DNA from: Verrucomicrobiota bacterium
GTDB taxonomy: Bacteria > Verrucomicrobiota > Verrucomicrobiia > Verrucomicrobiales > Akkermansiaceae
NCBI GenBank assembly: GCA_016871685.1
Contig: VHCM01000006.1
Coordinates: 1-47,156 of the forward strand
Length of the DNA stretch: 47,156 nucleotides
Direction: 5' to 3'
Position 1 is the stretch's first letter. Every line of letters starts with the position of its first letter. Shown in pieces: positions 1-47,156 of this stretch. The notes under the pieces were generated by a model that made no database searches, had not been told where the DNA came from, and saw only the letters and a list, made by a program, of their open reading frames with translations. A program made the position numbers and the translations under genes.

Positions 1-3000
1 CCGCCGCCGTTTTCATAAAATGCGATGGCGATCCGCACGGCGTCGCCTTGCAGGTTCGCCACGCCGGTGAGTTCGCGCGAAGGATGGTCGCCGTTGTTGT
101 TGACCACGAGTTCGCCATCGTTTTTGTCGAAGACGCCGTCGCCGTTGAGGTCGATCCAGATCACGCTGCCGTCGTCGCTGCGCGTGCCGAAGGTGTAGTC
201 CCCCTCCCCTTGCTTCGAGACATCGAACCATCCCTGCCACAGCACCGCGAATTGATCGGTCGAGGTGAGCCCGGGCATCGCCGCGAATCCGCTGCTGTTG
301 TAGGTGATGTTCGAGCCATCGACGAACGTGCCGCTGGGCAACACGCTGAGGAGATTGGAAATCGGATCCAGGAATGACGAACCGAAGGTTGTGTCATACG
401 TCGAGGCCACCATGCCCGAGGCCGCGACGATCACCGAGACACTGCGCGAGCGCGTGCCGGAGGCGTTGGTGGCACTGATCGTGTAAGTCGTGTTCGCCGC
501 AGGCGCGAGCACCAACGAGCCGGACACCGGCAACGCGCCAGACCCCGGGTCCGGAGAGAGCGTCACGGCATCGGCGTTGACCGACTGCCACGTCAAGGTG
601 ACCGCTGTTCCGGGCAGCACCACGCTTTGCGATGCGGCGAGGCTCACCGAGGGCAGGGCGACGTAGGGGTCGGTGGTTTGGAAATGCGCGGATCCGCCGA
701 TCGGATCCAACGCGGCGAAGCTGTGGCCGCTCCCCTGCTTGAACTTCGCCTGGAACGACTCGTTGCCGGTATTTTCATAATACGCGACGGCGATGCGCAC
801 CGAATCGCCGTCGAGCTGCATCGTGCGGGTCTGCCCGCTGGAGGGATTCCCTCCGCTGACGATTTTTTCGCCGACGTCCGCGAAGTCGCCGTCACCATTG
901 AGATCGAGGTAGATCGCACTGCCGTCGTCGGCCGCGGTGCCAAACGTGTAGATCCCCGGCCCGTCGATGCCGATGTCGAACCAGCCCTGCCAGAGCACCG
1001 AGAACGTGTCGCGAGTGGTCAGCCCGGGCAGACTCGTCGATCCGCCGATCTCGATCGGTCCGATCTGCTCGAAGGATCCGCTGGCAGTCGCATTGATCAG
1101 CGTGGACACCGGATCGATCGCCGATGCGCCGCTGAGCGTGTCGTAGGTGGTCGCGGCGAGCGATCCTTGGGCGACAAAGACGCTGACCGACTTGGTGCGC
1201 GTGATGCCGCCGCCGGTGGCGCTGAGCGTGTAGGTGGTCGTTGCGGCAGGCGTCAGCGTCAGCGAGCCATTCGGACCCTGCACGCCGATGCCGGGGTCGA
1301 TCGTGATGCTGTCCGTTCCGCTCACCGCCCAGTCGAGCGTGACCGATCCGCCGGCCTTGATCGCCGCGGTGCTGGCGTTGAAGGCGATTTCCGGCACGCC
1401 GGGGACGAGGTAGAACGACTCGGTGTAGGTTCTGCGCGTCGCGGGCAGAGCGGATTCCTGCGCGCTTTGCGTTTGCAAGACGTTCCATTCGACACCGTCG
1501 CGGCTGCCTTCGATCCGCCAAGCCACCGGATCGGTGCCGCTGTTTTCACCGGACGTCGCGAGGCGGTAGCCGATCGGCACGACCTGCGAGCCATAATCGA
1601 AGATGATTGGCGCAAACGAGAGATCATTTGAATATTCGATCCACACCGAGTCCGTGTCGCCATCGGTGAGGTTGAAGACCGAGCCGTAGCTCCAATCGAC
1701 CGCGCCCACCGACGATTCCGCGACGGCGAGCGGACCAGTGGTGCTGAAGAATTCGATTTCGCCGAGCGCGAATTCCACACCGTAGTTGCGTGGCCGGACC
1801 GGCACGAATCGCAGGTAGCGGTATGACCCGGGATCGACGAGGGTGAGCGTGAACGACTCGCTCTGCGTCCCTTGCGCGTTTTGCGCGGTGAGCGTGTAGG
1901 TCGTCGTCACCGATGGCGTCACGACCAACGATCCGACGGGCGGCAGCGGACCGCCTCCCGGGTCCGGGGAAATCGTCACGGAGTCCGCGCCGAGAACCGA
2001 CCACGACAGCGTCGCGGAGTTTCCCATTTCGACGAATCCGGATGCGGCGCGGAATGATGCGATCACCGGTGCGCCGGCCCGGCCATCGGGATCGAAGGTG
2101 TATTGGATCGCCGGAATGTTTTCTTCCGAATCATCACCGGTGCTGATTCCGAAGCCATAGCCATCCGGGATCTCCAGCGCATCGGGACTCAGGCGGATGA
2201 ACACATACTGCCCGGCGTTCGCGCCATTCGCATACGCTTGGTTGAGCCAGTAGCCCAGCGCTGCCGCGGCGCTGCCCGAGGTGCCCGAGCCGACTTGCGC
2301 GTCGAGCGGCGTCGATTCATTGAGAAATCCCGACTGCAACAACACGCCGCGCGTCAGGTGGTTGTCCGCGCCGTCGACCACGTCACTCCCCAGCGTGTAG
2401 GAATCGGGGCGGACGTCCGGCAACCCGAAGAGCTGGATCGGCGTGCGTCCGTTCGCACCCAGCGATCCGCCATACACCCGCAGCTTCAATTCCGCGGTGC
2501 TGAATCCTCCCGGGCCGAGATCCGGCAGTTGAAACGGAATGACGATGTGGCGCAACACATCGTCCAAAGGCAGGCGACCGACATCGAGCACCGCGAAGAA
2601 TTCACCACCGGGAAAATCACTCACCAATGAGCCGTCGTCGAGGTAGGTGAGATACTCGGCATCGTCGTAGGAAGCGGTCATCCGCCCGCGCGGCAGTTGC
2701 TCCACGACGACCCCGGCGAATGCGAGAGTGAAGCCCGCGGCATTGTTGGCGACGAGCGAGAAGTTCGTGCTCTGCGCGGGACGCAGCGTGATGCTGCCCG
2801 CCGGGTTGACCACGCCAATGCCGGTGATGTGGATGCTCGCGGCATCGGCGACGTTCCACGCCACAGTGATGCTCTCGCCTTCCTTGATCGTCGTCGGCGT
2901 CACGCTGAATTGATTGACCACCGGACTGCCCTCGGCCGAGGCGCCCTCGCCCGTGCCGTAGGTGGGAAACCCGTCCGACCATGCGCGCCGCGCGACGGGA

Positions 3001-4343
3001 ATGGTTTCGTTTTCCCGCTCGTCGACGAGAAACCAGTTGCTGCCGTCGATGCTGCCTTCGAGTCTCCAGCTCACCGGATCGCGTCCGTCCGCATCATTGC
3101 CGGTGGCGAACCGGTAGCCGGTGACCACCACGTTGCGGCCGAAGTTGAGAATGAGCGGTTTGCCATTGCGATCATACCACTTGGTCGAAAGCAGTTGATC
3201 CACTGCTTTGGGCGCCCCCTCGAAATCACTGATGCTGTTGGATCCGCCGGGATTGCTGGCGGAAGCACCGGTCACCGGCTCCGTGCCGAGCAGCAGTTGG
3301 AATTCCGACAACTGAGCTTCGGTTCCTCCGGCTCGCATCGCCAACGGAGTGAAACGGAAATACCGGTACACGGCCGGACCCGGCACGCCCACGGTGATCT
3401 TGCGCGACTTGCTGCCGGCGGCACTCTCGGCGATCAGCTCGTACGTCGTCGTCGCCACCGGCGTGATCTCGATGCTGCCCGTGGCAGCGACTTCGCCGAG
3501 GCCCGGCAGGATGCTGACCCGTGTGGCACCGCTCACGTCCCACGTGAGCGTCACCGGATCGCCAGACTCGACGAATCGGCTACTCGACGTGAACGCGCGG
3601 ATCGTCGCACCGGGCGCCTGGGTCACCGACAACCGCACGCGGTCCCAGAAACTCTGATTGCCTCCCGAAGCGATGCCGGAGGTGCTGTCGTCACGGCTGC
3701 CGAGCGACGCGATGAAGATCCCCACCCCGCCTTGACGCAAATGATCGTCCGCGCCGACCCGATAGGTGTGAATCACATCGCCCATCGTGCCGCTCTTGAA
3801 TCCGTTCGGTGGCACCGACACCGCGCTGCGCTGACTCACCACATTGCCGAGCCATCCGCTCGCGCCGGGCGCGCCGCTCTTGACCGCCAACCCGTCGCTG
3901 AAGCCGATGAACGAATCATCAGCCCAACGCGGCGTGGCAGTGCTGCTACCCGATCGATCGCCCGCGGCGATGGTCAGCGTGAGAAGATCGCCCTCGCCGA
4001 GATCCGACCACGACAATCCGGTGACCTGCGAGACCACAGCACCCGCTATCATCATCAAGGCCTGGTTGCCATCGGCCGGAACCAGGTTCTGCTTGCCCAC
4101 CGCCAGTTGAAGGCCAGCAGCAACCGCCGCGTTGTCGGTCGCGACCACGGTCCAGCCGCTCGGCATGCCGGAGGGAAAATCGCGCAGCTCGCCATAGGTG
4201 AAAAACGAGGGGTTCGAGCTCAGATCGCTCTCAAAATCCGGGTTGGAGATGTTCACGGATTCGGCCGCAAGCCATGGTGTGGCGCCAACCAGCGAGAAAA
4301 ACAACGAGGCGATGCCCGGAAACAGGCTGGGTTTGATCATCAT
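1..4343 (-). CDS. Giant modular secreted protein (partial, runs off the left window edge), with repeated Ig/PKD-like, discoidin-like, PA14-like and DNRLRE-like segments
   Basis: Manual reverse-strand translation from ATG at 4343 (MMIKPSLFPGIASLFFSLVGATPWLAAESVNISNPDFESD...). Frame (first codon base mod 3 = 2) checked at about 10 places down to position 59, e.g. GIYTFGTAADDGSAIYLDLNGDGDFAD near 956 and GDAVRIAIAFYENGGG near the edge. N-terminal signal-peptide-like segment. Not in the ORF track because it is open at the window edge. Confidence 0.85.
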   Translation of the reverse strand, partial: MMIKPSLFPGIASLFFSLVGATPWLAAESVNISNPDFESDLSSNPSFFTYGELRDFPSGMPSGWTVVATDNAAVAAGLQLAVGKQNLVPADGNQALMMIAGAVVSQVTGLSWSDLGEGDLLTLTIAAGDRSGSSTATPRWADDSFIGFSDGLAVKSGAPGASGWLGNVVSQRSAVSVPPNGFKSGTMGDVIHTYRVGADDHLRQGGVGIFIASLGSRDDSTSGIASGGNQSFWDRVRLSVTQAPGATIRAFTSSSRFVESGDPVTLTWDVSGATRVSILPGLGEVAATGSIEITPVATTTYELIAESAAGSKSRKITVGVPGPAVYRYFRFTPLAMRAGGTEAQLSEFQLLLGTEPVTGASASNPGGSNSISDFEGAPKAVDQLLSTKWYDRNGKPLILNFGRNVVVTGYRFATGNDADGRDPVSWRLEGSIDGSNWFLVDERENETIPVARRAWSDGFPTYGTGEGASAEGSPVVNQFSVTPTTIKEGESITVAWNVADAASIHITGIGVVNPAGSITLRPAQSTNFSLVANNAAGFTLAFAGVVVEQLPRGRMTASYDDAEYLTYLDDGSLVSDFPGGEFFAVLDVGRLPLDDVLRHIVIPFQLPDLGPGGFSTAELKLRVYGGSLGANGRTPIQLFGLPDVRPDSYTLGSDVVDGADNHLTRGVLLQSGFLNESTPLDAQVGSGTSGSAAAALGYWLNQAYANGANAGQYVFIRLSPDALEIPDGYGFGISTGDDSEENIPAIQYTFDPDGRAGAPVIASFRAASGFVEMGNSATLSWSVLGADSVTISPDPGGGPLPPVGSLVVTPSVTTTYTLTAQNAQGTQSESFTLTLVDPGSYRYLRFVPVRPRNYGVEFALGEIEFFSTTGPLAVAESSVGAVDWSYGSVFNLTDGDTDSVWIEYSNDLSFAPIIFDYGSQVVPIGYRLATSGENSGTDPVAWRIEGSRDGVEWNVLQTQSAQESALPATRRTYTESFYLVPGVPEIAFNASTAAIKAGGSVTLDWAVSGTDSITIDPGIGVQGPNGSLTLTPAATTTYTLSATGGGITRTKSVSVFVAQGSLAATTYDTLSGASAIDPVSTLINATASGSFEQIGPIEIGGSTSLPGLTTRDTFSVLWQGWFDIGIDGPGIYTFGTAADDGSAIYLDLNGDGDFADVGEKIVSGGNPSSGQTRTMQLDGDSVRIAVAYYENTGNESFQAKFKQGSGHSFAALDPIGGSAHFQTTDPYVALPSVSLAASQSVVLPGTAVTLTWQSVNADAVTLSPDPGSGALPVSGSLVLAPAANTTYTISATNASGTRSRSVSVIVAASGMVASTYDTTFGSSFLDPISNLLSVLPSGTFVDGSNITYNSSGFAAMPGLTSTDQFAVLWQGWFDVSKQGEGDYTFGTRSDDGSVIWIDLNGDGVFDKNDGELVVNNNGDHPSRELTGVANLQGDAVRIAIAFYENGG

Positions 4344-4516
4344 GGGAACATCCGATGGATGGGTACAGCCTAGCTCCGGGCGCGTCAGCGACAAGGAACA
4401 ATTTCGTCGACCCGAGTGTGACAATGTCATCATATTGTAAATCAGCGGTTTTTCCTCCGCCCCATCCGGGATTGCGTTGTCTCCGTAAACCTCATCGGAT
4501 TTGACGCGTGCGGGGG

Positions 4517-5404
4517 ATGCGTTTATCCACGGGGCTGATGCGAGTCTTTCAACCGATGGCAATGGCCGTGGCGTCGCTGATCATGGCGGTCAGCGCCCAT
4601 GCGCAGTTGGTCACTTCACTCAAGATTCCCAAGAAGATGCACCTCACCGGCGAGCCGGTGGCGGTGATCCTATCGGTGACGAATCACTCCGGAAGAGAAC
4701 TCGTGTTCCGTGGCGACGGCCGTTTTCCTTGGCTGCATTTCGAATGCACCGACGGGTCAGGACATTCGATTCCGGCGTCAGGCAGCGCGGCATTCGCCCC
4801 AATGAAAATCGCCGCCGGTCAGACGATGGCTCGCGAGATCGACCTCGGATCGATGTTCCAGCTCGAGCGCCCCGGCAGCTATTCGGTGTCGGCCACGATC
4901 CAGTCGCCGCTGGGCGACGGCCGGGCGTACCGCACCAACCGCGCGCACTTTGTCCAAAGCCCGGGCCGCAGCCTGTGGTCGCAGAAAATCGGCCGCGGCG
5001 GATCGGGCCGCACCCGAGAATTCCGTCTGCTCAGCTTCACCGGAGACAGCAAGTCCCAGGTCTATGCCCAGATCTTTGATCACTCGACCGGCCGGGTCGT
5101 CCGGACGTTCCCGCTCGGCGACGCGATGTCACTGCGCAAGCCCGTCGCCACCGTCGACCGCCAGCAGCAAATGCACGCGCTGTTCATGACCACCCCGAGC
5201 ATCTGGAGCCACTGCGTCATCGATACCCAAGGCCGAATGGTGGAACGCAACTTCCACAAGCTCGCCAGCACCGGCGACCCACGGCTCGTGATCTCGCCGG
5301 ACGGGTCGGTCCAGATCGTCAACAGTCAACCCTACGACCCGAAAGTCGAAGCCGCACGCCGTGCCACCATCCGAAAACTGTCCGATCGCCCGCAAATGCT
5401 CTGA
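4517..5404 (+). CDS. Hypothetical secreted protein with signal peptide (start may be 4508, 4517 or 4538)
   Basis: ORF with N-terminal hydrophobic segment ending in AHAQ; no family recognised. Confidence 0.6.
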   Translation: MRLSTGLMRVFQPMAMAVASLIMAVSAHAQLVTSLKIPKKMHLTGEPVAVILSVTNHSGRELVFRGDGRFPWLHFECTDGSGHSIPASGSAAFAPMKIAAGQTMAREIDLGSMFQLERPGSYSVSATIQSPLGDGRAYRTNRAHFVQSPGRSLWSQKIGRGGSGRTREFRLLSFTGDSKSQVYAQIFDHSTGRVVRTFPLGDAMSLRKPVATVDRQQQMHALFMTTPSIWSHCVIDTQGRMVERNFHKLASTGDPRLVISPDGSVQIVNSQPYDPKVEAARRATIRKLSDRPQML

Positions 5405-5493
5405 TTTTATCCAATTTGAGCCCACTTTTTTTTCTTTACAGATGGATGAAAATCAATTTTTCTTAATCATTCATTTCATTCATCCCGCAAGCC

Positions 5494-6135
5494 ATGTCCG
5501 TTTCACGCATCACTTCTTTGCTGTGTCTCGCCGCCGTGCTGTTGGCACCTGCGGCGATGGCGGCCGCATTCCGCACGGTGGTCATTGATCCGGGCCACGG
5601 CGGTCACGACTCGGGCGGCCGCTGGGGCAAGGTTTATGAAAAGCACATCGCGCTCGACACCGCGCTGCGGCTTGAGAAGCACCTGCGCAAGATGGGCTAT
5701 CGCACGGTGATGACCCGGCGTGACGATCGGTTTCTGACGCTGCCGCAGCGGGTCGAGTTCGCCAACCGCCATCGCGAGGCCATCTTCGTGAGCGTCCACT
5801 ACAACTACACTTGGAAGCAGCAGGTCCAGGGAGTCGAGACGTTTTACTTCAATCAAGACGGCTGGAACCTGGCCAACCACGTCCAACGCTCGATGATCCA
5901 GCGCACCCGCTCGGAGGACCGCCAAGCCCGCTTCGCCCGCTACTACGTGATCCGTAACTGCAAGCTGCCCTCCATTCTGGTTGAAGGCGGATTCGTCAGC
6001 AATGAGGAGGAGCGCAAGCTGATGAAATCCGGCGGGTTCCGCGAGGCGATCGCCCGCGGCATCGCCGAAGGCATCGACCGCTATCGCAAAGCGGAGGAAA
6101 CCACCAAGGGCAGGCCGACCGGTGCCCGAGGATAA
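5494..6135 (+). CDS. N-acetylmuramoyl-L-alanine amidase (Amidase_3)
   Basis: Signal peptide, then VVIDPGHGGHDSGG, ALRLEKHLRKMGYRTVMTR, FVSVHYN, SILVEGGFVSNEEE motifs. Confidence 0.9.
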   Translation: MSVSRITSLLCLAAVLLAPAAMAAAFRTVVIDPGHGGHDSGGRWGKVYEKHIALDTALRLEKHLRKMGYRTVMTRRDDRFLTLPQRVEFANRHREAIFVSVHYNYTWKQQVQGVETFYFNQDGWNLANHVQRSMIQRTRSEDRQARFARYYVIRNCKLPSILVEGGFVSNEEERKLMKSGGFREAIARGIAEGIDRYRKAEETTKGRPTGARG

Positions 6136-6144
6136 ATCGGACGA

Positions 6145-6375
6145 ATGAGCGCGGTCACCCGCTCGGAAATGTTGGCGGCCGAATCGGCGGCCATCCGCGC
6201 AGGCTGGAGTGAGGAAGAGCTGCTCGATCTCGCAGGGTCCCGCCTCGGCCGTGCGATCGCCCGATTGGAAACACTCGCGTCGCTGAATGGTCGGTATGGA
6301 ATTTCTCAGTCCGCACAGAGTCAGGTGACGTGCGGAGCTCAAGAGTGGCACGGGCAGCTTGCCCGTGGCTTGTGA
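6145..6375 (+). pseudogene. Truncated NAD(P)H-hydrate epimerase (YjeF_N)-like N-terminal fragment running into a REP-like repeat
   Basis: VTRSEMLAAESAAIRAGWSEEELLDLAGSRLGRAIARL resembles the first helices of YjeF_N proteins; the Rossmann core (GxGxNGGDG) is absent and the ORF continues into repeat sequence at 6341. Confidence 0.45.
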
Positions 6376-6442
6376 AAACACCGGCGGGCCGCCCGTGCCC
6401 CCCTTGTGGAGAAAAGCGGGCGGGACACCCACGCTCCCTGAA
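6341..6442. repeat. REP-like intergenic element with hairpin
   Basis: CACGGGCA-GCT-TGCCCGTG (6349-6367) perfect 8-bp stem, then GGCGGGCCGCC and GGCGGGACACCCACGCTCCC, related to the copies at about 11861 and 42142. Confidence 0.6.
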
Positions 6443-6450
6443 AACGCGCC

Positions 6451-6972
<522 letters not shown>

Positions 6973-7389
6973 TCATCCCTTCGATTTCAGCAGATCGCGG
7001 ATCTCGGCGAGCAGTTTTTCCTGGGCGGTGGGCTCCGGCGAATCGGCGCTGATCGCGGCGAGTTCCTTCGCCTTGTTGATCGCCTTGACGACGAGGAACA
7101 TGACAAAGGCGACGATGACGAAGTTGATCGCGACCGTCACGAAGCTGCCGTAGGCGAAGACCGCCCCCTGCTCGCGCGCCTGATCGAGAGTGGCGGCGGT
7201 GACCCTGGACGAAAGGCCGATGAACTTGTTGCTGAAGTCCATGCCACCGGAGATCTGGCCAACGACTGGCATCACGAGGTCCTCGATGAACGAGCCGGAG
7301 AGCTTGGTGAAGGCCGCGCCCATCACGAAGGCGACGGACATGTCGATGAGGTTGCCTTTGAGGGCGAATTTCTTGAATTCCTTGAACAT
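6973..7389 (-). CDS. mscL: Large-conductance mechanosensitive channel
   Basis: MFKEFKKFALKGNLIDMSVAFVMGAAFTKLSGSFIEDLVMPVVG. Confidence 0.95.
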   Translation of the reverse strand: MFKEFKKFALKGNLIDMSVAFVMGAAFTKLSGSFIEDLVMPVVGQISGGMDFSNKFIGLSSRVTAATLDQAREQGAVFAYGSFVTVAINFVIVAFVMFLVVKAINKAKELAAISADSPEPTAQEKLLAEIRDLLKSKG

Positions 7390-7509
7390 GGGGGTGGATG
7401 GAAGGAATACCCAAGCATCCGACCCGCTCCGCTGCCAAGTGGATTTTCCCGGAGGTCGGCCGCCACTTCCCGCTTGGCAGGGACTCTTCCATCAGGAAAC
7501 CATCAACTC

Positions 7510-8445
7510 ATGGCCATCACCCGCCCGCTCACGCTGCGCCGCCTGCTCGACGAGGTTGGGCCGGTCGATGCGGTGGGCCTCGACGAGCGGGTTGCCAAAT
7601 ACACGACGCGCAGCATCAAGCGCGACTCCAAGGTGCGCGGCCTGCGAATGGCGGTGTCGATGGTGGATCTCACCACGCTCGAAGGCAAGGACACGCCGGG
7701 CAAGGTGGCCTCGCTGTGTCGCAAGGCGTTGAGGCCGCACGATGCAGCGGACACGCCGCAAGTCGCCGCGGTGTGCGTCTATCCGTCGATGGTGCGACAC
7801 GCCGTCGGCCACGTCCGCGGCACGGGCGTGCGTGTGGCTTCGGTGGCCACCGCGTTTCCGTCGGGTCAGACACCGCTCAAGACCCGGCTCGCGGAGGTGA
7901 AACAAGCGGTGACCGACGGGGCGGACGAAATCGACATGGTGATCCGGCGCGGCGCGTTCCTCGCCGGGCGGCTCGACGAGGTGCGGGACGAAATCGCGGC
8001 GGTGGTCGACGCCTGCGGCAACGCCGTGCTCAAGGTGATTCTCGAGACGAGCGAGCTGGAGACGCCCGATCACATTCGCGCGGCGTCGTTTCTCGCGATG
8101 CAGGTGCTGCGCGACGGCGATTTCATCAAGACGTCCACCGGCAAGACCTCGTCCAACGCGACGCTGGCGAACAACCAGGTGATGATCGACGCGATCCGCG
8201 ACCACTACCTCGCCACCGGCACGCGCATCGGCATGAAACCCGCAGGCGGCATCCGCACCGCCAAGCAGGCGCTGCATTACCTTGTCGCGGTCAAGGAGAC
8301 GCTGGGCGACGAATGGCTCCACCCATCGCGCTACCGGTTCGGCGCATCATCACTGCTCAACGACCTGCTTCGCCAGCTCGAAACCCAGCGCGGCGGCGCA
8401 TACCCCGCCCCGTGGTCGTTCTCCGAAGATTCCGGTGGCTATTGA
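7510..8445 (+). CDS. deoC: Deoxyribose-phosphate aldolase
   Basis: MVDLTTLEGKDTPGKV, VCVYPSMV, VASVATAFPSGQTPLKTRLAEVKQAVTDGADEIDMVI, DFIKTSTGKT, GMKPAGGIRT. Start trimmed from the longer ORF to ATG 7510. Confidence 0.95.
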   Translation: MAITRPLTLRRLLDEVGPVDAVGLDERVAKYTTRSIKRDSKVRGLRMAVSMVDLTTLEGKDTPGKVASLCRKALRPHDAADTPQVAAVCVYPSMVRHAVGHVRGTGVRVASVATAFPSGQTPLKTRLAEVKQAVTDGADEIDMVIRRGAFLAGRLDEVRDEIAAVVDACGNAVLKVILETSELETPDHIRAASFLAMQVLRDGDFIKTSTGKTSSNATLANNQVMIDAIRDHYLATGTRIGMKPAGGIRTAKQALHYLVAVKETLGDEWLHPSRYRFGASSLLNDLLRQLETQRGGAYPAPWSFSEDSGGY

Positions 8446-8474
8446 ACCCCGCATTTTCCAAGCCCCCTCCGACC

Positions 8475-9959
8475 ATGCCTGCCAAGTCCAAGCGACCCAC
8501 CGCCCGTGAGCTGCTCTTCGGCGATCTGTGGGAATTCGACCCCGCGCCTGAATCGGCACCGGCCCACATCGAGTCGCGCTACGGTCTGTTCATCGGCGGA
8601 CGCATGGTCGAGCCGAAATCGAAGCGTCACTTCAATTCGATCTCGCCGCGCGACGGCTCGGTGCTCTCGCGGATCGCTCACGCAAATGCGGCCGACGTCG
8701 ACGCCGCCTACCGTGCAGCAGCGGCCGCATTCCGCCCGTGGAGTCGGCTGCCCGGCCACGAGCGCGGCAAATACTTGTTCCGCATCGCACGCCTGCTGCA
8801 AGACCGCGCGCGGGAATTCGCCGTCGCCGAGTCGCTCGACGGCGGCAAGCCGATCCGCGAGTCGCGCGACTTCGACCTGCCGGTGGCCGCCGCGCATTTC
8901 TTCTATCACGCCGGCTGGGCGGACAAGCTCGCCTACGTCGCCCCGGGAAGATCGCTGGCACCGCTGGGCGTGATCGGTCAGGTGATCCCGTGGAATTTCC
9001 CGCTGCTCATGCTCGCGTGGAAGATCGCCCCGGCACTCGCCACCGGCAACACTGTGGTGATCAAACCGGCCGAAACCACCTCGATCACCGCGATGAAGTT
9101 CGCGTCGATCCTGCAGGACGCCGGGCTGCCACCGGGTGTGGTCAACATCGTCACCGGTGCGGGCGACACCGGCGCGGCAGTGGTCAATCACCCGCTCGCG
9201 GCAAAGATCGCGTTTACCGGGTCGACCGAGGTCGGCAAGAGCATCCAACACGCGCTGGCCGGCACCGGCAAGCGGCTCACGCTCGAACTGGGCGGCAAGG
9301 CCGCCAACATCGTGTTCGACGACGCTCCGCCCGACCAGGCGGTCGAGGGCATCATCAACGGCATCTTCTTCAACCAAGGGCATGTCTGCTGCGCCGGATC
9401 GCGCCTGCTGGTGCAGGAAGACATCGCCGATGAGATCGTCGCGCGGCTCAAGCGCCGCATGGCGGTGCTGCGCGTCGGCGATCCGCTCGACAAAAACACC
9501 GACGTCGGCGCGATCAATTCGAAGGAGCAACTCGCGAGGATCCGCTCATTGGTGAAATCCGGCGTCGACGAGGGCGCGGTGATCCACCAGTGCGCGTGCC
9601 GCCTTCCGGCAAAGGGCTATTATTTCCCGCCCACCTTGTTCACCGGCGTGACGCAAAGCCAGCGCATCGCCCGTGAGGAGATCTTCGGTCCGGTGTTGTC
9701 GATCCTGACCTTCCGCACGCCCGACGAGGCGGTGGAGAAAGCGAACAACACCGCCTACGGCCTGAGTGCCGGGGTGTGGACCGACAAGGGGTCGCGCATT
9801 CTGATGATGGCGTCGCGACTCAAGGCCGGCGTGGTCTGGGCCAACACGTACAACAAGTTCGATCCCTCGTCGCCCTTCGGCGGATACAAGGAATCCGGAT
9901 TCGGCCGCGAGGGCGGAAAACACGGACTGCTCGACTACGCGTTGCTGGTGCCGCGGTGA
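8475..9959 (+). CDS. Aldehyde dehydrogenase, catalytically complete; resembles the N-terminal domain of ALDH16-type proteins
   Basis: VIGQVIPWNFPLLMLAWKIAPALATGNTVV, AFTGSTEVGK, ELGGKAANIVFDD, FNQGHVCCAGSR (Cys), FGGYKESGFGREGG. Confidence 0.92.
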   Translation: MPAKSKRPTARELLFGDLWEFDPAPESAPAHIESRYGLFIGGRMVEPKSKRHFNSISPRDGSVLSRIAHANAADVDAAYRAAAAAFRPWSRLPGHERGKYLFRIARLLQDRAREFAVAESLDGGKPIRESRDFDLPVAAAHFFYHAGWADKLAYVAPGRSLAPLGVIGQVIPWNFPLLMLAWKIAPALATGNTVVIKPAETTSITAMKFASILQDAGLPPGVVNIVTGAGDTGAAVVNHPLAAKIAFTGSTEVGKSIQHALAGTGKRLTLELGGKAANIVFDDAPPDQAVEGIINGIFFNQGHVCCAGSRLLVQEDIADEIVARLKRRMAVLRVGDPLDKNTDVGAINSKEQLARIRSLVKSGVDEGAVIHQCACRLPAKGYYFPPTLFTGVTQSQRIAREEIFGPVLSILTFRTPDEAVEKANNTAYGLSAGVWTDKGSRILMMASRLKAGVVWANTYNKFDPSSPFGGYKESGFGREGGKHGLLDYALLVPR

Positions 9960-10086
9960 GCCGTCGTGACCCGGACGATGACCTCACCGGGCGTATTCGT
10001 CGTGCCTTGCAAATACCCTCAGCCATCGCCACCTCATCTCATCCATATCAGCTTGCCATCTGACCTGTTTGATGTATGATGCATTC

Positions 10087-10326
10087 ATGCCTACCAAAAC
10101 GATCAGTTTGGAAATTGACGCCTATGAAAAGCTGCGTGCGGCAAAGCGATGCGGCGAGTCATTTACGGAAGTCGTTCGCCGCGCTCTGATTCCCCAGATC
10201 GCCCCGACAGGTGGCGTGTTACGTGACTACTTTCGCAGCGGTGGGGCAAATGCGGACGATCAGTTCCTCGATTCTGTGGAACGTGCCGCATCATCCGACC
10301 CCATTCCTGAAAATCCATGGGACTGA
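10087..10326 (+). CDS. vapB: VapB-type antitoxin (DUF217-like)
   Basis: MPTKTISLEIDAYEKLRAAKRCGESFTEVVRRAL; 10-nt overlap with the downstream PIN gene. Alternative start 10069. Confidence 0.8.
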   Translation: MPTKTISLEIDAYEKLRAAKRCGESFTEVVRRALIPQIAPTGGVLRDYFRSGGANADDQFLDSVERAASSDPIPENPWD

Positions 10327-10709
10327 TCCTCGACACCAACTTCATCATCACGGCTGAGCGTGAGGCGAAGCGCAGGATTGCAGGCAGAGCGGATGCCTTT
10401 CTAGGGGCTCATGTCCACGAAAGATTCTACATTACGTTCACTGTGGCGGGTGAACTCGCATGTGGAAAGTCCGCCGCGCCACGGGCTCAATGGGAGCGCC
10501 TCTGCCGTCCGTATGCAATCCTTCCATGGAGCATCGAAGTTTGCTGGCAATACGGCGAACTCTATCGGTTGCTTGCGGCAAACGGCAACCTGATCGGCAC
10601 CAACGACCTCTGGATAGCTGCCACCGCGCTGGTCAATCAGATGGGAGTGGTCACCGCCAATCAAAAGGAATTCCAACTGGTACCCGGACTTCAGGTCATG
10701 GGGTATTGA
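10317..10709 (+). CDS. vapC: VapC-type PIN-domain toxin
   Basis: MGLILDTNFII (Asp), AGELACG (Glu), GTNDLWIAATAL (Asp) PIN active-site pattern. Confidence 0.88.
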   Translation: MGLILDTNFIITAEREAKRRIAGRADAFLGAHVHERFYITFTVAGELACGKSAAPRAQWERLCRPYAILPWSIEVCWQYGELYRLLAANGNLIGTNDLWIAATALVNQMGVVTANQKEFQLVPGLQVMGY

Positions 10710-10867
10710 CCACTCCGTGGAGTGCTTATCAGGGCACGCACCATGGTGTACCCGCGATTGCCTGAAAAGCCGGTTTCTGCGGTGGCCTCACCATTCGCCA
10801 GCATTTGCGGATTCCAAAATCCGTTTGTCGCCTTGTCATCGCCGGGATCCAGTCGCTAAATCGACCC

Positions 10868-11746
10868 ATGCCCCTCCAGATCACCAAGACGCCCAAGTGC
10901 TACGTCGGCGGTGCCTTCATCCGCTCCGAGTCCGGCCGTGTCGCGCCGCTTCACGATGCGGCGGGAGCGTTTCTCTGCAACATCCCGCTCTGCACGCGCA
11001 AGGACCTGCGCAACGCGGTGGAGGCCGCGGCGAAAGCCGGTGCCACTTGGGCCGCGCGCAGCCCGTACAACCGCGCGCAGATCCTCTACCGCCTTGCGGA
11101 AATGTTGGAAGCGCGTGCCAGCGAAACCGCGGACGCGCTGCGACTGACCTCCGCGCCGACACGAACGCGCCGCAACGACGCGCGCGGCGCGGATGCGGAG
11201 GTGCGCGCTTCCATCGATCGCATCGTCCACTTCGCCGGCTGGGCCGACAAGTTCGAGCAGGTGCTCGGCAGTGTGAATCCGGTGGCCACACCACACTTCA
11301 ACTTCACCGTCACCGAGCCGGTCGGCATCACCGGCGTGCTCGCTCCGGAAAACGCGCCACTCCTCGGATTGCTCAGCCTCGTGCTGCCCGCGATCACCGC
11401 CGGAAACCCGGTGGTCGCGCTCGCCTCGCGCGAGTCGCCCTATCCGGCGATTTTGCTCGGGGAAATGCTCGCCACCAGCGACCTGCCGGGCGGTGTCGTG
11501 AACCTGCTCACCGGCGACCGCAAGGATCTGTTGCCGACCTTCGCAACCCACGAACACCTCCGCGCGATCGCCGCCGTGGCGGATCCGGCAGAGGCCGCGG
11601 CCCTTCAGCAAGGCGCGGCACAAAGCGTCAAGCGAGTGCGCATCCATCCGCCCAACACCGATTGGTACACGCCCGATCACGAATCACCTTACGCGATCCG
11701 CGACTTCACCGAAGCCAAGACGGTGTGGCATCCGATCGGTGCCTGA
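10868..11746 (+). CDS. ALDH-like pseudoenzyme without catalytic Cys domain; resembles the C-terminal domain of ALDH16-type proteins
   Basis: YVGGAFIRSESGRVAPLHD..., EPVGITGVLAPENAPLLGLLSLVLPAITAGNPVV, GGVVNLLTGDRKDLL, then a short tail TEAKTVWHPIGA; no ELGG and no GQxC catalytic motif. Confidence 0.8.
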   Translation: MPLQITKTPKCYVGGAFIRSESGRVAPLHDAAGAFLCNIPLCTRKDLRNAVEAAAKAGATWAARSPYNRAQILYRLAEMLEARASETADALRLTSAPTRTRRNDARGADAEVRASIDRIVHFAGWADKFEQVLGSVNPVATPHFNFTVTEPVGITGVLAPENAPLLGLLSLVLPAITAGNPVVALASRESPYPAILLGEMLATSDLPGGVVNLLTGDRKDLLPTFATHEHLRAIAAVADPAEAAALQQGAAQSVKRVRIHPPNTDWYTPDHESPYAIRDFTEAKTVWHPIGA

Positions 11747-11781
11747 TCGTTGAGGACTCACGCGCGGACCGCCCGCTTTCC

Positions 11782-11925
11782 GTAGGATAGGCATCCTTGC
11801 CTGTCTCTTTGAAGCGCAGGCATGGGTGCCAGGCACACGCTTCACCTTCGCGATCCACTCACCCGCCCCGCGGGACGCGGGCCGGGGCCGGCAGGATGCC
11901 GACGCTCCCCGGCTTCGCGCTTCGT
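11782..11925. repeat. REP-like intergenic element
   Basis: ACCCGCCCCGCGGGACGCGGGCCGGGGCCGGCAGGATGCCGACGCTCCCCGGCTTCGCGCT, near-identical to 42142-42207; preceded by AGGCATCCTTGCCT and GGCATGGGTGCC hairpin-like units. Confidence 0.7.
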
Positions 11926-11933
11926 TCTCTTTG

Positions 11934-13421
11934 TCAATTGCTGTCGGCAGTTCCATTCCGGCGTTCAGGTGCATCGCCCGTCGCGGCATCCGGGGCTGCC
12001 GCCGGCGTCTGCGGCAGCAGGTTCTGCCACGCATGCAGCATGGCCCCGTCACCAAGCCCGCCGATCTCTGCGAGCAGTTCGTGGCAACGCTGACGCCAGC
12101 GCTCGAGGTCGGGCGGTCCGCGTTGTTCGTCGCGACTCCCGGGAAAGACCACGTAGGTCACCTTGAGATCGGAAACCGGACGCCGATACGGGTTTGCCGA
12201 TGGATCGATCTCGCGCGCCAAACGCAACGAGGCCTCGCCCACCTTGAAGGTCGGTCCGCCATCGCCAACGATGGTCGGAAACACCCGTCCCTCGTGGATC
12301 ACCACCGCGTAATCGCCCGCCTTCGGCGCATGCGGATCGGACGAAGTGAGCAAGTTCACGGGCATCACGATGAACGGATCGTGTTCGGCGATGAGGAAAC
12401 TGCGCGCCTTGAGGTCGGCAATGCCGCGTTTGAGGAATTCAATCCGCTCTCCAAGCCACGCCTTTCGATCGGTCTTGGTCTCGGGATCCGCCAATTCCTT
12501 GCGCGCGGAGTCCAGCCGCCTCTCCCATCCGGCGACCATCGGGTTCGGTACCGTCGTGCGCTTTTTCCATCCGTAGCTGGTGAACGGTTGGTAATGCGTC
12601 GAATTGACGATCTCGTCGGGCATCACCGGCAGGCGGTCGCCGTCCGATCCGTCGGACACGACATCCATCTCGGCCTGCACGATGAAGACAGGCCTACCAC
12701 CGATGGTGTGCGCGTGAAGGATCGTCTCACAGTCGTAGAAGTTGTGCTTGCTGAGCAGCTCGTTGAGCTGACTGGCGTCCCGTCGCACCCGCTGCGTCTT
12801 GTTGTCGAACAGTTGGAGGTACGACGGAGAGACTTGGGCACGCGCGAGAAGGTCCGCGATCCCGGGCAACAGCGCGGAGAGACCCGGTGCCGACGCCTCA
12901 AGTTCTTCGAGCGTGACCGCCGGACGCGGCACGCGCAGCGACAAGCGGTAAAACGCGGTGTAGCTCGCCTCGTCGGTGCGCTCCGACGAGGCCAAACCAC
13001 CCGGTGTGAGGTCGATCTCGGTGTGAAACGGGATGCCAGACCGCAGCTTGCGCACATCGGTGAGCTTGGGTGGATCCGCCCCGGCAAGCGCGGCGAGCCT
13101 GGCGGCTTCCTCGTCGGCGCGTCTCGCGGCCTCGGCCTTGAGCGCCGCCTCGACCTCGCGCGCAAGCGCAAGACGCATTTCCTCCCTCATTTCCCCGCGC
13201 AGTGTCTCCTCGATTTCGCGGCGGATCGCCGACTCGTCGGGTTTCACGATCACCGGCGCGGGCGCGACGAGGTCGCGGATGCCGCATCTCACCTTCGACG
13301 GAAACGAGGTGAAGCCGAGCACCAACGCACAGACGAGCCCCCCCAGCAGGCCGGCGGTCAGCCATGCCCGCGCGCGGCGCGGCGATTCCATCGTCGGCGG
13401 GCTGGCGGAGGGATCGTCCAT
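11934..13421 (-). CDS. Membrane-anchored or secreted protein with a GH75-like chitosanase C-terminal domain
   Basis: N-terminal TM segment, Ala/Glu-rich coiled region, then [30 protein letters not shown] and [35 protein letters not shown], which resembles the GH75 fold signature. Confidence 0.6.
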
Positions 13422-13522
13422 GCGTGGATTCTAGCCGTTTCCGTGCCAGCGCCAACCGGGATTTCCGCGGCGGGAGAAAACTCGTTCATGACAAACCGCG
13501 CGGCATCCCTACACTGCTGCCC

Positions 13523-14950
13523 GTGAGCTACCAGGTGTTCGCGCGCAAATACCGGCCCAGGACTTTCGACGACGTCCTTGGTCAGGATCCTGTCGTGCGC
13601 ACGCTGCGCAACGCGATCGAGCGCGACCGGCTCGCCCACGCCTACCTCTTCGTCGGTCCGCGCGGCACCGGCAAGACTTCCACCGCGCGCATCCTCGCCA
13701 AGGCGCTCAACTGCACCGGCGGACCCAAGGCGAACTTCGACCCCGACGAGGACATCTGCATCGAGATCGCCGAAGGGCGGTCGCTCGATGTGCTGGAAAT
13801 CGACGGCGCATCGAACAACGGCGTCGAGCAAGTGCGCGAGCTGAGAGAGTCGGTGTGCTTCGCGCCGGCGCGCGGACAATTCCGCATCTACTACATCGAC
13901 GAGGTCCACATGCTCACCACCAACGCGTTCAACGCACTGCTCAAGACGCTCGAGGAGCCGCCGCCGCATGTGAAGTTCATCTTTGCCACCACCGAGGCAA
14001 ACAAGATCCTGCCGACGATCTTGTCGCGCTGCCAGCGCTTCGACCTCAAGCCGATCCCCGCCGCGACCATCGCCGACCACCTCGGCCACATCGCGCGCAA
14101 CGAGGGGATCACGCTCGACTCCGCCGCCGCCTGGGCGATCGCCAAAGGGGCCGACGGCGGCATGCGCGACGCGCAGTCGATGCTCGATCAGCTCGTCGCG
14201 TTCTGCGGCGAGCACATCAGCGAGCAACACGTGCTCGACGTGTTCGGATTCACCTCGCGTGAAAAAGTCGCCTCACTGGCCTCGGCACTCCTGAGCCGCG
14301 ACACGCCCGCGGCGCTCTCGCTGATCGAGAAAGAAGCCGCCGAGGGACGCGAGCTGTCGCAATTGCTCGGCGAACTCATCGGCTGCCTGCGTGCGCTGCT
14401 CATCGCCAAACTCGACGCCGCGGCCGACGGCGAAGGCATCCCGGCCGACCTCTGGTCGGATCTGCTCGGACTCTCGTCGGGCATCGCCTCCGACCGCATT
14501 CTCGCGGCCATCGATGTCTTCGCCGAAACCGAGGGCCGCATGAAGTGGGCCACCAACAAGCGGCTGCATTTCGAACTCGGAGTGATCAAGGCGATCCAAA
14601 CACTCTCCGAAGTGCGCATCAACGACCTGATCGACCTGCTCACCCGCGGGGCCGACGCCATCGGCACAGAGCCGCCGATGGCGGACCCTCCTGCTCCGGC
14701 GCCTGCTCCCGCGGCCACATCGCGGCCACCTCGCTCGAAACCCGGCACGTTCGACCAGATCGACACGCTCATTGATTCCGCCCCGGAATCGAGCGACCCC
14801 CCGCCCGCTGCGACACGCGCCGCGCGTGATGAACCACCGCCTGCGGCAGCGTCAGCCAACCCAACCGCATCCGCTCCACCCGCGCTCAACGACGACCCGC
14901 TCATCCATGCCGCAATCGCCAAGTTCAAAGGAAAAGTGGTGGTCGGCTGA
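13523..14950 (+). CDS. dnaX: DNA polymerase III subunit gamma/tau
   Basis: VSYQVFARKYRPRTFDDVLGQDPVVRTLRNAI, FVGPRGTGKTSTARILAKALNC, YYIDEVHMLTTNAFNALLKTLEEPP. GTG start at 13523. Confidence 0.95.
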   Translation: MSYQVFARKYRPRTFDDVLGQDPVVRTLRNAIERDRLAHAYLFVGPRGTGKTSTARILAKALNCTGGPKANFDPDEDICIEIAEGRSLDVLEIDGASNNGVEQVRELRESVCFAPARGQFRIYYIDEVHMLTTNAFNALLKTLEEPPPHVKFIFATTEANKILPTILSRCQRFDLKPIPAATIADHLGHIARNEGITLDSAAAWAIAKGADGGMRDAQSMLDQLVAFCGEHISEQHVLDVFGFTSREKVASLASALLSRDTPAALSLIEKEAAEGRELSQLLGELIGCLRALLIAKLDAAADGEGIPADLWSDLLGLSSGIASDRILAAIDVFAETEGRMKWATNKRLHFELGVIKAIQTLSEVRINDLIDLLTRGADAIGTEPPMADPPAPAPAPAATSRPPRSKPGTFDQIDTLIDSAPESSDPPPAATRAARDEPPPAAASANPTASAPPALNDDPLIHAAIAKFKGKVVVG

Positions 14951-14979
14951 CCGCATCCCCACCCCGATCCAATCCCGTC

Positions 14980-15285
14980 ATGAACATTGCCAAACTGATG
15001 AAGCAGGCCCAGCAAATGCAGGCCGGACTCGCGTCGAAGCAGGAAGAGCTCGCCAAGCGCACCGTCGAAGCGTCGGTGGGCGGAGGGAAAGTCCAAGTCA
15101 CCGCCAGTTGCGCGGGCGATGTGCTCGACCTTCGCATCGACCCGTCGGTGGTTGACCCCGCCGACGTGGAATTCCTGCAGGATCTCGTCCTCAAGGGAGT
15201 GCAGGAAGCCATCCAACGCGGCAAGGAAACCGCGGCTGCGGAAATGAAAAAACTCACCGGCGGACTCGGCATCCCCGGACTTTGA
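14980..15285 (+). CDS. YbaB/EbfC family nucleoid-associated protein
   Basis: MNIAKLMKQAQQMQAGLASKQEELAKRTVEASVGGGKVQVTASCAGDVLDLRIDP; position after dnaX. Confidence 0.93.
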   Translation: MNIAKLMKQAQQMQAGLASKQEELAKRTVEASVGGGKVQVTASCAGDVLDLRIDPSVVDPADVEFLQDLVLKGVQEAIQRGKETAAAEMKKLTGGLGIPGL

Positions 15286-15318
15286 TCGCCGGACACACCC
15301 ACGCGTCCGCACACTCCG

Positions 15319-15867
15319 TCATCGCAACCGGGGAAACAGACTCCTCAGCGAGGTCCGCCATTTTTCCAAAAACCGCAAGTGCCGCAACACCCGCGCGGCG
15401 AGATCCGCATCGGCGGCGCCCCGATCGGCGATCAAAGGCAACGCCGCACACTCGTGCGCGATCGCCGCATCGACCGCGCGCAGCGTTTCCTCCAGCACGA
15501 CGAGTGCCTGTTGAACTTCGCCTTCCAGCATGGCCCGAACGAGTGCCGACTTCGCCCCGTCGCGCCGGCGAACGACCGCCTCGGCGTGCTGGGTGGCCGA
15601 CCCCACCTTGTCGAACAATCCCATCAGCGTGGCATCGATGGCACCGCGTTCGTCCACGGCGATGCCGCGCAGCTCAAGCCAATGCTTGAGCCGACGCGAC
15701 GGCGACGACAGCAGATCGAACGCCTCGCGGATTTCCGCGAACGCGGCGTCGCCGCCACCCGAGTCGGGATGACCCGCCCGACCCGCTTCGCGAAACGCCG
15801 CACGCAACGTGTCCTCGTCCACCACCAAAGACTCGGGCAACGACAGCCGCTGGAATGCGTTGAGCAT
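15319..15867 (-). CDS. J-domain (HscB/DnaJ-like) protein
   Basis: LRAAFREAGRAGHPDSGGGDAAFAEIREAFDLLSSPSRRLKHWLEL: HPD motif and J-domain helices. Confidence 0.75.
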   Translation of the reverse strand: MLNAFQRLSLPESLVVDEDTLRAAFREAGRAGHPDSGGGDAAFAEIREAFDLLSSPSRRLKHWLELRGIAVDERGAIDATLMGLFDKVGSATQHAEAVVRRRDGAKSALVRAMLEGEVQQALVVLEETLRAVDAAIAHECAALPLIADRGAADADLAARVLRHLRFLEKWRTSLRSLFPRLR

Positions 15868-15881
15868 GGAAGGTAGGCGAT

Positions 15882-17327
15882 TCAGACCACTTCCGCCTCG
15901 CGGGCGGGCGGACCCGACTCAAACCGCATCAACTCCGAAATGAAGGTGAGCGGCACATCGCCGGTCTCGCCGTTCCGGTTCTTCGCCAGCAGGAGCGTGG
16001 CCTTGCCCGCCTCCGCCTCGCGCTCCTCCTCGGATTCGGCATAGTAAGCGGTGCGGTAGAGCAACCCGACGAGGTCGGCGTCCTGTTCGATCGCACCGGA
16101 TTCGCGCAGGTCCGACATCCGCGGCACTCCCAGCGACTTGCCGGTGCGCCCTTCCGGCGAACGGTTCAGCTGGGCCAGCACCAGCACCGGAATTCCGAGC
16201 TCCTTGGCCAGACCCTTGAGTCCCGCGGAAATCTCGGCGATCTCGCGCTCGCGGGAGTTTTCCGCCTGCCGGGTGCGCGAGCGCATCAACTGCAGGTAGT
16301 CGACCGCAAGAAACCGGATGTCCTCGTCGCGCTTGCGCCGGCGCGCCTTGGCGCGCAACTCGTTGATGGTGATCGCCGGAGTGTCGTCGATGAACAGCCT
16401 CGACGACGCGGTCTCGATGCAGGATCGCTTGATCTTTTGCAAATCGCTCTTGACCGGCTTGTAGCCGCGCGTGAGCTGGCTCATCGCGAAGCGGGCGCGG
16501 GAGAACACCAGACGTTGCACGATCTGCAACGCGCTCATCTCGCAGGAGAAAACCATCGCCGGCTTCTGCTGGTCGATGCACACATGCTCGACGATGTTCA
16601 TCATCAGCGAGGTCTTGCCCATCGACGGACGGGCGGCGATCACGAACATCTCGCCGGGCTTCATGCCGCTGGTCTTGCGGTCCAACTCCTCGTATCCGGT
16701 GGACAACCCGAGCGCGCCGCGCTCGCCGGCGAGCAGTCCTTCCAACTGCTGGTAGACCTCGTCGACCGTGTCCTTGATCGTCACCGCCTTGCGGGTTTCC
16801 GCCTCGTTGCGGATCGACAGGATCCCGGCCTCGACGCTGTCGAGCAATCCGGCGACTTCATCGGGCGCGTCATAGGCCTGGGCAACCGCCTCGTTGGAGT
16901 GGCGGATGATCGAGCGCAGGACGTGCTTGTCCTTCACCAGCTGCAAGTGATGCTGGAAATGCCCGGCACTCGGCGCGTACGTGTAAAGGTCGGTGAGCGC
17001 CGCCGCGCCGCCGATGCGGTCGAGCAACCCGCGGTCGAGCAACCGCTGCGTGAGGGAAACCAGATCGAGCGTGCTGCCGGCCTCGAACAGCTCGACGAGG
17101 AAGTCGAACAACAACCCGTGGCCCGGCAGGTGGAAGTGCGTGCCCGACAACCGCTCTTCAATCGCGGCGGACACATACTCCTGCGGATCCTGCAGCATCG
17201 ACGACAACACGCTTTTCTCCGGACCCACCGCGTGTGGCAGCGCGCGCGTCACATCGTCGCCCGTCGCCGCCGCCTGCAACGCGACATTCGCCGCGGCCGG
17301 TTTCTGCTTTTCTTCAGAGACACCCAT
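15882..17327 (-). CDS. dnaB: Replicative DNA helicase
   Basis: GPEKSVLSSMLQDP, LSTGYEELDRKTSGMKPGEMFVIAARPSMGKTSLMMNI, FLAVDYLQLMRS, DLRESGAIEQDADLV. Confidence 0.95.
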   Translation of the reverse strand: MGVSEEKQKPAAANVALQAAATGDDVTRALPHAVGPEKSVLSSMLQDPQEYVSAAIEERLSGTHFHLPGHGLLFDFLVELFEAGSTLDLVSLTQRLLDRGLLDRIGGAAALTDLYTYAPSAGHFQHHLQLVKDKHVLRSIIRHSNEAVAQAYDAPDEVAGLLDSVEAGILSIRNEAETRKAVTIKDTVDEVYQQLEGLLAGERGALGLSTGYEELDRKTSGMKPGEMFVIAARPSMGKTSLMMNIVEHVCIDQQKPAMVFSCEMSALQIVQRLVFSRARFAMSQLTRGYKPVKSDLQKIKRSCIETASSRLFIDDTPAITINELRAKARRRKRDEDIRFLAVDYLQLMRSRTRQAENSREREIAEISAGLKGLAKELGIPVLVLAQLNRSPEGRTGKSLGVPRMSDLRESGAIEQDADLVGLLYRTAYYAESEEEREAEAGKATLLLAKNRNGETGDVPLTFISELMRFESGPPAREAEVV

Positions 17328-17553
17328 ACGAAACGCCACTGTCTGGAAAAGCCGCCCGCAGGTCAATCTCGGCAGTCGGCGAATGCAGGGTGAATGACCC
17401 GTGGACACTTTGGGCGCAGCGCTCGTCGACTCGGGCCGATTGCGATGTCATTTCCTTGCATATCAACTACGCATGATTCGTGGTGCCGACGCGTGTGTGC
17501 TTGCGGAGTTGCCCGGCCTCTGGCAGGAATCCGGGGCACCCCGTTCCATCAGC

Positions 17554-18561
17554 ATGAGCCGTTATTTCGCAGGACTCGACATCGGAGGATCGACCATCAA
17601 GAGCACCTTGGTCGATGCAAACGGTCAGCCGCTCGGCGGCATGGTCGATATCCGCAGCCGGGTGAAGGAGGGATTCCGCACGACCTTCGGTCAGCTGCGC
17701 GAGGCGATGACGATGCTTGCGTCGCAGGCGGGGATCAGCATCGACTCGATTGCCGCGGTCGGCCTCGACGTGCCCGCGCCGTGCTCCAACGGCGTGGTCT
17801 GGGCCAAAGCGAATCTCGCCGACGACTGGGTCGGCACGGACATCCGCCGTGAATTCGCCCATGAGATCTCGCGACCGGTCTTCATGACCAACGACTGCAA
17901 CGCCGCGGCGATCGGCGAGTGGATGCACCGGACCGATCACGACGGCGGTCTGCTCTACGTCGCGCCGGGCACCGGACTGGGCGGCGGACTCGTGCTGCCG
18001 GGCGGCATGCTGTACGAGGGAAGCAACGGGCTGGCACTCGAGGTCGGCGACCTTTCGGTGCCGCGATTCGAGGACGGCGAACTGCCGGTGGACGGCCGCG
18101 GACGCGCGGGATGTCTCGAGGCCTGGGTGTCGCTGATGGCGCTGCGGCGCCAGCTCGGCAAGGCGTTGGCGTTGCCGGAACACGCATCACACCCGCTCGC
18201 GGTCTCGGATGCGCCGATCGAGGAGAAGGCGTTCCAATTGCGCGATTTTGCCGAGCGCGGCGACGAACTCGCGCTGCGGATTTTCGGCCTGCAGGCCGAT
18301 GTGCTTGGTCAGGGGCTGGGCGATCTCGCCAGCATCCTCGACCCGGGGCTGATCGCGATCGGCGGCGGGCTTTCCGAAACGACGTTCCGCGATTGGTTCA
18401 TCGACGAAGTGCGCAAGGGATTCGCCCGTCGGGCGATGGCGCCGTATCAACGCTGTCCGCTGCCGCCGCACCATCCGACGACACGCATCGAATGGGCCGT
18501 CGGCGGCGACGGTGCCGCAGCCTTCGGCAGCGCGCGCAAGGCGATGGAACTGGGCGCGTGA
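17554..18561 (+). CDS. ROK family sugar kinase
   Basis: YFAGLDIGGSTIKSTLVD, TNDCNAAAIGEW, APGTGLGGGLVLPGG, GCLEAW. Start trimmed to ATG 17554. Confidence 0.88.
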   Translation: MSRYFAGLDIGGSTIKSTLVDANGQPLGGMVDIRSRVKEGFRTTFGQLREAMTMLASQAGISIDSIAAVGLDVPAPCSNGVVWAKANLADDWVGTDIRREFAHEISRPVFMTNDCNAAAIGEWMHRTDHDGGLLYVAPGTGLGGGLVLPGGMLYEGSNGLALEVGDLSVPRFEDGELPVDGRGRAGCLEAWVSLMALRRQLGKALALPEHASHPLAVSDAPIEEKAFQLRDFAERGDELALRIFGLQADVLGQGLGDLASILDPGLIAIGGGLSETTFRDWFIDEVRKGFARRAMAPYQRCPLPPHHPTTRIEWAVGGDGAAAFGSARKAMELGA

Positions 18562-18612
18562 AAAGCCGCATCACCGCCTCGCATGATCCCGCGCCGTTGA
18601 TCAATCGTCCCG

Positions 18613-19065
18613 ATGCGCGCCGTCGTCCAACGAGTCGCTGAAGCCTCGGTCGTCATCGAGGGAAACGAAACGTCGCGTATCGACCGCGGGCTGCTCGTGC
18701 TGCTCGGCGTCGAGGAATCGGATGAGGCCGCCGACGCCGCGTGGCTCGCCGGCAAGATCGCACGCATGCGTTTGTTCGCCGACGATTCGGGCAAGATCAA
18801 TCTCGACACCGCGGGCGCGGGCGGCGGGATGCTGGTAGTCAGCCAGTTTACACTGTTCGCCTCGACACGCAAGGGAAACCGTCCGTCATTCCTGCGCGCG
18901 GCGCTGCCGCAGCGGGCGGAGCCGCTTTACGAGGAATTCTGCCGGATGCTCGCCGACGAGAGCGGCATCGACGTGCAACGCGGCGTTTTCGGCGCGGACA
19001 TGCGGGTGGCACTCGTCAACGACGGACCGGTGACGGTCGTCATCGACAGCCGCTTGCGCGAGTGA
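18613..19065 (+). CDS. dtd: D-aminoacyl-tRNA deacylase
   Basis: [67 protein letters not shown]. Confidence 0.95.
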
Positions 19066-19108
19066 CGGTGCTTGCATCACCACCGGGGCACCCCTAGCTT
19101 CGCGCGTC

Positions 19109-20263
19109 GTGCCCCGCCCCGCCATTCTCGCGCTCGAAGACGGACGCTGCTTTCATGGAACCGCGTTCGCATCGGACACCACCGCTACCGGTGAGATCTG
19201 CTTCAACACCTCGATGACCGGGTACCAGGAGGTGATCACCGATCCGTCCTACCGCGGGCAGATCGTGGCGATGACCTATCCGCAGATCGGCAACTACGGG
19301 GTGAACCCCGAGGACACCGAATCGGGCGGACCCCACATCCGTGCGTTCGTCATCGGCGAACTCTGCGAAGCGCCGTCGAACTGGCGTGCGTCGCAAAGCC
19401 TCGAGGACTACCTCGCATCGCACGGCATCCCCGGCATCGAAGGCATCGACACGCGCGCGCTCACCAAGCACCTGCGCTCGCTCGGCGCGATGCGCGCCTG
19501 CGTCACCAGCGAACTCGACGCGGACGCAGCCGTCGCCGCCGCCAAAGCCGCACCGTCGATGGCCGGCATGGACTACGTGAAGGAAGTCTCCACCGCCGAA
19601 CCCTTCGTCTGGAGCGGTGAATCGCGGGAATGGCGGCTTGCCAACACGAGCACCGGGCAACCTGGTCCTTATGCGGACCTCCCTCCCGCGCGCCACCGCA
19701 TCGTCGCCTACGATTTCGGTATCAAATACAACATTCTCCGGCGGCTGCGCCAGGCCGGCTTCGAGGTCGAGGTCGTGCCATCGACCACCAGCGCCGCCGA
19801 TGTGCTCGCTCGCAGTCCCGACGGAGTCTTCCTGTCCAACGGACCGGGTGATCCGGCGGCACTCGGCTACATTCACAACGAGCTCCGTACGCTCATCGGC
19901 CGGGTACCGATCTTCGGCATCTGCCTCGGCAACCAACTCCTCGGTCACGCCTTCGGCGGCCGCACCTTCAAGCTCAAGTTCGGCCATCGCGGCGGCAACC
20001 AACCGGTCAAGGACCTGCGCACGGGCAAGGTCTCGATCACCTCGCAAAACCACGGGTTTGCCGTCGATCCCGATTCGCTGCCGCCGGAAATCGAAGTCAC
20101 CCATGTGAACCTCAACGACGGCACGGTCGAGGGCATGCGCCATCGCCGGCACCCGGTCTTTTCGGTGCAATACCACCCGGAGGCCGCTCCAGGACCGAAC
20201 GACGCCTCGTATTTCTTCGCCGAGTTCGCCGACATGATCGACCAGGTGAAATCGCGCGCTTGA
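19109..20263 (+). CDS. carA: Carbamoyl-phosphate synthase small subunit
   Basis: [87 protein letters not shown] start. Confidence 0.95.
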
Positions 20264-20331
20264 GCCTCCGGTCCCGTCCGGCAAGACCGACCCGTCTACG
20301 CCATCCGGCGCATCCATCCGTTTCATCCTTC

Positions 20332-21603
20332 ATGAACACCATCATCACCGGCCTCCAGTGGGGCGACGAAGGCAAAGGCAAGATCGTCGACTACCTCACC
20401 GAGTCCGCCGACGTCGTGATCCGCGGCCAAGGCGGCAACAACGCCGGCCACACCGTGATCGCCAACGGCGTCAAATATGTGCTGCACTTGCTGCCGTCGG
20501 GCATCCTCTGGCCGGGCAAGCTCAACGTCATCGGCAATGGCGTGGTCGTCGATCCCGCGGGACTCGTCGATGAGATCACACGCATCGAATCACAGGGCGT
20601 CGCGGTGACGCCGGAAAACCTGCTGATCTCCGACCGCGCCCACGTGGTGCTCCCGCTTCACAAGGAACTCGACGCGGCGCGCGAGGCCGCGCTCGGCGAC
20701 CGCAGGATCGGCACGACCAAACGCGGCATCGGCCCGGCCTACGCCGACAAGATCAACCGCTGCGGACTGCGCTTGGCCGACCTTACCGACCGCGCGTTTT
20801 GCGAAGCGCAGATCCGCAGACGGGTCAATGAAGCCAACCCGCTGTTGGCGCGGCACCAGCTCGCGCAATTCGATGCCGACGAGGTCATCGCCTCGGTCTT
20901 CACCGCGTTCGAGCGCCTTAGGCCGCACGTTTGCAACACGATCCCGGTGGTGCACGACGCGTGGAAGACCGGTCGCAACCTGCTCTTTGAAGGCGCGCAG
21001 GGCACCTTGCTCGACATCGACTTCGGCACCTATCCGTTCGTCACCTCGTCCAACACGACCGCCGGCGGATCCTGCACCGGCAGCGGCCTCCCACCCACCG
21101 CGATCGATTCGGTGATCGGGGTCTGCAAGGCGTACACCACGCGCGTCGGTTCCGGTCCGTTCCCGACCGGCGACGAAGGGCTCTCGGATTACCTCCACGG
21201 ACTCGGCCGTGAGTTTGGTGCGACCACCGGCCGGCCGCGCGGATGCGGCTGGCTCGACACCGTGCTGCTGCGCTTCGCGTGCATGGTCAATGGCGTCACC
21301 GGCCTCGCGGTGACCAATGTCGACGGCCTCGATGCCTACGACACGCTGCGCATCTGCACCGGCTACGAGATCGACGGCATCGTCCACACGCTGCCGCCTG
21401 CCGACCGCACTGCCTGGGACCGCGCGAAACCGGTGTACGAGGAACTGCCCGGATGGAATTGTGACACCACCGGATGCACCGCCTATCCGCAACTGCCCGA
21501 TGCGGCGAAGCTCTACCTGACACGCCTCGGCGAACTGTGCGGCGCACCGATCGCGTTTGTCGGCGTCGGCCCCGATCGCGCACAAACCCTGCCGGTCGCC
21601 TGA
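20332..21603 (+). CDS. purA: Adenylosuccinate synthetase
   Basis: MNTIITGLQWGDEGKGKIVDYLTESADVVIRGQGGNNAGHTV, GTTKRGIGPAYADK, FEGAQGTLLDIDFGTYPFVTSSNTTAGG. Confidence 0.96.
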   Translation: MNTIITGLQWGDEGKGKIVDYLTESADVVIRGQGGNNAGHTVIANGVKYVLHLLPSGILWPGKLNVIGNGVVVDPAGLVDEITRIESQGVAVTPENLLISDRAHVVLPLHKELDAAREAALGDRRIGTTKRGIGPAYADKINRCGLRLADLTDRAFCEAQIRRRVNEANPLLARHQLAQFDADEVIASVFTAFERLRPHVCNTIPVVHDAWKTGRNLLFEGAQGTLLDIDFGTYPFVTSSNTTAGGSCTGSGLPPTAIDSVIGVCKAYTTRVGSGPFPTGDEGLSDYLHGLGREFGATTGRPRGCGWLDTVLLRFACMVNGVTGLAVTNVDGLDAYDTLRICTGYEIDGIVHTLPPADRTAWDRAKPVYEELPGWNCDTTGCTAYPQLPDAAKLYLTRLGELCGAPIAFVGVGPDRAQTLPVA

Positions 21604-21642
21604 TCCACACGCCGCTCATCATCCCCGCACGATTTCCTCCCG

Positions 21643-22356
21643 ATGTCAGCCGAGCACCCCGAGATCCCCTGGCACGTCGCCATCATCATGGACGGCAACG
21701 GCCGCTGGGCCAAGGAGCGCGGGCTCCCACGTCGAGATGGACACCGCGCGGGTGCCGAGTCGGTGCGCGAGGTGGCCGACACCTGCATCGAGCTCGGCAT
21801 CCGCTACCTCACCCTCTACGCGTTCTCATCCGAGAATTGGAACCGCCCGCCGGCGGAAGTCGAGGCACTCATGGGATTGCTCGACCGCTTCCTGATCGAG
21901 AAGGGGGCCGACATGAAGAAACGCGGCATCCGGCTGCAAACGATCGGCCGCACCGACCTGCTGCCGGATAAAACGCGCGCGCTCATCGAGCGCATCACTG
22001 CCGAGACCGCCGGTCACGCGGCGCTCACCCTCGTTCTGGCGCTGTCCTACGGCGCGCGCGAGGAAATCGTCGGCGCCGCCCGCTCGCTGGCCGCCGATGC
22101 AGCGGCCGGCCGCATCACCCCGGACGACATCGACTGCCGGCTGTTCGAGTCGCGCCTGCAGACCGCGGGGCTACCCGACCCCGACCTGCTCATCCGCACC
22201 TCCGGCGAAATGCGGATCTCCAATTTCCTGTTGTGGCAGATCAGCTATGCGGAAATCGTGATCGTCCGGAAAAACTGGCCGGACTTCCGGCGAAATGATT
22301 TCATCGAGGCCGTCAGGGAGTACCAACAGCGGCACCGCCGCTTCGGAGCGCTCTGA
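21643..22356 (+). CDS. uppS: Undecaprenyl diphosphate synthase
   Basis: HVAIIMDGNGRWAKERGLPRRDGHRAGAESVRE, LTLYAFSSENWNRP, DPDLLIRTSGEMRISNFLLWQISYAE. Confidence 0.96.
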   Translation: MSAEHPEIPWHVAIIMDGNGRWAKERGLPRRDGHRAGAESVREVADTCIELGIRYLTLYAFSSENWNRPPAEVEALMGLLDRFLIEKGADMKKRGIRLQTIGRTDLLPDKTRALIERITAETAGHAALTLVLALSYGAREEIVGAARSLAADAAAGRITPDDIDCRLFESRLQTAGLPDPDLLIRTSGEMRISNFLLWQISYAEIVIVRKNWPDFRRNDFIEAVREYQQRHRRFGAL

Positions 22357-22375
22357 CATCATCATCAGAAAACCC

Positions 22376-24487
22376 ATGAATCCGCCCTATCTCAACCGCG
22401 AGTTGTCCTGGGTGGAATTCAACCAACGCGTCCTCGCGGAAGCCCGGCGCGAGGATCTGCCGCTGCTCGAACGCGTGCGTTTCCTCGCGATCAGCGCGTC
22501 CAACCTCGACGAGTTTTTCCAAGTACGCATCGGCGGATTGCGGATCCTGCAGAACAGCGGCATCAAGCAGAACGATCCGTCCGGACTCACTCCATCGCGC
22601 AACCTCGTGTTGCTGCGCGACCGCATCCTGCTGATGCTCGGGGAGCAGTACCGCCTGCTCAACGAGACGCTGGTGCCGGCGCTGCGCAATCAAGGTATCC
22701 TCTTGCTCACCCACGACCAGCTCGACGACGCCCGCGCGGCGCAAACGGCCGCGACGTTCCAAGAGCAGATCTTTCCCCTGCTCACCCCGCTCGCCGTCGA
22801 CGACTCCGGCGAGACTCCCGGCGTGCCGGCACTGCAGCCCATCGTCGCCTGCCGCCTCGCCGATCCCGCCAACGGAGCGACGCGCCACGTGCTCATCCCC
22901 ATCCCCGAGACCGTGCCGCGACGGATTGCGGTGTCCACCGACCACGGTCAGGCATTCCTGCTTGCCGAGGATCTGGTCGCCGCACATGCCGCCTCGTTGT
23001 TTCCCGGGGAAACCGTGGAGGCCACCACCGTCTTCCGCGTCACCCGCAACAGCGACATTGCCGTGCAAGAGGACGATGCGACCGACCTCGCCGACGAAAT
23101 GGAGGAAGTGCTCAACGCCCGCAGGTTCGCCGAAACCGTGCGACTCGAGCTGGCTTCCGGGGCACCACGCGATCTCGCCGCGATGATCCAGCGCGTCACC
23201 AGCGCGGGCCCCAAGGAGATCTACCGGATCGACGGACCGCCCGGACTGGCGTCGCTGGCGGAACTCGCCTCGCTGCCGGATCACGACCACCTGCGCCATG
23301 CCGACTGGCCGCCGCAGGAACCGCCGTCGCTCGCGCCGGGCGAAAGCCTGTTCGACCGCATCGCCTCCGGCGACCTGCTGCTGCTCCACCCCTACGAGTC
23401 GTTCGACCCGCTGCTGCGCCTGCTCGATGAAGCGGCCGACGACCCGGACGTCGTCGCGATCAAGCAAGTGCTCTACCGCACCGCGCGGAAATCGCGCGTC
23501 ATCGACGCGCTGATCCGCGCCGCGGAAAACGGCAAGAACGTCACCGCTCTCGTCGAACTCAAGGCCCGCTTCGACGAAGCCCGCAACCTCGACCGCGCCG
23601 ACGATCTCCGCCGCGCCGGAGCGCAAATCGTTTACGGCGTCAAGAGACTCAAGACCCACGCCAAGATCCTCATGATCGTCCGCCGCGAGGCAGGCCACCT
23701 GCGGCGCTACCTCCATCTCGGCACCGGCAACTACAACGAATCGACCGCCCGCCTCTACACCGACGTCTCGTACTTCACTTGCAAACCCGAGTTCGGCAAC
23801 GATGCGTCGTTGTTCTTCAACGCCGTCTCGGGCAGGTCGAAGCTGCTGCGCTTCCAACGGCTCGTCCCCGCGCCCAGCGCGATGAAACCGAGACTGCTCG
23901 AACTCGTCACCGGCGAAGCCGACCGCGCCAGACAGGGCCTGCCCGCGCGCATCACCGCGAAAATGAACTCACTGCAGGATCCGGAACTCATTGCCGCGCT
24001 GTACGAGGCGTCGCGGGCGGGCGTGCAAATCCGCCTCAACGTCCGCGGGATCTGCTGCCTCAAGCCCGGCGACCCGAAACACTCGAAAAACATCGAGGTC
24101 GTCTCGATCATCGACCGTTTCCTCGAACACGCGCGCGTTTTCCACTTCCATCACGACGGGGACTCCGAAGTGTACATCGCCTCGGCCGACTGGATGACCC
24201 GCAACCTCGAGAAACGCGTCGAACTGATGATCCCCATCGAAGACGCTCCGCTCAAACGCCGGCTCATCCGCATGCTCGACTCGTTTTTCCTGGACAACAC
24301 GCAGGCGTGGCAACTGCAGCCCGACGGCAGTTCGCAGCGCGTGAGCCGCGCGAAAGGCCAGCGCGGCTTCCGTGCGCAGGAACAGCTTTATCTCGCCGCA
24401 CGCAAGGCCGCGAAAGCCCGCGAACACGAACGAGCGATGACTTTCGAGCCGCACGTGCCGGTCGATGCGGATCGACCCATGGACTGA
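22376..24487 (+). CDS. ppk1: Polyphosphate kinase 1
   Basis: YLNRELSWVEFNQRVLAEA, RFLAISASNLDEFFQVR, HPYESFDPLLRLLDEAADDPDVVAIKQVLYRTA, LKTHAKILMIVRRE, HLGTGNYNESTARLYTD. Confidence 0.95.
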   Translation: MNPPYLNRELSWVEFNQRVLAEARREDLPLLERVRFLAISASNLDEFFQVRIGGLRILQNSGIKQNDPSGLTPSRNLVLLRDRILLMLGEQYRLLNETLVPALRNQGILLLTHDQLDDARAAQTAATFQEQIFPLLTPLAVDDSGETPGVPALQPIVACRLADPANGATRHVLIPIPETVPRRIAVSTDHGQAFLLAEDLVAAHAASLFPGETVEATTVFRVTRNSDIAVQEDDATDLADEMEEVLNARRFAETVRLELASGAPRDLAAMIQRVTSAGPKEIYRIDGPPGLASLAELASLPDHDHLRHADWPPQEPPSLAPGESLFDRIASGDLLLLHPYESFDPLLRLLDEAADDPDVVAIKQVLYRTARKSRVIDALIRAAENGKNVTALVELKARFDEARNLDRADDLRRAGAQIVYGVKRLKTHAKILMIVRREAGHLRRYLHLGTGNYNESTARLYTDVSYFTCKPEFGNDASLFFNAVSGRSKLLRFQRLVPAPSAMKPRLLELVTGEADRARQGLPARITAKMNSLQDPELIAALYEASRAGVQIRLNVRGICCLKPGDPKHSKNIEVVSIIDRFLEHARVFHFHHDGDSEVYIASADWMTRNLEKRVELMIPIEDAPLKRRLIRMLDSFFLDNTQAWQLQPDGSSQRVSRAKGQRGFRAQEQLYLAARKAAKAREHERAMTFEPHVPVDADRPMD

Positions 24488-24512
24488 CGGAAGCGACAAC
24501 GCAAAGACAATG

Positions 24513-24542
24513 CTGGGCTTTTCTATGACAGCCCTGATTTTT
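24513..24542 (+). terminator. Putative rho-independent terminator downstream of ppk1
   Basis: GGGCT (24515-24519)...AGCCC (24530-24534) stem followed by ATTTTT. Confidence 0.4.
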
Positions 24543-24613
24543 GCTTGATGAATCGGGTTTTTCGGGAATGATCGCGGTCAAGCGGCTCTCCCTGCCCCCA
24601 CTCACCGTCCGCG

Positions 24614-26167
24614 ATGAACACGCTCCGCTCGCTCGATCTCGTGGTGCTCGCCGTGTACTTTCTCGGCGTTGCATGGATCGGCGTCCGCTTTGCCAGGCGT
24701 CAGACATCCACCGAGACGTACTTCGTCGCGGGCCGTTCGATCCCGGCGTGGGCGATGGGCATCTCGACCTTCGCCACGCTCATCAGCAGCATCACCTTCA
24801 TCGCTTACCCGGGGTCGGCCTACGCGGGCAACTGGAGCGAACTCGTTCCCGGCTTCATGGTCGTCGCCGTGCTCGCGGTCGTCGGCGCGGTGATCATCCC
24901 GTTCTTCCGCCAATCGGTGGGCATGAGCGCGTACGAGTATTTCGGCCACCGCTTCGGATACGGCGCACGGGCCTACAGCGCGCTCGCATTCACCGCGGGC
25001 CATTTCTCCAAAATGGGCTTTGTCCTCTACCTGCTCTCGCTCATCGCCCACAGCATGACCGGATGGAACCTCTACACCGTGCTGCTGGTCGTCGGCATCG
25101 TCACGGTCGCCTACACGCTCTTCGGCGGACTCGAGGCGGTGATCTGGACCGACGTCGTCCAGGGAATCGTCATGTGGATCGGCGTGGCGGTGGTGCTCGG
25201 ATTTCTCGTTTACCTGATGCCCGGCGGCATCGGCAAGGGCGTCGAACTCGCGCGGGATCAAGGGAAATTCAGCCTCGGCAATGGCGCGTTCGACCTCGCC
25301 GACCGCACCAGCATCTGGGTGATGAGCCTCTACGGCATGCTGTGGTACCTGCAGAAGTATGCGGCCGACCAGACCATCGTGCAGCGCTATCTGGTCGCGA
25401 AATCCGACCGCGAGGCGATCAAGGGCGTGGCATTCGGCGCGCTGCTGTGCGTGCCGGTTTGGACCCTCTTCATGCTCATCGGCACGCTGCTGTGGAGCTA
25501 CTACCAGCTTTCCGGCGAGGCGCTCCCGGCGGCGCTCACCGACAAGGCGGGCAAGGTGATGGCCGACAAGGTGTTCCCGCATTTCCTGATCACCCACATT
25601 CCGGAGGGAATCGCGGGACTGATCATCGCCGCGGTCTTCGCTGCGGGGATGTCGACCTTGTCGTCCGACCTCAACTGCCTGTCGGCGGTAGGCGTCGAAG
25701 ACTACTACCGCAAACTCCGCCCCGACGCGTCCGACCGCCGTCGCTTGATCGTTGGCAAGATCATCGTCGGCGTCTGCGGTCTGCTCGCCGTTGGCATCGG
25801 CGCGCTGATCGCCTGGAAGAGCGAGCGCGTGCTCACGCTGTACTACGCGGTTTCCTCCATCGTCTCCGGCGGACTCGCCGGCATCTTCCTGCTCGCGTTT
25901 CTGAGCAAACGCGCCAACCGCAACGGCGTCTGGGCGGGCATCATCGTCAACCTGCTGTTCACCGCATGGGCGACCCTCACCAGCGGCAAAAACCGGATGT
26001 TCGATCTCGGCGAGTGGAACTTTCCCTGGGCGGGCGTCATGATCGGCGTCTGCGGCCACGTGATCGTGCTGGTCGTCGGCTGGCTCGCCAGCATCATGAT
26101 GCCTGCCGATGCCCCCGTGCGCGACGAATGGACGCTGCAGGGATGGCTGCGACGTCGAAACCGGTGA
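24614..26167 (+). CDS. Sodium:solute symporter (SSS) family transporter
   Basis: DLVVLAVYFLGVAWIGVRFARRQTSTETYFVAGRSIPAWAMGISTFATLISSITFIAYPGSAY; multi-TM, first gene of the cluster. Confidence 0.9.
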   Translation: MNTLRSLDLVVLAVYFLGVAWIGVRFARRQTSTETYFVAGRSIPAWAMGISTFATLISSITFIAYPGSAYAGNWSELVPGFMVVAVLAVVGAVIIPFFRQSVGMSAYEYFGHRFGYGARAYSALAFTAGHFSKMGFVLYLLSLIAHSMTGWNLYTVLLVVGIVTVAYTLFGGLEAVIWTDVVQGIVMWIGVAVVLGFLVYLMPGGIGKGVELARDQGKFSLGNGAFDLADRTSIWVMSLYGMLWYLQKYAADQTIVQRYLVAKSDREAIKGVAFGALLCVPVWTLFMLIGTLLWSYYQLSGEALPAALTDKAGKVMADKVFPHFLITHIPEGIAGLIIAAVFAAGMSTLSSDLNCLSAVGVEDYYRKLRPDASDRRRLIVGKIIVGVCGLLAVGIGALIAWKSERVLTLYYAVSSIVSGGLAGIFLLAFLSKRANRNGVWAGIIVNLLFTAWATLTSGKNRMFDLGEWNFPWAGVMIGVCGHVIVLVVGWLASIMMPADAPVRDEWTLQGWLRRRNR

Positions 26168-26172
26168 GAATC

Positions 26173-27117
26173 ATGAATGGGACAGGAAAACCATGCCATG
26201 GGGTGATCGTGCCGATGGTGAGCCCGCTCGATGCGCGGTTCGAGGCGGATGCCGCGGCGGTCAGGACGTTGATCAGTTCGTTCGCGCGCTCCGGCGTGCA
26301 TGCCTTCGTGCTCGGCACCACCGGCGAGTGCGCCTCTCTCGACGCCATACAGCGCGCGCGGATCGTCGCTGCGGCGACGGAGGCTTCGTCCGGTCGCTGC
26401 CAGATCCACGCCGGCATCTCGGGCAACGCGCTGAATGACTGCCTCGCCCACGCGCGGCAGTGGCAATCATTGGGGGCTGATTTCGCCGTCGCCCATCTGC
26501 CGTCGTACTACCGGATCGGCGAAGCCGCAATGGAGGAGTGGTTCCTGCGCTTGGCCGACGGGTCACCATTGCCGTTGCTGCTCTACAACATCCCGCAAAC
26601 GACGGGACTGTCGCTTCCAATCGACGCCATCGAGCGGCTCGCGTCGCACCCCAATATCTGCGGCATCAAGGATAGCGAGCGCGATGAATCGCGACTCGAG
26701 CGTCTCATCACCATCGCCCGGTCACACGAGCGGTTTTCCGTCCTGCTCGGATGGGCGGCGCGCTCGGCGGACGCGGTCGCCGCCGGCATCGACGGCATCG
26801 TGCCCAGCAGCGCTAATCTGGTGCCCGCCGCGTACCGCACGCTGTACAATGCTGCAGCGGCGGGCCGCGCGGAGGAAGCGGCCCGATGGCAACAAATCAC
26901 CGACCGGATCACCGACATCTATCAAAAGGACCGGCCGCTCGCCGAGGCGTTCGCATTGCTCAAGGCGATGCTCGCCGGATTCGGTATCTGCGCGCCGCAC
27001 TGCGCGCCGCCGCTCGCCACCGCGGATGACGCGGCGATGCACGAGGTCATGCAGACCATCGAACCCTTCCGCGCCACTGTGATCCAATCACATCCGGAAG
27101 AACTCACCGTCGGCTGA
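26173..27117 (+). CDS. DapA/N-acetylneuraminate lyase family Schiff-base aldolase or dehydratase
   Basis: GTTGECASLD, LLLYNIPQTTGLSLP (Tyr), NICGIKDSERDESRL (Schiff-base Lys). Confidence 0.88.
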   Translation: MNGTGKPCHGVIVPMVSPLDARFEADAAAVRTLISSFARSGVHAFVLGTTGECASLDAIQRARIVAAATEASSGRCQIHAGISGNALNDCLAHARQWQSLGADFAVAHLPSYYRIGEAAMEEWFLRLADGSPLPLLLYNIPQTTGLSLPIDAIERLASHPNICGIKDSERDESRLERLITIARSHERFSVLLGWAARSADAVAAGIDGIVPSSANLVPAAYRTLYNAAAAGRAEEAARWQQITDRITDIYQKDRPLAEAFALLKAMLAGFGICAPHCAPPLATADDAAMHEVMQTIEPFRATVIQSHPEELTVG

Positions 27118-28565
27118 TGCCACGTATTGCCATGCAGGTCAGCAGTCACATTCGCGGTGAGTGGTTGCCGGTGCTCCGCGCCTCGCCATGCTTCAGCCCG
27201 GCCGACCCGTCGATGAAAGTCGCCGACGTCGCCTGGGCCGATGCCGCGCAAGCTACGGCTGCGATGGACGCGGCCGACGCGGCGTTTCCATCTTGGCGTC
27301 GCACCCCTGCGGCGGACCGCCACCAGATCATCTCACGGCTCATCTGCAGCATCGACCAACAATCGAGTCACATCGCCGACATCATTCATCGGGAAAATGG
27401 CAAAACACCCGCCGAAGCGCGCCGCGAGGTCGCATCATCGCTCGGCGAAGCGCACTTTCAGGCGGCTTTCCTCGAACAGGGACTGGTCGAATCCTCGGGC
27501 GACGCCGAACTCCGCCACGAACCGCTCGGCGTGGTGCTGCTCATCACGCCATGGAACTTCCCGCTCACCACCGTGGTGCGCAAGGCGATCCCCGCATTGC
27601 TCTGCGGCAACACCGCCGTGCTCAAGCCTTCGCCCCAGGGAATCGCCACCGCAGCCGCCTTCATGCAACTCGCCCGCGACGCGGGACTGCCCGACGGCGT
27701 GCTCAACCTGGTGCCCGCAAATGCCGGTGACGCGATCGACGCGCTGGTCGACCACCCGACGCTGCGCGCGATCTCATTCACCGGATCGACCGGGGTCGGC
27801 CAGCGCATCGCCGCTCGCCTCGGCAGCCGCGATGTCCGATATCAGGCGGAGATGGGCGGCTGCAATGCGATGGTCGTCTGGCGGGATGCCGATCTCGATG
27901 CCGCCGCCGCGGCAGCCGCGTCGAGCGGATTCGCAGTGTGCGGCCAATGGTGCACCGGATTGAGCCGCCTGTTGGTGCACGAGGAAGTGTATGATGCGTT
28001 TCTTCACAAGCTTCGCGATCGCGTCGCGGCCATCCGTCGCTGTGCCGGGCCTGGTCGTGATCCGGATGATTCCCGCGCCACCATGGGATCGCTGACCACT
28101 CCGCAGCAACTCGATCGCACCCGCGCGATCGTCGCCAATGCGGTCGGCCAAGGTGCCGTGGCGATGGTCGCCGACGATGGGTGGTCTGCATCCACCGGAC
28201 TGCATCATCCGCCGGTGATCCTGCACGAGGTCACTCCACAGATGGACTGCGCTCACGAGGAGTTGTTCGCACCGATCATCGCCGTGATGCGCTGCCGCGA
28301 TGCGGACGAAGCGCTGCGCATCGTCAACGACAGCCGCTACGGGTTGTCATTCTCGATCTACACGCGCGACTCCAGGCTTGCGGAGCGGTTCATGGACGAG
28401 GTGGAGGCGGGCGTCTGCCACATCAACCTCGAGACCTGGCACCGCACACCCGACCTGCCGGTGTGCGGCTGGAAGGACTCCGGCCGCGGCATCCCCGAGT
28501 CCGGCCGCACCATGCGCGATTTCCTCACCCGCCTCAAGGTGGTCTACCGTCGTTCACCGTCATGA
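27117..28565 (+). CDS. NAD(P)-dependent aldehyde dehydrogenase (semialdehyde-dehydrogenase-like)
   Basis: VLLITPWNFPLTTVVRKAIPALLCGNTAVLKPSP, SFTGSTGVGQRIA, AEMGGCNAMVVW, CGQWCTGLSR; start codon overlaps the upstream stop (TGATG). Confidence 0.9.
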   Translation: MPRIAMQVSSHIRGEWLPVLRASPCFSPADPSMKVADVAWADAAQATAAMDAADAAFPSWRRTPAADRHQIISRLICSIDQQSSHIADIIHRENGKTPAEARREVASSLGEAHFQAAFLEQGLVESSGDAELRHEPLGVVLLITPWNFPLTTVVRKAIPALLCGNTAVLKPSPQGIATAAAFMQLARDAGLPDGVLNLVPANAGDAIDALVDHPTLRAISFTGSTGVGQRIAARLGSRDVRYQAEMGGCNAMVVWRDADLDAAAAAAASSGFAVCGQWCTGLSRLLVHEEVYDAFLHKLRDRVAAIRRCAGPGRDPDDSRATMGSLTTPQQLDRTRAIVANAVGQGAVAMVADDGWSASTGLHHPPVILHEVTPQMDCAHEELFAPIIAVMRCRDADEALRIVNDSRYGLSFSIYTRDSRLAERFMDEVEAGVCHINLETWHRTPDLPVCGWKDSGRGIPESGRTMRDFLTRLKVVYRRSPS

Positions 28566-29728
28566 ACATCACCGCCATCCACGAACGCACCCTGCCACTC
28601 GCGTCATCCATGCGCAACGCGGTCATCGACTTTTCCACGATGACCGTGTCAGTGGTCGCAGTTGTCACGGACGTGATCCGCGACGGCAGGCCGGTGACGG
28701 GTTACGGCTTCAATTCCAACGGTCGCTACGCCCAGGGCGGCATCATCCGCGAGCGATTCGCCCCGCGATTGCTCGGCGCGGCACCCGGTGCCCTCGCCGA
28801 TGCGGACGGAGCGAATCTCGATCCGTTCAAATGCCTCGCGGTGATGATGACCAACGAGAAGCCCGGCGGTCACGGCGAGCGCAGCGTCGCGGCCGGCACG
28901 CTCGACATGGCCTTCTGGGACATCGTCGCGAAGATCGAGGACAAGCCGCTATGGCGGTTGCTCGCCGATCGCTACAACGGGGGTGCCGCCGACCCGCTCG
29001 TCAACACCTACGCCGCGGGCGGGTACTATCATCCCGGCAAAGGTTTGGAAGCGCTGCAGGACGAACTCAGGGGCTACCTCGATCTCGGCTTCACCAGTTG
29101 CAAGATCAAGGTGGGGGGCGCGCCGATGGACGAGGATCTGCGGCGCATCGAGGCCGCGATCGACGTGCTCGGCGACGGATCGCGACTCGCCGTGGATGCG
29201 AACGGCGGCTTCGACCTCGCCACCGCCATCAAGTTCCAGCAAGCGATCCAACCCTACGGATTAAAATGGTACGAGGAACCGGTGGAACCACTCGACTTCG
29301 AGGCGCATGCGGAACTCGCGGCGTCGGCCGTCACTCCGCTCGCCACCGGCGAGAATTTGTTTTCCTGCGTCGATACCCGCAACTTCGCCAGACACGCCGG
29401 ATTCGATCCTCAGCGCGATTTTCTTCAGGTCGATCCGGTGTTGTCCTACGGCCTAGCGGAATACCTCGGCATCATCGAGATGCTGCGCGGCTACGGTTGG
29501 TCGACGCGCCGCCTCATCCCTCACGGCGGACACCTCTTCGGCATGCACATCGCCGCGGGCCTCCAACTCTACGGCATGGAGTCTTACCCGCACGTCTTCG
29601 ATCCTTACGGCAAGTACGCGCGCGGCATGACGCTGGGGGACGGTAAAGTCGACCTGCCGTCGCTGCCGGGCATCGGCTACGAAGACGTGCCGGGCGTGGA
29701 TGAGTTGATGCGTGCGTTGGCGGGTTGA
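28562..29728 (+). CDS. Enolase-superfamily acid-sugar dehydratase, D(-)-tartrate dehydratase-like
   Basis: SMRNAVIDFSTMTVSVVAVVTDV..GYGFNSNGRYAQGGIIRERF, TNEKPGGHGERSVAAGTLDMAFWD, CKIKVGG (KxK), AVDANGGFD, WYEEPVEP, ATGENLFS, LIPHGGH; overlaps upstream ALDH (ATGA). Confidence 0.82.
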   Translation: MNITAIHERTLPLASSMRNAVIDFSTMTVSVVAVVTDVIRDGRPVTGYGFNSNGRYAQGGIIRERFAPRLLGAAPGALADADGANLDPFKCLAVMMTNEKPGGHGERSVAAGTLDMAFWDIVAKIEDKPLWRLLADRYNGGAADPLVNTYAAGGYYHPGKGLEALQDELRGYLDLGFTSCKIKVGGAPMDEDLRRIEAAIDVLGDGSRLAVDANGGFDLATAIKFQQAIQPYGLKWYEEPVEPLDFEAHAELAASAVTPLATGENLFSCVDTRNFARHAGFDPQRDFLQVDPVLSYGLAEYLGIIEMLRGYGWSTRRLIPHGGHLFGMHIAAGLQLYGMESYPHVFDPYGKYARGMTLGDGKVDLPSLPGIGYEDVPGVDELMRALAG

Positions 29729-29775
29729 GCCGGAAATGCGGCGGACCCGCTGAACACAGACGTCGCGGTGGTGGA

Positions 29776-30654
29776 TCAGCGGCCCTGCAGCTTCGCGGCG
29801 GTCGCCGCATCGACTGTGAACGAGCCCGTGCCGGACGGCTGGACCGCACCTCCCTCGGCGACCTGGTATTCGTACACTTTCACCGGCTTCACTCCCGCAA
29901 TTTCCGACATCAAGTAAACGCGGATGGCGAGGGCCTCCTTGCCGGTCGAGCCTTCAAGCCTGCGCGCCGTGTACTGCACTTCGTTGACGCCATCCACTGC
30001 GCCACCGATCACCACTTCCGATTCCTGTGCGTTGGCAAAGCGGTGCCGACTGATCTTGTTGACCTGCACGCGCACCTCTCGTCCCGGACAGAAAGCATAG
30101 ACCTTGGCAATGGTTTTGGCCGCCGGTGCCTCGATCGGGGTCGGCGGCACCACGCCATCCGGTTTCGCCTCGGGCGTCTCCGCGAGATAACGCAGATCCC
30201 CGGCGGCCAGCTCCTTGCGCACATCGGGCAACGCTGCGAGGCTCACAAAATCCGCGCGATCATAAAGCCAGCCGGATCTGCCCCGAACAAACGACAATAC
30301 CAGCAGGTTGTCCGTGGGCTTTCCTCCGACACCGAAATCCACTTTGCCGAAATACGACGCTTTCGCAGTCGGCCCATTCTGCTTCGATTCGAGAAAGCGC
30401 AAACCGTCAATCGTCGGAGGCGGCGCGGGCAGATCGAACACCGCCGCTGGAAACGCACACTTTTCGGACACAATCCGGTTGCGCACTTCCATGCGACGGT
30501 GCGGTGCGGTCGCCCGTTGCCAAGTCGCGGCATCCTTGCGGACCACCGCATCACGCCACTGGCGGTAGACCGATTCCAGCTCGTCGCGAAACACGTCGGC
30601 GGAGGCCGTGAACGGAAACCACACCAGCAGCCAGGGAAAGAGAAGCCATCTCAT
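29776..30654 (-). CDS. Hypothetical secreted protein
   Basis: Signal peptide MRWLLFPWLLVWFPFTASA; no recognised domain. Confidence 0.65.
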   Translation of the reverse strand: MRWLLFPWLLVWFPFTASADVFRDELESVYRQWRDAVVRKDAATWQRATAPHRRMEVRNRIVSEKCAFPAAVFDLPAPPPTIDGLRFLESKQNGPTAKASYFGKVDFGVGGKPTDNLLVLSFVRGRSGWLYDRADFVSLAALPDVRKELAAGDLRYLAETPEAKPDGVVPPTPIEAPAAKTIAKVYAFCPGREVRVQVNKISRHRFANAQESEVVIGGAVDGVNEVQYTARRLEGSTGKEALAIRVYLMSEIAGVKPVKVYEYQVAEGGAVQPSGTGSFTVDAATAAKLQGR

Positions 30655-30731
30655 CGCCGAAACGATTGGACAATCGGCCGCGTTTCACAACAAACAAATC
30701 TGCCGGGGATGGCAGACCCGGGCATCAAGGC

Positions 30732-31556
30732 ATGAGCAGTATTCTGAACAAGGTGGCCGCCATCGGCGCGGAACGTGACCGGGAACTCCTCAAGGAGGCG
30801 GCCACCTACATCTACAGCGAGCGCTCGGAGGGCGATCTGCACCTGCACGTGTTCCATCCGCCGAATGGCACCACCCCGCCCCATCCGCTGGTTGTGTTCT
30901 TCCATGGCGGACTCTGGGACGTCTCTGCACCGGCGCAATTCGTGCCTCACGGCCTCCATTTCGCCAACCGGGGCGCGGTTGCGGTCGTCGCCGAAACCCG
31001 CGTCTCGTCACGCCACGCCACCGGCGCTCCCGAAGCCGCGGACGACGCATGCGAGGTCATCGAATGGATGACCGATCACGCCGACACCTTCGACATCGAT
31101 CCGGCACGCATCGCGGTCGGCGGCGCGGGAGGCGGCGCGTTCCTCGCGCTTCACACGGTGATGTCCGAATCCGGCACAACCCCTTCTCCACGCGCGGTCG
31201 TCCTCTTCAGTGCGATCGTCGACACCGGGACGAACCGCGAGCTGCACCGCCACTTTCCCGACGCACGCACCGCAAAACGCATGAGTCCGATGAAACGAGT
31301 CCGCCGGAAACTACCGCCGATGATCCTGTTTCACGGCACGCACGACCGGATCGCCCCATACAGCGCCGTCGAACGCTTCGTCCGCAAACTCCGCTTCCGC
31401 GGCAACCGGATCGAACTCGCCGATTTCGAAAAAGAGGATCACGCGTTTTTCAACTTCAACATGAGCCACCGCAATTTCGAGCTCACCATCGCCGCGGCCG
31501 ACCGCTTTCTCGTCTCCCACGGTGTCCTCACACCCGAACCGCGCGGATCCGCATGA
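30732..31556 (+). CDS. Alpha/beta-hydrolase-fold protein (HSL/esterase-like) with a degenerate nucleophile elbow
   Basis: HPLVVFFHGGLWD, RIAVGGAGGGAFLAL in place of GxSxG, MILFHGTHDRIAPY (Asp), KEDHAFFNF (His). Confidence 0.8.
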   Translation: MSSILNKVAAIGAERDRELLKEAATYIYSERSEGDLHLHVFHPPNGTTPPHPLVVFFHGGLWDVSAPAQFVPHGLHFANRGAVAVVAETRVSSRHATGAPEAADDACEVIEWMTDHADTFDIDPARIAVGGAGGGAFLALHTVMSESGTTPSPRAVVLFSAIVDTGTNRELHRHFPDARTAKRMSPMKRVRRKLPPMILFHGTHDRIAPYSAVERFVRKLRFRGNRIELADFEKEDHAFFNFNMSHRNFELTIAAADRFLVSHGVLTPEPRGSA

Positions 31557-32164
31557 ACCATCACGCTCATCAAGCGGGGCAGGCGCCCCCGCGCATCGGC
31601 CTGTTCGGCGGGACGTTTGATCCGGTGCATCTCGGGCATCTCCACATCGCCCGAATGGCCCGCGAGACGATGCAGCTCGACCAAGTGCGCTTCATCCCCT
31701 GCCGCGTGTCGCCTCACAAGCCGGACGGCAAGCCCGCCGCGTTCGCCCACCGGATGAAGATGCTGGAGCTCGCGCTGGCAAACCTGCCGTGGGCCGTCGC
31801 CGACGACATCGAATCGCACATGGACGAGCCGTCGTATTCGTGGCGCACCGCCGATGTGCTGCATCGCTCGATGCCGGAAGCATCGTTGTTCTGGATCATG
31901 GGCGGCGACCAATGGACCGCACTGCACCGCTGGGCCGAGCCCGAACGGCTCGCCGCCTGCGTCGAGTTCATCGTCGTCGCGCGCGGCGTACCGCCCGAAC
32001 CACGCGCCGGCTTCGCGATGCACCCGCTCGACTGCACGCATCCGGCATCGGCCACCGAAATCCGCCGCGCCATCGCCGAAGGAGCGCAAGATCATCCATG
32101 GCTCGATCCGGTAGTCGCCGCGTACATCGTCAGCCACGCGCTTTACCGCAGGGAGGACGGCTGA
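31553..32164 (+). CDS. nadD: Nicotinate-nucleotide adenylyltransferase
   Basis: RIGLFGGTFDPVHLGHLHIARMARE, SPHKPDGKPAAFAHRMKMLELAL, FWIMGGDQW, ATEIRRAIAEG. Confidence 0.93.
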   Translation: MNHHAHQAGQAPPRIGLFGGTFDPVHLGHLHIARMARETMQLDQVRFIPCRVSPHKPDGKPAAFAHRMKMLELALANLPWAVADDIESHMDEPSYSWRTADVLHRSMPEASLFWIMGGDQWTALHRWAEPERLAACVEFIVVARGVPPEPRAGFAMHPLDCTHPASATEIRRAIAEGAQDHPWLDPVVAAYIVSHALYRREDG

Positions 32165-33134
32165 CACCAAACCACCACAACCAGACCAAGGTGATCAACA
32201 CGGCCGCCAGGCCGACGTGGACGACCTGCACCCACGAGTAAATGTGGATCTGCGCCATCACCACGCCGAGCACCATCTGCGCGAGTACGATCGCCAGCAC
32301 GCCGTTGGCAACACGGCCCGCGCCGTCGCGGCAGGATCTTGCAAGCCGCCACGCCCATATCGTCACCCCCAACACCAACCAGGAAAAACTCCGGTGAAAC
32401 AAGTAAACCCCGGATTGTTCGAGTTCGGAAACCCAGGTCTCGCGCGGGGCGTTGTCGTGAAATTTCGCCAGATGATCGGTGAGTTCGCGCACCTGGGCCC
32501 CGGCAATCCCCTCGGCCACGATGACCAGCCACAGCAAGCCAACAGCCAATCTCAAGCGACGCGAGGTGGACGCGTCCGCATCCACCCGCCACGGATGATC
32601 CGTCCCGCGCCACGCACAGTACGACAAGGTGCCGGTAAGCAACATCGCCAGTGCGAGATGCGCCGTGAGCACGCCGGGCTTCAGCCCGCTGTACACGACG
32701 CGTGCGCCCATCCATGCGTTCACCAGCACAATCACCAGAGAGGCAAAGGCGAGCCAGAACACCAACGGGCGCTTCGCGCGCTGACCGAACGCCGCGACAA
32801 AAGTCGCCAGCGTGAACAAGCCGACCGGCAGACTGCAGAGCCGGTTGATGAACTCGGTCCACACATGACGAGGATTGAATTCGCGGCGCAGGCTTTCCGG
32901 AGTAATGCCCGCCGGATCCCTGCCCATCCGCTCGGCCTTGCGCTGGAATTTCTCGATCGGCAGCGCGGTGAAATCGACTTCATCCGCCGACACCGGCGGA
33001 ATCATCCTGCCCCAGCAGAGCGGCCAGTCGGGACAACCCATCCCAGATCCCGTGACGCGGACCACCGCACCCATACACATCAGCAACAACACGGAGACCA
33101 ACGCAGCTGTCGCAAGCTTCTGAAATGCGGTCAT
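32130..33134 (-). CDS. ctaA: Heme A synthase (COX15/CtaA family)
   Basis: VVRVTGSGMGCPDWPLCWGRMIPP, FNPRHVWTEFINRLCSLPVG, LTAHLALAM, LFHRSFSWLVLG, VQVVHVGLA. Possible start 33152. Confidence 0.9.
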   Translation of the reverse strand: MTAFQKLATAALVSVLLLMCMGAVVRVTGSGMGCPDWPLCWGRMIPPVSADEVDFTALPIEKFQRKAERMGRDPAGITPESLRREFNPRHVWTEFINRLCSLPVGLFTLATFVAAFGQRAKRPLVFWLAFASLVIVLVNAWMGARVVYSGLKPGVLTAHLALAMLLTGTLSYCAWRGTDHPWRVDADASTSRRLRLAVGLLWLVIVAEGIAGAQVRELTDHLAKFHDNAPRETWVSELEQSGVYLFHRSFSWLVLGVTIWAWRLARSCRDGAGRVANGVLAIVLAQMVLGVVMAQIHIYSWVQVVHVGLAAVLITLVWLWWFGVSRPPCGKARG

Positions 33135-33193
33135 GCCCACGCCGCAAACCATGGAGCCGCCACGCGTCGATGCCAACAGGAAATCCGGGAGGA

Positions 33194-34372
33194 TCAGCCG
33201 ATACGATGATTCGCGACCCACGCCTCCGCCGCCGATCTGGCCCATGCGTCGGCTCCCACCACCGCATCCAGCGACGACGACGGACGGACGTCGTGCAGGT
33301 CCATCACCGCGCGGACGCATCGCCAAATCCCGGGAAACGGAATCCCTCCCGCTCGGAACGCATCAACCGCCACCTCGTTGGCCGCGTTGAACACCGCGGG
33401 CATCGTCCCGCCGGCATTGCCCGCGCGGCGCGCGAGACCCAACGCGGGAAACACGTCGTGACACGGTGCTTCAAACTCCAACGCACCCATCGCCGCGAAA
33501 TCGAGCGGCAAAAGCCCGCCCCGGCAGCGCCTCGGCCAAGTGAGTGCATATTGGATCGGGAATGCCATGTCGGGCCGGCTGAGCTGGGCAAGCACCGAGC
33601 CGTCGACAAATTCGACCATCGAATGAACGATGCTTTGCGGATGCACAACCACGTCGATGCGGTCCATGCCGATGTCGAACAACCAGCGCGCTTCGATCAT
33701 CTCCAGTCCCTTGTTGAACAAGGTGGCCGAATCGATCGTCACCTTCGGACCCATCTGCCACGTCGGATGACACAGGGCTTCCTCCGGTGTCACCCGCTCC
33801 AAGCGCTCCGCCGACCACATCCGGAACGGCCCGCCCGATGCGGTGAGAATCAACCGGGCAACCTCGTCGGCATTCCCCCGCCCGTCGAGACACTGGAAGA
33901 TCGCGTTGTGTTCGCTGTCCACCGGCAGGATCCGAACGCCGCGCCGACGCGCCGCGCTGGTCACCACTTCGCCGGCCATCACCAGAATCTCCTTGGACGC
34001 CACCGCAAGATCCTTGCCGGCCTCGATGGCAGCCAGCGCGGGATGCAGCCCTGCCGTACCGACAATCGCCACCAGCACGATGTCCGCCCCGGCCAGCGTC
34101 GCCACTTCGAGCAAGCCTTCCGGCCCGCTGTGAATCCGCGTTCCTTCGGGCAACAGCGCGCGCAGCTCGGCCTCTTTCGACGCGTCACAGATCGCGACAT
34201 CGCGCACGCCGGTGGCGCGCACCTGTTCGGCCAGCCTTGCCACACTGCCATTGGCCGCCAGCGCGACGATCTCGATTTGCCCCGGCAGTCGCGCCGCCAC
34301 CTCGAGCGTGGAAGTGCCGATCGATCCGGTGGACCCCAGCACCACCACCCGGCGTTTCGCGGAGTCACTCAT
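33194..34372 (-). CDS. dxr: 1-deoxy-D-xylulose-5-phosphate reductoisomerase
   Basis: VVVLGSTGSIGTSTLEV, LPVDSEHNAIFQC, LTASGGPFR, HPTWQMGPKVTIDSATLFNKGLEMIEARWLF, VHPQSIVHSMVEFVDGSVLAQLS. Confidence 0.96.
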   Translation of the reverse strand: MSDSAKRRVVVLGSTGSIGTSTLEVAARLPGQIEIVALAANGSVARLAEQVRATGVRDVAICDASKEAELRALLPEGTRIHSGPEGLLEVATLAGADIVLVAIVGTAGLHPALAAIEAGKDLAVASKEILVMAGEVVTSAARRRGVRILPVDSEHNAIFQCLDGRGNADEVARLILTASGGPFRMWSAERLERVTPEEALCHPTWQMGPKVTIDSATLFNKGLEMIEARWLFDIGMDRIDVVVHPQSIVHSMVEFVDGSVLAQLSRPDMAFPIQYALTWPRRCRGGLLPLDFAAMGALEFEAPCHDVFPALGLARRAGNAGGTMPAVFNAANEVAVDAFRAGGIPFPGIWRCVRAVMDLHDVRPSSSLDAVVGADAWARSAAEAWVANHRIG

Positions 34373-35274
34373 GGGGCGATGTTGCGCATCCACTGGAGAT
34401 AAAAGCACGCGACCGGCGCGGTGAAACACAGGCTGTCCAACAGGTCGAGCGATCCACCAATGCCGGGCAGGATCCGCCCGGAGTCCTTCGCGCCGAGCGC
34501 GCGCTTGATCAAGCTCTCCGCCAGATCACCCAGCACAGCCAACACGGCCAGCAACAACGACAGGACCACCACATGCCCGTAGCCACCGAAGCAGGCGAGC
34601 GGACCCGGCAACAGCGCGCGCAGCCCGCAACCGGCCAGCAATGCGAATGCCAGCGCACCGAAAAATCCCTCCCACGTCTTCGCCGGACTGATGTGCGGAA
34701 TCATCTTGTGACGGCCGATCCACGACCCGGTGAGATAGGCACCCATGTCGGTGAATTTGGTCACCGCCACCACCCACAACAACAGACAGGCCCCCTCGCG
34801 GGAAACCAGCCCGCCCACATCCGTGTCCGACCCCATGACGATGCGCGAAAGAAACCCGCAGAGAAAGGGCAGATAGACCATCGCCATCACCGTGCACGCC
34901 ACCGGCTGCAGAGTGGCGATCCCCTCGACCGGCCGACGCAACTGCAACGCGAACGCGCCGATCACCGCGATCGTAAAGAACGCGGGATCCAGCCAGGACG
35001 GGACCACTCCCTGACGAATGAGCGCGGTGTTGAGGATCAACGAGTACGCGGTCGCAAGCGCCACCGCAAATCCCGCCGGAACCATCATCCCGGCCTGCCG
35101 CATCATGCAGAACAATTCGATGGTGGCCAAGACCGTAAGCACGGTCAGCAAGCCGCCGAACGCCCATGCCCGGTGGCTGAAAAACACCGCCGCCACCACC
35201 GACCAGAGGACGAGCGTGCTACCCGAACGCCGCAGGAAAACGGACTTCGCAGACACCGCAGCTGGCTTCGACAT
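34369..35274 (-). CDS. cdsA: Phosphatidate cytidylyltransferase
   Basis: Multi-TM; SPAKTWEGFFGALAFA, GDLAESLIKRALGAKDSGRILPGIGGSLDLLDSL; 4-nt overlap with dxr. Alternative starts upstream to 35322. Confidence 0.92.
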   Translation of the reverse strand: MSKPAAVSAKSVFLRRSGSTLVLWSVVAAVFFSHRAWAFGGLLTVLTVLATIELFCMMRQAGMMVPAGFAVALATAYSLILNTALIRQGVVPSWLDPAFFTIAVIGAFALQLRRPVEGIATLQPVACTVMAMVYLPFLCGFLSRIVMGSDTDVGGLVSREGACLLLWVVAVTKFTDMGAYLTGSWIGRHKMIPHISPAKTWEGFFGALAFALLAGCGLRALLPGPLACFGGYGHVVVLSLLLAVLAVLGDLAESLIKRALGAKDSGRILPGIGGSLDLLDSLCFTAPVACFYLQWMRNIAP

Positions 35275-35423
35275 CCCCTCCATGGGCGGGCTCATCCAAA
35301 ACCGCCCGGGGCCGCCTGGCAATTCAATCCGTCATCCGCCGATTTTACAGAAACCTCCGGCCTCCGGCGGTGTTTCATTCCTTGGATGCCTTGTTTTCGC
35401 ATCCGCCACCAACCCCGACCCCC

Positions 35424-36041
35424 ATGAAGATCCAATCCTCCCTGCTCGCCCTGCTCTTCGCAGGCACCGTCGCCACCCGCGCCGAATCCACCCCGCCGCC
35501 ACCCGCTCCACCCCGTGGCGGACCACCACCGGAACTCGTCAAGGAATTCGACAAGGATGGCAACGGCGAACTCTCGGAAGAAGAACGCCAGTCGATGCGC
35601 GACGCGCTCCGCGAACGCGCGGAAGCCAATCGCAAGGAGACCATCGCCAAGTACGACGCCGATGGCGACGGGACGCTCTCCGAGGACGAACGCGCCAAAA
35701 TGCGCGAGTCGCGCAAGCAGGAGATGGAACAGCGCCGCAAGGACATGCTCGCGAAATACGACACCGATGGTGACGGCAAGCTCTCCGAGGACGAACGCGC
35801 CAAACTGCGCGAAGGCCAGCGCGCCGAAATGATGAAGAAGTTCGACAAGGACGGCGATGGCAAACTCTCCGAGGAGGAACGTGCCGCCATGCCAAGACCA
35901 CCGCGCTCGGAAGGACGCGGCGAAGGTCGCCCGGGTGGCAAACGCGGCGGAGACCGCAAAGGCGGGAAAGACAAAGGCCCGGCAGCCGAGGGCGGCAACG
36001 CCGACGGCCCGATGGAGGCCGACAGCCTTGAGAAAGAATAA
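35424..36041 (+). CDS. Secreted EF-hand protein with four near-identical Ca-binding loops
   Basis: Signal peptide; DKDGNGELSEEE, DADGDGTLSEDE, DTDGDGKLSEDE, DKDGDGKLSEEE; Gly/Lys-rich tail. Confidence 0.9.
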   Translation: MKIQSSLLALLFAGTVATRAESTPPPPAPPRGGPPPELVKEFDKDGNGELSEEERQSMRDALRERAEANRKETIAKYDADGDGTLSEDERAKMRESRKQEMEQRRKDMLAKYDTDGDGKLSEDERAKLREGQRAEMMKKFDKDGDGKLSEEERAAMPRPPRSEGRGEGRPGGKRGGDRKGGKDKGPAAEGGNADGPMEADSLEKE

Positions 36042-36066
36042 TCCGCACTGCCGATCTCGCGAATTC

Positions 36067-36105
36067 AACCCCGGCCCGGATTCATCCGGCCGGGGTTTTT
36101 CTTTT
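36067..36105 (+). terminator. Rho-independent terminator
   Basis: AACCCCGGCC-CGGATTCATCC-GGCCGGGGTT followed by TTTCTTTT. Confidence 0.85.
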
Positions 36106-36184
36106 CCCAAACGACGGCGCATGCCGCACGCGCGACGACCGCGCTTGCACGGTGCCGCCCCCGTCGCTAACGATCGCCCCGCCC

Positions 36185-38167
36185 ATGACCGACCGGCCCG
36201 AACCACACGCCTCGCTCGGCGACATGTATTCGGACTACTTTCTCGATTACGCAAGCTACGTGATCCTCGAGCGGGCCGTGCCGCACCTCGATGACGGACT
36301 CAAACCGGTGCAGCGCCGCATCCTGCACGCGTTGTTCGAGATCGACGACGGCCGCTACAACAAGGTCGCGGGCATCGTCGGCCACACGATGAACTACCAC
36401 CCGCACGGCGACATGTCGATCGGCGCGGCGATCGTCCAGCTCGGCCAGAAGGAACTCCTCATCGACACCCAGGGCAACTGGGGCAACACGCTCACGGGCG
36501 ACGGCGCGGCCGCCCCGCGCTACATCGAGGCGCGCCTGACGAAATTCGCGCTCGACGTGGTCTTCAACCCGAAGACCACCCGCTGGCTCACCAGCTACGA
36601 CGGACGCCGCAAGGAACCCGATACCCTGCCCGTCAAGTTCCCGCTGCTCCTCGCCCAAGGAGTCGAGGGCATCGCGGTGGGCCTCGCCTGCAAGGTGCTG
36701 CCCCACAATTTCAACGAACTCGTCCGCGCATCGATCGCCGCCCTGCGCAACGAGCCGTTCGAACTGCTGCCCGACTTCCCGACCGGCGGCATCATGGACG
36801 CTTCCGAGTACCGCGACGGCATGCGCGGCGGCAAGGTGCGCGTCCGGGCGCGCATCTCGATGGAGAAAAAGGGACTGCTCCGGATCAGCGAGATCCCCTA
36901 CGGCACCACCACCGGCGCACTGATGGAGTCGATCGTCGCCGCGGCGGACAAGGGCAAGATCAAGATCGCGCGCATCGAGGACAACACCGCAGCCGAGGCC
37001 GACATCCTCGTCCACCTGCCGCCGGGTGCGGACCCCGAAACGACCCGCGACGCGCTCTTCGCATTCTCGGATTGCGAACTTTCGATCTCGCCCAACGCCT
37101 GCGTGATCACCGAGGGCAAGCCGCGCTTCCTCGGCGTGTCGGACATCCTCAAGCTCAACGCGCTCAAAACGCGCGAACTACTCAAACTCGAACTCGAGAT
37201 CCGCCTCGGAGAACTCGCGGAGAAATGGCACTTCAGCTCGCTCGAAAAAATCTTCATCGAAAAACGCATCTACCGCGACATCGAGGAGTGCGAAACCTGG
37301 GAGGCCGTGCTCGCCGCGATCGACAAGGGGCTGCAGCCGTACAAGAAACAATTCAAGCGGGAGATCACCGGCGATGATATCATCCGCCTCACCGAGATCC
37401 GCATCAAACGCATCTCGAAGTACGATTCGTTCAAGGCCGACGAAGAGATCCGGCAGTTGGAAGACTCGATCGCCGAGGCGGAGAAACACCTGCGCAACCT
37501 CACCAAGTACGCGATCCGCTGGTTCGAGGAACTCGGTAAGAAACACGGCAAAGGACGCGAGCGCCGGACCGAAATCACCTCATTCGAACGGGTCGACCGC
37601 ACCCAGGTCATCGCCGCCACCGAGACGCTCTACCTCGATGCCAAACATGGATTCGCCGGATACGGAATCAAGAAGGACGGCGAACCGATCGGCAAGTGCT
37701 CGACCATCGACGACATCATCTCGTTCACCCAGGAGGGCAAGATGCGCGTCACCAAGGTCGCCGAGAAGGGATTCATCGGCCACAAGCCGCTGCGCGTCGC
37801 TGTCTTCCGCAAGGACGAACCTCTCATCTACTCGATGATCTACCGTGACGGCCGCGACGGGCCGGTGCTCGCCAAACGGTTCACTGTCGGCGGCGTGACC
37901 CGCGACAAGGAGTACGACCTCACCAAGGGCAAAGCCGGCACACGCGTGCTCTACCTCGCCGTCCACGCCACCGAGGAGGAAAGCGCCGCCCAGATGCTTC
38001 TCGTCCACCTCAAGCCGGCCCCGCGCATGCGCAGCCTCGTGCGCCCGCTGCACTTCGCCGAGTTCGGCGTGAAGAGCCGCGGATCCGGCGGCAACCTCGT
38101 CACGAAAAACACGGTCGACCGCATCGTCCGCGCACCCAAGGACTACGATCCAGCCGCAGGAGCCTGA
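36185..38167 (+). CDS. Type IIA topoisomerase A subunit (GyrA/ParC-like, short form)
   Basis: ILERAVPHLDDGLKPVQRRILHALFE, NYHPHGDMSIGAAIVQLGQ, GDGAAAPRYIEARLTKFA (catalytic Tyr), FPTGGIMD. Confidence 0.92.
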   Translation: MTDRPEPHASLGDMYSDYFLDYASYVILERAVPHLDDGLKPVQRRILHALFEIDDGRYNKVAGIVGHTMNYHPHGDMSIGAAIVQLGQKELLIDTQGNWGNTLTGDGAAAPRYIEARLTKFALDVVFNPKTTRWLTSYDGRRKEPDTLPVKFPLLLAQGVEGIAVGLACKVLPHNFNELVRASIAALRNEPFELLPDFPTGGIMDASEYRDGMRGGKVRVRARISMEKKGLLRISEIPYGTTTGALMESIVAAADKGKIKIARIEDNTAAEADILVHLPPGADPETTRDALFAFSDCELSISPNACVITEGKPRFLGVSDILKLNALKTRELLKLELEIRLGELAEKWHFSSLEKIFIEKRIYRDIEECETWEAVLAAIDKGLQPYKKQFKREITGDDIIRLTEIRIKRISKYDSFKADEEIRQLEDSIAEAEKHLRNLTKYAIRWFEELGKKHGKGRERRTEITSFERVDRTQVIAATETLYLDAKHGFAGYGIKKDGEPIGKCSTIDDIISFTQEGKMRVTKVAEKGFIGHKPLRVAVFRKDEPLIYSMIYRDGRDGPVLAKRFTVGGVTRDKEYDLTKGKAGTRVLYLAVHATEEESAAQMLLVHLKPAPRMRSLVRPLHFAEFGVKSRGSGGNLVTKNTVDRIVRAPKDYDPAAGA

Positions 38168-38186
38168 GCGTGCTTCCGCAGCCCAC

Positions 38187-38273
38187 TCCTCAGCCATCAC
38201 ACTGAGACATCCGCACACCGGCATCTTCACCCTCTCCGCCGTCACACCCCGCGGGGTTTGCGGATGCTGAGGA
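38187..38273. repeat. Intergenic inverted repeat (structured region between the topoisomerase A gene and trpS)
   Basis: Right arm TGCGGATGCTGAGGA (38259-38273) is the exact reverse complement of TCCTCAGC (38187-38194) plus ATCCGCA (38209-38215); CCCCGCGGGG palindrome at 38247-38256. Confidence 0.5.
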
Positions 38274-38308
38274 CAGAGGACGAAAGTCGTGCCGACACCT
38301 CTCCCCCA

Positions 38309-38340
38309 ACTTGAAACTGAACACTTGAAACTGAACACTT
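38309..38340 (+). repeat. ACTTGAAACTGAAC-family intergenic repeat (2 tandem 14-mer units plus a partial)
   Basis: ACTTGAAACTGAAC ACTTGAAACTGAAC ACTT; same motif recurs near 42284-42305 and 46136-46160. Confidence 0.75.
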
Positions 38341-38416
38341 TCCCCCCACTTGAACCTTCCCACCCCGTGGTTCATCGACCTTGACCGCCCGCGCGTCCGG
38401 ATTCCATCCTGCGGCC

Positions 38417-39382
38417 ATGCGCATCCTCACCGGCCTGCAGCCCAGCGGAAAACTGCACATCGGCAACTACTTCGGCGCGATCGAGCCGGCCGTGCGCCTG
38501 CAGGAGATGGGTGAGGCGTTCTACTTCATCGCGGATTACCATGCGATGACCTCCTCGCATGATCCCGCGGCCCTGCGCGACAACGTGCGCGAACTCGCCG
38601 TCGACTTCCTCGCCTGCGGACTCGATCCGGCGCGCGCCGTCTTCTTCCGCCAGAGCGCGGTGCCGGAGGTCAACGAACTCGCCTGGATCCTGTCCACCGT
38701 GTGCCCGATGGGCCTGCTCAACAAGTGCCACTCGTTCAAGGACAAGACCGCGCAAGGCATCTCGCCCAACCACGGGCTCTTCGCCTACCCGGTGCTCATG
38801 GCCGCGGACATCCTGCTCTACGACGCCAACCAGGTGCCCGTCGGCAAGGACCAGAAGCAACACCTCGAGGTGGCGCGCGACCTCGCGGTGAAACTCAACG
38901 AAACCTATGGCGAAGGCACCGTGATCGTCCCCGAACCGATCATCCGCGACGACACGGCGGTGGTCACCGGCCTCGACGGCCGCAAAATGAGCAAGAGCTA
39001 CTCGAACACGCTGCCGATCTTCGGCGAGGAAAAGGAACTCAGAAAACTCGTCATGCGCATCAAGACGGACTCGACACCAGTCGAGGAACCCAAACCCACC
39101 GACAACTCGGTGATCCTCGCGCTGCACCCGTTGTTCGCCAATGAATCGCAACACGCGTCGCTGGTCCACGCGTTCCGCCAAGGCGGCACCGGCTACGGCG
39201 ATCTCAAGAAACAGCTCGCCGACGCGTACTGGGATTTCTTCGCACCGATGCGCCGGCGGCGGGAGGAAATCCTCGCCGACCGCGGCTACGTGGAGCGCGT
39301 GCTCGCGGAAGGAGCCACCCGCGCCCGCGCCGAGGCCGCGAAGGTGCTCGACCGCGTCCGGCGTGCGGTCGGACTGGCTTGA
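38417..39382 (+). CDS. trpS: Tryptophanyl-tRNA synthetase
   Basis: ILTGLQPSGKLHIGNYFGAI, DYHAMTS, LMAADILLYDANQVPVGKDQKQHLEVARD, GRKMSKSYSN. Confidence 0.96.
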   Translation: MRILTGLQPSGKLHIGNYFGAIEPAVRLQEMGEAFYFIADYHAMTSSHDPAALRDNVRELAVDFLACGLDPARAVFFRQSAVPEVNELAWILSTVCPMGLLNKCHSFKDKTAQGISPNHGLFAYPVLMAADILLYDANQVPVGKDQKQHLEVARDLAVKLNETYGEGTVIVPEPIIRDDTAVVTGLDGRKMSKSYSNTLPIFGEEKELRKLVMRIKTDSTPVEEPKPTDNSVILALHPLFANESQHASLVHAFRQGGTGYGDLKKQLADAYWDFFAPMRRRREEILADRGYVERVLAEGATRARAEAAKVLDRVRRAVGLA

Positions 39383-39417
39383 GCGGATCCGGTTCATGCC
39401 CCAAAGCGGCCAAGCAC

Positions 39418-40542
39418 ATGACCACAAAGCAACGCGCCCTGGTGATCGTGCTCGATTCGGTCGGCTGCGGCGGAGCGCCGGACGCGGCGGACTACGGTGA
39501 TGAGGGCGCGAACACGCTCGGCCATCTGTTCGAACGCATTCCGGGCTTGCAGCTTCCCCACCTGATGTCGCTCGGTCTCGGTGAAGTCCTCGGTCCGCCA
39601 CACCCGCAACGCTCCCGACAGGACGCGTTCGCCACACGCCTCACCGCGCAATCGGCGGGCAAGGACACCACCACCGGCCACTGGGAACTCATGGGTTGCG
39701 TGCTCGACGAGGCATTCGCGACCTTCGACCGCTTTCCCGCAGCGTTGGTCACCGCGATCGAAGAGGCGGCCGGAGTCCGGTTCATCGGCAACACCGCCGC
39801 ATCCGGCACCGAAATCCTCAAGTCCCTCGGCGAAGCGCATCTGCGCATCGGCTGCCCGATCCTCTACACCAGCGTCGACAGCGTGCTGCAGATCGCCGCG
39901 CATGAAGAGCGCTTCGGACTGGAGCGACTCCATGACCTCTGCGCCACCGCACGCCACACCATCGACGCGATGGGCATCCGCATCGGGCGCGTGATCGCCC
40001 GACCCTTCCTCGGCAACACGGCAGACGACTTTCAGCGCACCGCCCACCGCAGGGATTTCTCGCTCACCCCGCCCTCCACCGTCCTCAACGAACTGCAGTC
40101 CAAGAAAGTCCGCACGATCGGTGTCGGCAAGATCCACGACATCTTCGCCGGCAGCGGCCTCGACGAGTCGCACCCGACGAAATCCAATGCCGAGGGAATG
40201 GCGGTGATCGACCGGTTGTGGAACGAGCCGCCCGACACACCCCGCTTCCTCCTCGCCAACTTGGTCGATTTCGACATGCTCTACGGCCATCGCCGCGACC
40301 CGCAAGGGTATGCCGCCTGCCTCTGGGAGTTCGACGCGTGGCTCGGCGGCTTCCTCGAGCGGATCGGCAACGACGACCTCGTCATCCTCACCGCCGACCA
40401 CGGCAACGACCCGTATCACCGCGGCACGGACCACACCCGCGAACAAGTGCCGATGCTCGCCATCGGAGCCGGAGCCGATCCACTCGGCGAGCCACGCGTC
40501 TTTTCCGACGTCGCGCGGATGATCGCACGTGTGTTCGCTTGA
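39418..40542 (+). CDS. deoB: Phosphopentomutase
   Basis: ALVIVLDSVGCGGAPDAADYGDEGANTLGH, KDTTTGHWELMG, VGKIHDIFAGSG, LTADHGNDPYHRGTDHTREQVPML. Confidence 0.95.
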   Translation: MTTKQRALVIVLDSVGCGGAPDAADYGDEGANTLGHLFERIPGLQLPHLMSLGLGEVLGPPHPQRSRQDAFATRLTAQSAGKDTTTGHWELMGCVLDEAFATFDRFPAALVTAIEEAAGVRFIGNTAASGTEILKSLGEAHLRIGCPILYTSVDSVLQIAAHEERFGLERLHDLCATARHTIDAMGIRIGRVIARPFLGNTADDFQRTAHRRDFSLTPPSTVLNELQSKKVRTIGVGKIHDIFAGSGLDESHPTKSNAEGMAVIDRLWNEPPDTPRFLLANLVDFDMLYGHRRDPQGYAACLWEFDAWLGGFLERIGNDDLVILTADHGNDPYHRGTDHTREQVPMLAIGAGADPLGEPRVFSDVARMIARVFA

Positions 40543-40598
40543 CGACAGCTCTCCGTTGTTGCCACCTCCACTCCAAGACTCACCCTCCACCCACCCGC

Positions 40599-41117
40599 AT
40601 GCACTGGAGCGACACGTTTCTCGATCTCTTCGACCGTTGCGTCGCCGCCTACCGCGGCGGCAATCGCGACTTCACCACATACTACACCGCGCACGACCTC
40701 GCGTTCCTCGAATCGATCGGCTGCCGCCAGCGCGAGTTCTTCGATTTCGTGGAGGACTTTTGCGAGGAAGGAATCCCCTCGCCCGGCACCGCGCTGCTCG
40801 TCGCGTCGGTGCGTCGCGACTGGATGCTCGCCCATCCCGGCGAGCCTCGCCCGGACGTGCTGCTCACCCGCGACACCATCCCGACCTTCGGCGACACGCT
40901 CGACGGCATCGCCTACCTGCCGCGCATTCTTGCCAAAGCGCGCGCGAAACTCCGCGGCGCGCTCGACCCCGACCTGATGTTCGGCTGCGGCGGCGACCGC
41001 AAGTTCCTCCGCGAACACGGCGGCATCCACCCCGCCGATTTCCTGCGCGAGGTCTGGATCGCCGGCGACGACGACCGACAAGTCGCCGACTGGGTGCGCG
41101 CACGATACACGCGGTGA
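40599..41117 (+). CDS. DUF5069-like protein
   Basis: PRSPRD-like start lacking; LPRILAKARAKLRGALDPDLMFGCGGDRKFLREHGGIHPADFLREVW resembles DUF5069. Confidence 0.6.
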   Translation: MHWSDTFLDLFDRCVAAYRGGNRDFTTYYTAHDLAFLESIGCRQREFFDFVEDFCEEGIPSPGTALLVASVRRDWMLAHPGEPRPDVLLTRDTIPTFGDTLDGIAYLPRILAKARAKLRGALDPDLMFGCGGDRKFLREHGGIHPADFLREVWIAGDDDRQVADWVRARYTR

Positions 41118-41190
41118 CGCGGCCGGGGATGACAACCTGATTCCGATCTTCGCCTTGTTTCGACGGTTCGTCCGATCGATCCTGCCGCGT

Positions 41191-41919
41191 ATGAATCCGA
41201 TCGCGAATCCCGAATATCTGAACACGGTCTTTGAATTCATCCCCGAGGGAAAGCCGGGCGACTTCTGGGTGGTCACCGCATACAACCCCGGCGGCAAACC
41301 CGCGGATCCCGGAGACAACCTCGAGGGCGATGCCCGGCTGCTCGACGAGATCCATGAGCTGAAAATCACCCGGTTCCGCGTCATCGGACTCTCCGCCGAC
41401 GCATCGCATGCGGAACCCGGATGGGGCATCGCTTGCGATGAGAACACCGCCATCGGCCTCGGCCGGCGCTACAAGCAACAGGCGCTCTTCCACTTCCATG
41501 CCGCGCGGATCGATCTCGTCGATTGTCGCACCCACAAGCGCAAGGCGCTCGCCAATCCCGCGACACGCATCCTCGATCCCCGCACGCTGCGACACTTCTC
41601 GTTGTTCGTCGGCTCGCCGGAGAACGGCAGACGCATCGATCCGATCGAATACGCCGGCATCGGCACGCGCATCGGCGCCCTGTTTCCCGGCTTCACCATC
41701 CAACGCGCCGAGGGCGGATTCGAATCACGCTTCGAAGACACTCTCGTGATCCACATCGCCACGCGCGAACCAACCAAGGTCGTCGAGGCCGCACACAGTA
41801 TCCGCAGCTTCCTCAACCAGAAAGGCGTGGGCATCTCGCACAACGGCGTCTACCAGCGAGTCCGCGACTGGAGCGACACCGAACTCATCCTCGAGGCGTT
41901 TGGATTGAAGAACACCTGA
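41191..41919 (+). CDS. DUF3293-like conserved protein
   Basis: FWVVTAYNPGGKPADPGDNLEGDARLLDEI, IGLGRRYKQQALFHF resembles DUF3293. Confidence 0.5.
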   Translation: MNPIANPEYLNTVFEFIPEGKPGDFWVVTAYNPGGKPADPGDNLEGDARLLDEIHELKITRFRVIGLSADASHAEPGWGIACDENTAIGLGRRYKQQALFHFHAARIDLVDCRTHKRKALANPATRILDPRTLRHFSLFVGSPENGRRIDPIEYAGIGTRIGALFPGFTIQRAEGGFESRFEDTLVIHIATREPTKVVEAAHSIRSFLNQKGVGISHNGVYQRVRDWSDTELILEAFGLKNT

Positions 41920-41954
41920 TCCGCATCGAACCCGGATGCGAAGTGCCAGGAAAA

Positions 41955-42009
41955 AGTTTCAAGGTTCAAGTGGTCAGTTTCAAGAGAAGAGGAAGAAATC
42001 GCTCTCCGC
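41955..42009 (+). repeat. 55-bp intergenic repeat unit, copy 1
   Basis: AGTTTCAAGGTTCAAGTGGTCAGTTTCAAGAGAAGAGGAAGAAATCGCTCTCCGC; 53/55 identical to 46006-46060. Confidence 0.9.
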
Positions 42010-42141
42010 ACTCCGCCCTCCGTTCCCTGTCCTCTGCCCCCCCTGATGACCGATGACCGATGACCGACAACTTATCTCCCTTCTTTTCCACTTCTCACTC
42101 GGCACTTCTTCCGCACTCGGCACTTCATTCGCGTTTCTTTC

Positions 42142-42207
42142 ACCCGCCACGCGGGACGCGCGGCGGGGCCGGCAGGATGCCGACGCTCCCCGGCTCCGCG
42201 CTGGCAC
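42142..42207. repeat. REP-like element embedded in the larger composite repeat
   Basis: ACCCGCCACGCGGGACGCGCGGCGGGGCCGGCAGGATGCCGACGCTCCCCGGCTCCGCGCT; near-identical to 11861-11922. Confidence 0.8.
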
Positions 42208-42246
42208 CCCTCTTCCCCAATCTCTCATTTCCAATAACCAATCTCT

Positions 42247-42315
42247 CTTCTTCTCTTCTCACTCGGCACTTCTTTCGCGTTTCTTGAAACTTGAAACTGA
42301 ACACTTGACACTTCC
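42247..42315 (+). repeat. CTTCTTCTCTTCTCACTCGGCACTTCTTTCGCGT...CTTGAAACTTGAAACTGAACACTTGAC repeat, copy 1
   Basis: 34-bp exact match to 46096-46129, then the same TTGAAACTTGAAACTGAACACTTGAC motif. Confidence 0.9.
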
Positions 42316-42386
42316 TTGACTTTCTCAGTGCGAATCCGGGCTTGCGCGGGCACGCGGTTCCGCGTATCTCCCCTGCCCTTCCGACC

Positions 42387-42950
42387 ATGCCCAGCACCCC
42401 CGTCATCAACCTCCGCAAGGGACACGCCGTCCGCCACAACAACGAGATCTGCATCGTTGCCGATCACGAGCTGAAGACGCCGCCGAGGATGGCCTCGTAC
42501 GTGCAGATGTCGATCCGCAGCGTGGCGACCAAGAAGGTGTTCAACCTCCGCCTCACCTCCAACGACTCGCTCGAAGGCGTGGTGCTCGAGCGCACGCCAC
42601 ACGAGTACTCGTACAAGGACAGCAGCGGTTACCATTTCCTCGATCCGAACACCTATGAGGACGCCATCGTCCACGAGGACCTCATCGAGAACGTGAAAAA
42701 CTACCTGATCGAGGGTCAGGCGTACACGCTGCTCATCGCCGACGGCAACGTCGTCTCGATCGAGCTGCCGCTGACGATGACGATGACCGTCAAGGAGTCG
42801 TCCGAAGGCGTGAAGGGCGACTCGGCGAACAACGTCTACAAGCCTGCGGTGATGGAAACCGGATTGATCGTTCAGGTGCCGTTGTTCATCAACCAAGGCG
42901 AGCGGATCAACATCAAGACCGAGGACAACTCGTATCTCGGCCGGGCCTGA
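42387..42950 (+). CDS. efp: Elongation factor P (divergent tip loop)
   Basis: INLRKGHAVRHNNEICIVADHELKTPPRMASYVQMSIRSVATKKVFNLRL...YHFLDPNTYED...ETGLIVQVPLFINQGERINIKTEDNSYLGRA. Confidence 0.92.
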   Translation: MPSTPVINLRKGHAVRHNNEICIVADHELKTPPRMASYVQMSIRSVATKKVFNLRLTSNDSLEGVVLERTPHEYSYKDSSGYHFLDPNTYEDAIVHEDLIENVKNYLIEGQAYTLLIADGNVVSIELPLTMTMTVKESSEGVKGDSANNVYKPAVMETGLIVQVPLFINQGERINIKTEDNSYLGRA

Positions 42951-43017
42951 TCCCACGGCGGCCCCTGCGGGCCGGGTTGCGTTGGTTTTCGCTTGTGCTC
43001 CCACGGGCCGTGTGGTC

Positions 43018-44319
43018 ATGGTGTTCCTCATGCGCCACCGCTTGCTACTGATTCCCGGGATTCTTTTTTCCTGCGGTGCGGTTTGGTCATCGGCGCAACC
43101 GGCCGACCCTTCCGCCCCGTCATCGTCGGCTCCGGTTGCTGCCGCCGAATCCCGCACCTACCAGGTGCGCAAGGGCGACACGTTCGAGAGCATCGCGCGT
43201 CGCCATGGATGTTCCGTGCGCGGACTGATCGAGCTCAACGGACTCAAACCGACCACCGTGCTGCAGATCGGCATGCCGCTCAAGCTGCCGGCCGCGCAGG
43301 TCAACGAAGCGGCATCTGTGCCGACCACGGCGTTGCCGGCGGAAGGCACGCACACGATCGCCAAGGGCGACACGTTCGCCGTGCTGGCCAAGAAGTACGG
43401 GATTCCATCGAGTGAATTGCTTGCCGCCAACCCCGGCGTGAATCCAACGAAATTGCAAATCGGCCAGGTCGTGAAATTGCGGCGCGATGCGGATACAAGC
43501 ACCAACACCGCCGCAACGGCACCCTCCACCAGCGAGCCCCCGGCATCGGCTGAATCTGCGGCGGCGCCGACACCACCGGCCGTGGATGCGACTGCTGTGG
43601 CCGACGCGCCATCGCCGCCAGCCACAACGGAGTCAGCGGCACCCGCTCCGGAGCCATCACCACCGCCAGCCGCGATTGTGGTGCGCGAGGAGGAGATCGA
43701 GTCGTCGGCCACCCACACCGTGCGCAAGGGCGACACCTTCGCGACGATCGCGAAGAAGCATCGCGTGAGCGTGCGGCAGATCGAGCAAGCCAACCCAGGC
43801 GTGAAATCCAATCGTCTGAAGATTGGTCAAACCCTCCGCATCCAGCAGCCGAAAGCCGCCCCGAAGGAAGAGTCGAAGCCCACGGCACCACCGGCCATTG
43901 CGGAGGCCGCGCCACCCATGACCCAATCTCCTGATGCGGCGGCTGCTCCATCGACGCCGACGCCTGCCGCAGCGGCCACCGAACCGCCTGCGCCAGCGGT
44001 GGTTTCCGCGCCGCCACCGGCACCAACGAACGAGACGGCATCCACCGAGACGGCCGTGACTTCACCGCCGCCTGCGCCACCGTCTGCAGCCGCTCCCGCG
44101 GCACCACCACCCGCGGCACCGTCCCCGCGGGCCATCGAGTCGCGAAAACAGGTGCTGCGCAGGGTCAGCGAGCCGATGACGTTTGGTGAATTCGCCGCCA
44201 GCCAAGGCTGCACGGTCGAGGAACTCAACGCGTTGAATGGATACAGCATGACGCCGGATTCGATCCTCTCCGCTGCGGCGGAGGTCCTCGTGCCGCTCCC
44301 CCCTGACACGGATCCATGA
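43018..44319 (+). CDS. Secreted multi-LysM protein with Pro/Ala-rich linkers
   Basis: YQVRKGDTFESIARRHGCSVRGLIELNGL, HTIAKGDTFAVLAKKYGIPSSELLAANPG, HTVRKGDTFATIAKKHRVSVRQIEQANPG, and a degenerate fourth unit TFGEFAASQGCTVEELNALNGY. Confidence 0.88.
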   Translation: MVFLMRHRLLLIPGILFSCGAVWSSAQPADPSAPSSSAPVAAAESRTYQVRKGDTFESIARRHGCSVRGLIELNGLKPTTVLQIGMPLKLPAAQVNEAASVPTTALPAEGTHTIAKGDTFAVLAKKYGIPSSELLAANPGVNPTKLQIGQVVKLRRDADTSTNTAATAPSTSEPPASAESAAAPTPPAVDATAVADAPSPPATTESAAPAPEPSPPPAAIVVREEEIESSATHTVRKGDTFATIAKKHRVSVRQIEQANPGVKSNRLKIGQTLRIQQPKAAPKEESKPTAPPAIAEAAPPMTQSPDAAAAPSTPTPAAAATEPPAPAVVSAPPPAPTNETASTETAVTSPPPAPPSAAAPAAPPPAAPSPRAIESRKQVLRRVSEPMTFGEFAASQGCTVEELNALNGYSMTPDSILSAAAEVLVPLPPDTDP

Positions 44320-44951
44320 TCCGCTTCCGCCTGTTGGGTATCCCGGTGGTGGTCCAGCCGTTCTTCTGGATCACCCTTGCATTGGTGGGCGGCGCGGTCT
44401 CGGCGAAGTCACCCGATGATTTCCTCAGGCTCGGGTTGTTTCTCCTCGCGGGCTTCGTCTCGATCCTCGTGCACGAACTCGGACACGCCCTCACTGCCCG
44501 ACGCTTCGGCGGATGGTCGGAAATCACGCTCGAGGCATTCGGTGGATTCGCTACATGCACCGGCGTGCGCCTCGGACGATGGCAACAAATGGCGTTGTCC
44601 GCCGCCGGTCCGGCACTGCAGATCCTGCTCGGCATTGTCGTGTGGTGGTCGCTTCCGCATGCCATCGACCTCACGCCTCATGCCAAGTACTTCCTGCACA
44701 CGCTGATGGTGATCAGCCTGTTCTGGGCCGTGCTCAACCTGCTGCCGGTCCTGCCGCTGGATGGCGGACGCATTCTTGAAGCGCTGCTCGGTCCGCGACA
44801 AATCCGCACCACCTTGTGGATTTCGATCGTGGTCTCGCTGGTCTGCGGATGGCTGATGTTCAACGCCTACGGCAGCATGCTGTTTGCGATCTTCATGGGA
44901 TTTTTCGCGTGGCAGGCGTGGAAAGCGCTGGCCGCACTGCCCCGGGGCTGA
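44316..44951 (+). CDS. M50 family site-2-type membrane metalloprotease
   Basis: SILVHELGHALTARRFG, LLPVLPLDGGRILEALL; 4-nt overlap with the LysM gene. Confidence 0.9.
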   Translation: MIRFRLLGIPVVVQPFFWITLALVGGAVSAKSPDDFLRLGLFLLAGFVSILVHELGHALTARRFGGWSEITLEAFGGFATCTGVRLGRWQQMALSAAGPALQILLGIVVWWSLPHAIDLTPHAKYFLHTLMVISLFWAVLNLLPVLPLDGGRILEALLGPRQIRTTLWISIVVSLVCGWLMFNAYGSMLFAIFMGFFAWQAWKALAALPRG

Positions 44952-45015
44952 TCGCTCCCCCGCCGCCAACGACTGCGGGATTGCCTCCCGGCCGCGCATC
45001 CGCCATGGATGATCC

Positions 45016-45975
45016 ATGCAGCCGATCACCTTCCGACCTCTCTACATGGAACGCGTCTGGGGCGGACGCGAACTCGAGCGCGTGTACCATCGGCATCTGC
45101 CCGACCGGCATCAGCCCTACGGCGAATCGTGGGAAATCGTCGACCGCGAGGACGCACAGTCGGTGGTGGAAGCAGGGTGCTTCGTCGGCACGACGCTGCA
45201 TGAGTTGTGGAACCGGCATCGCGCCGAACTCTTCGGCGACGGATACGCGGATGGTGCCGAACGGTTTCCCTTGCTCATCAAGATCCTCGATGCGCGCGAC
45301 GACTTGTCGATCCAGGTGCATCCGCCCGCATCGATCGCGGCATCGCTCGGCGGCGAGCCGAAGACCGAGATGTGGGTCATCGCGGATTGTGTACCAGGCG
45401 CGAAACTTTACGCCGGACTCCGGCGCGGGGTGACGCGCGAGGCATTCGAGCGGGCGGTGGCCGAAGGCACGGTCGCCGAATGCGTCCACGCGATCGAGCC
45501 ACAGCCCGGCGACTCGATCTTCATCCCGTCCGGCAGACTGCACGCGATTGGTGCCGGGTTCCTCATCCACGAGATCCAGCAGAACTCCGACACCACCTAT
45601 CGCGTTTTCGATTGGAACCGGATGGGACTCGACGGCACACCGCGCGAGCTGCATGTGGCCGAGTCGATGGCGAGCATCGACTTTGCTGATTTCGAGCCGG
45701 CGATGGACGTGCCATGCGGCGAGGTGCTCGCGGAATGCGCGCATTTCAAGACCATCAGTCGACGTTTCGCCGAGGGCGGCATGCTCGCAAATCCGGATGC
45801 CGCGCGGTTTTCGATTGTCACCGTGATCCAGGGCAGCCTGACCAGCACCGACGGCAGGCGATTTGAAACGGGCAGATCACTACTGCTGCCGAAAGCCGCG
45901 GATCCGTTGCAAGCCGCGGCCGACACGACCGTGCTGCAGATCACCGTGCCGGAGAGGAGTGGTGGTAAAAGCTGA
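45016..45975 (+). CDS. manA: Mannose-6-phosphate isomerase, class I
   Basis: ITFRPLYMERVWGGRELE, LLIKILDARDDLSIQVHPP, EMWVIADCVPGAKLYAGLRRGVT, PSGRLHAIGAGFLIHEIQQNSDTTYRVFDWNR. Confidence 0.94.
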   Translation: MQPITFRPLYMERVWGGRELERVYHRHLPDRHQPYGESWEIVDREDAQSVVEAGCFVGTTLHELWNRHRAELFGDGYADGAERFPLLIKILDARDDLSIQVHPPASIAASLGGEPKTEMWVIADCVPGAKLYAGLRRGVTREAFERAVAEGTVAECVHAIEPQPGDSIFIPSGRLHAIGAGFLIHEIQQNSDTTYRVFDWNRMGLDGTPRELHVAESMASIDFADFEPAMDVPCGEVLAECAHFKTISRRFAEGGMLANPDAARFSIVTVIQGSLTSTDGRRFETGRSLLLPKAADPLQAAADTTVLQITVPERSGGKS

Positions 45976-45994
45976 AATGCTGAAATGCTGAAAT
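45971..45994 (+). repeat. GCTGAAAT x3 tandem repeat overlapping the manA stop codon
   Basis: GCTGAAAT GCTGAAAT GCTGAAAT; manA TGA is at 45973-45975. Confidence 0.9.
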
Positions 45995-46005
45995 CAGAGA
46001 GGTCG

Positions 46006-46060
46006 AGTTTCAAGGTTCAAGTGGTCAGTTTCAAGAGAAGAGGAAGAAGCCGCTCTCCGC
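46006..46060 (+). repeat. 55-bp intergenic repeat unit, copy 2
   Basis: 53/55 identical to 41955-42009. Confidence 0.9.
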
Positions 46061-46095
46061 TTTCTTCCTCTGAAAACTGATCACTGATCTCCCTT

Positions 46096-46170
46096 CTTCT
46101 TCTCTTCTCACTCGGCACTTCTTTCGCGTCCCCCGCTTGAAACTTGAAACTGAACACTTGACCCTTGAAA
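46096..46170 (+). repeat. CTTCTTCTCTTCTCACTCGGCACTTCTTTCGCGT...TTGAAACTTGAAACTGAACACTTGAC repeat, copy 2
   Basis: 34-bp exact match to 42247-42280 and the same downstream motif. Confidence 0.9.
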
Positions 46171-46174
46171 CCAG

Positions 46175-47156
46175 TCATCTTCCTCCCACCGCGGCCGCGA
46201 TTTGATGTGCGATGTGATGGAACGCGGCGGACACCGGATGGGTCGCGGGATCCGCGAGGGCGACGGGCATGCCCGAGTCGCCGCGCTCGCGGGTGGTGAT
46301 GTCGATCGGAATCTGGCCGAGCAGCGGCACACCGAGCATCGCCGCCTCACGACGTCCGCCTCCCTCGCCGAAGATCGCATGGCGTTTGCCGGCATCGCAC
46401 TCGAACCACGCCATGTTTTCGACCAGTCCGAGGATCGGAACATTGACCTTTCCAAACATCGCCACGGCCTTGCGCGCGTCGATGAGTGCCACTTCCTGCG
46501 GTGTGGTGACGATCACCGCGCCATCGACCGAGACCGTCTGCACGATCGTGAGCTGAATGTCGCCGGTGCCGGGCGGAAGATCGAGGACCAGATAATCGAG
46601 ATCGTCCCAAGCAACTTGCCGGAGAAATTGCTGGGTGTAGCGGGTGGCCATCGGCCCGCGCACGATCACCGGCGAGCGCTCTTCGAGCAGAAAGCCCATC
46701 GACATCAGGCGGATGCCGTGCGCGACGATCGGGATGATCTCGTCCTTGTCATTGGCGAGCGGCCGCTCGTTGCTGCCGAACATGTGCGCGATCGATGGTC
46801 CGTAGAGATCGCAATCGCAGAGGCCGACCCGCGCACCGTCGCGCGCCAGCGCCACCGCGAGGTTGGCGGCGACGGTGGACTTGCCGACACCGCCTTTGCC
46901 CGAGGCCACGGCGATCACATGCTTGACCCCGGGGATCGACGACTTGCCGACCGATCCTGCGGCGGCCGCGGCAGCGGGCACGTCCTTCACCTCGATCTCG
47001 ACCTTGACCGTGCCCACATCGGGCAATCCGTCGAGCACGGCATGACAGTCGCGGAAGAGTTGCTCCGGCACCTGCGGGTCACGGGTCTGCACTTCGATTT
47101 TCACCCGGGTTTCGCCCGCATTGCAATGGATCTCCTTGACCAGCCCGAAGGAGACG
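46175..47156 (-). CDS. mrp: Mrp/NBP35-family Fe-S carrier P-loop ATPase (5' end outside window)
   Basis: HVIAVASGKGGVGKSTVAANLAVALA, CDCDLYGPSIAHMFG, VRGPMATRYTQQFLRQVAWDDLDYLVLDLPPGTGDIQL. Reverse-strand reading continues in frame past 47104 (VSFGLVKEIHCNAGETRVKIEV), so the listed GTG start is probably internal. Confidence 0.93.
   Translation of the reverse strand, partial: VSFGLVKEIHCNAGETRVKIEVQTRDPQVPEQLFRDCHAVLDGLPDVGTVKVEIEVKDVPAAAAAAGSVGKSSIPGVKHVIAVASGKGGVGKSTVAANLAVALARDGARVGLCDCDLYGPSIAHMFGSNERPLANDKDEIIPIVAHGIRLMSMGFLLEERSPVIVRGPMATRYTQQFLRQVAWDDLDYLVLDLPPGTGDIQLTIVQTVSVDGAVIVTTPQEVALIDARKAVAMFGKVNVPILGLVENMAWFECDAGKRHAIFGEGGGRREAAMLGVPLLGQIPIDITTRERGDSGMPVALADPATHPVSAAFHHIAHQIAAAVGGR

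Follow-up and report, generated by a model that had tools for sequence, protein, structure and literature searches.

We think it somewhat likelier than even (probability about 0.57) that four adjoining genes of the window, by which we mean the whole 47,156-nt stretch of DNA analysed, serve the oxidative catabolism of 3-deoxy-D-lyxo-2-heptulosarate (Dha) or of a very close 2-keto-3-deoxy aldulosarate (Table 1). Dha, an acid sugar with seven carbons, is a rare constituent of plant cell walls and a hallmark sugar of rhamnogalacturonan-II (RG-II) of land plants; no publication on a pathway for its breakdown was found in the literature searched by name. In the proposed route, a sodium:solute symporter (SSS) would bring Dha into the cell, a DapA-family enzyme would split it by a Schiff-base retro-aldol reaction into pyruvate and D-threuronate (tartrate semialdehyde), an aldehyde dehydrogenase (ALDH) would oxidise D-threuronate to D-(-)-tartrate (D-threarate), and an enzyme resembling D-(-)-tartrate dehydratase (TarD) would dehydrate the latter to oxaloacetate. 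The net reaction would be Dha + NAD(P)+ -> pyruvate + oxaloacetate + NAD(P)H, and the order of the genes would be the order of the steps. The stereochemistry was worked out: C5 and C6 of the D-lyxo chain lead to D-threuronate, whose reduced form is D-threonate and whose oxidised form is D-(-)-tartrate (2S,3S). As the oxidised form is the TarD substrate, the window appears to carry an oxidative branch. We infer the substrate and each of the reactions from the gene set, the intact catalytic residues, the clade membership of the lyase and the linkage of relatives of the lyase and the SSS to a BT1020-like hydrolase, all read from the sequence.

Table 1. Genes and gene junctions of the putative Dha operon (positions in the window).
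Feature	Position	Strand	Remarks
SSS-family sodium:solute symporter	24614..26167	+	517 aa, TIGR00813 match
DapA (DHDPS/NAL)-family class I aldolase	26173..27117	+	314 aa, PF00701 match
Aldehyde dehydrogenase (ALDH)	27117..28565	+	482 aa, PF00171 match
Enolase-superfamily (mandelate racemase subgroup) TarD-like dehydratase	28562..29728	+	388 aa, MR_MLE_C match
5-nt gap, SSS stop to lyase start	26168..26172	+	from sequence
TGATG stop/start overlap (1 nt), lyase to ALDH	27115..27119	+	from sequence
ATGA start/stop overlap (4 nt), ALDH to dehydratase	28562..28565	+	from sequence

All four reading frames of 24614-29728 are intact and on the plus strand, and the spacing claimed in the preliminary description (5 nt, TGATG and ATGA) was found at all three junctions; its family assignments (SSS, DapA-family lyase, ALDH and TarD-like protein) were borne out by profile and structure matches. 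From the junction overlaps we infer co-transcription of the four genes. A consensus scan of the operon gave no promoter-like site, the promoter and terminator scans being no better than chance, and its GC and GC3 are those of the neighbouring genes. The neighbours of ppk are not conserved in eight congeners, so that synteny offered no way to show that the operon had been inserted. The four-gene set is rare, and a second SSS-lyase-ALDH-TarD combination was not found. A candidate second example, a TarD locus of Novosphingobium with DapA-family, SSS and ALDH genes as well, was dropped because its lyase is 27% identical to the window lyase and its SSS forms a very long tree branch.

The window lyase matches PF00701 with 162 bits and contains the motifs GTTGE at 48, SYY at 111, LYNIP at 137 and GIKDS at 164. 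Aldolase-type members of the family are characterised by the Schiff-base lysine, a tyrosine above it, the Ser/Thr of a GXXG motif and a tyrosine of the partner subunit (PMC9795676), and this DHDPS/NAL residue set (Lys/Tyr/Thr/Tyr) is complete here, with GIKDS, LYNIP, GTTGE and SYY as the respective sites. 2-Keto-3-deoxyarabinonate dehydratase (KdaD) has a catalytic glutamate where aldolases have tyrosine (PMC13398020); the window lyase keeps the tyrosine, and the dehydratase glutamate is absent. The protein also stays below the NCBIfam cut-offs for 5-keto-4-deoxyglucarate dehydratase (KdgD; 56.5 bits versus 374 and 74.2 versus 278) and for DapA proper (4-hydroxy-tetrahydrodipicolinate synthase, TIGR00674; 147 bits versus 206), and its YNIPQTTG is without the arginine of the DapA motif YNVPSRTG. 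It forms one clade with ten verrucomicrobial lyases (SH-aLRT 99.9, UFBoot 100), to which it is only 37-42% identical but with which it shares the private residues S168-E169, R174 and P149; tblastn of plasmids with the window lyase led to nothing at 1e-30. We predict a Dha aldolase with pyruvate and D-threuronate as products.

When 288 other genomes were searched with the window lyase, 11 loci came up, and in ten of these, genes for Fe-ADH, DUF1537, PdxA and a BT1020-like protein are adjacent. All ten clade mates are encoded in operons that also contain genes for an Fe-alcohol dehydrogenase (Fe-ADH), a kinase of the DUF1537 type, a dehydrogenase resembling PdxA2 and a BT1020 relative. BT1020 is presumably the RG-II Dha hydrolase, with the activity in its N-terminal domain, where Ndeh et al. 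reportedly located it in 2017. The BT1020-like proteins align with PDB 5mqr over its residues 41-608 and bear sialidase-like domains. Strong BT1020-like genes were detected in 10 of 222 genomes, nine of which have the lyase, as against one of the 212 genomes without a strong BT1020-like gene (Fisher p = 3e-14, only indicative because the genomes are related). The PdxA of the operons gave 308 and 286 bits with D-threonate-4-P dehydrogenase/PdxA2 versus 200 with E. coli PdxA, and the top model of the DUF1537 protein was D-threonate kinase; D-threonate kinase and PdxA2 activities together carry D-threonate to DHAP (PMC10079672). The aldolase residues of the window lyase and the location of its clade mates beside a BT1020-like Dha hydrolase suggest that its substrate is likely a 2-keto-3-deoxy acid already. 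As neither a BT1020-like hydrolase (operon and genome) nor a GH28 polygalacturonase (genome) was found in the host, it would scavenge free Dha, unless the gene is missing from the 95.6% complete assembly.

The window SSS belongs to the sodium:solute symporter family (TIGR00813, 239.5 bits; cut-off 184). It is 59% identical to the SSS adjoining the BT1020-like gene in loci L033 and L034 and groups with these in the tree (support 100/100); matches at E<=1e-110 were obtained in three of 230 other genomes, namely those of L033 and L034 and genome G119. It is a predicted Dha importer. The ALDH (PF00171, 422 bits) keeps the cysteine of GQxC, the glutamate of EMGG and the asparagine of TPWNF. Among NCBIfam models, those for alpha-ketoglutaric semialdehyde and succinic semialdehyde dehydrogenases score highest with it, yet all remain far under cut-off; even the top model, alpha-ketoglutaric semialdehyde dehydrogenase, gave 317.7 bits versus a cut-off of 770. 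The enzyme is nearest to dehydrogenases of carboxylated aldehydes, falls in no curated family and is predicted to be a D-threuronate dehydrogenase.

The dehydratase (MR_MLE_C, 128 bits) matches TarD (EC 4.2.1.81) over its full length, with 509 bits to PDB 4kem and 463 bits to Bll6730 of B. japonicum (2dw7/1tzz; a further structure is 2dw6), and is 55-61% identical to the canonical group; the next family, talarate/galactarate dehydratase, reached 102 bits only. An L-lyxonate-type dehydratase was rejected, as the best matches are the TarD structures and the next-best family lies 360 bits lower. The catalytic set of the mandelate racemase subgroup is present, with KxK (CKIKVGG), the metal ligands D212, E238 and E264 and the Asp/His dyad D291 and H321, as are the TarD-like motifs quoted in the preliminary description. 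The capping-domain motifs FNSNGRY and EKPGGHGERS are identical to those of core TarDs, and FNSN varies in more distant homologues. However, barrel positions 216, 290, 292, 325-328, 337, 339 and others are unlike core TarDs, including four residues that are invariant in canonical TarDs and changed here (R216G, C292P, Q325L and N339M), and we therefore call the protein TarD-like rather than TarD; these exchanges could mean another substrate. Among 260 genomes of the host's family, the dehydratase occurs in the window's own genome only, and in the class it was found in 6 of 384 genomes, the other five being 51-60% identical and in different contexts. Other verrucomicrobial TarDs (58-60%) adjoin DctA-like carriers or tartrate dehydrogenase. 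Several TarD neighbourhoods on plasmids were likewise of the tartrate type, with LysR, DctA, tripartite carriers or tartrate dehydrogenase, so that a standard TarD setting does not account for the lyase and ALDH. A scan of genome contigs with the dehydratase gave distant mandelate racemase-type loci only.

The preliminary description had placed dehydration first. Spelled out, an aldonate or aldarate would be imported and dehydrated by the TarD-like enzyme to a 2-keto-3-deoxy acid, which the DapA-family enzyme would cleave to pyruvate and an aldehyde (glycolaldehyde, glyceraldehyde or glyoxylate, for example) for oxidation by the ALDH. This order would fit the unusual barrel near the active site, a TarD-like gene of Variovorax (46% identical) that also adjoins a DapA-family gene, and some ALDHs (37-39% identity) next to glycerate kinase genes. 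We nevertheless regard it as unlikely, because the ten other lyases of the clade lie beside a BT1020-like hydrolase, which provides a 2-keto-3-deoxy acid in finished form, and beside D-threonate enzymes, which consume it. The Variovorax lyase, moreover, shares only 26% identity and falls outside the clade, and the TarD capping residues are unaltered. What stands of the earlier interpretation is a single pathway for an imported longer acid sugar, probably not tartrate; the proposed order of steps does not. With cleavage first and D-tartrate as the oxidised product, there is again room for a D-tartrate dehydratase in the pathway, and the TarD-like enzyme is predicted to convert D-(-)-tartrate to oxaloacetate.

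The same substrate and end product would result if the last two steps were swapped, with the dehydratase turning D-threuronate into oxaloacetate semialdehyde and the ALDH forming oxaloacetate. An aldehyde instead of a carboxylate as the distal group would explain the altered barrel, but the ALDH gene precedes that of the dehydratase, the capping residues are those of enzymes that metabolise D-tartrate and we know of no precedent, which makes the swap very unlikely. A Weimberg-type route, in which a sugar acid would give a 2-keto-3-deoxy acid, a DapA-family dehydratase would convert this to alpha-ketoglutarate semialdehyde and the ALDH would yield alpha-ketoglutarate, could draw on the top ALDH model, yet appears equally improbable given its score far under cut-off. 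Dehydration by the lyase, which this route needs and which the preliminary description allowed for, conflicts with its aldolase residues, notably the tyrosine in place of the KdaD glutamate, and with its 56-74 bits on KdgD models (cut-offs 278-374). Least probable by a small step is a plain D-tartrate operon, in which the SSS would import tartrate for TarD and the lyase and ALDH would be unrelated or hitch-hikers: TarD is the closest characterised relative of the dehydratase and its verrucomicrobial homologues occur in tartrate settings, but the three junctions are tight, two even overlapping, and the relatives of the SSS are the carriers encoded in BT1020-like operons rather than DctA.

Returning to Dha catabolism, we put at even odds that it represents a new pathway of Verrucomicrobiota in two forms, which would share the DapA-family aldolase and split at D-threuronate. 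In the reductive branch of other Verrucomicrobiota, Fe-ADH would form D-threonate, which the DUF1537 kinase and PdxA2 would carry to DHAP; the window would follow the oxidative branch. If this is true, names can be put to Dha enzymes, two alternative routes are predicted, and D-tartrate dehydratases would serve as a step within a longer pathway. This would also explain an intracellular presence of natural D-tartrate, otherwise rare to our knowledge. The case further illustrates that where a pathway has been deduced only from the names of enzyme families, the gene neighbours of relatives, here the link to BT1020-like genes, can put it right.

Compared with known systems, the window operon has the lyase clade in common with the BT1020-like-linked operons (LacI-SSS-FeADH-DapA-DUF1537-PdxA; L026-L035) and the SSS subfamily with L033/L034, but those would reduce and phosphorylate the four-carbon product, whereas the window has ALDH and the TarD-like enzyme and no hydrolase. 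The D-threonate pathway (DtnK and PdxA2 to DHAP) works on the same four-carbon intermediate once this has been reduced; its enzymes are absent from the window operon, where oxidation to tartrate would take their place. From canonical TarD genes, that of the window differs in its lyase/ALDH operon as well as in the barrel. The pathways for glucarate and pentoses (KdgD or KdaD with alpha-ketoglutaric semialdehyde dehydrogenase) likewise combine a DapA-family enzyme and an ALDH in one operon, but there the former acts as a dehydratase and alpha-ketoglutarate is formed.

All four open reading frames of the operon are intact and lie on the same strand where a preliminary description had placed them, and the tight spacing it had noted holds in the window sequence, with 5 nt between the first two genes and overlaps of TGATG and then ATGA at the second and third junctions. 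Judged by sequence, the superfamily-level assignment of the four genes is firm, and the operon is predicted to encode a pathway that breaks down a 2-keto-3-deoxy acid by means of an aldolase and leads into D-tartrate dehydration. The host genome measures 2.27 Mb, and no second operon of this oxidative type (SSS carrier, lyase, ALDH, TarD-like dehydratase) was found among the searched genomes. Elsewhere in the window (6859-9956), a DeoC/LacD-family aldolase domain gene is followed by an ALDH gene, a paralogue 34% identical to the operon ALDH; the two genes may form an aldolase/ALDH pair of the deoxyribose or another type.

Genes of the operon and their positions in the window
Gene	Position	Strand	State
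SSS carrier	24614-26167	+	intact ORF
DapA-family lyase	26173-27117	+	intact ORF
ALDH	27117-28565	+	intact ORF
TarD-like dehydratase	28562-29728	+	intact ORF

As regards relatives, the lyase is the informative one of these genes. Aldolases of the DapA superfamily rely on the Schiff-base Lys, a Tyr positioned above this Lys, a Ser/Thr within the GXXG motif and another Tyr contributed by the partner subunit (PMC9795676), and 2-keto-3-deoxyarabinonate dehydratases have Glu in place of the conserved Tyr (PMC13398020). The full aldolase set is present in the window lyase, which scores under the cut-off for the DapA, NanA and KdgD models. A search of 289 verrucomicrobial genomes led to only 11 loci apart from the window's own, 10 of them (families f5, f10 and the distant f56) with the lyase beside an Fe-alcohol dehydrogenase, a DUF1537 kinase, a PdxA-like dehydrogenase and a BT_1020 N-terminal propeller protein, together with an SSS carrier in most and a LacI regulator in several. 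These ten (L026-L035, e.g. L027 4563-13797) represent a conserved LacI-SSS-FeADH-DapA-DUF1537-PdxA-BT1020-like hydrolase operon of Verrucomicrobiota, predicted to be a reductive pathway for 3-deoxy-D-lyxo-2-heptulosarate (Dha) to DHAP and apparently new to the literature. In a maximum-likelihood tree, all ten of the linked lyases joined the window lyase in one clade (SH-aLRT 99.9, UFBoot 100), separate from YagE, YjhH, NanA, DapA and the sole unlinked verrucomicrobial lyase, with private residues including S168-E169 and R174.

The propeller protein aligns to residues 41-608 of PDB 5mqr, BT1020 of Bacteroides thetaiotaomicron. Strong BT1020-like genes were detected in 10 of 222 sampled genomes, and the lyase is present in nine of these ten versus 1 of the remaining 212 (p = 3e-14, indicative only, given the relatedness of the genomes and two separately drawn samples). 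According to what Ndeh et al. reportedly found in 2017 (Nature), the founding GH143 hydrolase, which takes Dha off RG-II, is the N-terminal half of BT1020. The BT1020-like N-terminal half has a sialidase-like fold by domain search, which fits a Dha hydrolase since Dha is described as a structural relative of sialic acid (PMC12168206). The cluster around a second BT1020-like gene of one genome (G119; L103 1266-15589) includes two DapA-family genes from other clades, a sulfatase-like gene, and genes for a mandelate racemase-type dehydratase, a 2-hydroxyacid dehydrogenase and an SDR; it may represent a further route for Dha or a related sugar.

Dha, a seven-carbon 2-keto-3-deoxy diacid, has the D-lyxo configuration across C4-C6 (PMC12168206). 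Its cleavage between C3 and C4 would give pyruvate and a four-carbon aldehyde acid retaining C5 and C6, i.e. D-threuronate. In the reductive type, the aldehyde would be reduced to D-threonate; a D-threonate kinase is found within the DUF1537 family and yields DHAP with 4-phospho-D-threonate dehydrogenase (PMC10971088, PMC10079672), and in sequence comparison the DUF1537 and PdxA proteins of the linked operons most resemble these enzymes. In the oxidative type, the aldehyde would be oxidised to D-threarate; this compound is D-(-)-tartrate, the isomer that TarD acts on. Two unrelated enzyme sets, from two kinds of operon with one lyase clade, would thus match one stereochemistry, and it is mainly for this agreement that Dha is preferred as substrate. 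The window lyase quite probably cleaves Dha or a close relative; the full scheme from Dha via D-tartrate to oxaloacetate is less certain, and we put it at a probability of about 0.57.

The catalytic residues of the operon ALDH are present, and its nearest, though distant, matches are dehydrogenases of carboxylate-bearing aldehydes; D-threuronate likewise bears a carboxylate. Its closest relative in the phylum (about 40%; L050 1935-5133, genome G059) neighbours a transaldolase-like gene, an SDR and a glycosidase-like gene. Independently of the lyase clade, the window SSS carrier groups (100/100; 59% identity) with those adjoining the BT1020-like gene in two linked operons, L033 and L034. One further close SSS was found in 230 genomes, in a pectate-lyase-like cluster on the same contig as the BT1020-like operon of another BT1020-positive genome. 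The window genome lacks both a BT1020-like hydrolase and a GH28 polygalacturonase, so the bacterium would have to scavenge free Dha. All enzyme families involved are already known; no description of the gene combination and pathway was found in the literature, where open-licence papers only were covered and this is hence no proof, and as far as our searches show both are new.

Among structures, the dehydratase scores 509 bits against 4kem and 463 bits against the B. japonicum enzyme, with the next family at 102 bits, which places it unambiguously in the D-tartrate-dehydratase neighbourhood. It is absent from all 259 other genomes of the host's family. Plasmid-borne canonical TarDs show 55-61% identity to it, several in tartrate contexts (LysR, DctA, tripartite carriers, tartrate dehydrogenase), and verrucomicrobial TarDs of 58-60% identity adjoin DctA-like carriers or have tartrate dehydrogenase nearby; a window-type lyase lay beside TarD at none of the plasmid and verrucomicrobial loci examined. 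Sequence comparison showed all catalytic residues and capping-domain motifs to be the same as in core TarDs, the capping domain being variable in more distant homologues. In the barrel, however, the protein departs from canonical TarDs at several positions that are invariant among them (R216G, C292P, Q325L and N339M, among others), and in a tree whose deep nodes are poorly supported it falls outside their group. For these reasons we name it TarD-like, and a possible direct action on D-threuronate is retained as a rival to D-tartrate dehydration. On a Variovorax boronicumulans plasmid (L037 3522-10458), a 46% identical TarD-like gene shares its locus with a DapA-family gene distinct from the window's and with genes for a class V aminotransferase, another aminotransferase and a tripartite-carrier binding protein; together they may form a route from a five-carbon aldarate to pyruvate, glyoxylate and glycine. 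A canonical TarD on a Novosphingobium plasmid (L040 3808-17109) is clustered with hydrolases, an IclR regulator, a DapA-family gene, an SDR, an SSS, two ALDHs and an aconitase-like gene, and this cluster might handle tartrate-phenolic acid esters. On a Cereibacter sphaeroides plasmid (L039 3226-7176), a 55% identical TarD-like gene overlaps a class II fumarase gene and also adjoins an adenylosuccinate-lyase-family gene and a TAXI-type TRAP carrier.
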